Assembly: GCA_016219965.1 (NCBI GenBank)
Contig: JACRJM010000004.1
Location: 248,001-312,000, forward strand
Origin: Candidatus Schekmanbacteria bacterium
GTDB lineage: Bacteria; Schekmanbacteria; GWA2-38-11; J061
DNA length: 64,000 bases
Direction of reading: 5' to 3'
The translations under genes and the position numbers were made by a program. Below, in pieces: positions 1 to 64,000 of the stretch (its first letter is position 1; each line of letters begins with the position of its first letter). The notes under the pieces are model-generated. The model saw only the letters and a list, made by a program, of their open reading frames with translations, ran no database searches and was not told the DNA's origin.

Positions 1-74
1 CTTTGTCATAATTGAAGATTGTTTATATTATAGTAAAGAATAATAAGTAAGGTATTTGAATATAGGTTAAAATA

Positions 75-980
75 ATGGCCGCCTGCTACCAGAAACTCTA
101 TGAATCCGGTGAACTTGGTGAGAGGGCAGAAATGCTTAAATCACTGCTTAAGTCATGCACCCTTTGTCCGCATAAATGCCGCGTTGACAGGACAAGAGGA
201 GATAGGGGAAAATGCAGGGCGGCGATTAGTGCTACCATCTCAAGCGTTGGACCACATTTCGGAGAGGAGCCTCCATTGGTAGGTATTCATGGCTCCGGGA
301 CGATTTTTTTTACCTGCTGTAACCTCCACTGCATTTTCTGCCAGAACTACGACATAAGCCATCTTGATAATGGGACTGATGTTAAAGCAGATGTACTTTC
401 ATCGCATATGCTTAACCTTCAAAAGGAAGGTTGTCACAATATAAACCTTGTTACGCCGACGCACTTTGTCCCGCAGATAATAGAGGCTCTCGAAATCGCC
501 GCCGCCCGTGGTCTCAATCTTCCCATAGTGTACAACTGCGGAGGGTATGAATCTCTTGATGTCATCAGACTTCTTGACGGCATTGTAGATATCTATATGC
601 CTGATGCGAAGTTTGCAGAGCCCAAGATTGCAAAAGAACTTTGCGGAGTTGCAGACTATTTTGAAATTTTAAAGCCTGTGCTCCTTGAAATGCACAGGCA
701 GGTTGGAGTATTACAAATAAATGAGAGCGGTATTGCAGAAAGAGGACTGCTCATCAGGCATCTTGTCATGCCCGGCATGCTTCAGGACACAAGGAGGATT
801 TTGGAATTCATTGCAAAAAATATTTCACCTGAAACATATGTCAATGTGATGGGACAGTACCGTCCTTGCTTTGAAGCGGAGAATATAGGAAGAATTTCAA
901 AATCTTTGGATTATTATGAATATCAGGAGGCTCTGAAAATAGCCAAAAGTTTTGGACTTGTAAGAGGACTGGAAAATTGA
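75..980 (+). CDS. PflA-like radical SAM protein of unknown substrate
   Basis: A 301-residue radical SAM protein. The CxxxCxxC cluster that binds the SAM-coordinating 4Fe-4S centre is at C82, C86 and C89, in the context CNLHCIFC. An N-terminal Cys group (C28, C31, C35, C47) matches the CxLCPxxC...GxC leader of the uncharacterised PflA-related family (COG1313 type). The family is widespread in anaerobes but its substrate is unknown. The gene overlaps queH by 4 bases and heads a run through secF. That suggests co-transcription with queuosine genes, but no role in that pathway can be claimed. The ATG start has no strong ribosome-binding site. Confidence 0.85.
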   Translation: MAACYQKLYESGELGERAEMLKSLLKSCTLCPHKCRVDRTRGDRGKCRAAISATISSVGPHFGEEPPLVGIHGSGTIFFTCCNLHCIFCQNYDISHLDNGTDVKADVLSSHMLNLQKEGCHNINLVTPTHFVPQIIEALEIAAARGLNLPIVYNCGGYESLDVIRLLDGIVDIYMPDAKFAEPKIAKELCGVADYFEILKPVLLEMHRQVGVLQINESGIAERGLLIRHLVMPGMLQDTRRILEFIAKNISPETYVNVMGQYRPCFEAENIGRISKSLDYYEYQEALKIAKSFGLVRGLEN

Positions 981-1576
981 CTGGAAGATCAACCGGAAAA
1001 TCAAATGATAAACTGCTCCTGCATGTGTGCTGCGGACCATGCTCAATCTATCCTCTCGAGCTTTTGAATCTAAGGTTTAAAACCACATGCTATTTTTATA
1101 ATCCCAACATATATCCGGAATCTGAATACCGTCGAAGATTTGAGACAATGAAAATTTATGCGGACTATGCGGGAATAAAACTGGAATATAATAAGGCAGG
1201 GGATAATTTTAATGATTTCATCTTTGCTATTAGTGAGAATAAAGCAAAGCGGTGTGAGATATGTTATATGATAAGGCTTGATATGACAGCGCAAAAGGCA
1301 GCTATGGAAGGGTATGATTATTACAGTACAACGCTTCTTTACAGCATATATATGGACCATCAAAAAGTTAAAAGCATAGGCGAGTCTTTAGGAGAGCTTC
1401 ACGGAGTTGATTTTTATTATTCTGATTTCAGAGAAGGGTGGAGAAAAGGAGTCAGCTCTTCTAAAGAGATGGGAATGTACAGACAAAACTACTGCGGATG
1501 CATTTACAGCCTGGAAGACAGAGCAGAGAGATTAAAGATGAAAGAACAAAAGAAATCCGGACAAGGAGGAAAGTAA
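977..1576 (+). CDS. queH: Epoxyqueuosine reductase QueH
   Basis: This is the last enzyme of queuosine synthesis, reducing epoxyqueuosine to queuosine in tRNA. It is the QueH type (DUF208), not the cobalamin-dependent QueG. The sequence shows the N-terminal CCGPC motif (residues 18-22), a middle RCEIC pair and the C-terminal YRQNYCGC motif. These Cys residues ligate the Fe-S centre and a second iron in the family. Length (199 aa) is normal. The start is TTG at 977 inside the end of the previous gene; no in-frame ATG precedes the CCGPC motif. queA and tgt follow closely, which supports the assignment. Confidence 0.93.
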   Translation: MTGRSTGKSNDKLLLHVCCGPCSIYPLELLNLRFKTTCYFYNPNIYPESEYRRRFETMKIYADYAGIKLEYNKAGDNFNDFIFAISENKAKRCEICYMIRLDMTAQKAAMEGYDYYSTTLLYSIYMDHQKVKSIGESLGELHGVDFYYSDFREGWRKGVSSSKEMGMYRQNYCGCIYSLEDRAERLKMKEQKKSGQGGK

Positions 1577-1803
1577 TGCTTCCGGAACTTGGCAAAACAC
1601 TTCTGATAATGGGAATAATACTTGCTGTCATAGGCGCGGTACTCATTATTTCCGGGAAGTTTCCATTTTTTGAAAACCTTGGCAAACTGCCGGGAGATAT
1701 CCGCATAGAAAAGAAGAACTTCAGTTTCTATTTTCCAATAACTACCTGCATAATAATAAGTATCATCCTCTCCCTGATATTGCGTTTTTTCTTCAAAAAA
1801 TAA
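1576..1803 (+). CDS. DUF2905 family small membrane protein
   Basis: A 75-residue protein with two predicted membrane helices (about residues 7-27 and 49-70) and a connecting segment reading LGKLPGDIRIEKKNFSFYFP, typical of DUF2905. The ATG overlaps the queH stop by one base. It is preceded by AAGGAGGAAAG at 1563-1573, which decides the start against a longer in-frame extension. Function is unknown for the family, which often sits next to queA or ruvB in bacteria. Here it lies between queH and queA. Confidence 0.85.
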   Translation: MLPELGKTLLIMGIILAVIGAVLIISGKFPFFENLGKLPGDIRIEKKNFSFYFPITTCIIISIILSLILRFFFKK

Positions 1804-1889
1804 TGTATGTGTCAGGGATGACCCTCCTATTATTACCTTGATTTTAAAAGCCTTTGATGTTAGCAAAAAAGCTTTATTGTGAGGTATTT

Positions 1890-2948
1890 ATGGATATAAA
1901 TCTCCTCGACTATGAACTTGGGAAAGAGTTTATTGCCCAGCATCCATCTCTCAAAAGAGATGAGTCGAAGCTCATGTTCATGGGAAGAGAAAGCGGGGAA
2001 ATAAGGCATCTCCTGTTTAAAGACATTGCCGGTTATTTTAATTCCGGTGATGTACTCGTTGTCAATGATACCCGTGTTTTTCCTGCGCGTATTGAGGGAC
2101 AGAAAAAATCAACAGGCGGAGGTGTGAGGTTTCTTGTAACAAAGAGAATAAATAGCCATGAATGGGAAGCCATCATCGAGAAAGGCCATAACATTAGAGA
2201 AGGTGAGGAGATAGATTTTTGCAGCGGGAGATTCAGAGGCAGGCTGACAGGCAGAGGAGCGAAGGGAACGGGACGGATTTTGTTTGCGACCAATGGTACT
2301 GATCCCCTTCAATATTTCGAAGAATACGGAGCAATGCCGCTTCCGCCTTATATAAAGAGGACCGGTAATAATGGAATCACCGCAGGCAATGGACTTTCTG
2401 ACAGCAAAAGATACCAGACAGTTTATGCCGAGCACTCAGGCTCTATAGCTGCCCCGACTGCTGGCCTTCATTTTACTGAGACGCTGTTAACTGAATTAGA
2501 AAAAAAAGGAGTAAAGATAGTAAAGATTACCCTTCATGTCGGGACAGGAACATTCAAACCCGTTTCTTGCGACAATATAGACGAGCATGTTATGGATGAA
2601 GAGGAGTACAGCATAACAGAAGCAGCAGCAGGTGAACTAAACACTGCTCTTAGTGAAAGGAAACGTATAATCGCAGTCGGCACTACAACAACAAGAACGC
2701 TTGAAAGCGAGATGCTTAATTTCGGAAAGTTTACAACCGGAAACAAAAGCACAGGCATATTCATAAAACCGAGATTTGCGTTTAAAGCAATATCAGGGAT
2801 TATAACTAATTTCCACCTTCCGCGGACAACCCTGCTTGCGCTGGTTTCTGCTTTCTGCGGAAGGGAGAGGATTCTATCTGCATATGAGGTTGCAAAACAA
2901 AATGGATACAGGTTCTACAGCTACGGCGATGCAATGTTCATCGTTTAA
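1890..2948 (+). CDS. queA: S-adenosylmethionine:tRNA ribosyltransferase-isomerase QueA
   Basis: Transfers and isomerises the ribosyl part of SAM onto 7-aminomethyl-7-deazaguanine in tRNA, giving epoxyqueuosine. Family signatures visible include VNDTRVFPARI, the GAMPLPPYIKR segment, HSGSIAAPTAGLHFT and HVGTGTFKPV. The start is placed at the ATG giving MDINLLDYEL, which aligns with the usual QueA N terminus and has TGAGG at 1880-1884. An upstream in-frame ATG at 1854 would add 12 unconserved residues. The length of 352 aa is normal. It provides the substrate of QueH encoded just upstream, and its 3' end overlaps tgt. Confidence 0.96.
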   Translation: MDINLLDYELGKEFIAQHPSLKRDESKLMFMGRESGEIRHLLFKDIAGYFNSGDVLVVNDTRVFPARIEGQKKSTGGGVRFLVTKRINSHEWEAIIEKGHNIREGEEIDFCSGRFRGRLTGRGAKGTGRILFATNGTDPLQYFEEYGAMPLPPYIKRTGNNGITAGNGLSDSKRYQTVYAEHSGSIAAPTAGLHFTETLLTELEKKGVKIVKITLHVGTGTFKPVSCDNIDEHVMDEEEYSITEAAAGELNTALSERKRIIAVGTTTTRTLESEMLNFGKFTTGNKSTGIFIKPRFAFKAISGIITNFHLPRTTLLALVSAFCGRERILSAYEVAKQNGYRFYSYGDAMFIV

Positions 2949-4044
2949 TTTCACATTGCTCAAAACAGACACCGGAACTGAGGCAAGGCGGGGTGTCGTA
3001 AAGACTCCGCATGGGGAGATCCAAACTCCATTCTTCATGCCTGTAGGTACCCGCGGTGTTGTAAAGACCCTTACTTCGCATGAGCTGGAAGAAATTGGAG
3101 CGGAGATAATGCTCTGCAACACATACCATCTTTTTTTGCGTCCGGGTGCTGATATTGTAGAAGAGATGGGCGGGCTTCATGGATTTGCGAGCTGGCAGAA
3201 GCCGATACTCACGGACAGCGGAGGATTCCAGGTATTCAGCCTGGCAAAGCTTAACAAGATAAAAAAGGACGGCGTAGAGTTTCGCTCTCACATAGATGGG
3301 AGTCTATTCTTCTTTACACCTGAGGTAGTAATGGAGATACAGGGGAAGCTTGGGGCTGATATTGTGATGGCTTTTGACGAGTGCATCCCTTATCCTGCTG
3401 AAAGGGAATATTGCATAAGCTCGGTCAAAAAAACAGTTGAATGGGCACTGCGCTCCAAACAGTCCCTTGCCAGTAATAAACAGGCGCTCTTCGGGATAGT
3501 ACAGGGAGGGATTTATCCAGATATACGTGAAGACTGTCTGCATCAGCTCGAGGAGATAGGATTTGACGGAATGGCGATAGGAGGATTAAGCGTAGGCGAG
3601 CCAAAAGAGATGATGTATGATATAGTCCATAAAATTGCTCCCATGATGGACAGATGGAAGCCTAGATATTTGATGGGTGTGGGTATGCCTGATGACATTA
3701 TAGAGTCGGTATCTGCCGGAATAGACATGTTTGACTGCATAATCCCGACACGTCAGGCTCGAAACGGAGCCCTCTTTACATGGAATGGGAGAATGATTAT
3801 AAAGAACGCAAAATTTGCAAGAGATGAAAACCCGATTGACAGCGGATGCAGTTGCTTTACATGCCGCACATATTCAAGGGCATATCTGAGGCATCTTTAT
3901 CAGTCAGGGGAGACATTGAGCCTGAGGCTTAACACGATACATAACCTGCATTTTTATTTAGAGCTTATGAAAGAGATAAGAAGTCATATTGAAATGGGGA
4001 GTTTCTCAGAATTTAAACAGAATATGAAAGGGAGGTGGAACTGA
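2929..4044 (+). CDS. tgt: tRNA-guanine transglycosylase Tgt
   Basis: Exchanges the wobble guanine of GUN-anticodon tRNAs for preQ1. Seen: TDSGGFQVFSL with catalytic Asp near residue 96, GGLSVGE, FDCIIPTRQARNGALFT with the nucleophilic Asp, and the C-terminal zinc motif CSCFTCRTYSRAYLRHL. The start is uncertain. ATG at 2929 fits the family N terminus. ATG at 2902 has a weak GAGG upstream and would add nine residues. Either overlaps the end of queA, implying translational coupling. The length of about 371 aa is typical. Confidence 0.96.
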   Translation: MQCSSFNFTLLKTDTGTEARRGVVKTPHGEIQTPFFMPVGTRGVVKTLTSHELEEIGAEIMLCNTYHLFLRPGADIVEEMGGLHGFASWQKPILTDSGGFQVFSLAKLNKIKKDGVEFRSHIDGSLFFFTPEVVMEIQGKLGADIVMAFDECIPYPAEREYCISSVKKTVEWALRSKQSLASNKQALFGIVQGGIYPDIREDCLHQLEEIGFDGMAIGGLSVGEPKEMMYDIVHKIAPMMDRWKPRYLMGVGMPDDIIESVSAGIDMFDCIIPTRQARNGALFTWNGRMIIKNAKFARDENPIDSGCSCFTCRTYSRAYLRHLYQSGETLSLRLNTIHNLHFYLELMKEIRSHIEMGSFSEFKQNMKGRWN

Positions 4045-4045
4045 T

Positions 4046-4390
4046 ATGTTAGGTTTAGCTTATGCAATGGCACCACAGGGAGGCGGGCAGGCTCAGGGGG
4101 GCTCAGGTTATGCATTTATTATAATGATGGCCGTGATTTTCGGTCTTTTCTACCTTCTCATCTTAAGGCCCCAGCAGAAGGAGCAGAAAAAAGCTCAGGA
4201 AATGCTGAACAATGTCCAGAAGGGGGACCGGATTCTCACAAAAGGCGGGATATATGGATCGGTTATACAGACCAAGGATGACATACTTCTTGTTAAAATA
4301 GCAGACAATGTTAAAGTTGAAATTGCAAGGAATGCTGTAGTAAGTGTATTAACTGAAAAAGCTGAAAGTGAAAGTCAAAGTAAAAGTTAA
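4046..4390 (+). CDS. yajC: Preprotein translocase subunit YajC
   Basis: A small inner-membrane partner of SecDF. One hydrophobic helix (about residues 26-46, ending FYLLILRPQQKEQKK) is followed by the cytoplasmic YajC fold with GDRILTKGGIYGSV. It has a strong GGGAGGTGG ribosome-binding site and an ATG two bases after the tgt stop. The order tgt-yajC-secD-secF is the classical bacterial arrangement. The Gly/Gln-rich N terminus (PQGGGQAQGGSG) is common in this family. Confidence 0.95.
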   Translation: MLGLAYAMAPQGGGQAQGGSGYAFIIMMAVIFGLFYLLILRPQQKEQKKAQEMLNNVQKGDRILTKGGIYGSVIQTKDDILLVKIADNVKVEIARNAVVSVLTEKAESESQSKS

Positions 4391-4464
4391 TGTTGCATAA
4401 GCTTTTATTAATGTTTATAAGCTCGGCAATTTGATTTTTTAAGTTCTAAAGGGAGTTGCCTTTT

Positions 4465-6015
4465 ATGAATAATACATTGAAGTGGAAGATATTGTTTGTG
4501 TTAGGTCTGATGGTTGCAGCTATCTGGGGCGCTTATCCTCTGAAGGAGAAGATAAAGCTTGGTCTAGACCTTCAAGGGGGAGTCCATCTGCTAATGGGGG
4601 TAAACACAGAAAAAGCCATAATCAGTGAAACTGTGCATATGAAGAATTATATTCTTCGCGGTCTGACTGAAAAGGGTCTAAAGGTTAACGCATCACAGGT
4701 AGGAGAAGGGAGAAGTTTCTCACTTGAATTCTCTTCGGCGCAGGACAGGGATAAAGCAAAAGGTCTCCTTTCAAGCGATTATAAAGAGACTGATGTTAAA
4801 GATGGAAGCGGGAATTCCCTTATAATCTCAATGAGCGAAAATATGCTCACAAATTACGTGAATCTCACAGTCCAGCAGGCAATTGAGATACTGCGAAACC
4901 GTGTTGATAAATTCGGTGTTTCTGAGCCGGTTATACAGAAACAAGGTAATGACAAAATAGTAATACAGCTTCCGGGACTTGATGATCCGGAGAGGGCAAA
5001 AAAACTAATTCAGACTGGCGGAGTGCTGGAGTTTAAGATAGTCGGGGGAGAAGGAGCAGCACCTGATGAGATAATTAAGAAATTAGGAGGTACTCTTCCG
5101 GAAAACCTTGAGATTCTCCCTTATGAAGTTGGCACAGCGGACACCAAAGGGCTCAGGGGTTATCTCCTTGTGAAAAAGGAAGCTGAGATCACCGGGAATT
5201 ATCTAAAAGATGCACGCGTAAGCCAGGATGATTATGGACTTTCAGCGGTAAGTTTCGAGTTCAACCCTGAAGGCGCTACAATGTTTGGAAAGATAACAGA
5301 GAGTAATATCGGCAAACAGCTTGCCATAGTCCTTGACGGAAAAGTTCAATCAGCGCCAGTCATTAAATCCAAAATAACGGACAGGGGACAGATAACAGGC
5401 AACTTCTCAGCTCAGGAAGCGCAGGATCTCGTCGTCATATTGAGGGCAGGCGCTCTTCCGGCGGAGCTTGAATACCTCGAGGAAAGGACCGTAGGTCCTT
5501 CGCTCGGAGCTGACTCGATCAAGGCAGGTGTTACGGCATCAATAGTCGGATTTATCCTCATAGTTATTTTCATGGCTGTGTATTACAAATGGTCAGGTCT
5601 TGTTGCAAACTTTGCTCTCCTTTTGAATGGAATTTTACTTGTAGGTGCTATGGCATACTTCGGCTTCACTCTTACTCTTCCTGGTATAGCTGGTATTGCC
5701 CTTACCCTCGGTATGGCTGTGGATGCCAATGTCCTTATATATGAAAGGATAAGGGAGGAGTTGAGGCTTGGAAGGACAGTGCGCTCAGCCGTTGATATGG
5801 GTTTTTCAAGAGCAATGTCTACCATCGTTGATTCCAATGTGACAACACTTATTGCGGCACTTGTAATGTTTCAGTTTGGTACAGGCCCGGTCAAAGGGTT
5901 TGCCGTTACGCTAAGCATTGGTCTGCTGATAAGCATGTTTACCGCTGTGTTTGTTTCCAGGATCATATTTGATCTGAGGATAACGAGCGGTAAAGTAAAA
6001 TCTTTGAGCATTTAG
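4465..6015 (+). CDS. secD: Protein translocase subunit SecD
   Basis: The RND-type subunit that uses the proton-motive force to complete Sec export. One N-terminal helix is followed by a large periplasmic P1 region (LGLDLQGGVHLLMGV, NRVDKFGVSEPVI) and five C-terminal helices with GIALTLGMAVDANVLIYERIREE. ATG at 4465 is chosen because AAAGGGAG (4448-4455) is correctly spaced; a TTG at 4456 is also in frame but lies against that site. The product is about 516 aa, complete. It is followed by secF after 21 bases. Confidence 0.96.
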   Translation: MNNTLKWKILFVLGLMVAAIWGAYPLKEKIKLGLDLQGGVHLLMGVNTEKAIISETVHMKNYILRGLTEKGLKVNASQVGEGRSFSLEFSSAQDRDKAKGLLSSDYKETDVKDGSGNSLIISMSENMLTNYVNLTVQQAIEILRNRVDKFGVSEPVIQKQGNDKIVIQLPGLDDPERAKKLIQTGGVLEFKIVGGEGAAPDEIIKKLGGTLPENLEILPYEVGTADTKGLRGYLLVKKEAEITGNYLKDARVSQDDYGLSAVSFEFNPEGATMFGKITESNIGKQLAIVLDGKVQSAPVIKSKITDRGQITGNFSAQEAQDLVVILRAGALPAELEYLEERTVGPSLGADSIKAGVTASIVGFILIVIFMAVYYKWSGLVANFALLLNGILLVGAMAYFGFTLTLPGIAGIALTLGMAVDANVLIYERIREELRLGRTVRSAVDMGFSRAMSTIVDSNVTTLIAALVMFQFGTGPVKGFAVTLSIGLLISMFTAVFVSRIIFDLRITSGKVKSLSI

Positions 6016-6036
6016 AGAGGAGCTGGGAAGAGACAA

Positions 6037-7080
6037 ATGGAAATATTTAAACCTAATATAAATATAAATTTTGTAGGCCGGATAAATCTCTGGATTGGAA
6101 TCTCAATTGTGACAGTAATTATAAGCATATCTTCTCTCGTGTATCACAAGGGACTTAACCCAGGCATAGACTTTGCGGGAGGAACTCTTGTTGAAGTCCA
6201 TTTTAACAACAATAATGCAAGTATTAATGATGTAAGAGATGCTATAAGTGCAGTAGGTTTAGCCACCAGTGGTATTCAGCAGTCAGGAGAAGGGAACGTT
6301 CTGATTAAGACTGAACTAAGCGAGTCCGGAAAGATAAGTGACAGGATAAAGTCCGCGCTCAATGATAAGTTCGGCAAAGGCTCTTTTAGAATAGAACGTG
6401 TTGAAATGGTAGGCCCTGCGACAGGCGCTGACCTAAGATTGAAAGCCCAGACTGCTTTACTGTTTTCAATAATTGGGATGATTATTTATATTTCCTATCG
6501 TTTCCAGAACCGTATAACTATCCCAATTATATCGGTCGCTCTTGTTACATGGTTTCTTTCTACGGTAAACTGGATTCCTGTAACAACATTATGTATTATT
6601 TCTCTTGTCGCTACTCTTGCAGCATGTATCTGGTTTGATCTGAGGCAGGCGTTCGGCTCCATAATTGCGCTTATCCATGATGTTATTGTCGCGGTTGGAG
6701 CCTTATCACTTACAGGAAGAGAATTCTCACTCACAACATTGGCGGCCATACTGACCATCATTGGTTATTCTATGAATGACACGATAGTTGTTTATGACAG
6801 GATAAGAGAGAACCTGAATAAGAGGAAGGATATTCCTCTTGGTGAGCTTATCAACCGCTCAATAAATGAGACACTGAGCAGGACCATATTGACCTCAGGA
6901 CTAACTCTTCTTACCATAGTAGCGCTCTATATTTATGGCGGACCTGTTATCAATGATTTTTCTTTTGCGCTTCTGGTAGGTATAGTTACCGGTACATATT
7001 CATCAATTTATGTTGCAAGCTCGACACTGGTGATATGGGACAGAATAGCCGGCAGCAGCAAAAAGAATAAGAAGAAGTAA
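6037..7080 (+). CDS. secF: Protein translocase subunit SecF
   Basis: Forms the SecDF complex with the preceding gene product. The family signature GIDFAGGTLVEV follows the first helix. The C-terminal helical bundle carries LTIIGYSMNDTIVVYDRIREN, equivalent to the SecD proton-path motif. The length of 347 aa is slightly longer than average but normal. The Shine-Dalgarno AGAGGAG is at 6015-6021. It is the last gene of the run; a hairpin with a downstream T tract follows. Confidence 0.96.
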   Translation: MEIFKPNININFVGRINLWIGISIVTVIISISSLVYHKGLNPGIDFAGGTLVEVHFNNNNASINDVRDAISAVGLATSGIQQSGEGNVLIKTELSESGKISDRIKSALNDKFGKGSFRIERVEMVGPATGADLRLKAQTALLFSIIGMIIYISYRFQNRITIPIISVALVTWFLSTVNWIPVTTLCIISLVATLAACIWFDLRQAFGSIIALIHDVIVAVGALSLTGREFSLTTLAAILTIIGYSMNDTIVVYDRIRENLNKRKDIPLGELINRSINETLSRTILTSGLTLLTIVALYIYGGPVINDFSFALLVGIVTGTYSSIYVASSTLVIWDRIAGSSKKNKKK

Positions 7081-7094
7081 AAGCCTGATATCAG

Positions 7095-7137
7095 ATTTAG
7101 TGGAGAACTCCACCGTAAATCTTGTTGATTTTTTTTT
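7095..7137 (+). terminator. Possible terminator after secF
   Basis: ATTTA-GTGGAG-AA-CTCCAC-CG-TAAAT forms a compact hairpin at 7095-7120, and T-rich sequence reaches a run of nine T at 7129-7137. The T run is about 9 bases from the stem, so it is not ideal. It overlaps the end of a small minus-strand reading frame. Confidence 0.4.
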
Positions 7138-7399
7138 CTTCTGCGATGTTTGAAATCATCCCGAGCAGATGGTTGGTGGCGATTTCTATATTTGTTACCT
7201 GTTCTTCGTTTACTTCGAAGCTGGATAGATTAAGAAGTTTATCCTTTGCTGATTTTATTTCATTCATAAGCTCATTGTTGAATGCCGTGTTTTCAAAAAG
7301 CTCATGAACTCCAAGCACTGTTTCAATGCATGAAAAAACTCTCATCTTCAATTTTTTATCCATGAAATTCTTATAACCCTCCGGCATTTCCGCTGTCAA
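7097..7399 (-). CDS. Small hypothetical helical protein
   Basis: I do not recognise this reading frame of up to 100 aa. The product would be soluble, charged and largely alpha-helical, with heptad-like Leu/Ile spacing (ETVLGVHELFENTAFNNELM, SAKDKLLNLSSF). The longest form starts at TTG; ATG codons at 7387 and 7360 are alternatives, the latter preceded by GGAGGG at long spacing. It is convergent with secF and has no conserved neighbour on its strand. Composition resembles real protein rather than a shadow frame, but evidence is modest. Confidence 0.5.
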   Translation of the reverse strand: MTAEMPEGYKNFMDKKLKMRVFSCIETVLGVHELFENTAFNNELMNEIKSAKDKLLNLSSFEVNEEQVTNIEIATNHLLGMISNIAEEKKINKIYGGVLH

Positions 7400-7518
7400 G
7401 TTTTTCGAAAGAATCTTTTTTATGAAAGTTTCAAATGTAATTTTTTGGATGGGATTAGTGGTTGCATGGTGCGGGAAAGTCGATTAAAATTTTAATCAGT
7501 TTTTAACAGGAGGAGCTA

Positions 7519-7884
7519 GTGACTGCTTGTGAGAAGAAAAAGGTGTTTGCTCTTATCTTTCTTTCCGTATTAGTTCTTTTATCTGTTTTAGCACGGCATG
7601 CAACTGAGCTTAGGGAAAGACCTTCCGGGATTTTAGATAAAGCAAAAGATGAGTTTCTGAATGAAGGACCATATAGACTTATTAATATAAATGAGGCAAA
7701 GCCGTCAGAACTTGAGCTTATCCCCGGCATAGGAGAAGTTTATGCAGCGCGAATCATCGTGGAACGTTCCAGGAGGAATGGTTTTACGAGCATTACAGAG
7801 CTTAAATCAGTAAAAGGAATAGGGGATAAGAGGATGGAGACAATAAGGAAATTTACAGGGATATGGAAGTCAGGAAAAAAATAG
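7519..7884 (+). CDS. ComEA-like helix-hairpin-helix protein
   Basis: 121 aa: an N-terminal membrane anchor (about residues 8-25) and a C-terminal helix-hairpin-helix DNA-binding domain. The latter has NINEAKPSELELIPGIGEVYAARI and ELKSVKGIGDKRMETI, the two GIG hairpins of the ComEA/competence family. It probably binds incoming DNA in the periplasm or outside the membrane, and a comEC gene lies about 13 kb away. GTG is the start, with CAGGAGGAG at 7507-7515. The gene overlaps the next by 22 bases. Confidence 0.85.
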   Translation: MTACEKKKVFALIFLSVLVLLSVLARHATELRERPSGILDKAKDEFLNEGPYRLININEAKPSELELIPGIGEVYAARIIVERSRRNGFTSITELKSVKGIGDKRMETIRKFTGIWKSGKK

Positions 7885-8534
7885 CAGTTTTCAGCGATTT
7901 TGACGGGACAATTAGCGAGAAGGATGTATGCTATCTCTTGCTTGAAAAATATGCGGACTTTAACTGGCAGGAAATCGATAAAAAATGGATAGACGGGGAG
8001 CTTAGTACGGAAGAAGCTTACAGGACAATGCTTGGGAAGATAGATTTAAAAAAATCCGAGTTTGACAGGTTTATAGACAATGTGAAGATAGATGAGAGTT
8101 TCGTAATCTTCTATGAATTTTGCAGGTCAAACAGCATAGAGATTGAGATTGTAAGCGACGGGCTGGATTATTATATAAAGAGAATACTTGGGAAATATGG
8201 GATTACAGATATCAGCATCCATACAAACCATCTTGAATTTGACGGTGAAACATGGGTTTTACAGTTTAACAATACAGCGGCTAAACTTTGTCCGAAAAAA
8301 AACAACCCATGCGGATTCTGTAAGATTGAGCCTGTATTAAAGAAAAAAAATGATGGTTTTATAACGGTTTATATTGGAGACGGGGCTTCTGACAGATGTC
8401 CTGCCACGGTATCAGATTACCTGTTCGCTAAAGGTTATCTTGCTAATTACTGCCGTGACAATAATATTATACATAGGGAATTTAAAAGTTTTGAAGATAT
8501 AAAAAATACGCTGAAGGAGATTTTATATGAATAA
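7863..8534 (+). CDS. HAD-superfamily phosphatase, MtnX/phosphoserine phosphatase-like
   Basis: 223 aa with HAD motif I SDFDGT (D12 nucleophile, D14), motif II Ser in VSDGLDYY, and the motif IV region IGDGASDRC. The arrangement and length fit the MtnX-like group (2-hydroxy-3-keto-5-methylthiopentenyl-1-phosphate phosphatase and relatives). No other methionine-salvage genes are present, so the substrate is open. A Cys-rich stretch (LCPKKNNPCGFC) follows the cap insertion and is also seen in MtnX relatives. It overlaps both neighbours, so it is translated with them. Confidence 0.75.
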   Translation: MEVRKKIAVFSDFDGTISEKDVCYLLLEKYADFNWQEIDKKWIDGELSTEEAYRTMLGKIDLKKSEFDRFIDNVKIDESFVIFYEFCRSNSIEIEIVSDGLDYYIKRILGKYGITDISIHTNHLEFDGETWVLQFNNTAAKLCPKKNNPCGFCKIEPVLKKKNDGFITVYIGDGASDRCPATVSDYLFAKGYLANYCRDNNIIHREFKSFEDIKNTLKEILYE

Positions 8535-8901
8535 AAAAATTGCGTTGACCTGTGTAATCATTTTATTTCTTGCAGCTTCGTGCAATGGACCAATTTCAGT
8601 AAAACGCTGGGTATATAACGACACTCCGCCTGATGAAAAGGGGGATGTGACAATGTCCGGCACTCTCATATGCCTTAACTGTTTTTTTGACCAGACTGAT
8701 GAGGCAAGGGCATTTTGCGCTGCAAACGGGCATCAGCATGTTTTGAGGGCTGTAGATGAAAGACTTTTTACTATTGTCAGGGATGGCAAGTCAAAGGAAC
8801 TTATCGAGTCAGAGAATTATCATAATAAAGCTGTTACCATAACAGGCAGAATAATTGAAAAATCGCGGGCAATAAAGGTTTCTTCATTCGAGACGTTTTA
8901 A
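8527..8901 (+). CDS. Hypothetical lipoprotein with OB-fold-like C terminus
   Basis: A 124-aa protein with a lipoprotein signal peptide: charged MNKK start, hydrophobic run and lipobox LAASC with the lipidated Cys at about residue 19. A CLNC pair sits near residue 50. The C-terminal half (LFTIVRDGKSKELI ... YHNKAVTITGRIIEKSRAIKV) reads like a small OB-fold in which a cofactor or nucleic acid might bind. I do not recognise a named family. The start is supported by GAAGGAGA eight bases upstream and overlaps the preceding gene by 8 bases. Confidence 0.7.
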   Translation: MNKKIALTCVIILFLAASCNGPISVKRWVYNDTPPDEKGDVTMSGTLICLNCFFDQTDEARAFCAANGHQHVLRAVDERLFTIVRDGKSKELIESENYHNKAVTITGRIIEKSRAIKVSSFETF

Positions 8902-8924
8902 ACTTACAAATTCCGCTATGCAGC

Positions 8925-9785
8925 TTATTCCTCTTCGGGCATATCGGAATTATTTATCCAGCTGAAGCCGGTAAGCTCTCCGTATATCTCTTCTCTCCGG
9001 TCACGCAGGAAGGGCCAGATGCGCCTTGTTTCCGAGATTTGAGTAAGGTCGGTTTCAGCCACAAGTATGCCGTCGTTCATTCCGCTTGGCCCGCAGATTA
9101 TTTCTCCGTCAGGGTTCAGGCAGAAGCTGTTGCCGTAGAACTCGTGAAATTCCTCTTTGCCTACGCGGTTTACGCGGAACATGAAGACTCCATTGGTGAT
9201 CGCATTTGCAGCTAATGTTTTTTCCCATTTTGGCATTGAAGGAACAGCATCAGATGCGGTAGGCGCAAATATTATCTGCGCTCCTTTATATGCGAGTATC
9301 CTTGAGACCTCTGGGAAGAATATGTCCCAGCAGATCTGTATTCCTATTTTCGCATAGCATGTCTTGAACACAGGGAAGCCGAGGTTGCCTGGCTTGAAGA
9401 AATGTTTCTCATGCCAGTAGGGTATCTCAGGTATATGCGTCTTCCGGTAAAGACCAAGCAGCATGCCGTCGGCATCTATAACAGCGGCGGAGTTATAATA
9501 TACGCCGTCATTTGCTTTTTCAAAAAAAGGGCATACTACTACGACCTTGTTCTTCTTTGCGAAGTCTTTCATCAAGGAAACAGTTTTCCCTTCAGCAGTC
9601 TCGGCAAATGCGAAGGCTTCTGCGGATATCGTGTCGCTTGGGAACCATCGAAGATTGAAGAGTTCCTGGAAACACAATATCTGCGCCTCTTTGCCTACTG
9701 CCATCTCTGCAAGGGAAAGCGCAAGCTCCGTGTTCTTCTCTTTGTCTTTTGAACATGCAAACTGTATTCCGGCAACTTTCAGCAT
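8925..9785 (-). CDS. Carbon-nitrogen hydrolase, N-carbamoylputrescine amidase-like
   Basis: 286-aa nitrilase-superfamily enzyme with the complete catalytic set: Glu41 (CFQELF), Lys115 (LYRKTHIPE) and Cys152 (GIQICWDIFFPE). Overall sequence and the EIPYWHEKHFFKPG segment resemble AguB, which hydrolyses N-carbamoylputrescine in the agmatine-to-putrescine route. The usual partner, agmatine deiminase (AguA), is not in the window, so the substrate is an inference. The gene stands alone, convergent with the lipoprotein gene. Confidence 0.85.
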   Translation of the reverse strand: MLKVAGIQFACSKDKEKNTELALSLAEMAVGKEAQILCFQELFNLRWFPSDTISAEAFAFAETAEGKTVSLMKDFAKKNKVVVVCPFFEKANDGVYYNSAAVIDADGMLLGLYRKTHIPEIPYWHEKHFFKPGNLGFPVFKTCYAKIGIQICWDIFFPEVSRILAYKGAQIIFAPTASDAVPSMPKWEKTLAANAITNGVFMFRVNRVGKEEFHEFYGNSFCLNPDGEIICGPSGMNDGILVAETDLTQISETRRIWPFLRDRREEIYGELTGFSWINNSDMPEEE

Positions 9786-9978
9786 CTGTAAATCCCCATG
9801 TATTAAAATTTTTATTTTAATTTTACAGCATGGGGTCTGCTAAGGCAATTTAAAGATGAAAGAAATTGAAGAGTGATAAAGAATGTCAACGCTGCGTCAG
9901 CCTGCACTCTGCACTAAACAGCAGGTGCTCCTGTGCAGACTGCCGTAGCGTAAATGCCTACATACCGGGTAGATAAAT

Positions 9979-10644
9979 TTATCTGGCTGGACCGTCCTGC
10001 TGATGGTGCTTTATGTTCTTCCCTTCAACCATGAATATGACGTCCTCGCCAATATTTGTGGAAAGGTCTGCAATACGCTCAAGGTTCGATGAAATCCTGA
10101 TCAATTGCATGGCGCGCGCAATGGTGCTTGAGTCTGAGCTCATGAAGGTAATGAGTTCCCTTAATATCTGATCTTTCAATGCGTCAACAGTGTTATCCCT
10201 TTCACAAATATCCCGTGCCAATAAGCTGTCTTCATTTATAAGTGAAGTTATGCTGTCTTTCAGCATAGTTGTTGTAAGGTCTGCCATGCGGGGGATATCT
10301 ATCAGGGGTTTTACAGGAAGATTTTCTACAAGAAATAGTCCGCTTTCTGCTATGTTCACAGCATGGTCAGCAATCCTTTCAAGATCATTGCTAATCTTCA
10401 AAATCATCAAAATAGTCCTGAGATTTCTTGCTTTGGGTTCATACTGGGCAATACAGGTCGTGCAATGCTCATCTATTTCAATTTCGAGCCTGTTTGCCTT
10501 GGGCTCATCATTTTCGATTACTTCAGTCAGAATGTTATTATCTCTTTTTAATATTCCCTTAATACTCTTTTCAATCATCTTCTCAGCAAGGCTTCCATAC
10601 TCGATGATTTCTTTTTTCAATGATGAGATTTTTTCTTCAAGCAT
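9979..10644 (-). CDS. phoU: Phosphate transport system regulator PhoU
   Basis: 221 aa, all-helical, with the two PhoU repeats: EYGSLAEKMIEKSIKGILKR...ENDEPKANRLEIEIDEHC, then NTVDALKDQILRELITFM. The acidic metal-binding motifs ExxxD are present in each (ENDEPKANRLE; ERDNTVDALKD). It lies 13 bases downstream of pstB as the last gene of the pst operon. In the family it links Pst transporter status to PhoR signalling. Confidence 0.95.
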   Translation of the reverse strand: MLEEKISSLKKEIIEYGSLAEKMIEKSIKGILKRDNNILTEVIENDEPKANRLEIEIDEHCTTCIAQYEPKARNLRTILMILKISNDLERIADHAVNIAESGLFLVENLPVKPLIDIPRMADLTTTMLKDSITSLINEDSLLARDICERDNTVDALKDQILRELITFMSSDSSTIARAMQLIRISSNLERIADLSTNIGEDVIFMVEGKNIKHHQQDGPAR

Positions 10645-10657
10645 TTATATGTCTCCT

Positions 10658-11416
10658 TTATCCGAATTTCCCGGTAAGATATTCCTCTGTGCGCTTGTCC
10701 GTAGGAACAGTGAATACTTTTTCTGAAGTGCCAAACTCGATAAGCTCCCCAAGATACATGAAAGCAGTGAAATCAGAAACCCTTGCTGCCTGCGCGATAT
10801 TGTGTGTGACCATTATGATAGTTACACTCTTCTTAAGTTCGACAATAAGTTCTTCTATGTGGAGAGTGGCTTTTGGGTCGAGCGCTGATGTCGGCTCATC
10901 AAGAAGAATGGCTTCAGGATTCATGGCAAGCGCCCTTGCTATACAAAGCCTCTGCTGCTGTCCTCCTGACAAGAATGTCCCCTTCCTGTGGATGTTGTCC
11001 TTAACTTCAGCCCAGAGAGCTGCTTTTTTGAGAGACTCTTCTACAATGATGTCAAGTTCCCTTCTTGAAGATTTAAAACCGTTTAATTTGTAACCTGCAA
11101 TCACATTGTCATAGATGCTCATGGTAGGGAATGGGTTGGGACGCTGAAATACCATTCCTATCTTTCTTCTGAGGATTATGGGATTCATTTCATAGATGTC
11201 TTCATCGTAAAGATATATTTTTCCGGACACTGCGGCATTGGGAAATAGTTCATGCATACGGTTTATGCAGCGGATTAATGTTGTTTTGCCGCATCCGGAT
11301 GGCCCCATGATTGCAGTGACTTTATTTTTTGGGATTGAGAGATTAACATTTTTTACAATGTGAGAATCCCCGAAGTAGGCGTTGAAATTTTCTGTCCTTA
11401 AAACTGTACTTTCCAT
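10658..11416 (-). CDS. pstB: Phosphate ABC transporter ATP-binding protein PstB
   Basis: ATPase of the high-affinity phosphate importer. Walker A is GPSGCGKTT, the ABC signature [15 protein letters not shown] and Walker [13 protein letters not shown], all in the expected order in about 252 aa. I start at ATG 11416 ([17 protein letters not shown]), which matches the PstB N terminus. An in-frame extension to 11503 reads through the pstA coding region and is unlikely. It overlaps the pstA 3' end by 19 bases, so it is probably translationally coupled. Confidence 0.96.
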
Positions 11417-12246
11417 TTTTTTATCACTATTTTTGAGATTATGTTCAGCGTGAGAACTATGCCTATAAGTATCAGCGAGGCGCCCCATGCAAGTGCATGC
11501 CATTCTTCATAGGGGCTTATCGCATAAGTGAATATTAAAAGGGGAAGAGAATGTATTGGTTGAAATATATTACAACTCATAAATGGATTCCCAAAAGCTG
11601 TAAAAAGAAGAGGTGCAGTCTCTCCTGCGATTCTTGAAACAGAAAGCAGTATGCCTGTCGTTATCCCGCTTAACCCCGAAGGGAGGATTATTTTGAGTAT
11701 TGTCTTGTAATAGGGAACGCCGAGTGCAAGTGATGCTTCCTTTAATGAGTCAGGGATTAAAATAAGAGTCTCTTCTGTTGTTTTTACTATTACAGGAAGC
11801 ATCATTATTCCGAGCGCAACTCCTCCTGATAATGCAGAAAAACGCCCGATAGGTTTTACGATCCAGATATATGCCAGTATGCCAATTACAATAGAAGGAA
11901 TCCCCTGCAGTGCATCTACGGATAAACTTATAAAATATGAGAACTTTCCTTTTTTGTTCTCAGCAAGATATATTCCGGTAAGTATTCCAAACGGAATGGA
12001 TAAAATACAGGCAATTGATATAAGGATAAATGTCCCGATGATTGCATTTGAAATCCCTCCGCCGGTTTCTCCGACAGGACGGGGCAGATTCGTGATGAAC
12101 TGCCAGCTTATGAATGAAATCCCGTTTCTGATTATATAAAAAAGTATGAAAAGCAGCGGTAATATCGCGACAAGAGAAAGTGCTATTATGAAACTCTTGA
12201 AGATATGATCTTTTAATATTCTTATAGTTGGTTTTGCGTCATTCAT
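11398..12246 (-). CDS. pstA: Phosphate ABC transporter permease PstA
   Basis: 282 aa, six predicted membrane helices, and the ABC importer EAA-type loop ([29 protein letters not shown]) that docks to Pst[20 protein letters not shown] is a PstA hallmark. The start is ATG at 12246, seven bases after the pstC stop. Confidence 0.95.
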
Positions 12247-12253
12247 TTTGTGT

Positions 12254-13219
12254 TCAGATACTCATTCTGTTTATTATATATTTTCCGGCCATGTTTATTA
12301 TGATGGTTATAATTAAAAGAAGAAGCGCTATTTCAACCAGCGATGAGACATAAAGGTTCCCTGACGCTTCTGCAAATTCATTTGCTATTATGCTTGCCAT
12401 TGTGTTGCCGGGACCAAAGATATCTTTTGGCAGAAAATTGGAATTTCCAATAACCATTGTAACAGCCATCGTTTCGCCGAGAGCCCTGCCAAGCGCAAGA
12501 AGAATACCTGCAAATATCCCGGACCTGACATATGGTACGATTATTTTCCTTATCACCTCATACCTCGTAGCACCCAGGGAATAGGCAGCTTCCTTTATGT
12601 CAGTGGGTACAAGGGTTATAACCTCTCTTGCCACTGAGGCTGAATAAGGGATTATCATAATTGAAAGTATGATAGAGGCAGTCGCGATGCCAATACCGAA
12701 CGGAGCTATGTTAAATTTAATTTCAATCTCCCTTACAACAGGTACGAGAATGAATAGTCCCCAGAAACCATAAATAACAGAAGGGATACCGGCAAGAAGC
12801 TCTATCATACTGCTGATGAATGTTGAAAAAATGCCTTTCCTGAAATACTCTCCCAGGAAAATTGCTATTGCGATAGAAAAAACCATAGCAATGATTACTG
12901 CAATAAAAGACGTAAGCAGTGTCCCTGCTATAAATGGAAGTGCCCCGAACTCATTGGCAACAGGGTCCCATGTTTTGCCTGAAATGAATTTTAAACCGAA
13001 TTTTTTTATTGAAGGAAGAGATTCAATCAGCAGCGTCACAAATGTCGCAATGAGTAAGAACATTGTACAAATTGCTGAAAAGAAAAGCGCTTTATTGAAC
13101 ACAAATTCTGCGCTGAAGCGTTTTCTGATTTTATCAAAGACTTTACTCATTAAATGTGTTCCCAAAGTTTTTGGAACATATATCATTTCACTGTAATTCT
13201 TCAAATTATTTTTTGCCAT
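12254..13219 (-). CDS. pstC: Phosphate ABC transporter permease PstC
   Basis: Membrane partner of PstA with the permease loop IKEAAYSLGATRYEVIRKIIVPYVRSGIFAG and ALGRALGETMAVTMVIGNS, characteristic of PstC. The 321-aa form has about 23 polar residues before an internal ATG at 13150 (MSKVFDKIRKRF), where many PstC proteins begin. Neither start has a convincing ribosome-binding site. About 97 non-coding bases separate it from the upstream histidine kinase gene. Confidence 0.95.
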   Translation of the reverse strand: MAKNNLKNYSEMIYVPKTLGTHLMSKVFDKIRKRFSAEFVFNKALFFSAICTMFLLIATFVTLLIESLPSIKKFGLKFISGKTWDPVANEFGALPFIAGTLLTSFIAVIIAMVFSIAIAIFLGEYFRKGIFSTFISSMIELLAGIPSVIYGFWGLFILVPVVREIEIKFNIAPFGIGIATASIILSIMIIPYSASVAREVITLVPTDIKEAAYSLGATRYEVIRKIIVPYVRSGIFAGILLALGRALGETMAVTMVIGNSNFLPKDIFGPGNTMASIIANEFAEASGNLYVSSLVEIALLLLIITIIINMAGKYIINRMSI

Positions 13220-13316
13220 AGCTCTTAAATTAAAGATAGACCATGCCCAAAGTGGTGATAACTCTCTGCGTTAAGGAGGAGGTAGGGCCGGACTTCGTTA
13301 ATTACTTTGATATGGA

Positions 13317-14255
13317 TTATCCTGCTCTGTCTATTGGTAAAAGCAGGGTAAAAATAGTGCCATTCCCGGGGCCAGATTTAACATCAATCACGCCCCCGTA
13401 TTTTTCAATTATTGTGTAAGCAACGGAAAGCCCCAGCCCTTTACCTTTCCCTACTCCTTTTGTTGTGAAGAAAGGCTGGAAAACTCTATTTCCTATTTCC
13501 GGGCTGATCCCGTTACCTGTATCTGAGACTTTGAAGATTATAACTTTATTATTATAAGTGCATGTAGAAACCTCTATTGTGCCTCCCTTGTCTTCAATCG
13601 CCTGCATTGCGTTTATCAGGAGATTCAGAACACAGTGGGCTATCTCACCCTTGTTCCCATAAAATTTAGGGAGTGAGAATAAGAGGTTTCTTTTTATAAT
13701 TATGTTCATGAATGATAACTGTGCTTCCAGCAATTTCAATAATTCTTCTATGACTTCATTTAAGTCAAAATGAACATGGGGGCCGGGACGGGAATGTACA
13801 GAAAATCTCAGCATTTCTTCTACGATTAACTTGCATCTTGAACCTCCTTTTTTAGCAGTCGAAACCCATTGAGATCTTTTCTTTTCAGATTTTATAAGCT
13901 TCCTGAATCTGCATTTTATTTCCTTTATCTTTTCTTCATCTTTTATTGATTCAAGGCAGATTCTCATGATCTTTGCACATTCTTTCCTGCTCCCGTTCTC
14001 AAGAGATGCTATCAGACCAAGGTTTGTCAGAACGCCGGTTAAGGGACTATTTATTTCATGAGCAAGCCCGCCGGCGAGAACAGCAAGCGCGGACATCATT
14101 TCAGAATGATAGAGTTTAGCGACATAGGGCTCGAGAAATCCGGGCTTGCTCATGTATTCTTTAATATTGAAGTTTCCCCCGTATGAGTTGGAGGATTCTT
14201 CATATGTGAGGTTTTTTAGCATGCAGGTTTCTGTATTTCCTTCAATGAACGGCAC
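13317..14255 (-). CDS. Cytoplasmic histidine kinase inside the pst operon
   Basis: 312 aa. The H box is GGLAHEINSPLTG, followed by an extended helical spacer, then the N box (LNLLINAMQAI), G1 box (VSDTGNGIS), F box and G2 box (GKGLGLSVAYTII). No transmembrane segment and no recognisable sensor domain lie in the first 55 residues, so its input is unknown. It starts (GTG) only a few bases after the pstS stop and precedes pstC. This is an unusual place: phoR lies separately at 18-20 kb. A later ATG at 14222 is a possible start. Confidence 0.88.
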   Translation of the reverse strand: MPFIEGNTETCMLKNLTYEESSNSYGGNFNIKEYMSKPGFLEPYVAKLYHSEMMSALAVLAGGLAHEINSPLTGVLTNLGLIASLENGSRKECAKIMRICLESIKDEEKIKEIKCRFRKLIKSEKKRSQWVSTAKKGGSRCKLIVEEMLRFSVHSRPGPHVHFDLNEVIEELLKLLEAQLSFMNIIIKRNLLFSLPKFYGNKGEIAHCVLNLLINAMQAIEDKGGTIEVSTCTYNNKVIIFKVSDTGNGISPEIGNRVFQPFFTTKGVGKGKGLGLSVAYTIIEKYGGVIDVKSGPGNGTIFTLLLPIDRAG

Positions 14256-14256
14256 A

Positions 14257-15306
14257 TTATTTAATTAAGGAGTTTCCATTGTATGTTATTCCTTTTATAG
14301 CTTTTTCAGCTTTTTCAGCCGCAGCTTTGGGCAATGGAGAATAATCAAGAGGCTTTGTATAATTCTGCCCTTCATGAGCTATCCACCAGAGAAGCTTTGC
14401 CACATCATCCGCTTTTTTTAACTGTCTTGAGCTGTAGTTTTGTTCCCTGTAGACAAGAATCCATGTAAACCCGCTTATAGGATAGCCGTCCTTTGCATCG
14501 GTATCTGTTATTGAGACCCGTGTATCGTCAGGGATCGTGACGTTTGCTGCTGCGCTTGTGCTTTCAAGAGAAGGTGTGATGAAAACACCTACCTTGTTTT
14601 TTACATTGGCTGCCGGCATTTTGTTCTGACGGGTGTAGATGAGTTCGGCATAACCTAAGCTGCCAGGTATCTGCTTAATAAGTCCAGCAACCCCTTCATT
14701 CCCTTTGGCTCCCATCCCAGTAGGCCAGTTTACGGATTTGCCTGCTCCCACTTTATCTTTCCATTCTTTGCTTACTTTGGAGAGATAGTCGGTAAAGATG
14801 GCGCTTGTTCCGCTTCCGTCTGAACGGTGGATGACAACTATATTTGTCGGAGGAAGCTTAACGCCGGGATTTATTGCAGCTATTCTGGCGTCGTTCCATT
14901 TGCTTAACTTGCCAAGGAAAATATCTGCGATTATATCAGGAGTCATGTTAAGCACCGGGCTTCCGCTGAGGTTATATGTAATAACAACAGCGCCAAGGCA
15001 TGTGGGGATATGAACTAATTTATCCGGTGCCTGTTTAAGCTCATCATCTGACATAAATGCGTCTGACGCACCGAAGTCAACTGTCCTGCTGAGGATTTGT
15101 TTAACCCCGCCTCCGGAACCTATTGACTGGTAATTGATCCTTGTCCCGTACTTTTTGTTATATACATCGAACATCTTTGAGTAGAGAGGGTAGGGGAAGG
15201 TTGCCCCGGCGCCCAAAATCGTTCCATCATCAGCCTGCGCCTGCAATGGGAATATACAGACAGTCAGGATAAGCATTACAATGAAGCTTGTTGTAATTCT
15301 TTTCAT
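14257..15306 (-). CDS. pstS: Phosphate-binding periplasmic protein PstS
   Basis: About 349 aa. A signal peptide runs from MKRITTSF to cleavage after LQAQA, followed by GAGATFPYPLYSKM, GSGGGVKQI, DFGASDAFM and HRSDGSGTSAIFTDYL, the phosphate-contacting motifs of PstS. The start ATG at 15306 has GGAG nine bases upstream. A longer in-frame form (15321) would swallow that site. The porin gene lies just upstream and the kinase just downstream in the same operon. Confidence 0.96.
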   Translation of the reverse strand: MKRITTSFIVMLILTVCIFPLQAQADDGTILGAGATFPYPLYSKMFDVYNKKYGTRINYQSIGSGGGVKQILSRTVDFGASDAFMSDDELKQAPDKLVHIPTCLGAVVITYNLSGSPVLNMTPDIIADIFLGKLSKWNDARIAAINPGVKLPPTNIVVIHRSDGSGTSAIFTDYLSKVSKEWKDKVGAGKSVNWPTGMGAKGNEGVAGLIKQIPGSLGYAELIYTRQNKMPAANVKNKVGVFITPSLESTSAAANVTIPDDTRVSITDTDAKDGYPISGFTWILVYREQNYSSRQLKKADDVAKLLWWIAHEGQNYTKPLDYSPLPKAAAEKAEKAIKGITYNGNSLIK

Positions 15307-15328
15307 AGTTAGTGTCTCCATTTTTAAT

Positions 15329-16666
15329 TTAGAACTTTACTACCATATCAACAAACAGCGTCTTGACTTTCTTATAGCTTTGATTTGCACCATCAGCATC
15401 GAAGAATGTTACACCGAGAGTCGTGTTTTTGAACAGCGCATAATTTGCCTGATACTTGCTCCCTTTTGAATTCGTGCCGCCGCCGTGGAAATCTGAATCA
15501 GCTATAGGTTCATAAATCGCATCTTTCTCAAGCCTTCTGTAATCATAGGATATCTGAAAGTCACCGGAATTTTTTATAGAGCCTATTCTTATTCCGCCAA
15601 GAGAGCCGGTTTCATTTTTTACGTTGCTGACGGTATTAGTTACGTAGTCGCCGTAGAAAGTGACCGGGATTTTCATTTCACCGATACTGAACTCTATTGG
15701 TGTAAACTCGCCTGTCAGCGTGAAAAGTCTATAGTCATAGGCAAACCGATTTTTGCCATCAGCGTCTGTTATAACTGTGTTGGTCTTTTTTACAACTGTG
15801 GGGCTGACATCTTCTAAGGCTGCGCCTTTTATGTTATGGAAATCATAGTAGCCGCCTGCGAATTTAAGTTTTGTCCCAAAAAGTGCGGCAGATATTCCTC
15901 CCTGCAATCCATATAGAGAGACATCATTTGAATCAGTTGATGATTCATCAATTGGGAAGAAGCCTGCGGTAACAAAGGGCTCTATATTAAAATCCTTTTC
16001 TCCGAAGGTCTTTTTTGCCTGTACAACTACACCCTCGGGAGTGATATCAGGATCCCATAAAAGGTCTGTTGTGTAAAATGGATTCTCGATTTTTCCGCCT
16101 GCAAATCTAAGTTCAGGAATCGGCTTTACTTCAAGATATGCACGGTCAATCCAGATATTCTTCTGTGAAAACGTGTCCTGCATGGTCTGGTTTGTTGATA
16201 CCTGTTCTCCTGTGCCTGATGCAAGCCTGAAGCCGACTTTCACTTTGTCATTTACTGTTGTTTCAAATCCATAGCGGAGCCTGAATCTTCCCCTGTGCCT
16301 GTCAGGAGAATTGATTTCTGCTCTGGTTGAAGGGTCGAAGTCTTCCATTTTATCAAATGCGTATCTCAATCTCATATCACCGGAGAATGTTGTGTTCTTG
16401 ATCCATGATGGAAGGATTGTGTCTTTCAGCTTATCCTGTGACTTGGCGATCTCATCTTTTACTTCTGCCACCACTGCCTGTTTTTTTTCTTCATAGTCTT
16501 TATTCTCTTCAGCCTTTGTTTCTGAAAGCATATCATTGGCTTCCTGCTGGGTTATCAAGCCTTTTTCAACGAGCTTTTTAACAAGGATATCAACTTCACC
16601 TGCGAAAGAGAGCGAAGTGCAGAGAATAAATGCTAATGACATAATAAACAATTTAAGCTTGTTCAA
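15329..16666 (-). CDS. Putative outer-membrane porin of the phosphate operon
   Basis: 445 aa with a signal peptide ending in SLSFA, then a short helical/coiled segment (LVEKGLITQQEANDMLSE and a charged helix to about residue 85). A long beta-rich region of alternating strands follows and ends in a terminal aromatic (VDMVVKF), as outer-membrane barrels do. It resembles the 'putative porin' family (PF16930 type). The start is TTG at 16666 with AAGGAGAC nine bases upstream. Its position directly before pstS suggests phosphate or phosphoester uptake across the outer membrane; that is inference. Confidence 0.8.
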   Translation of the reverse strand: MNKLKLFIMSLAFILCTSLSFAGEVDILVKKLVEKGLITQQEANDMLSETKAEENKDYEEKKQAVVAEVKDEIAKSQDKLKDTILPSWIKNTTFSGDMRLRYAFDKMEDFDPSTRAEINSPDRHRGRFRLRYGFETTVNDKVKVGFRLASGTGEQVSTNQTMQDTFSQKNIWIDRAYLEVKPIPELRFAGGKIENPFYTTDLLWDPDITPEGVVVQAKKTFGEKDFNIEPFVTAGFFPIDESSTDSNDVSLYGLQGGISAALFGTKLKFAGGYYDFHNIKGAALEDVSPTVVKKTNTVITDADGKNRFAYDYRLFTLTGEFTPIEFSIGEMKIPVTFYGDYVTNTVSNVKNETGSLGGIRIGSIKNSGDFQISYDYRRLEKDAIYEPIADSDFHGGGTNSKGSKYQANYALFKNTTLGVTFFDADGANQSYKKVKTLFVDMVVKF

Positions 16667-16862
16667 AATTTAGTCTCCTTTTATTAAGGTAGTTTTTAAT
16701 ATTGCGGATTGTTGATTCAATTTCCTTCAGTTGCTTTTCCACGTTCTGGTCTATTACTGTGGAGGCAAAATCAATGGAGTTTTTCACCTCCTCAAGCTTC
16801 CAGATAAGAACGTTTACATTGAGAATTGGAGTTTTCTTTCGAGTTGTTTCTGTTGTTTCCAT
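16653..16862 (-). CDS. Small helical protein heading the phosphate operon
   Basis: 69 aa, no signal peptide, predicted mostly helical (LIWKLEEVKNSIDFASTVID, VEKQLKEIESTIRNIKNYLN) with coiled-coil-like spacing. I do not recognise a family. It is well supported as a gene by a near-perfect GGGAGGTGA ribosome-binding site six bases before the ATG and by its 14-base overlap with the porin gene. It is the first gene downstream of the Pho-box candidate. Confidence 0.7.
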   Translation of the reverse strand: METTETTRKKTPILNVNVLIWKLEEVKNSIDFASTVIDQNVEKQLKEIESTIRNIKNYLNKRRLNFEQA

Positions 16863-16948
16863 TTATTTTCACCTCCCTTCAAATGTTTAAATGTTTCCTT
16901 TTTCAAGGATTAAAATAGTGTTTCTTTATAAAGTGAAAATAAGGGGAG

Positions 16949-16965
16949 TGTTAATTTTTGGTTAA
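16949..16965 (-). promoter_or_regulatory. Candidate Pho box upstream of the porin-pst operon
   Basis: On the minus strand the sequence reads TTAACCAAAAATTAACA, two TTAACA-like direct repeats with an 11-base period. That is the spacing at which PhoB/PhoP-family regulators bind. It lies about 85 bases before the first gene of the operon, and phoB-phoR are encoded nearby. Only two repeat units are clear. Confidence 0.4.
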
Positions 16966-16971
16966 GAATGA

Positions 16972-17219
16972 AAAGTTTTAGTCTGCGCTGATTCGTGTTG
17001 TATCCGGTGCATTAAGAAGGGCATAACAATCTGCTATCCACTAAACAATCATATTGACTCTAAGTTCAAAGAACTATTTATTATACAAACAGGCACTTAT
17101 AATTTTAGACCCGAAAAAATAAATGAGTTTGCCGCGGCTGTTATAGAATTTTGTGAATTGACTAATGCTCATGAGAAGAAACTGATATCTGAATATGAGA
17201 AGTTAAAAAATAGGTTGCT
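16972..17219 (+). pseudogene. Remnant open frame upstream of the attC site
   Basis: An open frame with protein-like composition (for example FKELFIIQTGTYNFRPEKIN and AHEKKLISEYEKLKNRL) has no ATG, GTG or TTG start. It runs into the attC site and then to a chance stop at the next gene. It looks like the 3' part of an older gene, possibly a former cassette, whose 5' end is lost. I do not recognise the product. Confidence 0.35.
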
Positions 17220-17290
17220 ACCTAACTACAGCTTGGAGCTGTTGCCATCGTTGAGATATGAGCGCATGCAGCTCAAGCTGAGTGTTAGGC
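17220..17290 (+). repeat. Integron-type attC recombination site
   Basis: All four attC boxes are present. R'' is ACCTAAC (17220-17226, fits RYYYAAC). L'' is CAGCTTGGAGCTG (17229-17241). L' is CAGCTCAAGCTG (17269-17280). R' is GTTAGGC (17284-17290, fits GTTRRRY). L'' and L' are complementary except for one unpaired G, the extrahelical base expected in L''. The 71-bp length and 27-base loop are normal for attC. Cleavage would fall between G17284 and T17285. No integrase gene is in the window. Confidence 0.8.
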
Positions 17291-17321
17291 TATACTTTCA
17301 CCTTAAAAGGAGGATCGCAAA

Positions 17322-17912
17322 ATGATCGATACATTTTCACCCGCTGACAGTGTGCTCTTGCTCATCGACCATCAACTGGGGACGATGAAGCTCATCAAGA
17401 ATATCCCCATTGATTTGGTCAAGCGAAACACGCTGGCTCTCGCTAAGACAGCCAAGATACTAAACATTCCCGTCGTCCTCACGAGTTCACAGGAACGGAA
17501 CGTCCAGGGACCATTGTTGCCGGAGCTTGAACATATTCTTCCAGAGGCTTTCGCTGCCAGAATCCAGCGTGCTGGCATTGTTAACGCATGGAATGATCTG
17601 AACTTCAAGAAAGCTGTCGAAGCGACAGGTCGCAGGAATCTCATCATGGCTGGTGTGACCACCGACGTGTGTTTGGTGTTTCCGGCAATCAGTGCCTGCC
17701 GCGAGGGCTACCATGTGCAAGCAGTTATAGATGCTTCAGGGTCGCCTTACGAACTTTCCGAAGATATGTCGCGGCGGCGCATGGAACGCGAGGGAGTGGT
17801 GCTTACTGCGACAAACACGCTCATGGCTGAACTTGCTCAGGACTGGAGTCGGCCAGAAGGCGGCCAGTTGCTTGGCATACTGTTTCAAGAAGTACTTCCG
17901 CCAATCGCCTAA
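17322..17912 (+). CDS. Isochorismatase-family hydrolase carried as an integron cassette
   Basis: 196-aa cysteine hydrolase of the isochorismatase-like fold. Visible are the N-terminal Asp in VLLLIDHQLG, the middle Lys region (RNLIMAG) and the nucleophilic Cys in GVTTDVCLVFPAISACREGY. This group includes YcaC-like enzymes; the substrate cannot be told. It has a strong AAAAGGAGG at 17305-17313. Its stop codon lies inside the next attC R'' box (GCCTAAC), exactly as in gene cassettes. GC content and codon use are clearly higher than in neighbouring genes, which supports lateral transfer. Confidence 0.85.
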   Translation: MIDTFSPADSVLLLIDHQLGTMKLIKNIPIDLVKRNTLALAKTAKILNIPVVLTSSQERNVQGPLLPELEHILPEAFAARIQRAGIVNAWNDLNFKKAVEATGRRNLIMAGVTTDVCLVFPAISACREGYHVQAVIDASGSPYELSEDMSRRRMEREGVVLTATNTLMAELAQDWSRPEGGQLLGILFQEVLPPIA

Positions 17913-17936
17913 CATGGCGCTCAACCGGAGAGCGGT
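17907..17936 (+). repeat. Truncated attC site closing the cassette
   Basis: GCCTAAC (17907-17913, R'') is followed by the L''-like arm TGGCGCTCAACCG and the start of the returning arm CGGTTA. After that the sequence diverges, and no R' box (GTTRRRY) follows. The 3' half of the site therefore appears to be lost, which would immobilise the cassette. Confidence 0.6.
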
Positions 17937-17953
17937 TACAATACGGTTTTATT

Positions 17954-18093
17954 TTTTTAGCGGGATATAGCGCAAGAGAAATAAATGAGATAAGAAAAAT
18001 AGTGATAGGAAATGCAGATTTTTTAGAGGAATTGGTATCCACTGGGAAGAAATCGACGAGGATGTTTCAATAGAATCATTGTTGAAAGGATAG
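17954..18093 (+). pseudogene. Frameshifted DUF2442 C-terminal remnant
   Basis: One frame reads AREINEIRKIVIGNADFLEE. After a two-base shift near 18032 the text continues GIHWEEIDEDVSIESLLKG and a stop. The GIHWxxIDEDxSIxxLL ending is the signature C terminus of DUF2442 proteins, often partners of DUF4160 in toxin-antitoxin-like pairs. The 5' part of the gene is missing, replaced by the half attC site. Confidence 0.6.
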
Positions 18094-18108
18094 TGGCTAG
18101 TAATCAAT

Positions 18109-19833
18109 TCAACAAGGCAGTGTGACAGTAAACTTGCTGCCTTCCCCTGGTGTGCTTTCAATGTCTATCCTGCCATTGTGGAGCATAACGATATGCTTCA
18201 CGATCGAAAGACCAAGCCCGGTGCCTCCGGATTTTTTTGAGCGGGATTTGTCAACAACATAGAACCTTTCAAATACACGGGACAAGTCTTCTTTCGGTAT
18301 TCCGATTCCTGTGTCTGTTACTTTTGCTATGACATTTGAAGCTTCGCAGCGGAGTGTAACTGTCACTTTTCCCTGGTCTGTATATTTTATTGCATTGTCT
18401 ATTAGGTTTATAAATAACTGCTCGAGCTTAAAAGGGTCTCCTCTGACTAATGGAACTTTTTCATCTGCTTCAACTTTCATTTCAATATTCTTTTCTCTTG
18501 CCTTGTGCTCAAGTGCTTTGATGGAGTTCTCTATTATCCCTTTCAGGTTGACTTTTTCAATCGTGAGCCTTGTTCCTTTTTCTTCAAGCTCTGAGAGGAG
18601 AAGAAGGTCATTTACGATATTTACAAGACGGTCGGTGTTTCTTTTTATGATTTCAATATAGTTCCTGTTCTTATCATCAATCTCATCTTCTATGGTTTCT
18701 ACATAACCTTTGATTGCTGTAAGAGGTGTCCGGAGCTCATGGGAGACATTTACTACGAAGTCCTTTTTTACTTTTTCAATATTCTTGAGCTCTGTTATGT
18801 CGTGTAACAGGACTATTATTTCATCTTTAGCTGGGATATATGAGGCACTGCAATGATAAATTCGTGAGCAGATTTCGATTTCTCCTTCCTTGTTAATCCT
18901 ATTCATACGAACATTATCAACAATCTCATTGAAGTCAGGATTCCGCAAACCTTCCCAGAATGATTTTCCTGATATCATTTCATTTCCTGCGATTTGTTTT
19001 GCCTTTTCATTGCAAAGGATTATTGTCCCGCTTTTGTCAATGAGGATTACCCCTGCCTGAAAAGATGATATTATTCCATGTAACTCGTCCTTCTGGGATG
19101 AAAGTTCCCCGAAAAGATTTCGTATTTCTCCTGTCATATAATTGAAATTGTCAGCAAGGTCCCGCATCTCATCTTTGTTGTTTAGAAAAACCCTTACATC
19201 AAAATCGCCTTCTGCAAATTTTTTTGATGCAGCGCTAAGATCCTTTATTGGCCTTGCAAGGTTTCTTGCGAGAAATACAGCACCGATGACTGATATGATA
19301 AGGATAACAGCGGCTATTCCTGCAATGCTTATTTCTAATTTTGTGAGAAGCGGATTGATGTCTTTGAGATGAAGACTTAATCTTACATAGCCTTCAATCT
19401 CATTTCCTTTTTTTAGAGGAAGTGCCAAATAAAGCATTTCCTCGTTAATAGTCGCACTGAAGCGAAGAGAACTGCCGGGATTCCCATTTGATGCCTCGAT
19501 GATCTCGGGACGTGCCTTGTGGTTTTCCATGGTGTGCGGATCTTTTTCTGAATCTGCCACAACAGTGCCGTCACTTAGTATTATTGTTATGCGCGTATTA
19601 AGCTCAGGCCCCGTGGTTTTTATAAGCGCATCAATATCATTATACTTTTTTTCTTCAAGCATCGGGGCTATCGTAACTTTCACAGATAAGGCAAGACGTG
19701 TCAAATCCTGCTCAAGAAGCTGGATGTAATGCGACTTTATCGTGTTGAATGAAAATATCAGGATTAGGGAGCACAACGAAAAAATGATAACAAGATAGCC
19801 GCTTAATATTTTTGTGAATATGGTTCGCTTCAT
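18109..19833 (-). CDS. phoR: Phosphate-regulon sensor kinase PhoR
   Basis: 574 aa. Helix 1 (about residues 8-28), a periplasmic domain, helix 2 (about 167-190), HAMP (PIKDLSAASKKFAEGDFDVRV), a PAS domain, HisKA with VNVSHELRTPLTAIKGYVET, and an HATPase domain with N, G1 (VTDTGIGIP), F (FERFYVVDKSRSKKSGG) and G2 (GTGLGLSIVKHIV) boxes. The ATGA overlap with phoB and the nearby pst operon support PhoR. Unlike short PhoR forms it has a true periplasmic sensor region. Confidence 0.88.
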   Translation of the reverse strand: MKRTIFTKILSGYLVIIFSLCSLILIFSFNTIKSHYIQLLEQDLTRLALSVKVTIAPMLEEKKYNDIDALIKTTGPELNTRITIILSDGTVVADSEKDPHTMENHKARPEIIEASNGNPGSSLRFSATINEEMLYLALPLKKGNEIEGYVRLSLHLKDINPLLTKLEISIAGIAAVILIISVIGAVFLARNLARPIKDLSAASKKFAEGDFDVRVFLNNKDEMRDLADNFNYMTGEIRNLFGELSSQKDELHGIISSFQAGVILIDKSGTIILCNEKAKQIAGNEMISGKSFWEGLRNPDFNEIVDNVRMNRINKEGEIEICSRIYHCSASYIPAKDEIIVLLHDITELKNIEKVKKDFVVNVSHELRTPLTAIKGYVETIEDEIDDKNRNYIEIIKRNTDRLVNIVNDLLLLSELEEKGTRLTIEKVNLKGIIENSIKALEHKAREKNIEMKVEADEKVPLVRGDPFKLEQLFINLIDNAIKYTDQGKVTVTLRCEASNVIAKVTDTGIGIPKEDLSRVFERFYVVDKSRSKKSGGTGLGLSIVKHIVMLHNGRIDIESTPGEGSKFTVTLPC

Positions 19834-20510
19834 ACTTCTAATTTATACCCCACGCCTCTGATGTTTTTTATGAGCTCTGCCGCTTTGCCAAGTTTGTCCC
19901 TGAGGTTTTTTATATGAACATCGATTGTTCTGTCCACGACTGTTTTCTCATCTCCCCACAATTTTGTGAGTATCTCGTCGCGGGTGAATACCTTGCCAAT
20001 GTGTGATGTCAGTATCTGAAGTATCCTGAACTCAGTTGAAGTGAGCTCTATTTTATTCTTATCAACGAATGCCTCATATTTTTCCGGATCTATGACAAGG
20101 ATGCTGCTGATTGTGATTTTCGTTGTTTCCAGTTTATCATTTCCTCTGCGCAAAACTGCTTTTACTCTTGCAACAAGTTCTTTTGGAGAGAAAGGCTTTG
20201 TGACATAGTCATCTGCGCCGAGTTCTAATCCTAAGACTTTGTCTATTTCTTCACTCTTTGCCGTGAGAATAATAATACGGCACCTGCTATGCTTTTCGTT
20301 GTTCCTCAGAAATTTACAGATTTCAAGGCCGTCAGTATCAGGAAGCATAAGATCAAGAATGACAAGGTCAGGGCTGTTTGATTTAAGAAAAGATAGAAAG
20401 CTTTTTCCGTCGGAAAACTCTTTGGTGCTGAAGCCCGCTTTTTTTAGGTTAATGGATATAAGCTCAGAAATATCCGGTTCATCTTCAACCACTGCAATTA
20501 ATTCATTCAT
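19830..20510 (-). CDS. phoB: Phosphate-regulon response regulator PhoB
   Basis: OmpR/PhoB-family regulator. The receiver has the acidic pocket VEDEPD, phospho-acceptor Asp in LVILDLMLPDTDG, and Thr/Lys in LTAKSE and VTKPFSPKEL. The C-terminal winged helix ends DRTIDVHIKNLRDKLG...IRGVGYKLEV. I start at ATG 20510 (MNELIAVVEDE); GTG 20525 and ATG 20519 are also in frame and none has a clear ribosome-binding site. It overlaps phoR by 4 bases. Confidence 0.88.
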   Translation of the reverse strand: MNELIAVVEDEPDISELISINLKKAGFSTKEFSDGKSFLSFLKSNSPDLVILDLMLPDTDGLEICKFLRNNEKHSRCRIIILTAKSEEIDKVLGLELGADDYVTKPFSPKELVARVKAVLRRGNDKLETTKITISSILVIDPEKYEAFVDKNKIELTSTEFRILQILTSHIGKVFTRDEILTKLWGDEKTVVDRTIDVHIKNLRDKLGKAAELIKNIRGVGYKLEV

Positions 20511-20669
20511 TATTGTCATAAACACATTTCACAATTAAATAGCGCCTCATGTCAAGAAACTTTATTTTATTAATAATTCTATCGCTCCGTGGTTTTCAAT
20601 AAATTTACACTATGTTATATTTTATAATATTTTTTTTAAATCTAAAATTGCGGGGTTAAAGCATATACA

Positions 20670-23066
20670 GTGCCGGTTAAAAAATATCCTCTTCTCTTAG
20701 TTCTGATCCCCTTTATTTCAGGGATTCTTTTTGGAAAAGGATTCCCGTCTTCATCATTTTACATATACATTACAGCTACTGTCATATCTGCTTTGTTTCT
20801 TCTTCTTTCATTATATCTCGGCGGAAGAAAGCTCTCCCTCTTGATAGTTGTAATCTCAATTTCTTTTTTATCCGGTTTTACTGTCTGGCGCATTCATGCA
20901 GAAAGAGATTTGAAAATGCAAGATGAGGTCATAGAGTTTGATCGTATGCCGGCGGTGGTAAGAGGGATAATTGTCTCTATCCCCCAGAGAACTCAAAACG
21001 GTGTGGAGTTTGAGATTGAGCCGGAAAAAATATTGATAGGGGAAAAACTTCATTCATTCCCCGGGCACCTCCTTGTTTCTTTAAAGGCTCCATATGAAAC
21101 AGATGAGATGCCCCGCTATGGAGAGTTAATACAGGCATCAGGCACATTGCATGTACCGGGCAGTTACAGAAACTTTGAAGGCTTTGATTACGGTGAGTAT
21201 ATGAGAGAAAAAGACATATCTCTTATTCTTTCTGTAAAAAGCCATCTATTCTTTAAGGTCATAGAAGAAGGCAGAGGAGCCCAGATCCTTTCATTCATAT
21301 ATGCGATGAGAGAGCGGGCAATCGATACATTAAACAGAGAGATAGTTTTTCCGCTTGCCCCACTTGGGGCAGGTATCATCTTTGGTGAGAGAAGCACAAT
21401 CCCAGATGAAATAGAAAATTATTTTAAACTGTCAGGCACGTATCATCTTTTTGCCATTTCAGGGTTCAATATAGGGATTATGAGCCTTGCATGTTTTGCA
21501 TTTTTCCGCGGGCTTGGACTGAGCCGCAAAACTGCAGCAATCCCGGCTGCTGTTGTTGTGGTTATTTATTCTCTGATGTCCGGGATGGGAGATTCTGTAA
21601 AAAGGGCTATGATAATGGCTCTTACATATTTTGCCGCTATAATACTTGAAAGGGAAAGAGATGTTTTAAACTCCCTCTTTGTTTCATTACTTATTATCCT
21701 TGTTCTCTATCCATCGAGCATTGATGATGCAGGGTTCCTGCTCACCTTCGCAGCGTCGTTCTTTCTCATCACCTGTACGCCATTTATTTATGAAAAGCTC
21801 GCCTTCATACCGGGTGTATATCTAAGAGGTCTTATCTCCGCGTCAATAGCTGCACAGATAGGAGTGATCCCTGTGCTTGCCTGCTTTTTTAATTATATCT
21901 CATTGATGAGCGTGTTTGCGAATATTGTTGCTGTGCCTATTGCCTCGGCTGCATTTATCTGGGGGATTGTAAGTCTGATAGTATCCCAGATAATCACATC
22001 ATCTGCTTCATTTTTCTGCGGAGTAGAAGAGGTGATTTTATATATTCTCTTTGAGTGCGTGAATTTTTTTTCAACGCTTCCACTTTCCTATCTAAGAATT
22101 ATTTCGCCGGGATATCCTGAAGTAGTCCTTTATTATTTAATCACTGCATATATATTTTTAATCCCTGCAAAAAACAGGAAGACATATATTCCTCATATTG
22201 CTGCCCTTCTTCTTATCTCGCTTTTTACTGCAAGGGCAGAAGGATTCTTAAGACCGCCTGAATGTCTTACGGTCACTGTCCTTGATGTCGGAGAGGGTGA
22301 GGCAATTGTGCTTCAAGGAGCGGGCGGAAAAATATTTTTGATAGACACAGGGGGAACCTATGACAACAAATTCGATATTGGCGAAAGTGTGGTGGTTCCA
22401 TATTTGTTGAAAAGCGGCATATCATCTATTGACGGAGTCATCATAACACATCCTCATCCTGACCATATGTATGGACTTGCCTCGATTGCGAAGAGCTTTA
22501 ATGTTGGTTGCGTTTACATTTCAAAGTGCTTTTCTCCGGAGAACAATTCTGTTTATAGATATGTGAATCAGGAGCTTTCTAAAAAAGGAATCGAGATAAA
22601 GCAGGTCGTCGCAGGTGATAAGATTCTCATTGATGATACTGTTGAAGTCCTTGCAGAGTATCCTGCCGAGACAGACTGTAATGAGGCTTTCGGCAATATA
22701 AACAATCTTTCACTTTTGTTGAAGGTAAGTTTTGGAGGCAAAGCAATGCTCTTTACCGGAGATATTGAAGAGCCTGCCATTGAGAAGATACTTGAGCGAG
22801 GAATTGATGTAAAGTGCGATGTTCTTAAGATTCCCCATCATGGAGGAAGGACATCAGCATCGAAAAAACTGATAGAAAGAACTGGTGCAGGCATAGCTGT
22901 CGTGTCGGCAGGGAAGGGGAACAATTTCGGGCATCCCTCGAAAGAGGTTCTTAATAATTTACAAGAGAGCAATATTAAATTATACAGGACTGACATTGAC
23001 GGGGCGGTAAAAATAATGTTGAGAAAAGATGGAATAGAAGTTAAGAAAGCAGTGGAAGGGAGATAA
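20670..23066 (+). CDS. comEC: ComEC/Rec2-family DNA-uptake channel
   Basis: 798 aa with the three parts of full ComEC: an N-terminal helix-pair plus OB-like domain (to about residue 190), the Competence multi-helix channel (FKLSGTYHLFAISGFNIGIM, then GDSVKRAMIMA), and a C-terminal metallo-beta-lactamase-like domain (DVGEGEAIVLQ, IDTGG, ITHPHPDHMYGL, FTGDIE, IPHHGG). In known systems it takes single-stranded DNA across the inner membrane. GTG start with weak ribosome-binding site. The separate ComEA-like gene at 7.5 kb may be its partner. Confidence 0.92.
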   Translation: MPVKKYPLLLVLIPFISGILFGKGFPSSSFYIYITATVISALFLLLSLYLGGRKLSLLIVVISISFLSGFTVWRIHAERDLKMQDEVIEFDRMPAVVRGIIVSIPQRTQNGVEFEIEPEKILIGEKLHSFPGHLLVSLKAPYETDEMPRYGELIQASGTLHVPGSYRNFEGFDYGEYMREKDISLILSVKSHLFFKVIEEGRGAQILSFIYAMRERAIDTLNREIVFPLAPLGAGIIFGERSTIPDEIENYFKLSGTYHLFAISGFNIGIMSLACFAFFRGLGLSRKTAAIPAAVVVVIYSLMSGMGDSVKRAMIMALTYFAAIILERERDVLNSLFVSLLIILVLYPSSIDDAGFLLTFAASFFLITCTPFIYEKLAFIPGVYLRGLISASIAAQIGVIPVLACFFNYISLMSVFANIVAVPIASAAFIWGIVSLIVSQIITSSASFFCGVEEVILYILFECVNFFSTLPLSYLRIISPGYPEVVLYYLITAYIFLIPAKNRKTYIPHIAALLLISLFTARAEGFLRPPECLTVTVLDVGEGEAIVLQGAGGKIFLIDTGGTYDNKFDIGESVVVPYLLKSGISSIDGVIITHPHPDHMYGLASIAKSFNVGCVYISKCFSPENNSVYRYVNQELSKKGIEIKQVVAGDKILIDDTVEVLAEYPAETDCNEAFGNINNLSLLLKVSFGGKAMLFTGDIEEPAIEKILERGIDVKCDVLKIPHHGGRTSASKKLIERTGAGIAVVSAGKGNNFGHPSKEVLNNLQESNIKLYRTDIDGAVKIMLRKDGIEVKKAVEGR

Positions 23067-23072
23067 GAGAAT

Positions 23073-23915
23073 ATGCAAATCGGAAAATTTAAAACTGAGC
23101 TTCTTATTGCAGGATTTTTCAGACTCGACGGCGGAGCAAGCTTCGGGATAATACCAAAGGCGATTTGGCAGAAAGTTTGTCCTCCTGACGAGCAAAACAG
23201 GATCAGGGTTTCGTCAAGGCCTCTTCTTATTCAGACAGGGAAGAAGAATATTCTTATTGATACAGGCATGGGGAATAAATGGGATGAGAAGGGAATGAAG
23301 ATGTACAGTATTGAAAATGAACCATCGCTTTTGGCTTCGCTGAAAAAATTAAATATTGAGCCAGAAGCGATTGATATTGTTATAAATACACACCTTCATT
23401 TTGATCATAGTGGAGGCAATACCATAATTGCTGATGGTAAGATAAAGCCTGCCTTTCCGAAAGCCCGTTATGTCATACAAAAGGGTGAATGGGAGTATGC
23501 CCTTAATCCTGATGACAGGTCTGCGGGGAGTTATTTGAAGGAAAATTATCTTCCATTGATGGAGGAGTTTGTTCAGGTTGATCTTATTGAAGGAGATGCG
23601 AGAATTTGTGAAGGAGTGAGTGTGATTATGTCAACAGGTCACACAACGTTTCATCAATCGGTACTTATCGAATCTGAGGGGATGAAGCTTTTTTATCCGG
23701 GCGATATAATGCCAACTTCAATGCATGTCCATCTTCCATGGGTAATGGCTTACGACATGGCGCCAATCGAATCTGTAAACACCCGCAAAAAACTCATTGA
23801 AAGGGCAATCGATGAGAACTGGCTCATTGCATTAGAGCATGATCCGGTGCAGGAGTTCGGGAGGTTAAGGATCGAGAAGGGGAAGTTCATCTTTGTGCCG
23901 GAGATAGTCAGTTAA
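23073..23915 (+). CDS. Metallo-beta-lactamase-fold hydrolase
   Basis: 280 aa with the metal-binding motif THLHFDHSGG, a further His in STGHTTFHQS, Asp in YPGDIMPT and a late His in ALEHDPV. The pattern and length resemble AiiA-like lactonases and related MBL-fold hydrolases; the substrate is unknown. It lies six bases after comEC on the same strand and is likely co-transcribed. Confidence 0.85.
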   Translation: MQIGKFKTELLIAGFFRLDGGASFGIIPKAIWQKVCPPDEQNRIRVSSRPLLIQTGKKNILIDTGMGNKWDEKGMKMYSIENEPSLLASLKKLNIEPEAIDIVINTHLHFDHSGGNTIIADGKIKPAFPKARYVIQKGEWEYALNPDDRSAGSYLKENYLPLMEEFVQVDLIEGDARICEGVSVIMSTGHTTFHQSVLIESEGMKLFYPGDIMPTSMHVHLPWVMAYDMAPIESVNTRKKLIERAIDENWLIALEHDPVQEFGRLRIEKGKFIFVPEIVS

Positions 23916-23937
23916 ATCCTTTATGTTGTAAATATAT

Positions 23938-23967
23938 TTGACAACTACGAATTATTTTAAGGATACT
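23938..23967 (+). promoter_or_regulatory. Sigma-70-type promoter for hicBA
   Basis: TTGACA (23938-23943) is a perfect -35 box, with an 18-base spacer and GATACT (23962-23967) as the -10 box, about 30 bases before the hicB start. Confidence 0.5.
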
Positions 23968-23998
23968 AATAATTAAATACTGACAAGAGGTGCTTTCA

Positions 23999-24202
23999 AT
24001 GAAACTGAAAGTCATATTAGAACAGAGTGAGGAGGGGGGATACACTGCAATAGTTCCTAGTCTCCCTGGCTGTATTAGCGAAGGCAACTCCAAAGAGGAA
24101 GCTTTGACCAATATAAAAGAGGCTATAGAGCTTTATCTTGAACCGCTCGATGATGATCTTCAAACATTTCCGAACGCAGAGGTTGTTGAAATTGCTCTAT
24201 GA
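23999..24202 (+). CDS. hicB: HicB-type antitoxin
   Basis: 67 aa with the HicB partial RNase-H-like fold: KVILEQSEEGGYTAIVPSLPGCISEGNSKEEALTNIKEAI, a hallmark of the family. No additional DNA-binding domain follows, so this is the short HicB form. ATG at 23999 is chosen because AGAGGTG (23986-23992) precedes it; three residues could be added from 23990. It overlaps hicA by 4 bases, with the antitoxin first. Confidence 0.92.
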   Translation: MKLKVILEQSEEGGYTAIVPSLPGCISEGNSKEEALTNIKEAIELYLEPLDDDLQTFPNAEVVEIAL

Positions 24203-24426
24203 CGAAGGTTCCAAGCTTAAATTACGAGAAGGTCATTAAAGCACTTCAGCGTGATGGCTGGGTTGTAGTTCGTCAAAAGGGCAGTCATATAAGACTGCAG
24301 AAAAATACAAAAACAGAAGTTCTTAAAATAACCGTTCCAGCACATCGCCCTATTAAGCGTTCTACTCTTTCCCATATTTTAAAAGAAGCGTATCTGTCTG
24401 TAGAAGATTTTGAAAAGCTCTTATAA
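24199..24426 (+). CDS. hicA: HicA-type mRNA interferase toxin
   Basis: 75 aa of the double-stranded-RNA-binding-like HicA fold, with catalytic His30 in RQKGSHIRLQ and the usual VPAHRPIKRSTLSHILKEAYLS ending. HicA toxins cleave mRNA until neutralised by HicB. The pair stands between the MBL-fold gene and the sirtuin, at the left border of the accessory island. Confidence 0.93.
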   Translation: MTKVPSLNYEKVIKALQRDGWVVVRQKGSHIRLQKNTKTEVLKITVPAHRPIKRSTLSHILKEAYLSVEDFEKLL

Positions 24427-24427
24427 T

Positions 24428-25168
24428 ATGTATTCAATTATCCCTGACGCATTGAAAGAGGTTTTAAAAAGAGCAAAATCCGTAGTTGTCCTTACCGGTG
24501 CGGGAATCTCCGCTGAAAGCGGGGTGCCCACATTCAGGGGAAAAGACGGACTATGGAAAACCTACCGTGCAGAGGAACTTGCAACACCGGAGGCATTCTA
24601 CCGCAATCCAGCACTTGTCTGGGAATGGTATGACTGGAGAAGGCAGTTGATTGTGCCTCTCTCACCAAACGATGGCCACAGAGCAGTTGCTGAAATGGAA
24701 AAGAAGTTTGAGAATTTCCTTCTTGTCACGCAGAATGTTGACGGACTTCACCGTAAGGCGGGGAGTTCTAAGATGCTTGAGATCCACGGTAATATCTGGA
24801 ATGTGAGGTGTACAAAAGAAGGAACGGTTAAAGAATGTCTTGATGTGCCGCTAAAAGAAATCCCGCCCAAATGCGCCTGCGGTGCCTTGCTTCGTCCCCA
24901 CATTGTATGGTTTGGCGAGTCATTGGACAGGCAGATACTTGATAAGGCAATCTCTGTGACAGAAGCCTGCGATGTTTTCTTCTCTGTGGGGACTTCGGCG
25001 CTTGTCCAGCCTGCGGCATCATTTGCCATGATGGCTAAAGAGCATGGCGCCTATGTAGTCGAAATCAATTACGATGAAACGCCGATCTCCGACACGGTTG
25101 ACCTTTCCCTTCGCGGCAAATCAGGTGAGATACTTCCGGAGATTCTGAGGGAGATAATTGTTAGTTAG
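24428..25168 (+). CDS. cobB: Sirtuin, NAD-dependent protein deacylase (CobB/SIRT5 type)
   Basis: 246 aa. NAD-binding GAGISAESGVPTFRG (24-38), QNVDGLH (102-108) and catalytic His120 are present. Tyr68 and Arg71 form the YxxR motif that in SIRT5 and CobB recognises succinyl and malonyl lysine. Zinc Cys are C128, C137, C149 and C151; the first pair is not the usual CxxC, which is odd. ATG 24428 is preferred to an upstream in-frame TTG inside hicA. Copies of its 3' end recur through the next 9 kb. Confidence 0.93.
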   Translation: MYSIIPDALKEVLKRAKSVVVLTGAGISAESGVPTFRGKDGLWKTYRAEELATPEAFYRNPALVWEWYDWRRQLIVPLSPNDGHRAVAEMEKKFENFLLVTQNVDGLHRKAGSSKMLEIHGNIWNVRCTKEGTVKECLDVPLKEIPPKCACGALLRPHIVWFGESLDRQILDKAISVTEACDVFFSVGTSALVQPAASFAMMAKEHGAYVVEINYDETPISDTVDLSLRGKSGEILPEILREIIVS

Positions 25169-25249
25169 AAAAGTTGAGGCTTATATAAAGCTTGTATTTC
25201 AGACCCAATTCTATATAATTCAGTCAATTAACTGACCGATTTTGAAAAA

Positions 25250-26380
25250 ATGTATATAGTTCAAAAACAAATGGAAAATCTAAGGCGGTTGCTGGCTCCG
25301 GGTAAGGTTATTGTAATTTACGGTCCGCGGCGCACCGGCAAGACTACGCTGTTAACTGAGTTTTTAAAGCGAGAAAAGAAGCCTTATCTGCTGGTAAATG
25401 GTGAGGACATTACCGTACAGGGATATCTTTCAAGTCAGTCACTGGAAAAGCTTAAAGCCTTCGTTGGTGCTAATCGTCTGCTTGTTGTAGATGAAGCGCA
25501 AAAAGTACCAAATATTGGGCTTAACCTTAAACTGATTATTGACCATCTCTCCGGGATAAGGATTATCGCTACAGGCTCATCATCATTTGACCTTGCACGG
25601 AGCATTGGAGAGCCGCTTACCGGCAGGAAATATACTCTTAAACTTTTTCCTCTTGCTCAAATTGAGATTGGACAGATAGAACAGCGAAATCAGACGGATG
25701 CCAATCTGGAAAGCCGGCTTATATATGGGTCTTATCCGGAAATTGTGCTTATGCAGGATAACCGCGTGCGGGAGCAGTACCTCAAGGGGATAGTCTCATC
25801 CTATCTATACAAGGATATTTTGGAACTGGATGGTATCCGTCATTCTGCAAAGATAAGCCGTCTTTTACAACTCGTCGCTTTTCAGATTGGCAAGGAAGTT
25901 TCCTATACCGAGTTAGCCAATAGCCTGGGGATGAGCAAGAATACTGCGGAGCGCTATCTTGATCTTCTTGAAAAGACTTTTGTCCTTACAAAACTTTCCG
26001 GTTTTAGCCGCAACCTGCGAAATGAAATCACCAAGAACTGCCGCTATTACTTCATAGACAATGGGATTCGTAACGCGCTTATCAACAACTTTAACCCTCT
26101 GGAGTTGCGTAATGATACAGGAGAGCTCTGGGAAAACTATCTCGTCATTGAGCGGTTGAAGAGGCAAGAATATCTGTGTGCAGCCGCCAACAACTATTTT
26201 TGGCGCACATATACGAAGCAGGAGATGGACTTTGTTGAAGAACGGGAAGGAAGACTCTACGGCTATGAGATGAAATGGGGGAAGGCAAAGCCTCGTCCGC
26301 CTAAAGAATGGCTCAAAGCTTATCCTGAGGCGTCATATATGGTTGTGAACCGGGAGAATTATCTGGATTTCATTACATAG
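25250..26380 (+). CDS. AAA ATPase with DUF4143 C terminus
   Basis: 376 aa: Walker A GPRRTGKTT (25-33), Walker B LLVVDEAQ, sensor ATGSSS, a central winged-helix-like segment (ELANSLGMSKNTAERYLDLLEKTFVL) and the C-terminal PD-(D/E)XK-like DUF4143 domain (FIDNGIRNALINNF ... ENYLVIERLKR ... EMDFVEEREGRLYGYEMKW). These proteins are abundant, mobile and of unknown role. It is bracketed by the sirtuin 3' end and a second sirtuin tail copy, so it behaves as one module of the island. Confidence 0.9.
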   Translation: MYIVQKQMENLRRLLAPGKVIVIYGPRRTGKTTLLTEFLKREKKPYLLVNGEDITVQGYLSSQSLEKLKAFVGANRLLVVDEAQKVPNIGLNLKLIIDHLSGIRIIATGSSSFDLARSIGEPLTGRKYTLKLFPLAQIEIGQIEQRNQTDANLESRLIYGSYPEIVLMQDNRVREQYLKGIVSSYLYKDILELDGIRHSAKISRLLQLVAFQIGKEVSYTELANSLGMSKNTAERYLDLLEKTFVLTKLSGFSRNLRNEITKNCRYYFIDNGIRNALINNFNPLELRNDTGELWENYLVIERLKRQEYLCAAANNYFWRTYTKQEMDFVEEREGRLYGYEMKWGKAKPRPPKEWLKAYPEASYMVVNRENYLDFIT

Positions 26381-26400
26381 TACAGAACTAATTTTTGCTT

Positions 26401-26445
26401 AGTAAATCAGGTGTGGTACTGCCGGAGATTGTGAGAGGGTTGTAG
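26401..26445 (+). repeat. Short copy of the sirtuin 3' end
   Basis: Reads in frame SKSGVVLPEIVRGL and a stop, matching the last codons of the sirtuin gene (GKSGEILPEILRE...). It directly abuts the 3' end of the next, opposite-strand gene. It is a diverged variant, not an exact copy. Confidence 0.7.
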
Positions 26446-27648
26446 CTAGTTAATCGTTATCTGCTTTGATACGCTGATGTTGTTCTCTTCATTTGATTCG
26501 ATTACGTTATTCTCGCTGTCGCAGACTGTTTTTATATAGTATGTGCCGGGGGTTTCATTTACTTTCCATTTGAAGTGTATAGTTGTGCTCTTATTCTTTT
26601 TAATGGTTTTGATATTTCTTTTACCAAGCAATTCATCACCATCAACTGATTTATTGTCATTGCCTGATAAATAGAAACTAACTTTTGAGTGAGTGCTGTT
26701 TGCCTTGCCTATGTTTTTGATTACGGTATTTACAATCGCACTTTTCCCATTTTTAAATGTGTTTGGACATTTTACAGATTTTGCCAACAGGTCAGGGAGT
26801 TTAATTGCATTTGTTGTGGAGATTCTCAATTTTGGCGCCTTTGTGGAACCATCAGAAGATGTATAAAAATTAGCATTGGCTCCGTAATAACATGGATGAC
26901 CAACTCCTGGTACATAAACAGTGTCTCTCTGAGGACTAAGGTAAAAGCCAGAATAAGAGTTGGAAGATAGCAGTAACAGGTCATCATTTAAGGCGTCAGT
27001 AACATCTATATAGTGGAGTTTTGGTGTATAATCAACAGGAACTACAGATAAATTCCCAATGTATTCACCTTCGTACATACGCATACTTATAGATAACGTT
27101 TGCTTTTCTGAATCTTCGGTTAAACTAGTAACATAAATACCGCCGTTTCCAGAAGTACCATATAACATTAATTCTGCGGTAAATGTTCCGGTAACCAATG
27201 AGCTTAGACTTGAAATATCAAATTCAATTATCCCATAACTGTTATTAATTACACATGCATCCCAGCAATTAGATTGAAAGAGTTCAATGCCTTCTCTTAT
27301 TACAGTACCAACATGGACATCCTCACAACCACTCATTGAGCTGGTAGAGGAAGAGCCATAGGCAACACGACCTGAATATAAAGTTCCTTCAGCAACAGGA
27401 GCAAGAGTAATTGTAGTAATATCCGGATCACATGGGTCACCAATGCCGTCATTGTCCTGATCTGCCTGAGTGGGATTTGGAATATCGGGGCAATTGTCAG
27501 AATCGTTTTTTATGCTGTCATTGTCTTTATCATTATTATTAACCTCAGACATCGCCGTGATTGCGTTATTGTTTGAATAAGAAGAGGATGGTAGTAAAAA
27601 TATCGCTATAGCAATCAAGAACAGTAATAATGACTTACTATTACTCAT
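26446..27648 (-). CDS. Secreted protein with thrombospondin type-3 repeats and CARDB domain
   Basis: 400 aa. Signal peptide to about residue 25. Then Asp-rich calcium-binding repeats (DKDNDSIKNDSDNCPDIPNP, DQDNDGIGDPCD) of thrombospondin type 3. A beta-rich central domain with several Cys follows, and a C-terminal CARDB-like adhesion domain (PDLLAKSVKCPNTFKNGKSA ... VIESNEENN). Probably surface-exposed or exported. Start supported by AGGAG before the ATG. No anchoring signal is obvious. Its gene sits tail-to-tail with the sirtuin tail copy. Confidence 0.8.
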   Translation of the reverse strand: MSNSKSLLLFLIAIAIFLLPSSSYSNNNAITAMSEVNNNDKDNDSIKNDSDNCPDIPNPTQADQDNDGIGDPCDPDITTITLAPVAEGTLYSGRVAYGSSSTSSMSGCEDVHVGTVIREGIELFQSNCWDACVINNSYGIIEFDISSLSSLVTGTFTAELMLYGTSGNGGIYVTSLTEDSEKQTLSISMRMYEGEYIGNLSVVPVDYTPKLHYIDVTDALNDDLLLLSSNSYSGFYLSPQRDTVYVPGVGHPCYYGANANFYTSSDGSTKAPKLRISTTNAIKLPDLLAKSVKCPNTFKNGKSAIVNTVIKNIGKANSTHSKVSFYLSGNDNKSVDGDELLGKRNIKTIKKNKSTTIHFKWKVNETPGTYYIKTVCDSENNVIESNEENNISVSKQITIN

Positions 27649-27763
27649 AAAACTCCTATTGTGGAATGAATGCTAAAACATCAGCTTTATAAGAATATTA
27701 TGAGTAATAAATACAGATTGCAACTCTTTTGCTAATTTTGCTCAGTAATGTTCCGGCAAATAT

Positions 27764-28101
27764 TTATTCTTTCCTGTCCAGCAGACCTTTTAAGAGATCA
27801 ACCGGTATGGGCATTATGGTGGTTGTGTTATTGTGAGATGCTGAAAGCTCTACAAGGGTCTGGAGATAGCGGAGCTTGCAACTCCTGAGGTATTTCAATA
27901 ACAGAGACCTGCGATGTTTTCTTCTCTATCGGGACTTCTGCACTTGTCCAGCCTGCTGCATCCTTTGCCATGATGGCTAAAGAGCATGGCGCCTATGTAG
28001 TCGAGATCAATTACGATGAAACGCCAATCTCAGACTCTGTTGACATTTCCCTTCGCGGCAAATCAGGTGAGATACTTCCGGAGATTGTTAAAACGCTGTA
28101 A
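27764..28101. repeat. Composite repeat: slipin 3' end fused to deleted sirtuin fragment (copy 1)
   Basis: 27764 to about 27866 matches the 3' end of the slipin gene at 38239, minus orientation, ending GLLDRKE. It is joined to sirtuin codons about 50-57 (ELATPEVF, plus orientation) and then, after loss of about 120 codons, to sirtuin codons about 178-246 from 27902 to the stop at 28101. Both parts keep open frames where they match. Copy 2 (32235-32572) has the same junctions. The preceding 115 bases hold nothing I recognise. Confidence 0.85.
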
Positions 28102-28112
28102 GAAAATCTTTG

Positions 28113-31100
28113 TTATTTTGTCTGGGATTTTACTACTTCAACTGAAACAGGGGCAGATAATTCAGAAGTTCTATTATTGAATTTTGTCCTGATCTTATAC
28201 CAGTAAGACTTTCCTGATTTTACATTTTTATCTGTAAATTTATAGTTTGCGCCTGAGGATGTTTTTTTCTTGGCATGAATTAGATGTTTATTAATTTTCT
28301 TAAACTTGCCATTTTCTGAAGTGCTTCTAAGTATGTCGAACCCTTTGCAATCTGTCTCTGACACAGTTTCCCAATTAATGGTTACTTTGTTCTTTACTTG
28401 TCTTGCCCTGAATGATGAAAAAAATCCGCCATCATCAGTGATTTTTATTATCTGAAGACCTCCGCTGCCGTCGGCAATATAGACGATTTTATTTTTTACA
28501 ACAACGCGCTGTGCGTAACCATAAGTATCATAAGAACCAATAATCGATGGCTGTAGTTGATTCGAAACATCTATTGCCAATAAACCATCAGCGCCGCAGG
28601 CTAGATAGAGTATATTATCCGATTCATACATCCCATCTACGCTGCCAACAGCTAAATCTAAGTTGCTAATCAGTTCAGGACTGCCGGGATTGCTTATGTC
28701 TATTACCGAAATGCCAACAGTCCACTGTCCTACTCCCTGATATTTAGTCCAACCTATATATGTAGTTTTGCCGGAAACATAAAGTGATTTGGTGCTGCCG
28801 CTTAACTTAAATGAAGATAACAGTTCAGGTGATGAAGGGTCGCTTACATCTATAATCTGAAGTCCGTAATTATTGTTAGCTATGTAAGCTATGTTGTCTT
28901 TGACTATGATTCCTCCTCTCATCCCCCAACTCATATATTGCCCCAATAGCTGCGGGGATTCTGGGTCGCTTATATCAATTATGAGCAATCCCTTATGTTC
29001 ATCAATAATGTATGCTGTGTTTTCTGAGACAAAAACATCATATGCATAGGGAGAAGAATATTCTCCTGTTAGCGTAGGAGTGGCGGGATTTTCTACATCT
29101 ATTATTTTTAATCCCCCTGCTAAATAAGCATATTTACCTGACTTATAGACAGCCCGTATGTTGTAATAGCTTTCATAGGAACCAAGAAGCTGTGGCGAAG
29201 TTTCTTCACTGATGTCGAGTACATTGAGCCCTTTATTGTCTACAACATAGGCAATATTCCCTGAAATATCTACATCCAAAACATCAGTTGAATAATTGAA
29301 AGAACCAGTTAGTGTTGGATATGAATAGTTATGGTACAGGTCGACTATTTCTACTCCCCAGGATTTTTCTGCTATGTAAGCAATTGAGGCGGAAACATAT
29401 AATTTAGTCATGCCGATGTGGGATGTATAGCTACTGGTGAGTTCTGGAGATGCGGGATTCGATACATCTATTAATAAAAGAGTGCCGTCTTCTTTGACAA
29501 GATTGACGGTATTTCCTGAAACGTATAATCCATGATTATAGGCCGGTGAATGATAATAGCCAGTGAGTGCTGGTGAAAGAGGATTGCTGATGTCTATTAT
29601 TTCCAATCCCCCATGAGAGTATTCAGAACCATTAGGATATTTTGAGCCGCATGCAATATATGCAAATGAGCCGGAAACAAAGATATCATAAATTGGACTG
29701 CTTGTACTGTATGAGGCTATTAATGAAGGTGATGAAGGGTTGCTGACATCGAGAATTGCAAAGCTCTTATCATAGACAACATAAGCAGTTGTGCCTCTGA
29801 CTTGGACCTGGCCAGGCGTCGATGGTATTTGATATGTTACTAAAAGCTGTGGAGATGACTGGTTGCTTACATCAATAACTGCAAGCCCGTTTGTTCCGCC
29901 ATTGTCGGAGTAGGTTGCATAGAGTGTATTGCCTGATACGGTCACATCGTTAAATGTCCATCCATCATTATTAAAAGAACTTATTAACGATGGTAATGAA
30001 GGATTGCTGACATCAATTATAAGGATGCCATAGTCTGTTGTCTGAAGATAGACAGTATTTCCTGAGATATCCAGGTTGTCTGCTTCGTTGTAATCATATT
30101 CAAAGCTTGATATGTTATAGGAACCGACAAATTTTGGATTAGACAGGTCTTTAGTGTCAAATATATTCAATCCTCCTTGCCCGACAGCGACATAGGCTTT
30201 GCTTTCCGAAACAACTATATCCTGAGCCAGGCCTGAACAACGATATAAAGCTAAAGGTGAAGGTGCTGCAGGGGTAGAGATATCCATTATGGCAAGTCCA
30301 CCTGCAATTGCGGCAACGCAAAGCGAGTTATTCATGGCATAAACACTTCTTATGCCAGCGTAGTATTTACCGTTTTCAATCAAAGGTGAATTGCTTCCAA
30401 GCAATACCGGTGAAGAAGGATTGCTTATGTCCAATACCAGAAAATGTATAAAATCTTCAGAGAGGCAGGCCATATTCCCTATGATTGAAACTTCTCTTAT
30501 CTGTCCTGACGGAATATATGAACCTAGAAGGACAGGAGAAGAAGGATTGCTTACATCCAATATCCTTAATCCTGCATAGCCGCAAGCTGCATAAGCGATA
30601 TTCCCTGACACTTCTACAGCATAAACATACCCGGTAGTATCGTATGAGGATATTAATTGAGGATAAGCAGGATTGCTTATGTCTATTATTTTAAGCCCGT
30701 CACTTCCGTTGGCAAAATAGGCAATATTGCCTGAAACATAAACGGCCTCGGAGTTACCTGTTAATTGGAGTGAGCCTAATAGAGCCGGAGATGATGAGTT
30801 GCTGACATCAATTATTTTAAGTCCATTTTGAAGATCTGCCACATACGCTTTTCCGCCGGATACATGGATGTCATAAGCATAGCCAAAGACATCAATAGCT
30901 CCACGAAGTTCTGGAATGGATGGGTCTGTTACGTCGAAAATCTTTACTCCATCATAATAGTCGGCAAGATAAGCGGTTTTCCCTGCTAGATCTATACTGG
31001 ATGAATAGCCTGATGTATCATATTGACCGAGTTGGACAGGGGAGGATGGATTGCTGAGGTCGAAAGTAGTGAGACCATAACTTCCCTGAGCAATATATGC

Positions 31101-32126
31101 AATATTATCTGAAACCTTAATATCTCTCACTCCCCCAGAAGTGTCTATTTTAACAAGTCCTTTAGGATCAATTATAGAAACATTTGAAATGTCAACAATA
31201 GAAAGAGAACTATCGTTGGTGATATAAGCCTTTGAGCCCGCAATTTCAATATTTGACCACTGTGAGGAATAGGTAGAGTAAGTATAAACATGCTGAGGAG
31301 AAGCAGGGTTTGTTATATCTACAATGTCTAACCCGTTTGATAAGATATAAGCTCTGTTGCCTGACACACAAAAATCATAAGAACTGTAATCATATCTATA
31401 ACTGCCAAGCATTGCAGGTGATTCAGGGTTGCTGACGTCAATAATGAACAGCGTGCTCGAACCCGTAACGAAGGCTTTATTGTCTGACACAAAAATCTTT
31501 GTCAAAGAAACTTGTTGTGAATAGTCGTCGATTACTGCGAATGTTGATAGATGTTTTGGCGACGATGGGTCGCTGACATCCACTATAACTAATCCCTTTT
31601 GCGCGTCTGCGATATAAGCAAAGGAATTTTCTATAAAAACATCTGCTACACCTCCACCCGTGTCATATTGAGACAGCAATTTTGGAGATGATGGATTTTT
31701 CACATTTATTATTGCAAGACCAGAAGCCCCCTCGGCTAAATAGGCAGTAGATTGGGATACGAAAACACTGTTTGGCTTTTCCGTGGTGTCAAGTGAACCT
31801 TTAACTATTGGCTTTAAAGAGTCAGAAGCATCAATAATTGTCAGTTTTGAATCGTCTCCAGTAAGATATGCGATGGCGTCTTTCACATCGAGATGATAAA
31901 GAGCGGTTTTATAAACAGTTGTTGCCGAGCGTAATTCCGGCACCGAAGGATTCGAAATATCTATTATAGTAAGACCGTTTGCTGTTGCGAGGTATGCATA
32001 ATTCCCGTCTAATTTCATGTCAAAGGGATTGCCCCCATAATAACCGAGAGGAAGGAAGTCTATTGCCGATGCAGTAAATAATGGAGATAAAGACAACAAA
32101 AGAAAGAATAGAAATATTTTTTTCAT
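28113..32126 (-). CDS. Giant secreted LVIVD-repeat beta-propeller protein
   Basis: 1337 aa. A signal peptide (to about residue 21) is followed by about 28 tandem units of 40-50 residues, each with GNIAYVA...GLxIIDVSNPSSPxLLGSY, the LVIVD repeat that folds as propeller blades. That would be several propellers in a row. The last ~100 residues form a fibronectin-III-like domain (VTINWETVSETDCKGFDILRS ... KSYWYKIRTK). The family is associated with surface proteins; no enzyme motif is seen. The gene fills the space between the two composite repeats. No clear ribosome-binding site precedes the ATG. Confidence 0.88.
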   Translation of the reverse strand: MKKIFLFFLLLSLSPLFTASAIDFLPLGYYGGNPFDMKLDGNYAYLATANGLTIIDISNPSVPELRSATTVYKTALYHLDVKDAIAYLTGDDSKLTIIDASDSLKPIVKGSLDTTEKPNSVFVSQSTAYLAEGASGLAIINVKNPSSPKLLSQYDTGGGVADVFIENSFAYIADAQKGLVIVDVSDPSSPKHLSTFAVIDDYSQQVSLTKIFVSDNKAFVTGSSTLFIIDVSNPESPAMLGSYRYDYSSYDFCVSGNRAYILSNGLDIVDITNPASPQHVYTYSTYSSQWSNIEIAGSKAYITNDSSLSIVDISNVSIIDPKGLVKIDTSGGVRDIKVSDNIAYIAQGSYGLTTFDLSNPSSPVQLGQYDTSGYSSSIDLAGKTAYLADYYDGVKIFDVTDPSIPELRGAIDVFGYAYDIHVSGGKAYVADLQNGLKIIDVSNSSSPALLGSLQLTGNSEAVYVSGNIAYFANGSDGLKIIDISNPAYPQLISSYDTTGYVYAVEVSGNIAYAACGYAGLRILDVSNPSSPVLLGSYIPSGQIREVSIIGNMACLSEDFIHFLVLDISNPSSPVLLGSNSPLIENGKYYAGIRSVYAMNNSLCVAAIAGGLAIMDISTPAAPSPLALYRCSGLAQDIVVSESKAYVAVGQGGLNIFDTKDLSNPKFVGSYNISSFEYDYNEADNLDISGNTVYLQTTDYGILIIDVSNPSLPSLISSFNNDGWTFNDVTVSGNTLYATYSDNGGTNGLAVIDVSNQSSPQLLVTYQIPSTPGQVQVRGTTAYVVYDKSFAILDVSNPSSPSLIASYSTSSPIYDIFVSGSFAYIACGSKYPNGSEYSHGGLEIIDISNPLSPALTGYYHSPAYNHGLYVSGNTVNLVKEDGTLLLIDVSNPASPELTSSYTSHIGMTKLYVSASIAYIAEKSWGVEIVDLYHNYSYPTLTGSFNYSTDVLDVDISGNIAYVVDNKGLNVLDISEETSPQLLGSYESYYNIRAVYKSGKYAYLAGGLKIIDVENPATPTLTGEYSSPYAYDVFVSENTAYIIDEHKGLLIIDISDPESPQLLGQYMSWGMRGGIIVKDNIAYIANNNYGLQIIDVSDPSSPELLSSFKLSGSTKSLYVSGKTTYIGWTKYQGVGQWTVGISVIDISNPGSPELISNLDLAVGSVDGMYESDNILYLACGADGLLAIDVSNQLQPSIIGSYDTYGYAQRVVVKNKIVYIADGSGGLQIIKITDDGGFFSSFRARQVKNKVTINWETVSETDCKGFDILRSTSENGKFKKINKHLIHAKKKTSSGANYKFTDKNVKSGKSYWYKIRTKFNNRTSELSAPVSVEVVKSQTK

Positions 32127-32234
32127 ATTTTGTACTGTTGGAGTGACAGTAAAAACATGTTAATGGCTACGACTATAACAGTCAATTATTTTTTAAGCTT
32201 TTTTTTATTCTTTTAATCAAAAAGCTATTAGAAA

Positions 32235-32572
32235 TTACTTCTTCCTTTCCAGCAAGCCTTTGAACAAGTCTATAGGTATTGGCATTATGGTTGTGGAGTT
32301 GTTGTGCGATGCTGAGAGCTCGACAAGTGTCTGAAGATAGCGGAGCTTGCAACTCCTGAGGTATTTCAATAACAGAAGCCTGCGATGTTTTTTTCTCAGT
32401 CGGGACTTCGGCGCTTGTCCAGCCTGCGGCATCCTTTGCCATGATGGCTAAAGAGCATGGCGCCTATGTAGTCGAAATCAATTACGATGAAACACCGATC
32501 TCCGACACCGTTGATCTTTCCCTTCGAGGCAAATCTGGTGAGATACTGTCGGAGATTGTGAGGGTGTTGTAA
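32235..32572. repeat. Composite repeat: slipin 3' end fused to deleted sirtuin fragment (copy 2)
   Basis: Same structure as copy 1. A slipin 3' fragment (ending GLLERKK in minus orientation) is joined at the same point to sirtuin ELATPEVF codons, then to the last ~69 sirtuin codons ending EIVRVL at 32572. It differs from copy 1 by scattered, mostly silent changes, yet the junction from 32338 to 32375 is nearly identical. The two copies therefore descend from one recombined ancestor. Confidence 0.85.
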
Positions 32573-32591
32573 AGTATTCTTTACATTAATA

Positions 32592-32620
32592 TTGACAAGT
32601 AATTGGACATTAATTATTAT
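32592..32620 (+). promoter_or_regulatory. Promoter of the Panacea toxin-antitoxin pair
   Basis: TTGACA (32592-32597), a 17-base spacer and TATTAT (32615-32620) make a near-consensus sigma-70 promoter 58 bases before the antitoxin gene. It starts 20 bases after the second composite repeat. Confidence 0.6.
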
Positions 32621-32677
32621 AACAACAGGCAAGAAACTTAAGGATGTGTCAATAAAGCTTGGGATGGTAAAAAAATT

Positions 32678-33466
32678 ATGTCTTCAAAGTTTATTCAGCA
32701 GTTACGCAAGAAACGCAATCTGACACAGGAAAATTTAGCATCTTTGTTAGGCATCTCTCGACCTACCTATATTCAAATAGAGCGAGGAGACAGGGAGTTA
32801 ACTGTTTCCGAAGCAAAAAAACTGGCAGACCTCTTTGGTATTACATCAGGCGATTTTATAAATGAAAAGGAATCTTCTGTTGTTGTGAAAATTAAAAAAG
32901 GCAAAAAGCAGACAAAGGAAGATATAAAAGAAATAAGAATAAGCGTGCCACAGGAAAAAGCAGATAAATTTAAACAGGTATTGCTCTATATTCTCAGGAA
33001 GGTGGGCGGAAAGCCAAATGTTGGAATGACGGTTTTATACAAGCTGCTTTACTTCATTGACTTTGACTATTATGAAAAATATGAAGAACAATTAATGGGT
33101 TTGGTGTATTTAAAAAACCATCATGGTCCAACACCTCTTTTGTTTGAGAGATTCATTGAAGATATGATGAAGAGAGGTGAAGTAGAAAAAATAAAAAGTA
33201 AATTTTATCAGCATATGCAGGTCAAATATCTGATAAACCCTGAGATAGAGCCGGATTTAAGCATTCTTAATGGTCAGGAAATGGAACATATTGATTGGGA
33301 ATTGCAACGGCTTTCAGACCTTACTGCAACTGAATTATCCAATCTTTCCCATAAAGATGTCCCGTGGATAAGCGTGGAGAATGGGAAGACATTAGATTAC
33401 GAGTCGGTTTTTTACCGTACCGCTGAGACTTCAGTACGTGACTATGGAAAAGACGACGAGGCTTGA
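32678..33466 (+). CDS. XRE-Panacea (DUF4065) antitoxin
   Basis: 262 aa. The N-terminal helix-turn-helix (LRKKRNLTQENLASLLGISRPTYIQIERGDRELT, about residues 9-42) belongs to the XRE type. The C-terminal half (about 95-240) is the Panacea/SocA-like DUF4065 domain: MTVLYKLLYFIDFDYYEKY, GLVYLKNHHGPTPLLFERFIEDM. Panacea antitoxins pair with many unrelated toxins; here a RelE-like gene overlaps its 3' end. The HTH suggests it represses its own promoter. Confidence 0.85.
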   Translation: MSSKFIQQLRKKRNLTQENLASLLGISRPTYIQIERGDRELTVSEAKKLADLFGITSGDFINEKESSVVVKIKKGKKQTKEDIKEIRISVPQEKADKFKQVLLYILRKVGGKPNVGMTVLYKLLYFIDFDYYEKYEEQLMGLVYLKNHHGPTPLLFERFIEDMMKRGEVEKIKSKFYQHMQVKYLINPEIEPDLSILNGQEMEHIDWELQRLSDLTATELSNLSHKDVPWISVENGKTLDYESVFYRTAETSVRDYGKDDEA

Positions 33467-33824
33467 ATATTATGAGACCGACTCCTTCAAAAGAGATTTG
33501 AAGAAGTTGCTAAAAAGATTCAAAACCCTCGAATCTGATTTACAAGTTGTAAAACGCGATGCCATTGAACTTTTCCACCTTAAGAAAATTGATAACCAGA
33601 GTATCTTTCCAATTCATGGATTTTGTACAAACAAAATATTAATCTGCAAAATCAAGAAATTCGCCTGCAAAGCTTTGAAGGGAAGAGGGGCAAAAAGCGG
33701 GATAAGGGTTATTTATGCATTTTACGCTGATGCACTAAAAGTTGAATTTATTGAAATATATTTCAAGGCTGATCAGAAAAACGAAGACCGTGAAAGAATA
33801 AAGGAATATTTAAAAAGTCGTTAA
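33444..33824 (+). CDS. RelE/ParE-like toxin paired with Panacea antitoxin
   Basis: About 126 aa. The N-terminal helix YYETDSFKRDLKKLLKRFKTLESDL and later beta strands (KILICKIKKFACKALKGRGAKSGIRVIYAFYADALKVEFIEIYFK, ending DRERIKEYL) have the order of RelE-family toxins. The conserved basic residues (KGRGAKSGIRVIY) are in the usual place for ribosome or RNA contact. GTG 33438 is an alternative start two codons earlier. The 23-base overlap with the antitoxin gene shows coupling. Confidence 0.75.
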   Translation: MEKTTRLEYYETDSFKRDLKKLLKRFKTLESDLQVVKRDAIELFHLKKIDNQSIFPIHGFCTNKILICKIKKFACKALKGRGAKSGIRVIYAFYADALKVEFIEIYFKADQKNEDRERIKEYLKSR

Positions 33825-33847
33825 CCTTCGCCTAGGATTCTTCAATT

Positions 33848-33892
33848 GGCAAATCAGGTGAGATACTTCCGGAGATTGTGAGGGGGTTGTGA
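33848..33892 (+). repeat. Short copy of the sirtuin 3' end
   Basis: Reads in frame GKSGEILPEIVRGL and a stop, nearly identical to the tail of the sirtuin gene. A short CCTTCGC match lies 16 bases to the left, as if the repeat had been split by a small insertion. It separates the Panacea pair from the DUF433 pair. Confidence 0.75.
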
Positions 33893-33989
33893 CTGTTTTA
33901 AATATATTTGTGGACAGTTAAAATTCAATTGATAACATAGTAGTAGATTTAGTGAGAATATATAACCTTCATCAGGAAGGAATGAAAAT

Positions 33990-34226
33990 ATGAAGAAAGA
34001 AACGATAATCTGTGACCCGAAAATTCTTTCAGGCAAACCTGTAGTTAAGGGAACAAGGATTTCTGTCGCATTTATTCTCCAGTGTCTTGCATCAGGTATG
34101 TCAATTGAAGACATCCTTCATGGTTATCCAACGCTTACTCGCGAAGGTATTCTTTCAGCCCTCGATTATGCTGCCAGAAATTTCGAAGGTGAAGAAATTC
34201 ATTCAATATCTGCCGGAGCAAAATAA
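33990..34226 (+). CDS. DUF433 antitoxin-like protein
   Basis: 78 aa. The typical DUF433 core ICDPKILSGKPVVKGTRISVAFILQCLASGMSIEDILHGYPTLTREGILSALDYA contains a winged helix. DUF433 proteins are paired with DUF5615 PIN-like proteins, as here. AGGAAGGAA precedes the ATG. Its stop abuts the toxin-type gene. Confidence 0.88.
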   Translation: MKKETIICDPKILSGKPVVKGTRISVAFILQCLASGMSIEDILHGYPTLTREGILSALDYAARNFEGEEIHSISAGAK

Positions 34227-34610
34227 GTGCTTTGTTTATTGGCAGATGAAAATATCCATGTAGATATAATCAAAGCTCTGAAAAAATCAGGCTATGATGT
34301 TGCAACTGTCAAAGAAATAAAATTAGATGGAAAGCCGGATGAGGTTATACTTGCTAAAGCCAATTCTGAAAAAAGAATTCTGATTACTGCGGATAAAGAT
34401 TTTGGCGGTATTATTGAGCATGGACGGTTAGCTGGAAAAGGACGCATTGTTTTACTTCGCTACAAGCTGTTAAATATCCCCCTTATTGCCAAAGATGTGC
34501 AATCTGTATTGAAAGAAGTTGAAAAAGACTTTATAGATGATCCCGGATTGATTGTTGTGCTGTCTGAAGGTCGTTATCGTTTGCATCATCATAAAGTAAA
34601 AAGATCTTGA
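34227..34610 (+). CDS. DUF5615 PIN-like protein (toxin-type partner)
   Basis: 127 aa with the PIN-like acidic residues: LLADENIHVDIIKAL near the N terminus and ILITADKDFGGIIEHGRL in the middle. It starts with GTG immediately after the DUF433 stop codon, with no gap. The family is thought to be a minimal PIN nuclease acting on RNA. The C-terminal basic tail (RYRLHHHKVKRS) is short. Whether it is toxic is not shown by sequence. Confidence 0.85.
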   Translation: MLCLLADENIHVDIIKALKKSGYDVATVKEIKLDGKPDEVILAKANSEKRILITADKDFGGIIEHGRLAGKGRIVLLRYKLLNIPLIAKDVQSVLKEVEKDFIDDPGLIVVLSEGRYRLHHHKVKRS

Positions 34611-34641
34611 AGTTTAAATTTGTTGTCAGCGGAGGTAAAAA

Positions 34642-35934
34642 GTGAACTCACGCAAAATAAAGACTGAACATGCCGTCTCATTTCTATTCCTCATTATCTT
34701 ATTGTTTATTTCCAGTTATGTCTCAGCCAAAACATTTAATGTCAGTAACACAACTCAGTTTCGCAAAGCACTTGAAGATGCCGCTTTAAATGGAGAAGAT
34801 GACACACTCATTTTGGCTGCCGGAACTTATAGGACAACAGATGACGGACAGGGAACTTTTAAATTTGTTGATAATGAAATATATAGTCTCACTATCAAAG
34901 CTAAGAATGGGTTGACTGCAGATGATGTAATTATGGACGGTGATAATACAAATCGCGTGTTTTGGTATAAAAATAGCATGGAATCAACTTTAACAATACA
35001 AAGTGTGACTGTTAAAAATGGAAATAGTGATAACTCTGCTTGCGGTGGTGGCATATATGTTGAAAATAGCGTAATCATAAAAAATTTGATTTTAACAGGA
35101 AATGTTGCTGACCGTGGCTACGGCAACTCCTATGGCGGTGGAATTTACGCTAAGGGTAATGTAACCGTTACAAACTCAACTATATCTAAGAATGATGCTG
35201 TTGGTTTTCATTATGATATCTTCGACTCTGCCTATGGTGGAGGGATTTATGCTAATGGTAATGTAACCGTTACAAATTCAACTATATCTGAAAATAATGC
35301 GATCGGTGATGACTATCAATCGAAAGGTTACGGTGGGGGGATTTACGCTAAGGGTAATGTAACTGTTACAAATTCAACTATATCTGAAAATAATGCCTAC
35401 TATGTCGACGATGAAGATTACTACGGCGACGAAGTCTACTACTCCACCTATGGTGGTGGAATTTACTCAAAAGGAAATGTAATCATTACAAACTCAACTA
35501 TTTCTGGTAATAATGCTGATTACGATGACAGCTATGAACGTGGCGGTGGAATTTATGGCTATGGTATATTCATAAATAATATTTTTTCTGATAATTCATC
35601 AGATATTTATTTTAAGGGAGATAGTTTAGTACAAAACAATTATGTTGATTATGAAAAACTTAGACATGAATCATCTTATATAATTATCAAGAAGAACAAC
35701 ATCCAGCCTAATGAAGGTGACCTTAACTTCACAGATTCTGATTTCCGGTTAGGGAAAGGCTCCATTGCAATTAATAAGGGCTTAAGTCCTACCTCACAGA
35801 CATTTAAAAAATTAATCAAAGATAAATCAATATTAAAAGCATTGAAAATAGATAAGGACGGTAACAAGCGAATCATAGGCAAGGCAATTGATTTAGGTCC
35901 CTATGAGTATAATTCAAAAAAAGCTTCTAAATAA
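34642..35934 (+). CDS. Secreted parallel beta-helix protein with internal repeats
   Basis: 430 aa. The signal peptide ends near SYVSA. A right-handed beta-helix region follows, with repeated GGGIYAKGNVTVTNSTISENNA units (four closely related DNA repeats between 35120 and 35520). The end IGKAIDLGPYEY is the choice-of-anchor-Q motif common in such proteins. Probably an exported surface protein; no catalytic residues are seen. GTG start with GGAGGT 6 bases upstream. The Tyr/Asp-rich linkers between repeats (YYVDDEDYYGDEVYYS) are unusual. Confidence 0.8.
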   Translation: MNSRKIKTEHAVSFLFLIILLFISSYVSAKTFNVSNTTQFRKALEDAALNGEDDTLILAAGTYRTTDDGQGTFKFVDNEIYSLTIKAKNGLTADDVIMDGDNTNRVFWYKNSMESTLTIQSVTVKNGNSDNSACGGGIYVENSVIIKNLILTGNVADRGYGNSYGGGIYAKGNVTVTNSTISKNDAVGFHYDIFDSAYGGGIYANGNVTVTNSTISENNAIGDDYQSKGYGGGIYAKGNVTVTNSTISENNAYYVDDEDYYGDEVYYSTYGGGIYSKGNVIITNSTISGNNADYDDSYERGGGIYGYGIFINNIFSDNSSDIYFKGDSLVQNNYVDYEKLRHESSYIIIKKNNIQPNEGDLNFTDSDFRLGKGSIAINKGLSPTSQTFKKLIKDKSILKALKIDKDGNKRIIGKAIDLGPYEYNSKKASK

Positions 35935-36102
35935 TAATATCCGGAATGCAACCTTGAATGTGTAACAAATAGAGAAGCTACTTTTAAAGGGTTGTAATTT
36001 AAACAGTTTAGACCGTCTGACTTAGCATGAGTGCAATAAATAATAGAGCGTATTGAATATTCATGTAACAGGGTAAGAAAAATTGGAAAGAAAGATACGT
36101 CT

Positions 36103-37353
36103 TTGAAAATAGTATACATATTTGGAGCGGGGGCTTCAGCAAGCATTAATGAAAGGGTGCCTGTTATGGCTAATTTTTTTGAGAAGGCCATTGATTTGCT
36201 TGATGAAAGTAATAAAAGCTTTTTACTTGCTTTTGCTTTTACAGAGGAAGCAAGAGCTTTTCCCCAGAATTTCGAAGTTGAAAATCTTGGCATAAAAATG
36301 GGTGCCATAGAGAGACTAAATGAACAATTTGTGAATCCTAGGAACAATCCAGAAATGACAGAGCAGCAAAGCAGTCTCCTAAATAAAGAACTCATAGAAA
36401 TCATAAATAATTATAAGGCAGCATTTAAGAGTGACTCTAAAAGGAGAATGGCAAATCTTGAAGATGTTTTTAGCAAAGTAGAAGCATACATGGAAAAAAA
36501 GGGAAAAAACACGGCAGCTGACCAAACGCATGCTCGTCTTCAATATATGATAAACGGATTATTCTATCATTTGGATTTGGATAAGGATTTGCAGAAAAGT
36601 TTTTCTAATGCGGCGCACCATACACTCAGCGAGTTTGTTGCAAGCACTGACAATGTGGAGCATACCTTTATTTCTTTTAATTATGATCTCTGGCTTGAAA
36701 AAGCACTTTATCAAAAGAAGTTATGGTTGCCGAGAGATGGTTATGGGAGCTACAATTTTGAGTACTATTCACGACCTGAAGAGGATATTGAATGCGGTTC
36801 TGGAAATGTTAATATTGCAAATAAATTTACTGAAAAACCTCAAAAAAGCAAAGTTAACGTGCTTAAACCTCATGGTTCCTTATCTTGGCGATTTGGTAAG
36901 AATCATGAGAATGGTATTATAATTTTGGAAAATGGTGAAAATTCTATTGTTGCTTATAACAAGACTTGGAATTATCCTCCGCTTCATTTTCCAAAAAATA
37001 CAGAAATAAACTTGATCCCTCTTATTGTACCACCTGCTCCAAACAAAATCAGAAGCCATCCGCTTTTCCGGAAAACGGATAAAGATGTTTCTAATGCTTT
37101 ATTACATGCAGATGCTGTCGTTATAGTAGGTTGGAGTATGCCGCTAACAGATAGGTATCAACAGGATATTATACTAAACATATTGAGTAACAGAGAGGAG
37201 CAAATAAAAAAGTTAATTGTCTGTGATAAACGCGAATCGGGCGGAGATTTATTGTTGCCAAAATTTGAAAGTATTTTTAGAGCAAGAGAAATAAAGCCCT
37301 GGTTAGGTGGCTTTAATAGTGAATTTGTAGATTTCTTGAAAAAGGAAGTTTGA
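36103..37353 (+). CDS. SIR2-domain protein of the defence type
   Basis: 416 aa. The N-terminal SIR2-like NAD-binding loop is FGAGASAS (7-14). ISFNYD (190-195) and KPHGSLSW (255-262), the latter with His257, match the catalytic positions of SIR2-like NAD hydrolases found in anti-phage systems, and VIVGWSMPLTD lies near residue 345. No additional fused domain is obvious. It is unrelated in sequence to the CobB-type sirtuin at 24.4 kb. The start is TTG, giving MKIVYIFGAGAS, with a weak ribosome-binding site. A free-standing defence or abortive-infection role is inference. Confidence 0.8.
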   Translation: MKIVYIFGAGASASINERVPVMANFFEKAIDLLDESNKSFLLAFAFTEEARAFPQNFEVENLGIKMGAIERLNEQFVNPRNNPEMTEQQSSLLNKELIEIINNYKAAFKSDSKRRMANLEDVFSKVEAYMEKKGKNTAADQTHARLQYMINGLFYHLDLDKDLQKSFSNAAHHTLSEFVASTDNVEHTFISFNYDLWLEKALYQKKLWLPRDGYGSYNFEYYSRPEEDIECGSGNVNIANKFTEKPQKSKVNVLKPHGSLSWRFGKNHENGIIILENGENSIVAYNKTWNYPPLHFPKNTEINLIPLIVPPAPNKIRSHPLFRKTDKDVSNALLHADAVVIVGWSMPLTDRYQQDIILNILSNREEQIKKLIVCDKRESGGDLLLPKFESIFRAREIKPWLGGFNSEFVDFLKKEV

Positions 37354-37375
37354 GTATTTATCTCAGTAATGAGTG

Positions 37376-37711
37376 TTATGCTGCTTCGGGAATATCAATA
37401 TGTTCACCCTCGCGGCGAGCAATTTCTATAATAATGCTTACATCATCTTCCTGCCATTGTTTCTCGCCGCATGGAATTGGTTCAATGCGGTTGTCGATTC
37501 TTGCAGCTATCTTCCAAAGTAGTGTCACATCCTGACGATTGCGAGTGCCGTCAAACTTTGGCGAAACTACGATAAGATCAATATCACTCCATTCATCATT
37601 ATTTCCTTTTACCTGTGAACCAAAAACAACACCAAAGGAAACATTTATTCCGCTGTTTTCAACTGCCTGAAGATATTTTATGATTATTTTTACAACAGAT
37701 TCATTAACCAT
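37376..37711 (-). CDS. Minimal nucleotidyltransferase (MNT) antitoxin-type protein
   Basis: 111 aa with the nucleotidyltransferase signature GSQVKGNNDEWSDIDL: Gly31-Ser32, then Asp43 and Asp45. In MNT-HEPN modules this protein modifies and neutralises the HEPN partner. The gene overlaps the HEPN gene by 22 bases and is downstream of it. Confidence 0.87.
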   Translation of the reverse strand: MVNESVVKIIIKYLQAVENSGINVSFGVVFGSQVKGNNDEWSDIDLIVVSPKFDGTRNRQDVTLLWKIAARIDNRIEPIPCGEKQWQEDDVSIIIEIARREGEHIDIPEAA

Positions 37712-38070
37712 TGAAAAAGCTCCTCAGTTCTTTCAATATATTTATATGCTTCTTTGGTTGATGGTGGTTGTGCTAATAACTCAGGATATCTGCCCTCTAT
37801 TTGGAAGATGTTAAGTTCTGCAAAAAAATCCTGTTGATCTGAATTTAAGGAAATACCTCCCAATTCAGCTAACCGGGCAAGATTATGAATTCTTGGTGCA
37901 AGATCATTTGTCTTATTGCTGATATTGGCTTTTAAAAGTTTTTCAGTGGCAAGATGAGCAAAAAACAAACCATGACGTACTTTATTATTTTCGACAAGCT
38001 GTTTTGCAGCGGCCAAATCCTCTGCTGCGCCAGCTTTCCATAAATCGATTTGTTTTTTAATATTTACCAT
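37690..38070 (-). CDS. HEPN-domain protein paired with MNT
   Basis: 126 aa of helical HEPN fold: WKAGAAEDLAAAKQLVENNKVRHGLFFAHLATEKLLKA and IHNLARLAELGG. The C-terminal RxxxxH ribonuclease motif of active HEPN toxins is not obvious; the region has RYPELL instead. This may be the non-nuclease or a divergent type. It is co-transcribed with the MNT gene, at the right edge of the accessory island. Confidence 0.85.
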   Translation of the reverse strand: MVNIKKQIDLWKAGAAEDLAAAKQLVENNKVRHGLFFAHLATEKLLKANISNKTNDLAPRIHNLARLAELGGISLNSDQQDFFAELNIFQIEGRYPELLAQPPSTKEAYKYIERTEELFQWLMNLL

Positions 38071-38149
38071 AATTTTATTTAATTCTAAATTTACTTAGAA
38101 ATTATGCAAGATAAATATCTCAAATTCTACTTACTGATAGGATATATTT

Positions 38150-38215
38150 GCAAGCGGTGGCGGTCTGCAATGAGCGCCTGAAGGTTGAAGCGAAATGCAG
38201 GCTGTCACCGCTCGC
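38150..38215. repeat. Imperfect inverted repeat downstream of slipin
   Basis: Arms of 21 bases (GCAAGCGGTGGCGGTCTGCA at left; its near complement at 38195-38215) match at 16 of 21 positions around a 24-base loop, more GC-rich than its surroundings. It lacks the T tract of a terminator on the slipin strand. It could be a small palindromic element. Function unknown. Confidence 0.5.
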
Positions 38216-38238
38216 ATATAATAAAAATAAACCGGTTA

Positions 38239-38994
38239 TTATTTTTTCTCCAGCAGACCTTTTAAGAGATCAACCGGTATTGGCATTATTGTGGTAGTGT
38301 TGTTGTGCGATGATGAAAGCTCTACAAGGGTTTGGAGATATCTCAACTGAAGCGCGGCAGGTTGTTCCTGAATCATTCTCGCTGCATCACAGAGTTTTTC
38401 CGCTGCCTGGAATTCGCCTTCGGAGTTGATTATCTTGGCGCGTCTTTCCCTTTCCGCCTCTGCCTGCTTTGCCATTGCTCTTTGCATTTCCTGCGGAAGG
38501 TCTATGTGTTTTACTTCTACGCCGGAGACTTTGATACCCCAGCTATCGGTGCGTTTATCGAGGATCTCCTGAAGTTCATGGTTTATCTTATCGCGGTGGG
38601 ATAAAAGCTCGTCAAGCTCTGACTGGCCAAGCACACTACGTAATGTTGTCTGTGCAAGCTGTGAGGTTGCATAAAGATAATTTTCAACTTCGACAACCGC
38701 CTTGTTAGGATCCATTACCCTGAAATAAACTACGGCATTGACTTTGATGGAGACATTATCTTTCGTGATTACATCCTGCGGAGGAACATCCATTGTAACT
38801 ACACGCAGTCCTATCTTTACCATTGTGTCTATTACAGGGAAAACAAAAATAACACCCGGGCCTTTCCCGCCTATTATCCTGCCAAGCCTGAATATGACAG
38901 CCCTCTCATATTCCTTCAATACCTTGATTGCCATGAGAAAGTAGAGAATTACGATTATAAAAAATATGCCTATGCCCGGTATATTAGCCAACAT
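38239..38994 (-). CDS. Slipin (stomatin-like SPFH membrane protein)
   Basis: 251 aa. An N-terminal membrane hairpin (about residues 5-22) is followed by the SPFH/band-7 domain ([34 protein letters not shown] ... [30 protein letters not shown]) and a charged helical region ([21 protein letters not shown]). It forms oligomers at membranes. It lies 16 bases after nfeD, the classical slipin partner. Two partial copies of its 3' end exist at 27.8 and 32.2 kb. Confidence 0.95.
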
Positions 38995-39010
38995 AACGAC
39001 ACCTCCTGAG

Positions 39011-40312
39011 TTATGATTTTTTCCTTACTTTAAGGACCATTCTTTCACTTCCGGCACTTCCGGTAACCTCGATCTCGTCTCCTTTTTTTATTGGCTCATC
39101 ACTTTCCGCATCCCATATCTCGCCATGAACTAATATCTTGCCATGTTCCAGTATGTCAGTATCTGCTGTTCCATGTTCTCCGATAAGCCCTTCGTAGCCT
39201 GTCTTTACAGGAGCCCTGTGCGCTCTTATAACGGCACCGACCACAAAAAAGAATATCGCCGCTATGGCAAGGGCTACAGGAATTATAACACCTAATGATA
39301 TCCTGAGGAATGGATAGGGGGTGTCAATAAGCATCATAGAGCCGAGGACAAATGAGATCACGCCTCCTGTTGTAAGAAGCCCGTAGCTTGGGACATATAG
39401 TTCTATAATAAAAAGAAAAATTCCAAATATGATTAGCGCAAGCCCTGCGTAATTAATGGGAAGTGTCTGCATACCAAAGAATGCGAGGATAAGAGATATG
39501 ACCCCGGCTATTCCCGGGAATATCAGCCCCGGACTTTGAAGCTCGAAGTATATTCCCACAAGACCTACAAGAAAAAGAATGTATGCGATATTCGGGTCTG
39601 ATATTACGTTGAAGAATTTCTGCTGGAAGCTCATCTCAATACGAGTGATTGAAGCTCCGGTTGTATTTAGTATCCTTTCCTTTTCTTTGATTATAACTTT
39701 TCTGCCGTTTATCTTTTCAAGTAATTCTTTGGTGTCCTTGCATATCAGGTCAATTATGTTGTTCTTAAGAGCTTCTTCTGCGGTTATTGAAACGCTTTCC
39801 CTTACGGCCTTTTCAGCCCATTCCGCATTCCTGCCTCTCTGAGTTGCCATGCTCTTTATATAAGCTGCCATGTCATTTTCTATTTTTTTAAACATCGTGG
39901 ATTTCTCATCTTCGCCTCCCTGCATGTTTACAGGATGTGCGGCGCCGATGTGCGTTCCCGGGGTCATTGCTGCAATATGGCTTGCGATGGTTATGAATGT
40001 GCCGGCTGAGGCTGCCCTTGCACCTCCCGGCATGACATAGACAACCACAGGCACATCCGATGCGATCATGTCTTTGATTATGAGCCTTGTTGACTCTACA
40101 AGTCCACCCGGCGTATCAAGCTCTATTACAAGACATTCTGCGCTGTCATTTGATGCCTGCTTTATTGCCTGTCCGATGAAATCTGCTGCTACCGGATTTA
40201 TTATGCCGTCAATTTTTATGACATCAACAGTGCTTCCATATGTTATCTGCGGAAGCAGGGTGGTGAGAAAAAGAAATATTATAAAATAAGCTCTGTTTAT
40301 ATTTGTTTTCAT
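39011..40312 (-). CDS. NfeD-family membrane serine protease (long form)
   Basis: 433 aa. Signal peptide, then a ClpP-like protease domain with [14 protein letters not shown] and the catalytic Ser in [12 protein letters not shown], the Lys region following. Four to five membrane helices come next, and a C-terminal OB-fold ([29 protein letters not shown]). In family members this protease cleaves the C terminus of its slipin partner, encoded directly downstream here. Confidence 0.93.
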
Positions 40313-40402
40313 ATTTTATAAATTTAATATCTTTAAATATAGTAAGAGAAGAAGCAGAGATAGTCAATAATAGTAAATGATAGTCAACAGCAGGGATTAG
40401 AG

Positions 40403-41371
40403 TTAATCCTGATTTCCGATTATTTCTTTTATTCTGTAGATGGGTCTTTTTTGCGATTCAAAGTATGTCCTTGTCTGCATTTCAGCCACTATGCCAAGGC
40501 TTATTAACTGGATGCCTGTAAGCAGAAGCAGGACGCCAAGAATAAGCAAGGGGCGGTTTGCAAGCTGTATGTGGTATATAAGTTTCTGGAACGTGAGATA
40601 GGCTGAAATCACAAAACCTATGAAGAACGAAGTTAAGCCGATCCTTCCGAATATATGAAGAGGTCTTGTCTGGTAGCGCCTCAGGAAACTCACTGTGAGA
40701 AGGTCAAGGAGCACGCGCCACGTCTTCGACAGGTTATATTTACTTTTTCCATGAATGCGCGCATGGTGTTTTACAGGCATCTCTCCGATACTTGCTCCTT
40801 CAAAAGAGGCAAGGGCAGGGATGAAACGGTGAAGTTCTCCATAGAGGCAAACATCTTTTATTATTTCACGCCTGTATGCTTTCAGCGTACATCCGTAGTC
40901 ATGGAGTTTTACCCCAGTTGCAATCCCTATTATCCAGTTTGCAATGGCAGAAGGAAAGTTGCGCGTAATCGGGTTGTCCTGTCTTTTGCTTCGCCAACCG
41001 CTCACAACATCATATCCTTCATCCATTTTTTTAAGAAGCGCCGGGATGTCTTTAGGGTCGTTCTGGAGGTCGCTGTCTAAAGTTATGATTATTTTACCGG
41101 TTGCATAATCAAAGCCCGCTGCAATGGCGGCAGTCTGTCCGAAGTTTTTCCTGAATCTTATAAGCTTGTAATTAGTGCGGCTATTGCAGATCTTCTTCAG
41201 TATCTCACAGCTTCCGTCATCAGAGCCATCATCAATGAAGATGACCTCATAGTTTAGGGGAGTGTTTTTAAGGCTTGCATCAATCATGCCTGCAAGTGGC
41301 TCAATGTTATCGCTTTCATTATAGACAGGGATAACCAGAGAAAGGTCATAAGTTTTTTGCTCTGTGTTCAT
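40403..41371 (-). CDS. Family 2 glycosyltransferase, polyprenyl-phosphate type
   Basis: 322 aa. GT-A fold with LSLVIPVYNESDNI, the metal-binding DxD in ITLDSDLQNDP, and GCTLKAYRREII. Two C-terminal membrane helices follow (about residues 235-256 and 270-295). Closest in layout to DPM1/ArnC-like enzymes that put a sugar on a lipid phosphate carrier. It trails the ABC exporter genes by 71 bases and probably belongs to the same transcript. Confidence 0.88.
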   Translation of the reverse strand: MNTEQKTYDLSLVIPVYNESDNIEPLAGMIDASLKNTPLNYEVIFIDDGSDDGSCEILKKICNSRTNYKLIRFRKNFGQTAAIAAGFDYATGKIIITLDSDLQNDPKDIPALLKKMDEGYDVVSGWRSKRQDNPITRNFPSAIANWIIGIATGVKLHDYGCTLKAYRREIIKDVCLYGELHRFIPALASFEGASIGEMPVKHHARIHGKSKYNLSKTWRVLLDLLTVSFLRRYQTRPLHIFGRIGLTSFFIGFVISAYLTFQKLIYHIQLANRPLLILGVLLLLTGIQLISLGIVAEMQTRTYFESQKRPIYRIKEIIGNQD

Positions 41372-41442
41372 TAATGTTTTCTTTTAAAAGAAATTAATTG
41401 TGGAAAATAGGATATATTTGAAAGGTACAAAAAGTCCAGAAC

Positions 41443-42663
41443 TTAAAGCAGGCGTCTTTCGTCCCATCTTGAAAAAATGACGAGCCCTGCTATCAAAATA
41501 ACTGCGCCGTATGCATAAAGCCCGGCAAGATAATAAACAGAGCCGGCTATATCTTTGCCGCGCAGCATGAAGTTGTAAAAGCAGTTCATCCCCCAGGCAG
41601 GCATGGCAATATATGAAAGCTTCTGCATCCATGACGGCTCTATAAACAGAGGCCACCAGCATCCGCCGAGACCTGAAAGGGTGAGGATAACAAGTGTTCC
41701 CATGGAGCGCGCCTGCTCCCTTGTATTTGATATGCTGGAAACAAATAGCCCGATAGATGCTGCGCTGAATGAAATGCCGAGCGCAGTTATAACGATCCCT
41801 GCAAGGGAATTGCCGAGCGACATGTCAAAGGCATAGTACCCGAAGGCAAACAATATCATCATCTGGAAAAAACCGGTTGTTATCTTTGCAATAAGTTTTC
41901 CGGCAAGAAGGGAAGTTATTCCTACCGGAGCCGAAAGAAATCTTCTCAAAGTCCTGTCTTCATCACGTTCCTTAAATACGCTTTCCGAGAAGCCATAAAG
42001 CATTCCGAACATGGCGAACATGATGCTGAAGCCCGGGACATTTTGATCAAAAGATGTGAGGTTCTTTTTTATCCCTGTCAGGTTTTCCTCTTCAAGTACC
42101 AGTGAACCTGAATATTCCTTCTCCATCATGGATTTGAATTTTGATGCAGTGAGCTCTGGATTAAGAGAAAACAAAAGAGGAAGCGTTGATAATTTTATGT
42201 TTTTCATTGACTGAAGTGTCAGTGAAATTCTTGATTCGAATTCTTTTAATGCGCTTTTGACTGCGCTTATCTCGATTGCCTTGGCAGGGTCGGTGAGAAG
42301 AATGAGCTTCTGCTTTTCTCCCATGAGGCAGTTTTTTGTAAAATCTTTCGGAATTATGAGGGCGGCAGCAGCTTTATTGGTATCACGTACAAGCCTGTAT
42401 GCTTCATCTTCTGAGACCATTTCAACTGTGAATATCCCGCTTTTTCTCAGGATCTCAGGAAGCATTCCGGAAAGCTTGCGTTTATCAAGGTCAACAACAG
42501 GAAGATAGATTTTAAATCCGGAGCCGGTTTTCCCGTAAATGCCGCTTAAAGCGATTCCCGCAACTGATATTACAACTATCGGGACTGCCGTCATAAGCAG
42601 TATTGACATGCGGTCGCGCAAAAGGAGTTTGAATTCTTTCAGCATTATGAAAAAGATTTTCAT
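41443..42663 (-). CDS. ABC-2 type transporter permease
   Basis: 406 aa. One N-terminal helix (about 20-40), a large extracytoplasmic domain (to about 220), then five helices, including the ABC-2 signature region (DEDRTLRRFLSAPVGITSLLAGKLIAKI). This is the architecture of YhhJ/DrrB-like exporters. It abuts the ATPase gene (shared base 42663). Substrate unknown; the surrounding lipid-type genes suggest a lipid or acyl product. Confidence 0.9.
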   Translation of the reverse strand: MKIFFIMLKEFKLLLRDRMSILLMTAVPIVVISVAGIALSGIYGKTGSGFKIYLPVVDLDKRKLSGMLPEILRKSGIFTVEMVSEDEAYRLVRDTNKAAAALIIPKDFTKNCLMGEKQKLILLTDPAKAIEISAVKSALKEFESRISLTLQSMKNIKLSTLPLLFSLNPELTASKFKSMMEKEYSGSLVLEEENLTGIKKNLTSFDQNVPGFSIMFAMFGMLYGFSESVFKERDEDRTLRRFLSAPVGITSLLAGKLIAKITTGFFQMMILFAFGYYAFDMSLGNSLAGIVITALGISFSAASIGLFVSSISNTREQARSMGTLVILTLSGLGGCWWPLFIEPSWMQKLSYIAMPAWGMNCFYNFMLRGKDIAGSVYYLAGLYAYGAVILIAGLVIFSRWDERRLL

Positions 42664-43445
42664 TAGTCGCGAAGTTCCTTCCCCGTTACATAGAGGAATA
42701 TTTTTTCCATATCGATTCGCGTTAGTTCCAGTTTTTCTCTGAACATTTCAAAATAATCATTGATGGTGTGAACCATCAATATCTTTCCCTTGTCTATTAT
42801 GGCAATGCGGTCGCACAATGCCTCAGCTTCGCTTATATAATGGGTTGCGAGCAATATTGTCACACCGCTTGTTTTAAGCTCTTTTATCATTGCGTATATG
42901 TGCTCCCTTGACTGCGGGTCAATGCCTACTGTGGGTTCATCGAGAAGGAGGATCTTTGGAGAATTTACAAGTCCGCAGGCAAAGTTGATACGTCTCTTCA
43001 TCCCGCCTGAAAGGGTTTTTATACGGTCATCTTTTCTTGATTCTAACCCGGCAAATCTGAGCAGCCTCTGTGCGTTTTCTATGAGGCTCTTTCCACTTAC
43101 TCCGTACATACGTGAGAAGAAATAAATATTTTCATCGGGAGTGAGTTCATTATAAAGGGATATGTCCTGCGGTACTATCCCAATGAGCGATTTAATCTGC
43201 CGGGGATTTTTTAGTATATCTATTCCTGAAATATGAACCGAACCATCTGATGGTTTTATCGCGGCTGAAAGGATTGAGAGTAGAGTGGTTTTTCCGGCTC
43301 CATTCGGCCCGAGTAATCCGATTATCTCTCCGGTGTGAATATCAAGAGAAAGGGAATCAAGTGCAACTATGCTGTCATATGTTTTTTTTACAAGCTCTAT
43401 TTTTATGCTTATATCAGGAGCAGATGAACTTTGAGATGAATTCAC
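42663..43445 (-). CDS. ABC transporter ATP-binding protein
   Basis: ATPase of the exporter above: Walker A GPNGAGKTT, Q-loop VPQDIS, signature LSGGMKRRINFACGL, Walker B ILLLDEPTVGID, H-loop ATHY. I start at GTG 43445 because GAGG precedes it at suitable spacing. A longer in-frame GTG form from 43484 would overlap the hydrolase gene by 71 bases. It is of the drug or lipid-exporter subfamily (CcmA/DrrA-like). Confidence 0.9.
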   Translation of the reverse strand: MNSSQSSSAPDISIKIELVKKTYDSIVALDSLSLDIHTGEIIGLLGPNGAGKTTLLSILSAAIKPSDGSVHISGIDILKNPRQIKSLIGIVPQDISLYNELTPDENIYFFSRMYGVSGKSLIENAQRLLRFAGLESRKDDRIKTLSGGMKRRINFACGLVNSPKILLLDEPTVGIDPQSREHIYAMIKELKTSGVTILLATHYISEAEALCDRIAIIDKGKILMVHTINDYFEMFREKLELTRIDMEKIFLYVTGKELRD

Positions 43446-44091
43446 AGATTTTTTCCTCAGACCCTCTGTAAAAATGATCTTCACCGGGGATTAATTCCAA
43501 TGTGCCATTAAGCCCGAGTTTTTCCATGAGAGCTAAAGTTTCCTCTTTCGTGACACCAAGGTCATTTTCTGCAACTATAAAAAGAATTTTACCATTAAAA
43601 CCTGAAAGACAAGAATAATCATAAATGGAAACAGGAGGGGATATGAGAACGCATGAAGATACATATTCCTGCCGGCAAAGCTCTGCTGCAATCATGGTGC
43701 CAAAGGAGTAGCCGGCAATGGCTACTGATTCAGTTCCGGAGAGGCGCATGATTTCACGGGTAGTAAACTGTGAATCGGATATTATGCTGCTAAAATCTCC
43801 CCGTGCATCAAGAGCGCTCCAGTAATCGTATAATGAGATGCCTGAGACTTCCATGTCGCTCTTGCCAACTCCCCTGTAGTTAAAACGGCCTGTGAAAAAT
43901 GAATTTGAAACTAGCAATTCTGATATCGCTTTAACGACATTGTTGTCAATATCTCCGCCAAGTTTCGGATGAGGTGGAAAGATGCACGCTGATTTGGTGC
44001 ATTTGCCATTTTCCGGGTAGGAGATTATTCCATCAATATTAAGGGCAATATCAAGAGAGTCTTTTTTCAGGCTTACTCTTTCATCGAACAT
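43414..44091 (-). CDS. Alpha/beta hydrolase
   Basis: 225 aa with nucleophile elbow GYSFG, oxyanion region (HPKLGGDIDN), Asp in VAENDLGV and a terminal His in PGEDHFYRG. Resembles small serine hydrolases of the dienelactone-hydrolase or acyl-thioesterase-like group. It lies between yceI and the ABC genes in the eight-gene operon. A thioesterase function that releases an acyl group would fit the neighbours but is inference. Confidence 0.85.
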   Translation of the reverse strand: MFDERVSLKKDSLDIALNIDGIISYPENGKCTKSACIFPPHPKLGGDIDNNVVKAISELLVSNSFFTGRFNYRGVGKSDMEVSGISLYDYWSALDARGDFSSIISDSQFTTREIMRLSGTESVAIAGYSFGTMIAAELCRQEYVSSCVLISPPVSIYDYSCLSGFNGKILFIVAENDLGVTKEETLALMEKLGLNGTLELIPGEDHFYRGSEEKICEFISKFICS

Positions 44092-44687
44092 CAGATTCTG
44101 ACACCTGTCAGGTCAAAATCAACTTTGATCTGGTCTTTCACACTCATGAAAAGAAAAGTTCTTGGCTTGATGTCAAAATCTTTGAGCGAAAGAGGTACGG
44201 AGGCTTTAAGGTTTATTGCTTTATCGGAGAGTGACATTGTCGCAGGAAATGCAATGTCTTTTTTTACTCCATGCATAGCCAGCTCTCCGCTTATTTTCAC
44301 AAGATAATGGTCGCTTTCGGAAGCAGGTTTTTTAAGAATTGCTATCCTCGTAAGATTAAATGAAATTACAGGGAATAATTTCTCCGCCATGTCTTCCATC
44401 ATGTTACTGTCGCGTTTTTCATGGTTTGTTGTCATTGATACGACCTTGACTTCAAAAGTCCCTTTTGAGGTATCCTCAAGATTTTCTATGTCGCCTTCAG
44501 CAAAACCGGAGATTTCAGATGCTTTGCCGTCAAAGTCATGAAATGTCGAGCTTCCCTCGAATACTACTTTGCTTTCCGGTGACGTGAAGGTGAATTTTAC
44601 TGGTTCGCCGGCATAAGCCTGCGATGCCAGAAAAATAACAATTGGCAGAAAAAAAAGAGTATTAAATACTTTTTCCGGGATTTTCAT
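44091..44687 (-). CDS. YceI-family periplasmic lipid-binding protein
   Basis: 198 aa. Signal peptide to QAYA, then the YceI lipocalin-like barrel: FTSPESKVVFEGSSTFHDFDGKASEISGFAEGD, MTTNHEKRDSNMMEDM. Members bind isoprenoid or amide lipids in the periplasm. The gene overlaps the hydrolase gene by one base and follows the synthetase gene by two, so it is clearly part of the operon. Confidence 0.92.
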   Translation of the reverse strand: MKIPEKVFNTLFFLPIVIFLASQAYAGEPVKFTFTSPESKVVFEGSSTFHDFDGKASEISGFAEGDIENLEDTSKGTFEVKVVSMTTNHEKRDSNMMEDMAEKLFPVISFNLTRIAILKKPASESDHYLVKISGELAMHGVKKDIAFPATMSLSDKAINLKASVPLSLKDFDIKPRTFLFMSVKDQIKVDFDLTGVRI

Positions 44688-44689
44688 TA

Positions 44690-45778
44690 TTAATACAATC
44701 CTTCCTGTATATAGTTTTCCCTGTAGTCAGCTGCAGGCATAGGATTTTGTATTCCATCCTGCACATCCAACGGCGATGTACATACTGCTTTCTGGTCCAT
44801 GCGCACTGCCGAATCTCTTTCAATAAGATTTGGAATGAAAAAAGCTTCATCCAGTCTGTGTGCCACTACTCTTCCTCGCTTGCCATAATCTGTTTTCTTC
44901 ATCCTCCGGCTATCTGTTAAATCGCATATATCTATTATAAGCCGTGGTCCGGGAGGATAATACACTACATTGTAATCTTTGTCATGTGGTTCTATCTCAA
45001 GGGTAAGACCGAAGAGTGTATTACCATAACCAGGTATTATAACAGCATTGTGGAATAGAGCTTCTATTTTTTCGTAAGATTCCGGAGTAAGTGGAAGTCC
45101 TCCGATATGGATTCCCCGTATGCGGTTTCGCTTGAGGGGATGCATAGCTTCTCCAATGGCTATTGCAAGATCGGGAGTGCTGAAGAGTATGCCTATGTTC
45201 TGAATGTGTATAACACGAAGAGCCTGTTCCAGTATGTGCGCCCGGTATCTTTCAAATGGCATGGAACCGTGAGGCAGTTTTTTTGCCCATCTCGGGTCAA
45301 AGTCAATTGCAAAAGGCTGCATGGATCCAAAACTTACAGCCATGTCTATCGCAGATCTGTATATTATATGCGGACCCGATGGCCCGGCGAAAAGCCAGTT
45401 GAGGTGGCCGGGGAAATTCCGGCTTAATGCGATAACCCTGAAAAAATCTGAAAACGCAGCCCTGAATTCATCAACTCTGTATGCTGTGGTTTTTATTATG
45501 CCTGTGGTCCCGCCGCTTTCAGCAGTGAAAAAAGCGGGTTTATTGTCCGCAAAATATTTCGGCATGAATTCTTCAACTGGTGTGATTGCAAGGTCCTCTT
45601 CAGGTGTCTGTCCAAGGATGTAGAGGTCTTCGACAGATTGTATTTCCTTTACGGCATTTATTCCTAGCTCGGATTCTTTCTTAATCCAGTAGGGTGTGCC
45701 GAAAGAATGGTTAAAGTGGATGGAAATTATGTGTCTTAACCATTCATCTTTTTCGCAGTTTCGCCAGTTAAGCAGCAT
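44690..45778 (-). CDS. LuxE-like acyl-protein synthetase (adenylate-forming)
   Basis: 362 aa. The P-loop-like adenylate motif TAESGGTTGIIKTT, then GGLPLTPESYEKIEALF and PGYGNTLFGLTLE as in LuxE/PaaK-type enzymes, and a C-terminal RGRVVAHRLDEAFFIPNLIERD. These enzymes activate a carboxylic acid as acyl-AMP and move it to a thiol. The 11-base overlap with the reductase gene upstream suggests the two proteins work together, as LuxE and LuxC do. Confidence 0.8.
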   Translation of the reverse strand: MLLNWRNCEKDEWLRHIISIHFNHSFGTPYWIKKESELGINAVKEIQSVEDLYILGQTPEEDLAITPVEEFMPKYFADNKPAFFTAESGGTTGIIKTTAYRVDEFRAAFSDFFRVIALSRNFPGHLNWLFAGPSGPHIIYRSAIDMAVSFGSMQPFAIDFDPRWAKKLPHGSMPFERYRAHILEQALRVIHIQNIGILFSTPDLAIAIGEAMHPLKRNRIRGIHIGGLPLTPESYEKIEALFHNAVIIPGYGNTLFGLTLEIEPHDKDYNVVYYPPGPRLIIDICDLTDSRRMKKTDYGKRGRVVAHRLDEAFFIPNLIERDSAVRMDQKAVCTSPLDVQDGIQNPMPAADYRENYIQEGLY

Positions 45779-47255
45779 TCATTTGTTCCCTGAATATCTG
45801 GAAGAACTTTTCAAATACAGTGGAAAGCGATAAAGCTTCAATTACTGAGCCTTCTATCTCTATCTTTTTTTTGAAGAAAGCATCTTGCGGGCGGATTTTT
45901 GTTTCCAGAAGGTTTTCAAATGTTGCGCTGGAAGTGATGAACCTGAAACATGTTCTCTCCGGTATGTTAAAATCAAATGCTTTAAGCCTGCCATTTTCAA
46001 TCTTTATCCGGTAACTTTTACACGTATCTTTCAGAGTAAGAACAAATTCCTGTGTGAGAGAGGATAACCCGGGGATTACCTCTTTGCCGATATAAGCGTT
46101 CATCATTATTTCAAAGTTATTTATAAGCGATGTGCACAAATTAAGCTCCTTTCCGAGAGTGTTCATGAAATAGTTTATGATCAGAAAAAAGTATTTTTTA
46201 TCTGTGGAAGGGAATAACACTCCTTTTTCTTTAAGAATAAAACTCGTCTGCGATAGATCAAGCTCCGGTTCGTTGAAGAGATAAGGTCTGTAAGCGCTGA
46301 TTGAATTCTTTAAGAGCATTTCCCGTTTTGAAAGACATTTTTCCCCATTGCCTGATTCTGAGATCAGGTCAAGCTTTGCCAATCCAAGTATCTCATGGAG
46401 TGTGCTGTTAAGCCGCTCTAGTGTTGGAGGATTCGGGTTCGTAAGATGGTATGTCCGCAATCCTCTTTCGCTTTCTGATTTTACAATTTCTGACACTGCT
46501 CTGGAGACAAAATCTACGGGAACGATGTTCTTGACGGTATTCTTATTACATTCAAGACGCAAAGGGATCTTGCCGTCTTTGCAGGAATATTTTTTCCCTA
46601 TTGCAGATATTGCTCTGATGTAAGTATAAAGTCCGTTGAAATTGAAAGTTTTTCCGCAAACAGAGTCACCCATTATTATAGATGGTCTGAAGACGTTTAA
46701 ACTGATGTTTGTCTTATTATGAAAATGCCGCAAAAGTTTCTCGGCTTCGAATTTTGATTCCTCGTATGAATTGTTGAACTTTTGAGACATGTCCAGGTCA
46801 TCCTCAAAAAATCTCCTGTCCGTATCTCCTGCAACATATGCAGTGCTTACATAGTTTAATTCTCTGCAGTTTGTCTCAATGGCCAGCTCAAGAAGATTAT
46901 GAGTGCCTTCGAGATTGGTTTTAAAAGTGGCTTCACGGTTTCTTTCGTCAAAGGATGTGCATGCCGAGCAGTGTATCAATGCAGGGGAGGAGTCTTTGAC
47001 TAATGAGATATCGCTTTTACTCAGGCCGAAGTTTTTTGCATCTACATCACCTTCAATGACATCGATTCTGTGGTTCCTTGATATATCAGGTTTATTCCCC
47101 CAGAAACTGATAGCATCAATTATCCTGTCATATGCGCTTATTTTATCTTTGCTTCTTGCAAGGAATATGATGCGGTTGGAATCCCTGAGCAGCCTTTGTG
47201 CTATGCTGCTGCCAAGAAGTCCTGTTGCCCCTGTTATGAAAAATGTTTTTGCCAT
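45768..47255 (-). CDS. Extended SDR acyl reductase with SCP2-like C terminus
   Basis: 495 aa. The Rossmann fold begins FITGATGLLGSSIAQRLL and has YEESKFEAE (catalytic Tyr and Lys) and VFRPSIIMG, typical of the male-sterility/thioester-reductase group (NAD_binding_4) that reduces acyl thioesters to aldehydes or alcohols. About the last 120 residues (SYRIKIENGRLKAFDFNIP ... ATFENLLETKIRPQDAFFKKKIEIEGS) read as an SCP2 lipid-binding domain. This fusion suits a long-chain substrate. Confidence 0.8.
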   Translation of the reverse strand: MAKTFFITGATGLLGSSIAQRLLRDSNRIIFLARSKDKISAYDRIIDAISFWGNKPDISRNHRIDVIEGDVDAKNFGLSKSDISLVKDSSPALIHCSACTSFDERNREATFKTNLEGTHNLLELAIETNCRELNYVSTAYVAGDTDRRFFEDDLDMSQKFNNSYEESKFEAEKLLRHFHNKTNISLNVFRPSIIMGDSVCGKTFNFNGLYTYIRAISAIGKKYSCKDGKIPLRLECNKNTVKNIVPVDFVSRAVSEIVKSESERGLRTYHLTNPNPPTLERLNSTLHEILGLAKLDLISESGNGEKCLSKREMLLKNSISAYRPYLFNEPELDLSQTSFILKEKGVLFPSTDKKYFFLIINYFMNTLGKELNLCTSLINNFEIMMNAYIGKEVIPGLSSLTQEFVLTLKDTCKSYRIKIENGRLKAFDFNIPERTCFRFITSSATFENLLETKIRPQDAFFKKKIEIEGSVIEALSLSTVFEKFFQIFREQMNAA

Positions 47256-47261
47256 GCCGTT

Positions 47262-48461
47262 TTATTTGATTACCTTTAGCTTTGGAATTCTTTCTTCCTG
47301 ATTATAATGGGCGTCGGTTGCAAATACGGATTTTGTGATTGTTGCAATCCTTGATGCCAGTTCAGCTCCATACAGCTTTATCAGTTCAGAGTCATATGTT
47401 ATGGCTTCCAATGCCGTTTTTTTACAATAGTCGCAGGTATCGCACCCATCGTCGCAGCAGTAGCCGTTCCGGAATTTGTCCATGAAGCCGTTAAGTTTCA
47501 AGGGATCAAGCTTAATCTCAAGTGACGGAAGTGTATTTCCTTCTTCTGTTTTTCTGAAACTGTTCCAGTGGCACCAGCCAAGAAATGGGATGAGATTTCC
47601 TTTGTAAGCCTTTTTTACATAAGCTCCGGCTAATTCAAGAAGAGCTTCCGGTGATGAACCCCTCCCCGCAAGTTTGATCCATTTAACACCTGCGTCTGCA
47701 AGAAAATCAGTATCTTCAGGCCTTATCCACGGAGATGCAAGGAATTCCCAGGGTGATTCAAGTTTTTTCAGCGTGCATGCTAATAGATTATACTGGTTGT
47801 ATGGTTTTTCTGCTTCACCATTGAACTTCTGACTCCCATGTCCGGTGTTACTGTAATGATAATATTCGTATGAGCAATGGTGAATACAGGTATGGTTCGC
47901 TATGACCTCAATTTCAGATGATACGGATGAGCAGATTTTATTTAGTGTTTTAAAATCTCTGTTCTTATCTGGGTCTATGACTATCCTTTCAATCCCAAGC
48001 TCTTCGAAACGTTTTGCAATTTTTAAATTGGATATGTAGCAGATGGATGATGCAGCAATTTTTATGTGGGGAAACTTTTCCCTGACTATCTCCATAAGAT
48101 ATGGAATGGTGATGACCATTTGTTTTACGCCGGCATCAGAAAGTCTTGAAAGAAAGCTTTCTATCTCAAGACGTCCATTACCGGAGTATTCTATATTTCC
48201 CAGACATGGAGCGTTTGCAAGATAGCTGAACTCAATCCCAAGGCTTTCAATATACTCTATATGTTTTTTCAGCTCTATGTATGAAGGGGAGGGAAGGTAC
48301 TTGGAAGGTCTTGCTGAGCCTAATACAGATGTCTGCATGCTGCCGTAAAATTCGGCTATTTGGTTGTCTTCCCTGTCACGTTTGCTGTTTATCTCTGCTA
48401 TGCTGTCAGCATAGCTTTTCTCAAACGTAGTTGGTAGCGTTATTCTCATTTTTTCTTTCAT
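47262..48461 (-). CDS. U32 family protein, first gene of the lipid-type operon
   Basis: 399 aa of the U32 'collagenase-like' TIM-barrel family: YIESLGIEFSYLANAPCLGN, NHTCIHHCSYEYYHYSN and GWCHWN. A C-terminal Cys cluster (YCCDDGCDTCDYC) is present. Relatives UbiU, UbiV and RlhA are Fe-S proteins that act in O2-independent hydroxylation, so the Cys residues here may hold a cluster. Peptidase activity is doubtful for such members. It ends six bases before the reductase gene. Confidence 0.82.
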   Translation of the reverse strand: MKEKMRITLPTTFEKSYADSIAEINSKRDREDNQIAEFYGSMQTSVLGSARPSKYLPSPSYIELKKHIEYIESLGIEFSYLANAPCLGNIEYSGNGRLEIESFLSRLSDAGVKQMVITIPYLMEIVREKFPHIKIAASSICYISNLKIAKRFEELGIERIVIDPDKNRDFKTLNKICSSVSSEIEVIANHTCIHHCSYEYYHYSNTGHGSQKFNGEAEKPYNQYNLLACTLKKLESPWEFLASPWIRPEDTDFLADAGVKWIKLAGRGSSPEALLELAGAYVKKAYKGNLIPFLGWCHWNSFRKTEEGNTLPSLEIKLDPLKLNGFMDKFRNGYCCDDGCDTCDYCKKTALEAITYDSELIKLYGAELASRIATITKSVFATDAHYNQEERIPKLKVIK

Positions 48462-48505
48462 CTACAAAATAAATTTTAGTATTTCAAATTGTAAGAAAGA
48501 AGAAT

Positions 48506-48531
48506 GGGGGGAGAAGATTGTTTCTCCCCCC
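48506..48531 (-). terminator. Strong terminator after the dihaem cytochrome gene
   Basis: A perfect 10-bp stem (GGGGGGAGAA with TTCTCCCCCC, loop of six) follows the cytochrome gene. On the minus strand it is followed by a T-rich stretch (ATTCTTCTTTCTT). It separates the cytochrome from the U32 operon, whose promoter must lie within about 45 bases. Confidence 0.8.
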
Positions 48532-48559
48532 TGTTAGTGTTTATTTTAAATTATGATGC

Positions 48560-49213
48560 TTAGTTCTGCGGTGTCCCGTTGTTTACCCAGTTATCTATAG
48601 TTGTTACAAGATCAGCTGCTAAAGATCCGCTTGGCGGCATTGTGCCTGCGTCAACAGCGGTTTTCATGGCACTTGCATTTGCAACTGCATCTGCATAAGT
48701 GTCGAGTTTCACTCCTGCTGATGGCGATGCACCTTTGTGACAGGATATGCAGTAAGAAGAAAGAATAGACTTTATGTCGGCGTCATAAGTTGGATTTGCG
48801 ACCGGTCCGCCGCCGCCACCGCCAGAACATGCCTTTTTAGGATTTTTGACATACATCCATATCTTCGCTATCTGCTGTCTGGTAAGCACTCCTTTAAAAG
48901 AAGGCATTGAGCCGCTTATATCTGCACCTGCACTTTCTCCTGCTTCTCCAGCTTCACCGGAACTCTCACCGGCTCCTTCAGTTGAACCATTGAGTACGGT
49001 TTTAGTGAATTCCCCTTTGCTTTCACCTCTGATTTGCTTCAAACTTGTATGGCAGCTAGAGCAGTTTGCCTGAAAAAGAGTTTTACCGGTAGTGATCCCT
49101 TTGTCGCATTTAGCTGATACTTTGTTCATGATAAGTGGCGTAAGAGTAATTGCTGCTACTAATAATAGAACGACCGCTAAAGCTCCCAAAATGTTTCTTT
49201 TCTTAGTGTCCAT
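48560..49213 (-). CDS. Membrane-anchored dihaem cytochrome c
   Basis: About 217 aa. An N-terminal membrane anchor (about 9-30) is followed by two c-type haem sites: CSSCH near residue 50 and CISCH near residue 160. A Gly/Ser/Glu-rich low-complexity stretch and GGGGGG separate the two domains. The second domain (SYCISCHKGASPSAGVKLDTYADA) is the planctomycete-type cytochrome domain. It likely carries electrons in the periplasm. ATG 49213 has GGAG seven bases upstream; TTG 49219 is unlikely. Confidence 0.87.
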   Translation of the reverse strand: MDTKKRNILGALAVVLLLVAAITLTPLIMNKVSAKCDKGITTGKTLFQANCSSCHTSLKQIRGESKGEFTKTVLNGSTEGAGESSGEAGEAGESAGADISGSMPSFKGVLTRQQIAKIWMYVKNPKKACSGGGGGGPVANPTYDADIKSILSSYCISCHKGASPSAGVKLDTYADAVANASAMKTAVDAGTMPPSGSLAADLVTTIDNWVNNGTPQN

Positions 49214-49247
49214 TTCCAATCTCCAAAATAAAGGTTATTGTTTCTCT

Positions 49248-49402
49248 CTACCCCCATGCGACTTATTTACCCCAAATTTGTGTTTCAGATTTCTGTTGTC
49301 AGTAACAACACTCGGGAAGGCAACTACCTGATCACCGGTTGGGGGGTAGTGATCCTTTATTTTAATATTTAGGAAGTTGCCAATCCCGAGTTTATTTTTT
49401 TT
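49248..49402 (+). ncRNA. Candidate structured intergenic RNA with terminator-like end
   Basis: TGTTGT-CAGTA-ACAACA (49294-49310) is directly followed by a long stem with arms CTCGGGAAGGCAACTACC (49311-49328) and GGAAGTTGCC-AATCCCGAG (49372-49390), nearly fully paired. An inner GATCAC/GTGATC stem is also present. TTTATTTTTTTT follows at 49391-49402, as in a plus-strand terminator. CTACCCCC near 49248 can pair with GGGGGTAG in the inner loop (49342-49349), a possible pseudoknot. It matches no riboswitch I know. On the minus strand the same DNA is the cytochrome 5' leader. Confidence 0.5.
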
Positions 49403-49609
49403 AGTTATCATGAAAGTTTACCTATATAGTCATCATTAGCAATTATCATGCCAGCTTAAGATTTAAGAGTAGGTTATGAGATCTATTTGAAATAATTTAA
49501 TATTTATTCATTGACTAATAAGGATACATTTATCGGGGTGTTTCATGTGTGAAAAAAAATTTTCATATGAAAAATTTTTTTCATTCATTATATAATCTGA
49601 AGGCATTTT

Positions 49610-50047
49610 CTAGCCATTGTTATCAATTGAGTTTTCCTCTGAAGATGAAACATCATAATAATAAGTATTTAATTGTGATGTTGCGTTATCTGATGATTTC
49701 CTGTGGCAATCAGTGCAATAAAAGGAAAGTGCAACTATACTCTCGTGAGATGTGGGAACTTTTTTTTGCGAAAACAGCCCTGCTACATATTTAATTAATG
49801 GGAAATCCTCTTTGGTTTTGCTTAATCTTGTTGGTTTCTTAAGACCAGTACTTGAAATAACAGTTTCATTGCTTCCGGATGCGAAAGTATTAGATTCTTT
49901 TGGATGCCTTTTCTCAACACGCTGGTGTTGCACATTATTTTTGGGATAATAGGCTTTCCATAAATTTGTAAGGATGACTGAAAACCCTGTGGTCAATACC
50001 AATTGTATAAATGCAAACACAACACATTCTACTAATTTTCTTTTCAT
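49610..50047 (-). CDS. Small membrane-anchored monohaem c-type protein
   Basis: About 145 aa: an anchor helix (about residues 8-27), a long polar linker and one haem site in FYCTDCHRKSSDNATSQLNTY near the C terminus. The text around the haem parallels that of the dihaem cytochrome's second site (YCISCHKG...LDTY), but the protein ends soon after, so the cytochrome fold looks truncated. ATG at 50047 (MKRKLVE) is preferred to 50074. Confidence 0.65.
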   Translation of the reverse strand: MKRKLVECVVFAFIQLVLTTGFSVILTNLWKAYYPKNNVQHQRVEKRHPKESNTFASGSNETVISSTGLKKPTRLSKTKEDFPLIKYVAGLFSQKKVPTSHESIVALSFYCTDCHRKSSDNATSQLNTYYYDVSSSEENSIDNNG

Positions 50048-50157
50048 AATTTTGCCCTTTCTGTTAAAGGTCACTTCTTAAACATCCTTGTTTCATTCCT
50101 GCGTACCAGTTTTAAATCTTTCTAATAATCTTTAAGATTTTATTAAGTTGCATTAGA

Positions 50158-50172
50158 GCAAGAACCATACCA
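50158..50172 (-). promoter_or_regulatory. Possible sigma-54 promoter
   Basis: On the minus strand TGGTATGGTTCTTGC has the -24 GG and -12 GC separated by exactly ten bases, with TTGC intact. The -24 box is TGGTAT rather than TGGCAC. It would start transcription about 100 bases before the monohaem gene. A sigma-54 activator is encoded nearby. Confidence 0.3.
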
Positions 50173-50302
50173 CCTGTGAGGATTTATAAAGTGATGCCAT
50201 AATGGCATGAAAATAAAGGGATTAATTAAGCTGATAATTTTGACTGAGAAAATCAGGAGAAACTTATTGAAGAAAAATTATTTTCTAAATGAAAAAACTT
50301 TT

Positions 50303-51481
50303 TCAGAACGAATATTTGAAATTCACTGAAGTGTAGTTTCTGGAATACTCTTTCTCTGGATAATTGGACTCGTTATTAATAAATGCCTGACGGAGTGCAA
50401 TGGCCAGGTTATCCATCAGATTATAGGAAAGAGATATGTCGGCTACGGCAAGTCTGTCAAGCCTTCTTGTACGACTAACTTCTTCTCCAAAAGCATCGCC
50501 GTCGAAATTCTGGAACTGATAAAGCATAATGACGTCAAGGGTCAGCTTTTCCGGAAGAGGGATAGAAAGAATAAGTGTTGCTTCGTTAAGTGTATAATTG
50601 AAATCCTGTTCATCGTTTTCATACGCTAATATGCCTTCGAATTCAGCAAGCTCCCTGTCTTCAAGCACATTGGTAATGTCATTAACGGAATTTGAAACGA
50701 AACGATATTTAAAGTTAACAAGACTTCCCTTCTCTAATATTTTGTTTACAGTTAAGATGATCTGATGTTCATGTCCTTTTGAGGTTTTCCCCTTGAACAG
50801 TGATATTTCCTCTTTTTCAAGCTCATTTTGTTCCTCGCGTTCAAAGAAAAGATTGTTGTTGCCGCGGTAAAGAGAGCCTTCGTATGTCCCGGTGACCCAG
50901 AAGGACTGGGAAAACTGGTATCTTGTCTGCAGAAAAAAGGAGTCGCGCGTAAAATTCCATTTTTTATTGTTTGGATATTTCTTAAAGCGGTTCAGATAAC
51001 CGGCAGACACGGTAATCTCCCTGTTTATGTCATAACTAAGGGAAGATGTTGCAAAATTCGCGAAAAAATCGTGAAGATCTTCCTTGGGTTGACTGTGAAA
51101 CATGGCGCGGTCATTGAGTGTAAGTTTCAGGGATTTCGAGATAGGGATATTCAAATCTATTTCGCCTATATGACGGTTTGAATTTTCTAGATATTCATCA
51201 GAATAAAATTTTTCTATTTCAGAAAATGATGCATTTAAGTTTATTTTGCTGCTGAAACTTTTAATGATTCCAAAGTTTAAATCAGTAACTGTCAGAAAAT
51301 CTTCAAGGTTATTATTTGTTTCTCCGGGTATCGAATGATCCGTTGCTCCTTCAATATTGGAGTCATATGCAAATTCTAAAGATGCATCCCCATAAAATCT
51401 GAAATTATCAGCTTCATCTGCATAAGCGAAAATAGGAAAAAGCAAAAATAGGGACAGGATTATTAAATGATTTTTGGCCAT
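50303..51481 (-). CDS. Outer-membrane beta-barrel protein
   Basis: 392 aa. Signal peptide ending at FAYA, then many alternating amphipathic strands (LNLNIPISKSLKLTLNDR, VSAGYLNRFKKYP, FWVTGTYEGSLYRG) and a terminal Phe (TSVNFKYSF), as BAM-assembled barrels have. No family name can be given. It starts 13 bases after the fused regulator gene and is likely the last gene of that operon. A role as a partner of the coiled-coil part of the regulator is speculative. Confidence 0.8.
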   Translation of the reverse strand: MAKNHLIILSLFLLFPIFAYADEADNFRFYGDASLEFAYDSNIEGATDHSIPGETNNNLEDFLTVTDLNFGIIKSFSSKINLNASFSEIEKFYSDEYLENSNRHIGEIDLNIPISKSLKLTLNDRAMFHSQPKEDLHDFFANFATSSLSYDINREITVSAGYLNRFKKYPNNKKWNFTRDSFFLQTRYQFSQSFWVTGTYEGSLYRGNNNLFFEREEQNELEKEEISLFKGKTSKGHEHQIILTVNKILEKGSLVNFKYRFVSNSVNDITNVLEDRELAEFEGILAYENDEQDFNYTLNEATLILSIPLPEKLTLDVIMLYQFQNFDGDAFGEEVSRTRRLDRLAVADISLSYNLMDNLAIALRQAFINNESNYPEKEYSRNYTSVNFKYSF

Positions 51482-51494
51482 ATTATTGTCTTAT

Positions 51495-53852
51495 TTAGCG
51501 GACATTCTGCTTGTTATGAGGGTTGTTAGTAAAGTCGCTCTCGCTATGGGTTTCAGTCTTTGGTCCCGTAAGGTTCGTGATACGCGAATTCAATTTGATC
51601 GATATTGTTTTCAATTCAGCTAACTGATGCTCATAACCTGAAATACTTTTTTTTATTCCGTTTATATGCATGTCAATTTCATCGATGTCATTCTGTATAT
51701 TAGATGCATTTATCGATTCAGTCGGGCTGAAACGGTCACCAGCCTGTAATTTTTTTATTATTCCCAGCATCCTTATCTTGGCGTCTTTGGCTGTGTATAA
51801 ATAATCAAGTTCATTATGAAGATTTTGTAAGGATTTTAACAGAACATTGATGTTATCATCAAGATATTCCAGATCTTCAGTGATTTCATCAATGTCGTTT
51901 TCATCATCTGACATTTTTATGCTTATATTAATGTCTTCAGAGTCTTTTTTGGCAACTTTGTCTGCGATAAGACTACCTGTTTCACTTATCTGCTTTTCAA
52001 GTGTCAGAATTTCGATGAGAGTTTTCTTTCTGATATTTGGGTCCTCCAGGTTTTCTAGATTCTCAAATTCTACAGTCAGTTCCTTCAAACGAATATTCCC
52101 AAGACTTTGAAATTCATGGGCATAGGAGATAATATTTTTCCTGACTGTAGATTTCCTTTTCTGGAGGGATGAGTATTCCTTTGACAATGAGTTTATTTCA
52201 TTTAAAAGAGGATCGAGTTTGCTTCCCGCTGTAAACTTTATTCCAGGGGAGTTTCTTTTGATTATTTCTATATTTTCAGAGATTGCAACTGACTTGTTCT
52301 CTATTCCGATTTGTGTTTTTTCAATATTACCAATATTCACCTTTGCTTCTGATATTTTACTCCACAGGATATCTAATTTATTTTTAATATCAACGTTGCC
52401 GGCATATAGAACTTTTACAGGGAATAAGAAGGTAAGTGCGGCAATGAAGAGCATGATGAATCCATATTTTTTCAGTTTATACCGGAGCGCATTACGCTCC
52501 ACACCAAGCACATCTGCAGTTTTGGAAATTCCCCCATTACAGCTGCTGAATGCTTTTCCTATCAGCTCTTTTTCATAACCTTCTATGGCGTCTGTAAGGC
52601 TGGAGTCATCTGTTTTGCTATATGGAGGTGCTGTTAAAGAAGATAACTTAATTCCCAGAGGCAGGTCGTGGATTTCGATAACTGACCCTTCAGCCATGAC
52701 AATTGCTCTTTCAATAACATTTTCAAGCTCTCTGATATTGCCGGGCCAGCTATATTTTTTTAATTCTTCTAGAGCTTCCGGAGAAATAGAGATGATTTTA
52801 TTTTTTCTTGCCGGTCCGTTTTCTCCCTGACATTTTTCAATAAAATGATTTACGAGAAGAGGGATATCCTCCCTCCTTTCCCTCAACGGCGGCAGATGAA
52901 TTGAAATAACGTTAAGCCTGTAATAAAGATCCTCACGAAATTCCCCCTTTTTTATTAATTCTTCGATGTTTTTATTTGTAGCAGCTATTATCCTAACATC
53001 AACATGGCGGGTTTTATTGTCTCCTATCCTTTCAAACTCTTTTTCCTGAAGAACACGAAGAAGCTTAATCTGAACCTGTGGTGTTACATCTCCTATCTCG
53101 TCGATAAAGATTGTTCCTCCGTCCGCCATCTCGAATCTTCCTATCCTTGATTTCAATGCCCCGGAAAATGATCCTTTCTCATGTCCAAAAAGTTCGCTTT
53201 CAAGAAGGCCTTCAGGATAGACGCTGCAGTTTATTTTTATAAAAGGTTTTGTACTGCGGCTGCTCTTGTAATGAATAGCTCTTGCCGCAAGTTCCTTTCC
53301 AGTTCCGCTTTCCCCTAATATAAGCACGTTCGAGTTGCTGGATGAGACTTTTTCCAGGAGAGCATAAACAACCTGCATTTTCTCGCTATTCCCTATTATC
53401 TCATCAGTATTGTAACGGCTTTTTGCCTCCATCTTGAGGTACTCATTTTCCCTTGAGAGTCTCTTGACTTCCTTCAGCAGGGAGAGCTTTTCCAGCCCTT
53501 TTTTAATCTTTAGCTCAAGGTCTTTTGCACGGAAAGGTTTTTCTATAAAATCAAATGCTCCCTGCCTCATTGCCTCTACTGCAACATCAATTGAGGCATG
53601 GGCAGTCATTATTATCACGGGAGAGTCAACTTCAAGTTCCTTCATCTTTTTGAGCAGTTCGATGCCATCCATTTCAGGCATTCTGATATCAGCTACTACA
53701 ATATCCGGCCGCTTGTTTTTAAGTATCTCTAGTGCAGACGTGCCGCTTTCAGCTTCCTGAATTGAATATCCCTCATCTTTCAGTGAGATGGACAGTCCTT
53801 CCCTGAAGCTTTTATTATCGTCGACCAAAAGTATTGTATTTTGTAAGCTCAT
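51495..53852 (-). CDS. NtrC-type sigma-54 activator fused to a membrane segment and coiled coil
   Basis: 785 aa. Receiver (phospho-acceptor Asp55), AAA+ domain with Walker A GESGTGKE (180-187), the sigma-54 loop as GSFSGA (227-232, usually GAFTGA), Walker B in GTIFIDEIGD, and a Fis-type HTH (SKTADVLGVERNALRYKLKKYG) ending at residue 466, where NtrC proteins normally stop. The frame continues in MLFIAALTFLFPVKVLYAG (467-485), a signal-peptide or membrane helix, then about 290 residues of coiled coil. It is either a membrane-tethered activator or two genes joined by loss of a stop. It lies 11 bases after its kinase gene. Confidence 0.9.
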   Translation of the reverse strand: MSLQNTILLVDDNKSFREGLSISLKDEGYSIQEAESGTSALEILKNKRPDIVVADIRMPEMDGIELLKKMKELEVDSPVIIMTAHASIDVAVEAMRQGAFDFIEKPFRAKDLELKIKKGLEKLSLLKEVKRLSRENEYLKMEAKSRYNTDEIIGNSEKMQVVYALLEKVSSSNSNVLILGESGTGKELAARAIHYKSSRSTKPFIKINCSVYPEGLLESELFGHEKGSFSGALKSRIGRFEMADGGTIFIDEIGDVTPQVQIKLLRVLQEKEFERIGDNKTRHVDVRIIAATNKNIEELIKKGEFREDLYYRLNVISIHLPPLRERREDIPLLVNHFIEKCQGENGPARKNKIISISPEALEELKKYSWPGNIRELENVIERAIVMAEGSVIEIHDLPLGIKLSSLTAPPYSKTDDSSLTDAIEGYEKELIGKAFSSCNGGISKTADVLGVERNALRYKLKKYGFIMLFIAALTFLFPVKVLYAGNVDIKNKLDILWSKISEAKVNIGNIEKTQIGIENKSVAISENIEIIKRNSPGIKFTAGSKLDPLLNEINSLSKEYSSLQKRKSTVRKNIISYAHEFQSLGNIRLKELTVEFENLENLEDPNIRKKTLIEILTLEKQISETGSLIADKVAKKDSEDINISIKMSDDENDIDEITEDLEYLDDNINVLLKSLQNLHNELDYLYTAKDAKIRMLGIIKKLQAGDRFSPTESINASNIQNDIDEIDMHINGIKKSISGYEHQLAELKTISIKLNSRITNLTGPKTETHSESDFTNNPHNKQNVR

Positions 53853-53863
53853 AATTTAATTAT

Positions 53864-55375
53864 CTACCATATAGGCAAATACATAGCAATTTCCGTGCCA
53901 GTACCTGCGGAGAATATTTTTATTTCTCCGTTATGTTCTTTAATTATCTTTTGAGTAATTGAAAGACCAAGCCCGGTTCCTCCATTCTTTGTGCTGAAAA
54001 AAGGATCAAAGACTTTATTTATGTTTTTTTCATCAATGCCCGGGCCGTTATCTCTTATTTTAATACAAAAAAAGTTGCTATCCTCTTCCTGACCATTACC
54101 ATCAGCCTCATTAAATGGTTCCAAAGCTCCATTTAAACGTCCCGTCTGAATTGTTATTGTTCCTTTACCCTTCATTGCCTGAATGGAATTTATGAATACG
54201 TTAAACAATGCTCTTTTTATCTGATCTCTATCAATGTTTATAATCGCTTCCTCTTCAGTATATTCTTTTATGATTTCTATTTTGTCTTTTTCAGGAGAAA
54301 TTGGCAGCTGCGATGTTACTTCGTCTATAAGTGAGTGTACCGGATGTTTCCTCAAATCCAGAGAAGGAGGTCTGGAAAAAACAAGAAACTCTGTTATGAA
54401 ATTGTTTAGCGTCTCTATTTCTTTTGAAACCCTGTCACAAATTTCAGAATCAGATTTGTTGCTTTCGAGCTTTTTTCTCAGGATATCCATGTAAATCTGG
54501 ATGCTCCCGAGCGGGTTTCTGATTTCATGCGCAATACCCGCAGACATTTCACCAATAGCTGCAAGCCTTGCATTATGTTCAATCTTTTTACTTATTGAAC
54601 TAATCATGTGGTTAAATGTTTCAGCAAGCTGGTCTATTTCGTCGTCGCCTTTCGAGTCTATTGAGACATTAAAATTGCCGTCTTTAATCTGAGTAGCAAC
54701 CTGCTCAAGTTTCCTGACTTTTTTTACAACAGTGTTGGCAAACAGCAGGCTCAGGAACACTGTTACACATAAACTTGCAGCACCTGAAATGGCTATCCAT
54801 TTAAGAATATCATCAATAAGCTGCAGAAACTGCGGGTTGGCATCAACAGCTATAACGAATTCTACTTCCCCCTTTTCGCTTGTTAAAGGATGGAAAGCTG
54901 ATTTATAAAGATGTCCATCCTGTCCTCTGTACAATGGGGAATAGGAAGCTATGCCTTTAAATGCTTTTTCTATCTCTTCCCTGTATGCATAAGTATTGGG
55001 ATTTCTCGCGCCAGACATTTCAGGATGTATAAGGTCAAAAACTGTTACCTGCTTTATATTTAATATTGTGATGTCTTCAATATCGCCGGATTTCATGACT
55101 GGTGTCAGTCTCTTAACAAGCCTGTTGTTGTCAGCTTCAGAAAGTGAAGCCTGACTTAATAATTTAATGCTGTACGGGGTTATCTCCTCTGATGCTGCAT
55201 CAGCAACTCTTATAAGTTTTTTACCGAAGTCCTTATCAAGCTCATTAAGATTTATGTAATAAAAGAGATATCCGGCTATGAAGTATATAATTATTACACT
55301 TACTACAAAAACTAATATCGTTCTCGTAGCAAGTTTCTGCTGATATCCTTTGCGGAATTTTATGGCCATTTTCAA
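53864..55375 (-). CDS. Membrane histidine kinase, NtrB/ZraS-like
   Basis: 503 aa. Helix 1 (about 20-42), an extracytoplasmic sensor region, helix 2 (about 195-215), HAMP (KLEQVATQIKDGNFNVSI), HisKA with MSAGIAHEIRNPLGSIQIYMDIL, and HATPase (NVFINSIQAM, IRDNGPGID, FDPFFSTKNGGTGLGLSITQKII). Its neighbour is the sigma-54 regulator, so the two form a pair. The signal is unknown. Confidence 0.92.
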   Translation of the reverse strand: MKMAIKFRKGYQQKLATRTILVFVVSVIIIYFIAGYLFYYINLNELDKDFGKKLIRVADAASEEITPYSIKLLSQASLSEADNNRLVKRLTPVMKSGDIEDITILNIKQVTVFDLIHPEMSGARNPNTYAYREEIEKAFKGIASYSPLYRGQDGHLYKSAFHPLTSEKGEVEFVIAVDANPQFLQLIDDILKWIAISGAASLCVTVFLSLLFANTVVKKVRKLEQVATQIKDGNFNVSIDSKGDDEIDQLAETFNHMISSISKKIEHNARLAAIGEMSAGIAHEIRNPLGSIQIYMDILRKKLESNKSDSEICDRVSKEIETLNNFITEFLVFSRPPSLDLRKHPVHSLIDEVTSQLPISPEKDKIEIIKEYTEEEAIINIDRDQIKRALFNVFINSIQAMKGKGTITIQTGRLNGALEPFNEADGNGQEEDSNFFCIKIRDNGPGIDEKNINKVFDPFFSTKNGGTGLGLSITQKIIKEHNGEIKIFSAGTGTEIAMYLPIW

Positions 55376-55477
55376 ACCAAGTTTTTCTAGTTTTAAATTT
55401 TAAAACTGTTTTTGTTGACTACGGGTAAAATAATGACATAAAATTATAAAAAATATAACAATAAAAATTTATACCAG

Positions 55478-56227
55478 ATGATACGCTTGTTCCGATGTGC
55501 TGATTGTAATGAAATATTCGCATTTACGCCATTTGATTCCTGCCCCCAGTATGAGACTGCGCTCCAATCAGGTCAATATATTGAAATTTGCCAGAACGAC
55601 AGGACTTCTATAATTAATATGCATTCAAATCACAATGTGGTCGAGCTTTATATACAGCATGAAACGTTAGCTTCTGAGGTTCCTTTGAGTGAACCGGTTA
55701 AAACAGTTTTTTTCAATGCAAGGGATAATCAGAACTCTTTTGCAATTAAACGTTCGCATGGAAATATCACAGCGCTTAGTAAATATGAGGTAGCCGGCGA
55801 GTTTGTAATGATGAGTGTAGTTTCCATATCTGTTCAGGAAGAAGAAATAGCAAGACAACTAACGTTTGACTTTCCTGATCTTCAACTTGAAAAACGTGAT
55901 CAGATAATATCGCAGTTTAAAAAAATTGCCGGTAAATTGAAGTATAATGAAATCACAGACACATACGAGGACGACAGGAATCCGCTTGTAGAGTATGCTG
56001 TTATAAAAAAGAAAAAGATAACTAATTTTATTAATCTCATCTTCTGGCTTTTTGAGGAGGATGAAGGTAAGCGGTTTATGGAAAAGCTCAATGATTATTT
56101 TGCACCTTACGGGTGCATGAACCTGGTCGTCAGAAAAAAGATCGTCATAGGCAATGCCAGTCAACTATCAAATATTTTGAAGTTCCCGGCCCGAGAGGAA
56201 TTAGTTAACCTAAGAGATGTTGTCTGA
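55478..56227 (+). CDS. Unknown protein with N-terminal CxxC segment
   Basis: 249 aa. The N terminus (FRCADCNEIFAFTPFDSCPQ) has a CxxC and a further Cys, like half of a zinc ribbon. No signal peptide or membrane helix. The middle and end are mixed helix and strand (TFDFPDLQLEKRDQIISQFKKIAGKLKYNEITD; FWLFEEDEGKRFMEKLNDYFAPYG). I do not recognise a family. It is divergent from the kinase gene and stands alone on its strand. A pure A/T upstream region gives no clear ribosome-binding site. Confidence 0.7.
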   Translation: MIRLFRCADCNEIFAFTPFDSCPQYETALQSGQYIEICQNDRTSIINMHSNHNVVELYIQHETLASEVPLSEPVKTVFFNARDNQNSFAIKRSHGNITALSKYEVAGEFVMMSVVSISVQEEEIARQLTFDFPDLQLEKRDQIISQFKKIAGKLKYNEITDTYEDDRNPLVEYAVIKKKKITNFINLIFWLFEEDEGKRFMEKLNDYFAPYGCMNLVVRKKIVIGNASQLSNILKFPAREELVNLRDVV

Positions 56228-56259
56228 TATTTCAGGAAAACTAATGGATTTTATACTTC

Positions 56260-56532
56260 TTACTCTTTAATAAGGAAAGTTATAAGCAACAGGAATACGA
56301 CAATTATTCCTGCTGCAAGATAAATTCCCATGAGTAAGGTCGAGTTGGAAAATTGCTTCAGAAGTTCCGGTCTGTTCAGTCCGAATATCCAGTAAAGTGA
56401 AAAGGCATAGCATGCCGCAAGAGCTATTTTTTTGTGCCCCATGAGCATTAAAATAGCGGCTAAAAGAAGAAAAAGAGATATTTGCCAGAGCGGAATGGTA
56501 ATTTGAATGGTTTTAAGGATTTCTGTATCCAT
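56260..56532 (-). CDS. Small integral membrane protein
   Basis: 90 aa, three hydrophobic segments (about residues 16-32, 34-50 and 63-87), no catalytic motif. Family unknown. It lies 30 bases after the DksA-like gene on the same strand, so probably shares its transcript. Confidence 0.65.
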   Translation of the reverse strand: MDTEILKTIQITIPLWQISLFLLLAAILMLMGHKKIALAACYAFSLYWIFGLNRPELLKQFSNSTLLMGIYLAAGIIVVFLLLITFLIKE

Positions 56533-56562
56533 ATACTATTACCGGCGAACGAAAGTTAGTTA

Positions 56563-56991
56563 TCAGAGGTTTCTTGCCTTTTCTTCTCTTTCAGCTTCTG
56601 TCTTACACTTAATACAGAGCGTTGCTACAGGCCTTGCCATAAGACGTTTTATACCAATTTCCTCACCGCAGCCTTCACAGATCCCGAAATTTCCATTTCT
56701 TATTTGTTCCAATGCCTGGTCTATTTTTTTGAGAAGATTTCTTTCTCTCTCTCTTATCCTGATTGTAAAATTCCGGTCTGATTCTGCGCTAGCGAGGTCT
56801 GTTAAATCAGGGTATGCCTCTGTTTCAGAATGAAGACTTGAACTGAATGCTCCTTCTACATCTTTCAAAATTTCAGACTTTCTCAATTCGAGTATCTTCT
56901 TTATTTCAGAGTACTTATCAAGGGATTGTTTCTTTTCTTTTACAATCACCTTTGGTTTTTTCACTACTTTTTTCTTCTTTTTTACAGGCAT
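56563..56991 (-). CDS. DksA/TraR-family zinc-finger regulator
   Basis: 142 aa. Basic N terminus (KKKKKVVKKPKVIVKEKK), a coiled coil (DKYSEIKKILELRKSEIL, DLASAESDRNFTIRIRERERNLLKKIDQALEQI) and the C4 zinc finger CEGCGEEIGIKRLMARPVATLCIKC. Members bind the secondary channel of RNA polymerase with ppGpp. The rel/spoT gene lies about 2 kb away. Confidence 0.92.
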   Translation of the reverse strand: MPVKKKKKVVKKPKVIVKEKKQSLDKYSEIKKILELRKSEILKDVEGAFSSSLHSETEAYPDLTDLASAESDRNFTIRIRERERNLLKKIDQALEQIRNGNFGICEGCGEEIGIKRLMARPVATLCIKCKTEAEREEKARNL

Positions 56992-57093
56992 TCTAACTCT
57001 CCGCTCTTAATAATAAAGTAACACAATAGTATTGTATAGCATATGGTCTGTCAATAAATAAATTTTTCAGAAATTCTCCATTATTTTGATGTT

Positions 57094-57342
57094 TCAATCG
57101 TTCTTGCTGAGTTTCTTATTGAATTCTGCTTTCAGTATATTCCTGGCACGTACGGCATCTTCTTTTTTTACAAAAATCCTTATTAACCCCAGCCCGTCAA
57201 TATTTACAGGGAATTGAGGGACCTTGTTTGACTGACATTCGAGACTTATCCCTTCACTTTCGAGCAAGGACTTTAGTACTAAAAATTCACTCTCTTCAGT
57301 CGTATTAAATATTTCAACCATATCTTTATAATGATGGTCCAT
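57094..57342 (-). CDS. DUF2007 family protein
   Basis: About 82 aa. EIFNTTEESEFLVLKSLLESEGISLE and IRIFVKKEDAVRARNILKAEF are the standard DUF2007 features. Function is uncertain in the family, which is proposed to be signal-transducing. Start ATG 57342 has AGGAGA five bases upstream; a longer form from 57381 is less likely. Confidence 0.85.
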   Translation of the reverse strand: MDHHYKDMVEIFNTTEESEFLVLKSLLESEGISLECQSNKVPQFPVNIDGLGLIRIFVKKEDAVRARNILKAEFNKKLSKND

Positions 57343-57453
57343 AATGTCTCCTGATTTAAAAGTACAATTAAAAGTTACCACTTGTCAATATGAGCCAAAG
57401 CATGTTTATCTTGAAAATACCTCTTTTTAAATTAGAATTTAAAATAGGCTGAA

Positions 57454-58977
57454 ATGAAAAACTTGCTGATATATAAAAAGATTCTTCTTTTAATGGTGAC
57501 ATGCGTTTTTATTCTTTCATGCAGCAAAGGAAGCAACAATGAAAGTGTAGAGCCAATTCAAACCAAGTCAGAACATAATGAACAATCGTCAGATCTAAAA
57601 ATCTTTTCAGATCAGTGGTTTGGATTTTATTTCAAGGGGAATAAACTAGGGTATCTTCACAGCATTGGAGCCCGGATGTCAGGAGGTTATATGTGTAAAT
57701 CTTATGGAGTAGTGAGTATGCAGACTGAGCCCGGGATTTCACAGCAGACATCAATAAGCGAACAAGTATATATGGATAATAATTATAATCTTACCGGTTT
57801 TACGTATGTTTTAAATGCCGGTGCAAATCGCATTTCATTGACAGGGAGTGTTGACGGAAAAACAATGCAGACCGTCATTGAAACCGGCGGCAAAACTGAA
57901 GTTAGCAGAGAAGATATCAGTGGACCGCTTTTCTCCTCTGTTTCTTTTAAAATTAAGTCTATCAGGGAAGGAATAAAACCGGGGACAAAATATGATGGGA
58001 ATGTCTATTTCCAGCCAATGAAAAAGATAGCTGCCATGAGTGTCCGCGTTGGTGATGAAGGTGAAATTGAGATTTCCGGAAAGAAACTGAAGGTCTTTCC
58101 GGTATATGAAGAGATAGGTGGATTTAAATCAACATCATGGGTTAGCGCAAATGGAGATATAATCAAGGAAGAGTCTTTTGAAGGATTCGAGCTTATAGCT
58201 GACAATGAAAATAACGCCAAACGACTTGACTCAACAATGCATGCCGGTCAGTTTCTTAAGCTTGCCCAGGTCAAGACAGATAAGGAAATAGAGGAACCTT
58301 CAAGGACAAATACCATTAAAATCCAATTCTGCGGTCTCGGAAACAAAGCAAAGATTCCGGAAAGGGATTATCAGACCGTTTCTTCCGAAGAATATGAATC
58401 AGGATCAGGGGGTAAAAAATCAGTAACAGTTGAAATAGTGAAACCTAAAGTTGGAACTTTTAAGACTCTTGTGCTTCCAATAACTTTTTATCAGCAGTAT
58501 TTGAAACCGACCCAGTTCATCCAAAGCGACAATGAAAAAATAAAAAAAATAGCAGCTGACATTTTAGGAAAATCCGGCAATGATTCAGTAAGATTTATCC
58601 GGTCTGGTCTTGAATGGCAAAAGGACAACATAGGAACGAGCATGACTGAAAATTTTACGGCACTTGATACCTTAAAGAGCGGAGAGGGTGAATGTCAGTC
58701 AAATGCAAATCTATTTTCTGCAATAATGCGTGCAGGATCTGTTCCATGCAGGATTGTTACCGGGATTGTTTATCCTGAAGAGGGAAGCGGATTTATGTAT
58801 CATGCATGGTGTGAGGTTTATATCGGTAAATGGATTGCGGTTGATCCTACATTTAAACAGTTCCCTGCTGACGCGACTCATGTTATTCTCGCAGATGGTG
58901 ACATTTTCTCCCAGATAGGGATAATTAATTTTATTGATAACTCAGGGATAAAAGTTTTAAAGGTTAGTTATGATTAG
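57454..58977 (+). CDS. Lipoprotein with C-terminal transglutaminase-like domain
   Basis: 507 aa. Lipoprotein signal with lipobox ILSC (Cys about residue 23). A large beta-rich middle region is followed by a transglutaminase-like core: GEGECQSNANLFSAIMRAGSVPCRIVTGI (catalytic Cys), YHAWCEVYIGKWIAVDPTFKQ (His and Asp). Probably a periplasmic cysteine protease or crosslinker. It overlaps rel/spoT by 8 bases. The pairing with a stringent-response gene is unusual but may be only positional. Confidence 0.85.
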   Translation: MKNLLIYKKILLLMVTCVFILSCSKGSNNESVEPIQTKSEHNEQSSDLKIFSDQWFGFYFKGNKLGYLHSIGARMSGGYMCKSYGVVSMQTEPGISQQTSISEQVYMDNNYNLTGFTYVLNAGANRISLTGSVDGKTMQTVIETGGKTEVSREDISGPLFSSVSFKIKSIREGIKPGTKYDGNVYFQPMKKIAAMSVRVGDEGEIEISGKKLKVFPVYEEIGGFKSTSWVSANGDIIKEESFEGFELIADNENNAKRLDSTMHAGQFLKLAQVKTDKEIEEPSRTNTIKIQFCGLGNKAKIPERDYQTVSSEEYESGSGGKKSVTVEIVKPKVGTFKTLVLPITFYQQYLKPTQFIQSDNEKIKKIAADILGKSGNDSVRFIRSGLEWQKDNIGTSMTENFTALDTLKSGEGECQSNANLFSAIMRAGSVPCRIVTGIVYPEEGSGFMYHAWCEVYIGKWIAVDPTFKQFPADATHVILADGDIFSQIGIINFIDNSGIKVLKVSYD

Positions 58978-61177
58978 ATGTGAAGACCTTATAGAGAAGA
59001 TGAACACATATATACCGGAAATGGATGAAACCATAGTACGGAAGGCATATGTGTTTGCAGCTAAAGCACACAGAGACCAGTTGCGTGCCTCTGGAGAGCC
59101 CTATCTTTCTCACCCTCTTGAAGTAGCATCAATACTTACCGATCTCAGAATGGATATGGATACGGTTGCGGCAGGCATTCTCCACGATACCATAGAAAAT
59201 ACACCGGTTACACTCGAAGAGATAACGGCAATGTTTAACCAGACAGTTGCGCTGCTCGTTGATGGAGTTACCAAGATAGGACAGATTGAATACAAGTCCT
59301 TTGAGGAGCGGCAGAGTGAGAATTTCAGGAAGATGATTATTGCCATGGCGAAGGATATTCGTGTTGTTTTGATTAAACTTGCAGACAGACTGCACAACAT
59401 CAGAACATTGCAGTACCTCTCTGAAACAAAACGAAAGCTTATTGCACAGGAAACTCTTGAGATATACGCACCGATTGCCAACAGGCTTGGTATAGGATGG
59501 ATGAAATGGGAACTTGAAGATGAATCGCTTAGATACCTTAAGCCTGATCTTTATTATGAACTTGCCAAAAATGTAAGGAAGAAAAGAAGGGAACGGTTAA
59601 AGTATATAGAAGAAGTAAGAGATATTATTTATAATCATCTCAGCAATGCCGGCCTTATCCTGCGGGTTGAAGGAAGACCCAAGCATCTCTACAGCATTTA
59701 CCAGAAAATGCAGCGCAGACACATAAGCTTTGATGAAGTTTATGACCTCATGGCGTTCAGGGTAATTACCAAATCAATCAAGGATTGTTATGCAGCACTC
59801 GGAGTAGTTCACTCCCTCTGGACCCCGATCCCGGGAAGGTTCAAAGATTACATAGCCATGCCAAAACCGAATATGTATCAGTCGCTTCACACTACAGTCA
59901 TGGGACCGAGCGGAAACAGAATAGAGATACAGATCCGGACTGATCAGATGCATGAAGTGGCTGAAAGAGGAATTGCGGCTCACTGGGGATACAAGGAAGG
60001 GAAAAACATTGCAGAAGTTAAAGGAGACGAATTCAACTGGCTTCAGCAGATCCTGAACTGGCAAAGGGATCTTAAAGATCCGAAGGAATTTATGGAAAGC
60101 CTGAAACAGGAGCTTTTTACGGAAGAGGTCTATGTGTTCACTCCTAAGGGAGAGGTTAAATGTTTTCCAAGAGGAGCGACAGTGGTTGATTTCGCTTATT
60201 CCATCCATACCGATGTAGGCCATAGATGTACCGGTGCAAGGGTGAATGGAAAGATTGTTCCCTTAAAATACCAGATGAAGAGCGGAGACACAGTCGAAAT
60301 ACTTACTGCACAAAACCGCTATCCAAGCAAAGACTGGCTCAATTTTGTCATTACATCGAGGGCGCAGAACAAGATCAAGGTTTTCCTGAGAGAGGAAGAG
60401 TCAGGAAGGAGCTTGAACCTTGGCAGGACGCTTATTGAAAAGGAATTGAAGAAGTATGATGTCAGTCTCTCCAAAGCAGTTGATACTGATGATTTCAAAA
60501 AGGCCTGCAGCAGCGTAGGATATACAAAACCTGAAAATTTGTTCATTGCGGCCGGCTATGGAAAAATATCTCCTAATGCCTTTGTGCAGAAGCTTCTTCC
60601 TGATGCGAAAATTGATAAGGCGGCAGGCGATGAAGAATCCAGCTACGAAAAGTTCAAGGACAAGATAAAAAAAATTATCAGGAAGGATGACTCTGCAGGA
60701 ATAAAGATCAAGGAAATTGACAATATTCTAATAAGATTTGCAAAGTGCTGCAGTCCGGTTCCGGGTGATAATATAAAGGGTTTCATTACAAGAGGAAGAG
60801 GAGTGACAGTACACAAAGATGACTGTGCCCTGTTAAACAAAATAGATATAGATCCAGCTCGGAGAATAAATGTAGAGTGGGACCTTAAGATTGAAACTAC
60901 ACGTCCGGTCAAGGTTTGTGTAACTTCTCAGAACAAAAAAGGGTTACTGGCAAAGGTAACTGCAATAATTTCAGGAAATAATATAAATATAGTTTCCGCA
61001 AATGTTACTACCATTGAACATGGCAATGCTGTAATGACTTTTGTGATCGAAGTAAAGAATGTGAAACAATTGAACAAGGCATTGCTGACAATAAAAGATT
61101 TGGATGGTGTTGTTGATGTTGAAAGGGCAGGGATTTCTGAGAGTTCAATCAATACGGAGGGTTTAAAAAGTGAGTAA
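58970..61177 (+). CDS. rel: Bifunctional (p)ppGpp synthetase/hydrolase, RelA/SpoT family
   Basis: 735 aa with full family layout: HD hydrolase (YLSHPLEVASILTDLRMD, GILHDTIENTPVT, KLADRLHNIRTL), synthetase (GRPKHLYSIYQKM, DLMAFRVI, YQSLHTTVMGPSG), TGS (VYVFTPKGEVKCFPRGATVVDFAYSIHTDVGHRC), a Cys-His conserved region (FAKCCSPVPGDNIKGFITRGRGVTVHKDDC) and ACT at the end. The RFKD motif in GRFKDYIAMPKPN is the RXKD form that marks bifunctional enzymes (EXDD marks RelA). It overlaps ridA by 8 bases. Confidence 0.96.
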   Translation: MIRCEDLIEKMNTYIPEMDETIVRKAYVFAAKAHRDQLRASGEPYLSHPLEVASILTDLRMDMDTVAAGILHDTIENTPVTLEEITAMFNQTVALLVDGVTKIGQIEYKSFEERQSENFRKMIIAMAKDIRVVLIKLADRLHNIRTLQYLSETKRKLIAQETLEIYAPIANRLGIGWMKWELEDESLRYLKPDLYYELAKNVRKKRRERLKYIEEVRDIIYNHLSNAGLILRVEGRPKHLYSIYQKMQRRHISFDEVYDLMAFRVITKSIKDCYAALGVVHSLWTPIPGRFKDYIAMPKPNMYQSLHTTVMGPSGNRIEIQIRTDQMHEVAERGIAAHWGYKEGKNIAEVKGDEFNWLQQILNWQRDLKDPKEFMESLKQELFTEEVYVFTPKGEVKCFPRGATVVDFAYSIHTDVGHRCTGARVNGKIVPLKYQMKSGDTVEILTAQNRYPSKDWLNFVITSRAQNKIKVFLREEESGRSLNLGRTLIEKELKKYDVSLSKAVDTDDFKKACSSVGYTKPENLFIAAGYGKISPNAFVQKLLPDAKIDKAAGDEESSYEKFKDKIKKIIRKDDSAGIKIKEIDNILIRFAKCCSPVPGDNIKGFITRGRGVTVHKDDCALLNKIDIDPARRINVEWDLKIETTRPVKVCVTSQNKKGLLAKVTAIISGNNINIVSANVTTIEHGNAVMTFVIEVKNVKQLNKALLTIKDLDGVVDVERAGISESSINTEGLKSE

Positions 61178-61556
61178 ATTAAGAATTATTAAATGTCAGG
61201 ATGCTCCGGCAGCAATAGGACCATATTCGCAGGCTGTAACAGCGGGCGGATTCCTTTTTATCTCAGGCCAGATACCGATTGATCCAGGCACAGGATCGAT
61301 AGTCTCCGGTGGAATAGAGGAGCAGACTGAAAGAGTCCTAAAAAATATAGAGAATATCCTCATTTATTCAGGCCTTGGCCTTTTTGATGTTGTAAAGACA
61401 ACTGTCTATTTGAATGATCTTAAAAATTTCGAGAAATTCAACGGGGTCTATGGAAAATTCTTTGAAATAGACCCTCCGGCAAGAGCTACCGTAGAGGTTT
61501 CTAATCTTCCCAAAGGAAGCCTTGTAGAGATAGATGCAATAGCTGTAATTAAATGA
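61170..61556 (+). CDS. ridA: RidA-family enamine/imine deaminase
   Basis: 128 aa. GPYSQAVTAGGFLFISGQIPIDPGTG, QTERVLKNIENIL and PARATVEVSNLPKGSLVEIDAIAV with the conserved Arg. These proteins hydrolyse reactive 2-aminoacrylate from PLP enzymes. GTG start overlaps the rel gene; the signal GGAGGG lies upstream. rel-ridA-nnr is a frequent gene order in this kind of operon. Confidence 0.94.
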   Translation: MSKLRIIKCQDAPAAIGPYSQAVTAGGFLFISGQIPIDPGTGSIVSGGIEEQTERVLKNIENILIYSGLGLFDVVKTTVYLNDLKNFEKFNGVYGKFFEIDPPARATVEVSNLPKGSLVEIDAIAVIK

Positions 61557-61566
61557 GGAGAGGCTT

Positions 61567-63126
61567 ATGACTATGCCGGTTGCCACAGGCAGTCAGATGC
61601 GTGAGATTGACAGGATCACTATCGATGAGAGAGGAATTCCCGGGATTACATTGATGGAAAATGCAGGGCAGGGAGTTGCACATGCTGTCAGGAAGTATCT
61701 GGGACCACTACACGATAAGAATATTGTTGTTGTATGCGGCAAAGGTAATAATGGCGGTGATGGCATGGTAGTCGCCCGTTTACTTTCCAAAGAATGCCCT
61801 TCTCTCCAGATTTTTCTCCTTGCAGATGAAAAAGAACTTAAAGGCGATGCACTTGAAAATTATAGACGAGCAAGAACTGAAGAAATCAGGGTTGCCGAGT
61901 TAAAGAATTCGAAAGACCTGATTGGAAAGAGCCTCGGCAATTTAGAGGAAGCGGATATTATAATTGATGCCATATTCGGGACAGGCATAAACGGGCCGGT
62001 AAAGGGATTTTATGGTGAAGTCATAGAGCTTATTAATAGAACTTCCGCAAAGGTTGTATCAATTGATGTTCCTTCAGGGCTGTCATCCGATTCAGGTGAG
62101 GTTTTCGAACCGGCTGTACATGCTTTTATGACAGTGACCTTAGGTTTGCCCAAAGTATCTTCCATTGTTTATCCGGCGGCCTCACTTTACGGACATCTTG
62201 AGATTGCAGATATAGGTATACCTGATGAAGTTGTAAAGGGTACTAGCTTTAATATAAATCTTATTGAAAAGGAAGATGTGGCATCACTCATTCCCGTAAG
62301 ACAAAGAGATGCACATAAGGGGGATTTTGGCCATCTGCTAATAGTGGGCGGCTCACCGGGAAAGAGCGGTGCAGTGATCATGGCGGCCAATGCAGCACTT
62401 CGGAGCGGTGCCGGGCTGGTAACGGTTGTTGTACCACAGAGTCTTGACATGGTAATGGAATGCGGACTTCTTGAAGCTATGTCACTTTCGCTTCCTGAAA
62501 CCGAAGATGGAACCTTATCTCCCAAAGGTGTTAAACAGTTTCTGCAATTTGCAAAAAACAAAAGCGTTATAGCGATAGGCCCTGGGATAGGAACTAATAA
62601 TGAGACGCTGGAATTTCTATCCTCTATACTTTCATCAGTAGATATTCCGGTTGTGTTAGATGCAGATGCGATTAACCTTGTTGCAAAAAATCCTGAAATA
62701 TTAAAAAACACAAAGGCAGAGATTGTCATTACGCCACATCCCGGAGAGATGGCTCGTCTGGCCGGTATCCAGTCATCAGAGGTTCAGGCAAGAAGATTAG
62801 AAATCTGCAATGAAGTAGCTTCCAAATATAATGTTACTGTGGTGCTAAAGGGGAAAAATTCCATTATCTCAAAATGCGGAAGGTTTGCTTATATTAATCC
62901 AACCGGAAATCCCGGCATGGCTTCAGGAGGGAGCGGAGATGTGCTTACTGGTGTTATAGCCGGTCTCATTTCACAGAAGATAGAGCCTGGAGATGCAGCA
63001 TATGCCGGTACATATATCCACGGACTTGCGGGTGATATGGCTGCTTCTGCAACAGGGGAGATTTCTTTGATTGCACGGGATATAATAGAGTATATACCGG
63101 AAGCTATTAAGGAATGCCTTAAATGA
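61567..63126 (+). CDS. nnr: Bifunctional NAD(P)HX epimerase/dehydratase
   Basis: 519 aa, fusion of NnrE (YjeF_N; MREIDRITIDERGIPGITLMENAGQG, GKGNNGGDGMVVARLL, DAIFGTGINGPVKG) and NnrD (YjeF_C; RDAHKGDFGHLLIVGGSPGKSGAVIMAANAALRSGAGLVTV, ITPHPGEMARL, NPTGNPGMASGGSGDVLTGVIAGLI). It repairs hydrated NADH and NADPH. Starts 10 bases after ridA with GAGGAGAGG. Confidence 0.95.
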   Translation: MTMPVATGSQMREIDRITIDERGIPGITLMENAGQGVAHAVRKYLGPLHDKNIVVVCGKGNNGGDGMVVARLLSKECPSLQIFLLADEKELKGDALENYRRARTEEIRVAELKNSKDLIGKSLGNLEEADIIIDAIFGTGINGPVKGFYGEVIELINRTSAKVVSIDVPSGLSSDSGEVFEPAVHAFMTVTLGLPKVSSIVYPAASLYGHLEIADIGIPDEVVKGTSFNINLIEKEDVASLIPVRQRDAHKGDFGHLLIVGGSPGKSGAVIMAANAALRSGAGLVTVVVPQSLDMVMECGLLEAMSLSLPETEDGTLSPKGVKQFLQFAKNKSVIAIGPGIGTNNETLEFLSSILSSVDIPVVLDADAINLVAKNPEILKNTKAEIVITPHPGEMARLAGIQSSEVQARRLEICNEVASKYNVTVVLKGKNSIISKCGRFAYINPTGNPGMASGGSGDVLTGVIAGLISQKIEPGDAAYAGTYIHGLAGDMAASATGEISLIARDIIEYIPEAIKECLK

Positions 63127-63203
63127 TTTTCTTTGAATAAAAATTAACCACAGAGAACTCAGAGAAAAGCGCTGTGTCCCGTGTTGTTTTATTCCGCTGT
63201 AAG

Positions 63204-64000
63204 TTATATCAATGGTATGGTAAAAATAATTGATGTTCCATTAACGAGAGAACTTTCTGCCCATATTCTGCCTTTATGAAATTCTATTATTTTTTTTGAG
63301 ATTGCAAGGCCCAGTCCGCTTCCTCCGGAGTCTCTGCTTCTTGACTTGTCAACTCTGTAGAAACGTTCAAATATTCTCGGCAGGTCTTCAGCAGGAATTC
63401 CATGCCCTGTATCTTTTACTGTAACTTTTGCATTAGCTCCATCTGTTTCAACACTGATGAAAATATTCCCGTTCTGTTCGGTGTGACGTATGGCATTTGA
63501 AATAATGTTCGACAATACCTGTCTGATTTTTGGTTCATCCGCTTTTATATAGAGTGATGTTGATGGTTTTTGGCTGAATCCAATCCTGATGTCCTTCTGC
63601 TTTGCTATAGTTTCGAATTTATCAGTTGATGCCTCTATTACAGATGCAAGGTCGATTGTCTGGAAATCGAATTCACACTGTCCCAGGTCCATTTTTGAAA
63701 AATCAAGCAGATCACGAATAAGATTATCCATGCTTTTCACTTCTTCAGAGATGTCGTTTAAGTATTTTTCGGTCTTTTCGCGGTCAAGTTTTTTATCGAT
63801 CAGGATCTCTGCTTCAGTCTGTATCCTGGTAAGAGGGGAACGGAGTTCATGAGAGATATCTGCGACAAGCTCTCGTCTGTGCTGGTAGAGTTTTGCAAGT
63901 TTTTCCGACATTACATTGAAATTACTGGCAAGCACTCCTATTTCATCTCCCGATTTAACATTGACAGTATAACCGAATTCGCCGTCTGCAATTTTTTGCG
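63204..64000 (-). CDS. Membrane histidine kinase, partial at right edge
   Basis: Visible: the HAMP region (QKIADGEFGYTVNVKSGDEIGVLASNFNVM), HisKA with VADISHELRSPLTRIQTEAEIL, and HATPase with N box, VKDTGHGIP, FERFYRVDKSRSRDSGGSGLGLAISKKIIE. The frame is open to the last base of the window, so the gene extends to the right; its sensor and membrane part are outside. Baes/CpxA-like in layout. Its regulator is not in the window. Confidence 0.9.
   Translation of the reverse strand, partial: QKIADGEFGYTVNVKSGDEIGVLASNFNVMSEKLAKLYQHRRELVADISHELRSPLTRIQTEAEILIDKKLDREKTEKYLNDISEEVKSMDNLIRDLLDFSKMDLGQCEFDFQTIDLASVIEASTDKFETIAKQKDIRIGFSQKPSTSLYIKADEPKIRQVLSNIISNAIRHTEQNGNIFISVETDGANAKVTVKDTGHGIPAEDLPRIFERFYRVDKSRSRDSGGSGLGLAISKKIIEFHKGRIWAESSLVNGTSIIFTIPLI

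Follow-up and report, generated by a model that had tools for sequence, protein, structure and literature searches.

CALINs are a described class of loci that have been proposed to be degraded integrons, and cases with a single attC site are acknowledged as possible true positives (PMC9024848). In Treponema phagedenis, remnants of attC sites and cassette genes are found after the loss of intI (PMC3607928). A different way in which a cassette gene could come to lie outside an integron is insertion at an off-site position, which is described by Loot et al. 2024, as that work is cited in PMC12901181 and PMC11023631. The attC sites themselves range in length from 57 to 142 nt (PMC2727003), and isochorismatase is a recorded annotation among cassette genes, with 22 in the ACID database (PMC2674596).

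The locus considered here lies in a 64-kb stretch of a Candidatus Schekmanbacteria contig, which is the whole stretch of DNA that was analysed and is referred to as the window. A preliminary description, made from the letters of the window, had pointed to a lone cassette with an isochorismatase-family gene in the phosphate-regulon block, and had left two origins side by side: an off-site integration or the relic of an array. The locus falls among the CALINs, having an attC site without a neighbouring integron integrase, and lies below the two-attC default of IntegronFinder 2.0 (PMC9024848). It is not a complete or sedentary chromosomal integron, as there is no IntI over the cut-off and one attC site.

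The attC site

The boxes, the predicted fold, a motif search and a covariance model all identify the same site, with the following parts:

17220–17290, plus strand: complete attC site of a lost preceding cassette
17220–17226, plus strand: R'' box, ACCTAAC
17229–17241, plus strand: L'' box, CAGCTTGGAGCTG
17242–17268, plus strand: variable terminal structure
17269–17280, plus strand: L' box, CAGCTCAAGCTG
17284–17290, plus strand: R' box, GTTAGGC

All four boxes named in the preliminary description can thus be read at 17220–17290. The site is 71 nt long, its R'' fits RYYYAAC and its R' fits GTTRRRY, while L'' pairs with L' at 12 positions and holds one additional base, a G on the top strand. A hairpin is predicted for either strand, and none of 200 shuffled versions of the exact 71 nt folded as well. 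In a motif-plus-arm search, for which R'' and R' boxes had to be joined by paired arms with one extra base of any kind, the site was the sole match in the 64 kb; mononucleotide-shuffled copies yielded 3 to 5 matches in 320 kb at similar cut-offs.

A covariance-model search, which the preliminary description had proposed as a check, supports this assignment. The model (R1) was built from 16 attC sites found on class 1 plasmids and in environmental arrays, which were brought to a common register by trimming, with the window site held out; 76.9% of the cells in its alignment are paired, a value that none of 500 shuffles reached. R1 recovers class 1 attC sites outside the training set as well as dense arrays in integron-bearing genomes. 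It scores 17220–17290 at 36.6 bits on the plus strand (E 3.7e-8 for the window, 2.1e-6 for the genome), which is the orientation of the gene, compared to 14.4 bits on the opposite strand. By R1 the site is the sole attC in the 3.58-Mb genome, the next match scoring 13.3 bits. A search of the window at Rfam gathering scores gave no match, and a general repeat search of the window did not pick up the attC arms, as is expected from the bulge. Taken together, the window attC is real. It is located about 265 kb into a 650-kb contig, and a contig end therefore does not explain the missing array.

The bottom strand of an attC site is the recombining strand. The extra base in L'' is a G on the top strand and a C on the bottom strand, so that the extrahelical G of the preliminary description holds for the former and not for the strand that recombines. 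The predicted bottom-strand fold is approximately of the type A-N5-C, the second extrahelical base being C, and not T-N6-G. The latter is the most efficient bottom-strand type, which is a mark of efficiency and not a criterion of membership, and four tested integrases showed little or no excision with a combination like A-N5-C (PMC3053210). The attC of the class 1 cassette cmlA5 and two sites of a Pyrinomonadaceae array (L017, see below) likewise carry a G on top, and this base therefore does not exclude the window site from the attC family. The extrahelical C and the short spacing predict a low recombination efficiency for the window attC.

The isochorismatase gene and its broken attC

Directly after the attC site follows a gene with these elements:

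17306–17313, plus strand: Shine-Dalgarno-like AAAGGAGG
17322–17912, plus strand: isochorismatase-family hydrolase (YcaC-like), 196 aa, intact cassette gene
17907–17913, plus strand: R'' box GCCTAAC of the cassette's own attC, with the stop codon

The ATG is the 32nd base after R', as had been counted before, and purine-rich stretches like AAAGGAGG are also present upstream of the gene in related cassettes. The stop codon TAA (17910–17912) lies inside the only plus-strand GCCTAAC of the window. The earlier placing of the stop in the next R'' box is therefore correct, with the qualification that this is a lone R''. Beyond 17913 a possible L'' and half of an L' can be read by eye to about 17938, and R' is lost; R1 gave about 0 bits both for 17895–18110, scanned for the missing half, and for 16900–17215, scanned for a further attC remnant.

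The gene thus has one R' shortly before its start and, at its end, the R'' of its own attC, as is usual for the gene of an integron cassette. Its own complete attC is missing (R1 about 0 bits), which makes the unit a cassette relic and not a mobile cassette. In a cassette the attC follows its gene, and as the complete attC stands 5' of the gene here, it must come from a previous, lost cassette. The preliminary reading of a cassette with a full attC was accordingly right about a real attC and a cassette gene, while the full attC belongs to a different cassette. A complete attC before the gene and an R'' after its stop together indicate that the fragment comes from two or more successive cassettes and is broken at either end. 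Normal IntI-mediated attC × attC excision should no longer release the isochorismatase gene.

The composition of the gene confirms the reported departure from its neighbours in base and codon use. Its GC content is 0.525 compared to 0.410 ± 0.032 (52.5% versus a mean of 41%) and the highest among the 41 genes of the window, its GC3 is 0.569 compared to 0.398 ± 0.052 and the most extreme, and its codon fit is the lowest of the 41. The gene is foreign. At the protein level it matches Pfam PF00857 (isochorismatase) at 57.5 bits with a gathering score of 27, and the YcaC structure (PDB 1yac) over residues 8–190 with an E of 3e-40; the NCBIfam YcaC equivalog score of 168 bits lies under the 310-bit cut-off. 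The dN/dS between the window gene and its relatives of 90–93% identity is 0.03–0.08. The gene is intact, and its family is by this measure under purifying selection. A consensus scan of the plus strand found no sigma-70-like promoter driving the gene, which is weak evidence for this organism. The gene may still be expressed and work as a YcaC-type hydrolase.

The insert between phoR and the porin-pst operon

The attC site and the gene are part of a larger insert, which is delimited as follows:

16949–16965, minus strand: Pho-box-like direct repeat TTAACC-N5-TTAACA before the porin gene; the same element is in the same place in a genome of the same family, G001 (L135:5162-5178)
16966–18108, no strand: whole insert, about 1.14 kb, from the Pho-box-like element to the phoR 3' end
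17026–17219, plus strand: AT-rich fragment, a start-less reading frame running into the attC
18022–18093, plus strand: frame-broken remnant of the C-terminal part of a DUF2442 gene, which stops about 15 bp short of the phoR end

The repeat at 16949–16965 is presumably a Pho box, which we assume from its resemblance to the consensus. In G001, phoB, phoR, porin, pstS, pstC, pstA and pstB (named from their reading frames) are found in the same order, and the gap between phoR and the porin gene past the Pho-box-like element is 27 bp, compared to 1.14 kb in the window, at about 70% identity. Since G001 shares both the repeat and the phoR 3' end, the edges of the insert lie near 16966 and 18108. These edges are blurred, as they are drawn from one relative at about 70% identity, in which the kinship of the intergenic region stops at GTTAA. 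The insert does split phoR from the porin-pst operon by position, as had been described, but the Pho-box-like element before the porin gene is kept, so that the insertion need not have harmed the porin-pst promoter.

Both the foreign composition and the anatomy of the cassette, compared with this one relative, point to a gain of the insert in the window lineage rather than a loss in G001. The same gene standing in place in all relatives with ordinary composition, which the preliminary description had named as evidence against a cassette, was not seen: the G001 junction is without insert and the composition of the gene is foreign.

The DNA on either side of the cassette is less readily named. 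The stretch 16966–17219 has a GC content of 0.33, and searches of phages, plasmids and 97 other genomes gave no homologue of the fragment that precedes the attC. This fragment is probably debris of the preceding cassette or of other inserted DNA, and the DUF2442 remnant is probably debris of a further cassette or, again, of other inserted DNA. A DUF4160 reading of 17945–18030, suspected by eye, found no support in Pfam.

Relatives of the gene in other phyla

The closest relatives of the protein, at 90–93% identity, are found at four loci:

L014, Methylobacter: attC directly upstream of the gene, with another isochorismatase before it (tandem of two)
L015, Deltaproteobacteria MAG classed as Myxococcota: 93% identical; no attC
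L016, Deltaproteobacteria MAG classed as Myxococcota: three-cassette stretch, with GNAT and AHSA1-type genes before the isochorismatase
L017, Pyrinomonadaceae (Acidobacteriota) MAG: six-attC array, with RibD_C and 3-demethylubiquinone methyltransferase-like among its other genes

The window protein and these four form one group with 100/99 support, which spans Pseudomonadota, Myxococcota and Acidobacteriota. An attC stands directly before the gene in three of the four (L014, L016 and L017), in rows of two to about seven cassettes. More distant relatives are also found among attC sites in cyanobacteria (L027, and more weakly L034). At E <= 1e-30 the gene is absent from G001 and from two genomes of the same order, G002 and G003; the host genome has a 42% paralogue elsewhere. 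Viral contigs hold no copy of the gene, and plasmids nothing above about 70% identity. The attC-linked close relatives across phyla show that the isochorismatase is a cassette gene circulating between phyla, and its probable source is a pool of integron cassettes common to several of them.

In L015 (6001–6800) the isochorismatase lies, without an attC, directly before a molybdopterin-oxidoreductase-like frame (named by eye), and is possibly a cassette gene that has turned into an ordinary chromosomal gene.

In L014, L016 and L017, as in the window, the gene ends in an R'' with no complete attC behind it, and the sequence past R'' is different in each. In none of the four attC-linked cases, which are of unknown sampling, can a further cassette be recognised in the row beyond the isochorismatase.

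Integrase search and attC sites in the order

A search of the whole genome found no IntI over the family cut-off. The XerC/XerD-type and phage-type recombinases that were considered as candidates do not pass the IntI cut-off either, and the XerC/XerD-type proteins score higher on XerC/XerD models. The statement of the preliminary description that no integrase is in sight can thus be extended to the whole genome for a complete intI, but it misses a truncated IntI N-terminus of 70 aa on contig C13 (L009 5563-5889, with the M at L009:5677). This remnant matches TIGR02249 residues 1–51 with an E of 4.5e-9, shares 70% identity over 56 aa with an intact IntI from another genome, and does not match the XerC/XerD loci. 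The lineage must thus have encountered one or more integrons, although the C13 remnant may come from an unrelated one. It adjoins a RelE/ParE-like toxin-antitoxin pair, with a REP-associated transposase-like frame further off (both named by eye).

Within the same order, G002 has one attC site and G003, which is only 70% complete, has six spread over five contigs, and in neither genome does an IntI pass the cut-off:

G002: L171:2038-2102
G003: L167:1961-2018; L168:1995-2057; L169:2007-2090 and 2681-2744; L170:1264-1314; L137:11763-11838

The G003 site on L137 resembles the window attC in 57 of 77 columns, with a score of 36 compared to a shuffled maximum of 13.

A stretch of about 154 bp at L171:1884-2037 is 94% identical to the matching end of L167, and in both it lies directly after the R' of otherwise different attC sites. 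The two belong to two genera of one family, and the far end of the common stretch has a 26-bp piece that is repeated elsewhere on the G003 contig. The stretch may represent an array end that has been conserved, or else a hot spot of insertion.

Origin of the insert

The insert is quite probably what remains of an integron cassette array, a stump caught between phoR and the porin-pst operon once the integrase, the platform and most cassettes had been lost. From left to right it would consist of debris, an intact attC ending the previous cassette, the isochorismatase cassette from the R' half-box to its own R'', a break, and a decayed DUF2442 gene. We infer that the insert was once a longer array and that the lineage lost its intI. 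With its own attC lost, the isochorismatase gene would now be an ordinary resident that has its own ribosome-binding site. Against this reading, one attC is left, so that the array is deduced from how the parts are arranged, no second complete site being present; the flanks 17026–17219 and 18022–18093 are not recognisable as cassette DNA; and two joined cassettes at a non-integron site would give the same order of attC and gene.

That last possibility leads to an unlikely alternative, in which joined cassettes were inserted next to the Pho box by a trans-acting integrase, at a non-classical genomic site (attG), with the ends decaying afterwards. The stop of the kinship with G001 at GTTAA weakly resembles a G^TT crossover, and the isolated attC sites of G003 on separate contigs would fit dispersed insertion. 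A single inserted cassette, however, is expected to carry its full attC behind the gene with no attC in front, which is the opposite of what the window holds; insertion of this kind thus needs at least two joined cassettes and the loss of the second attC, and the genome has no complete integrase to perform it. Of the two origins first proposed, the array relic is accordingly supported and the off-site integration of a single cassette disfavoured.

A broader form of the same idea, which we consider doubtful, is that cassettes in the order were scattered as single chromosomal insertions by a trans-acting integrase and locked by the loss of their own attC, the window gene having been captured beside a Pho-regulated promoter and domesticated. 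If this were true, the lack of a complete attC in four of four attC-linked cases would agree with attC loss having been selected for or having fixed the cassettes.

Transposons are known carriers of cassette arrays, and debris of unknown origin flanks the cassette on both sides, so that another mobile element (transposon or phage) that had picked up an array fragment might be thought to have brought the gene. This is improbable, as no transposase was found in the insert and no repeats around it, and the searches of viral contigs and plasmids described above gave no close match.

A chance palindrome in place of an attC, together with a native or plainly transferred gene, is scarcely credible: the loose motif search does find about one match per 64–107 kb of shuffled sequence and the 93% identical gene of L015 has no attC, but the joint evidence already contradicts it, with a held-out score of 36.6 bits against 13.3 for the next genome match, with placement, orientation, the stop in R'' and the attC-linked relatives all concordant, and with a gene that is foreign in composition and absent at such similarity from G001–G003.

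Comparison with described systems

Read as an array relic, the locus is a small and clear case of the passage from integron cassette to ordinary gene, in which the cassette's own attC is lost and the gene is intact. A cassette gene that is 90–93% identical at the protein level across phyla has been stranded in a chromosome without a complete integrase. This extends the known range of integron relics and leaves the accepted working of integrons unchanged.

The protein belongs to the same family as the YcaC hydrolases (PDB 1yac, 4wgf), with its DHQ-motif Asp and its T-x-V-C-motif Cys aligned, but remains under the YcaC equivalog cut-off (168 of 310 bits). Isochorismatase gene cassettes are known by annotation (PMC2674596) and close relatives stand in the arrays of L014, L016 and L017, whereas no platform surrounds the window cassette, whose own attC is lost. 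Cassettes inserted at attG (Loot et al. 2024) likewise place a cassette gene in the chromosome away from an integron, but in the window the attC is before the gene and not after it; this likeness is drawn from papers citing that work and from general knowledge. The integron relics of Treponema phagedenis are similar in that attC sites and cassette genes outlast intI (PMC3607928), and different in that they form a syntenic cluster in Treponema, compared to the single stump in the window. Finally, with CALINs and with single attC sites without integrase the locus shares an attC and a cassette gene with no integron integrase nearby. It differs from the CALINs in its one attC site, where IntegronFinder 2.0 takes two by default, and in the broken attC of the cassette itself.
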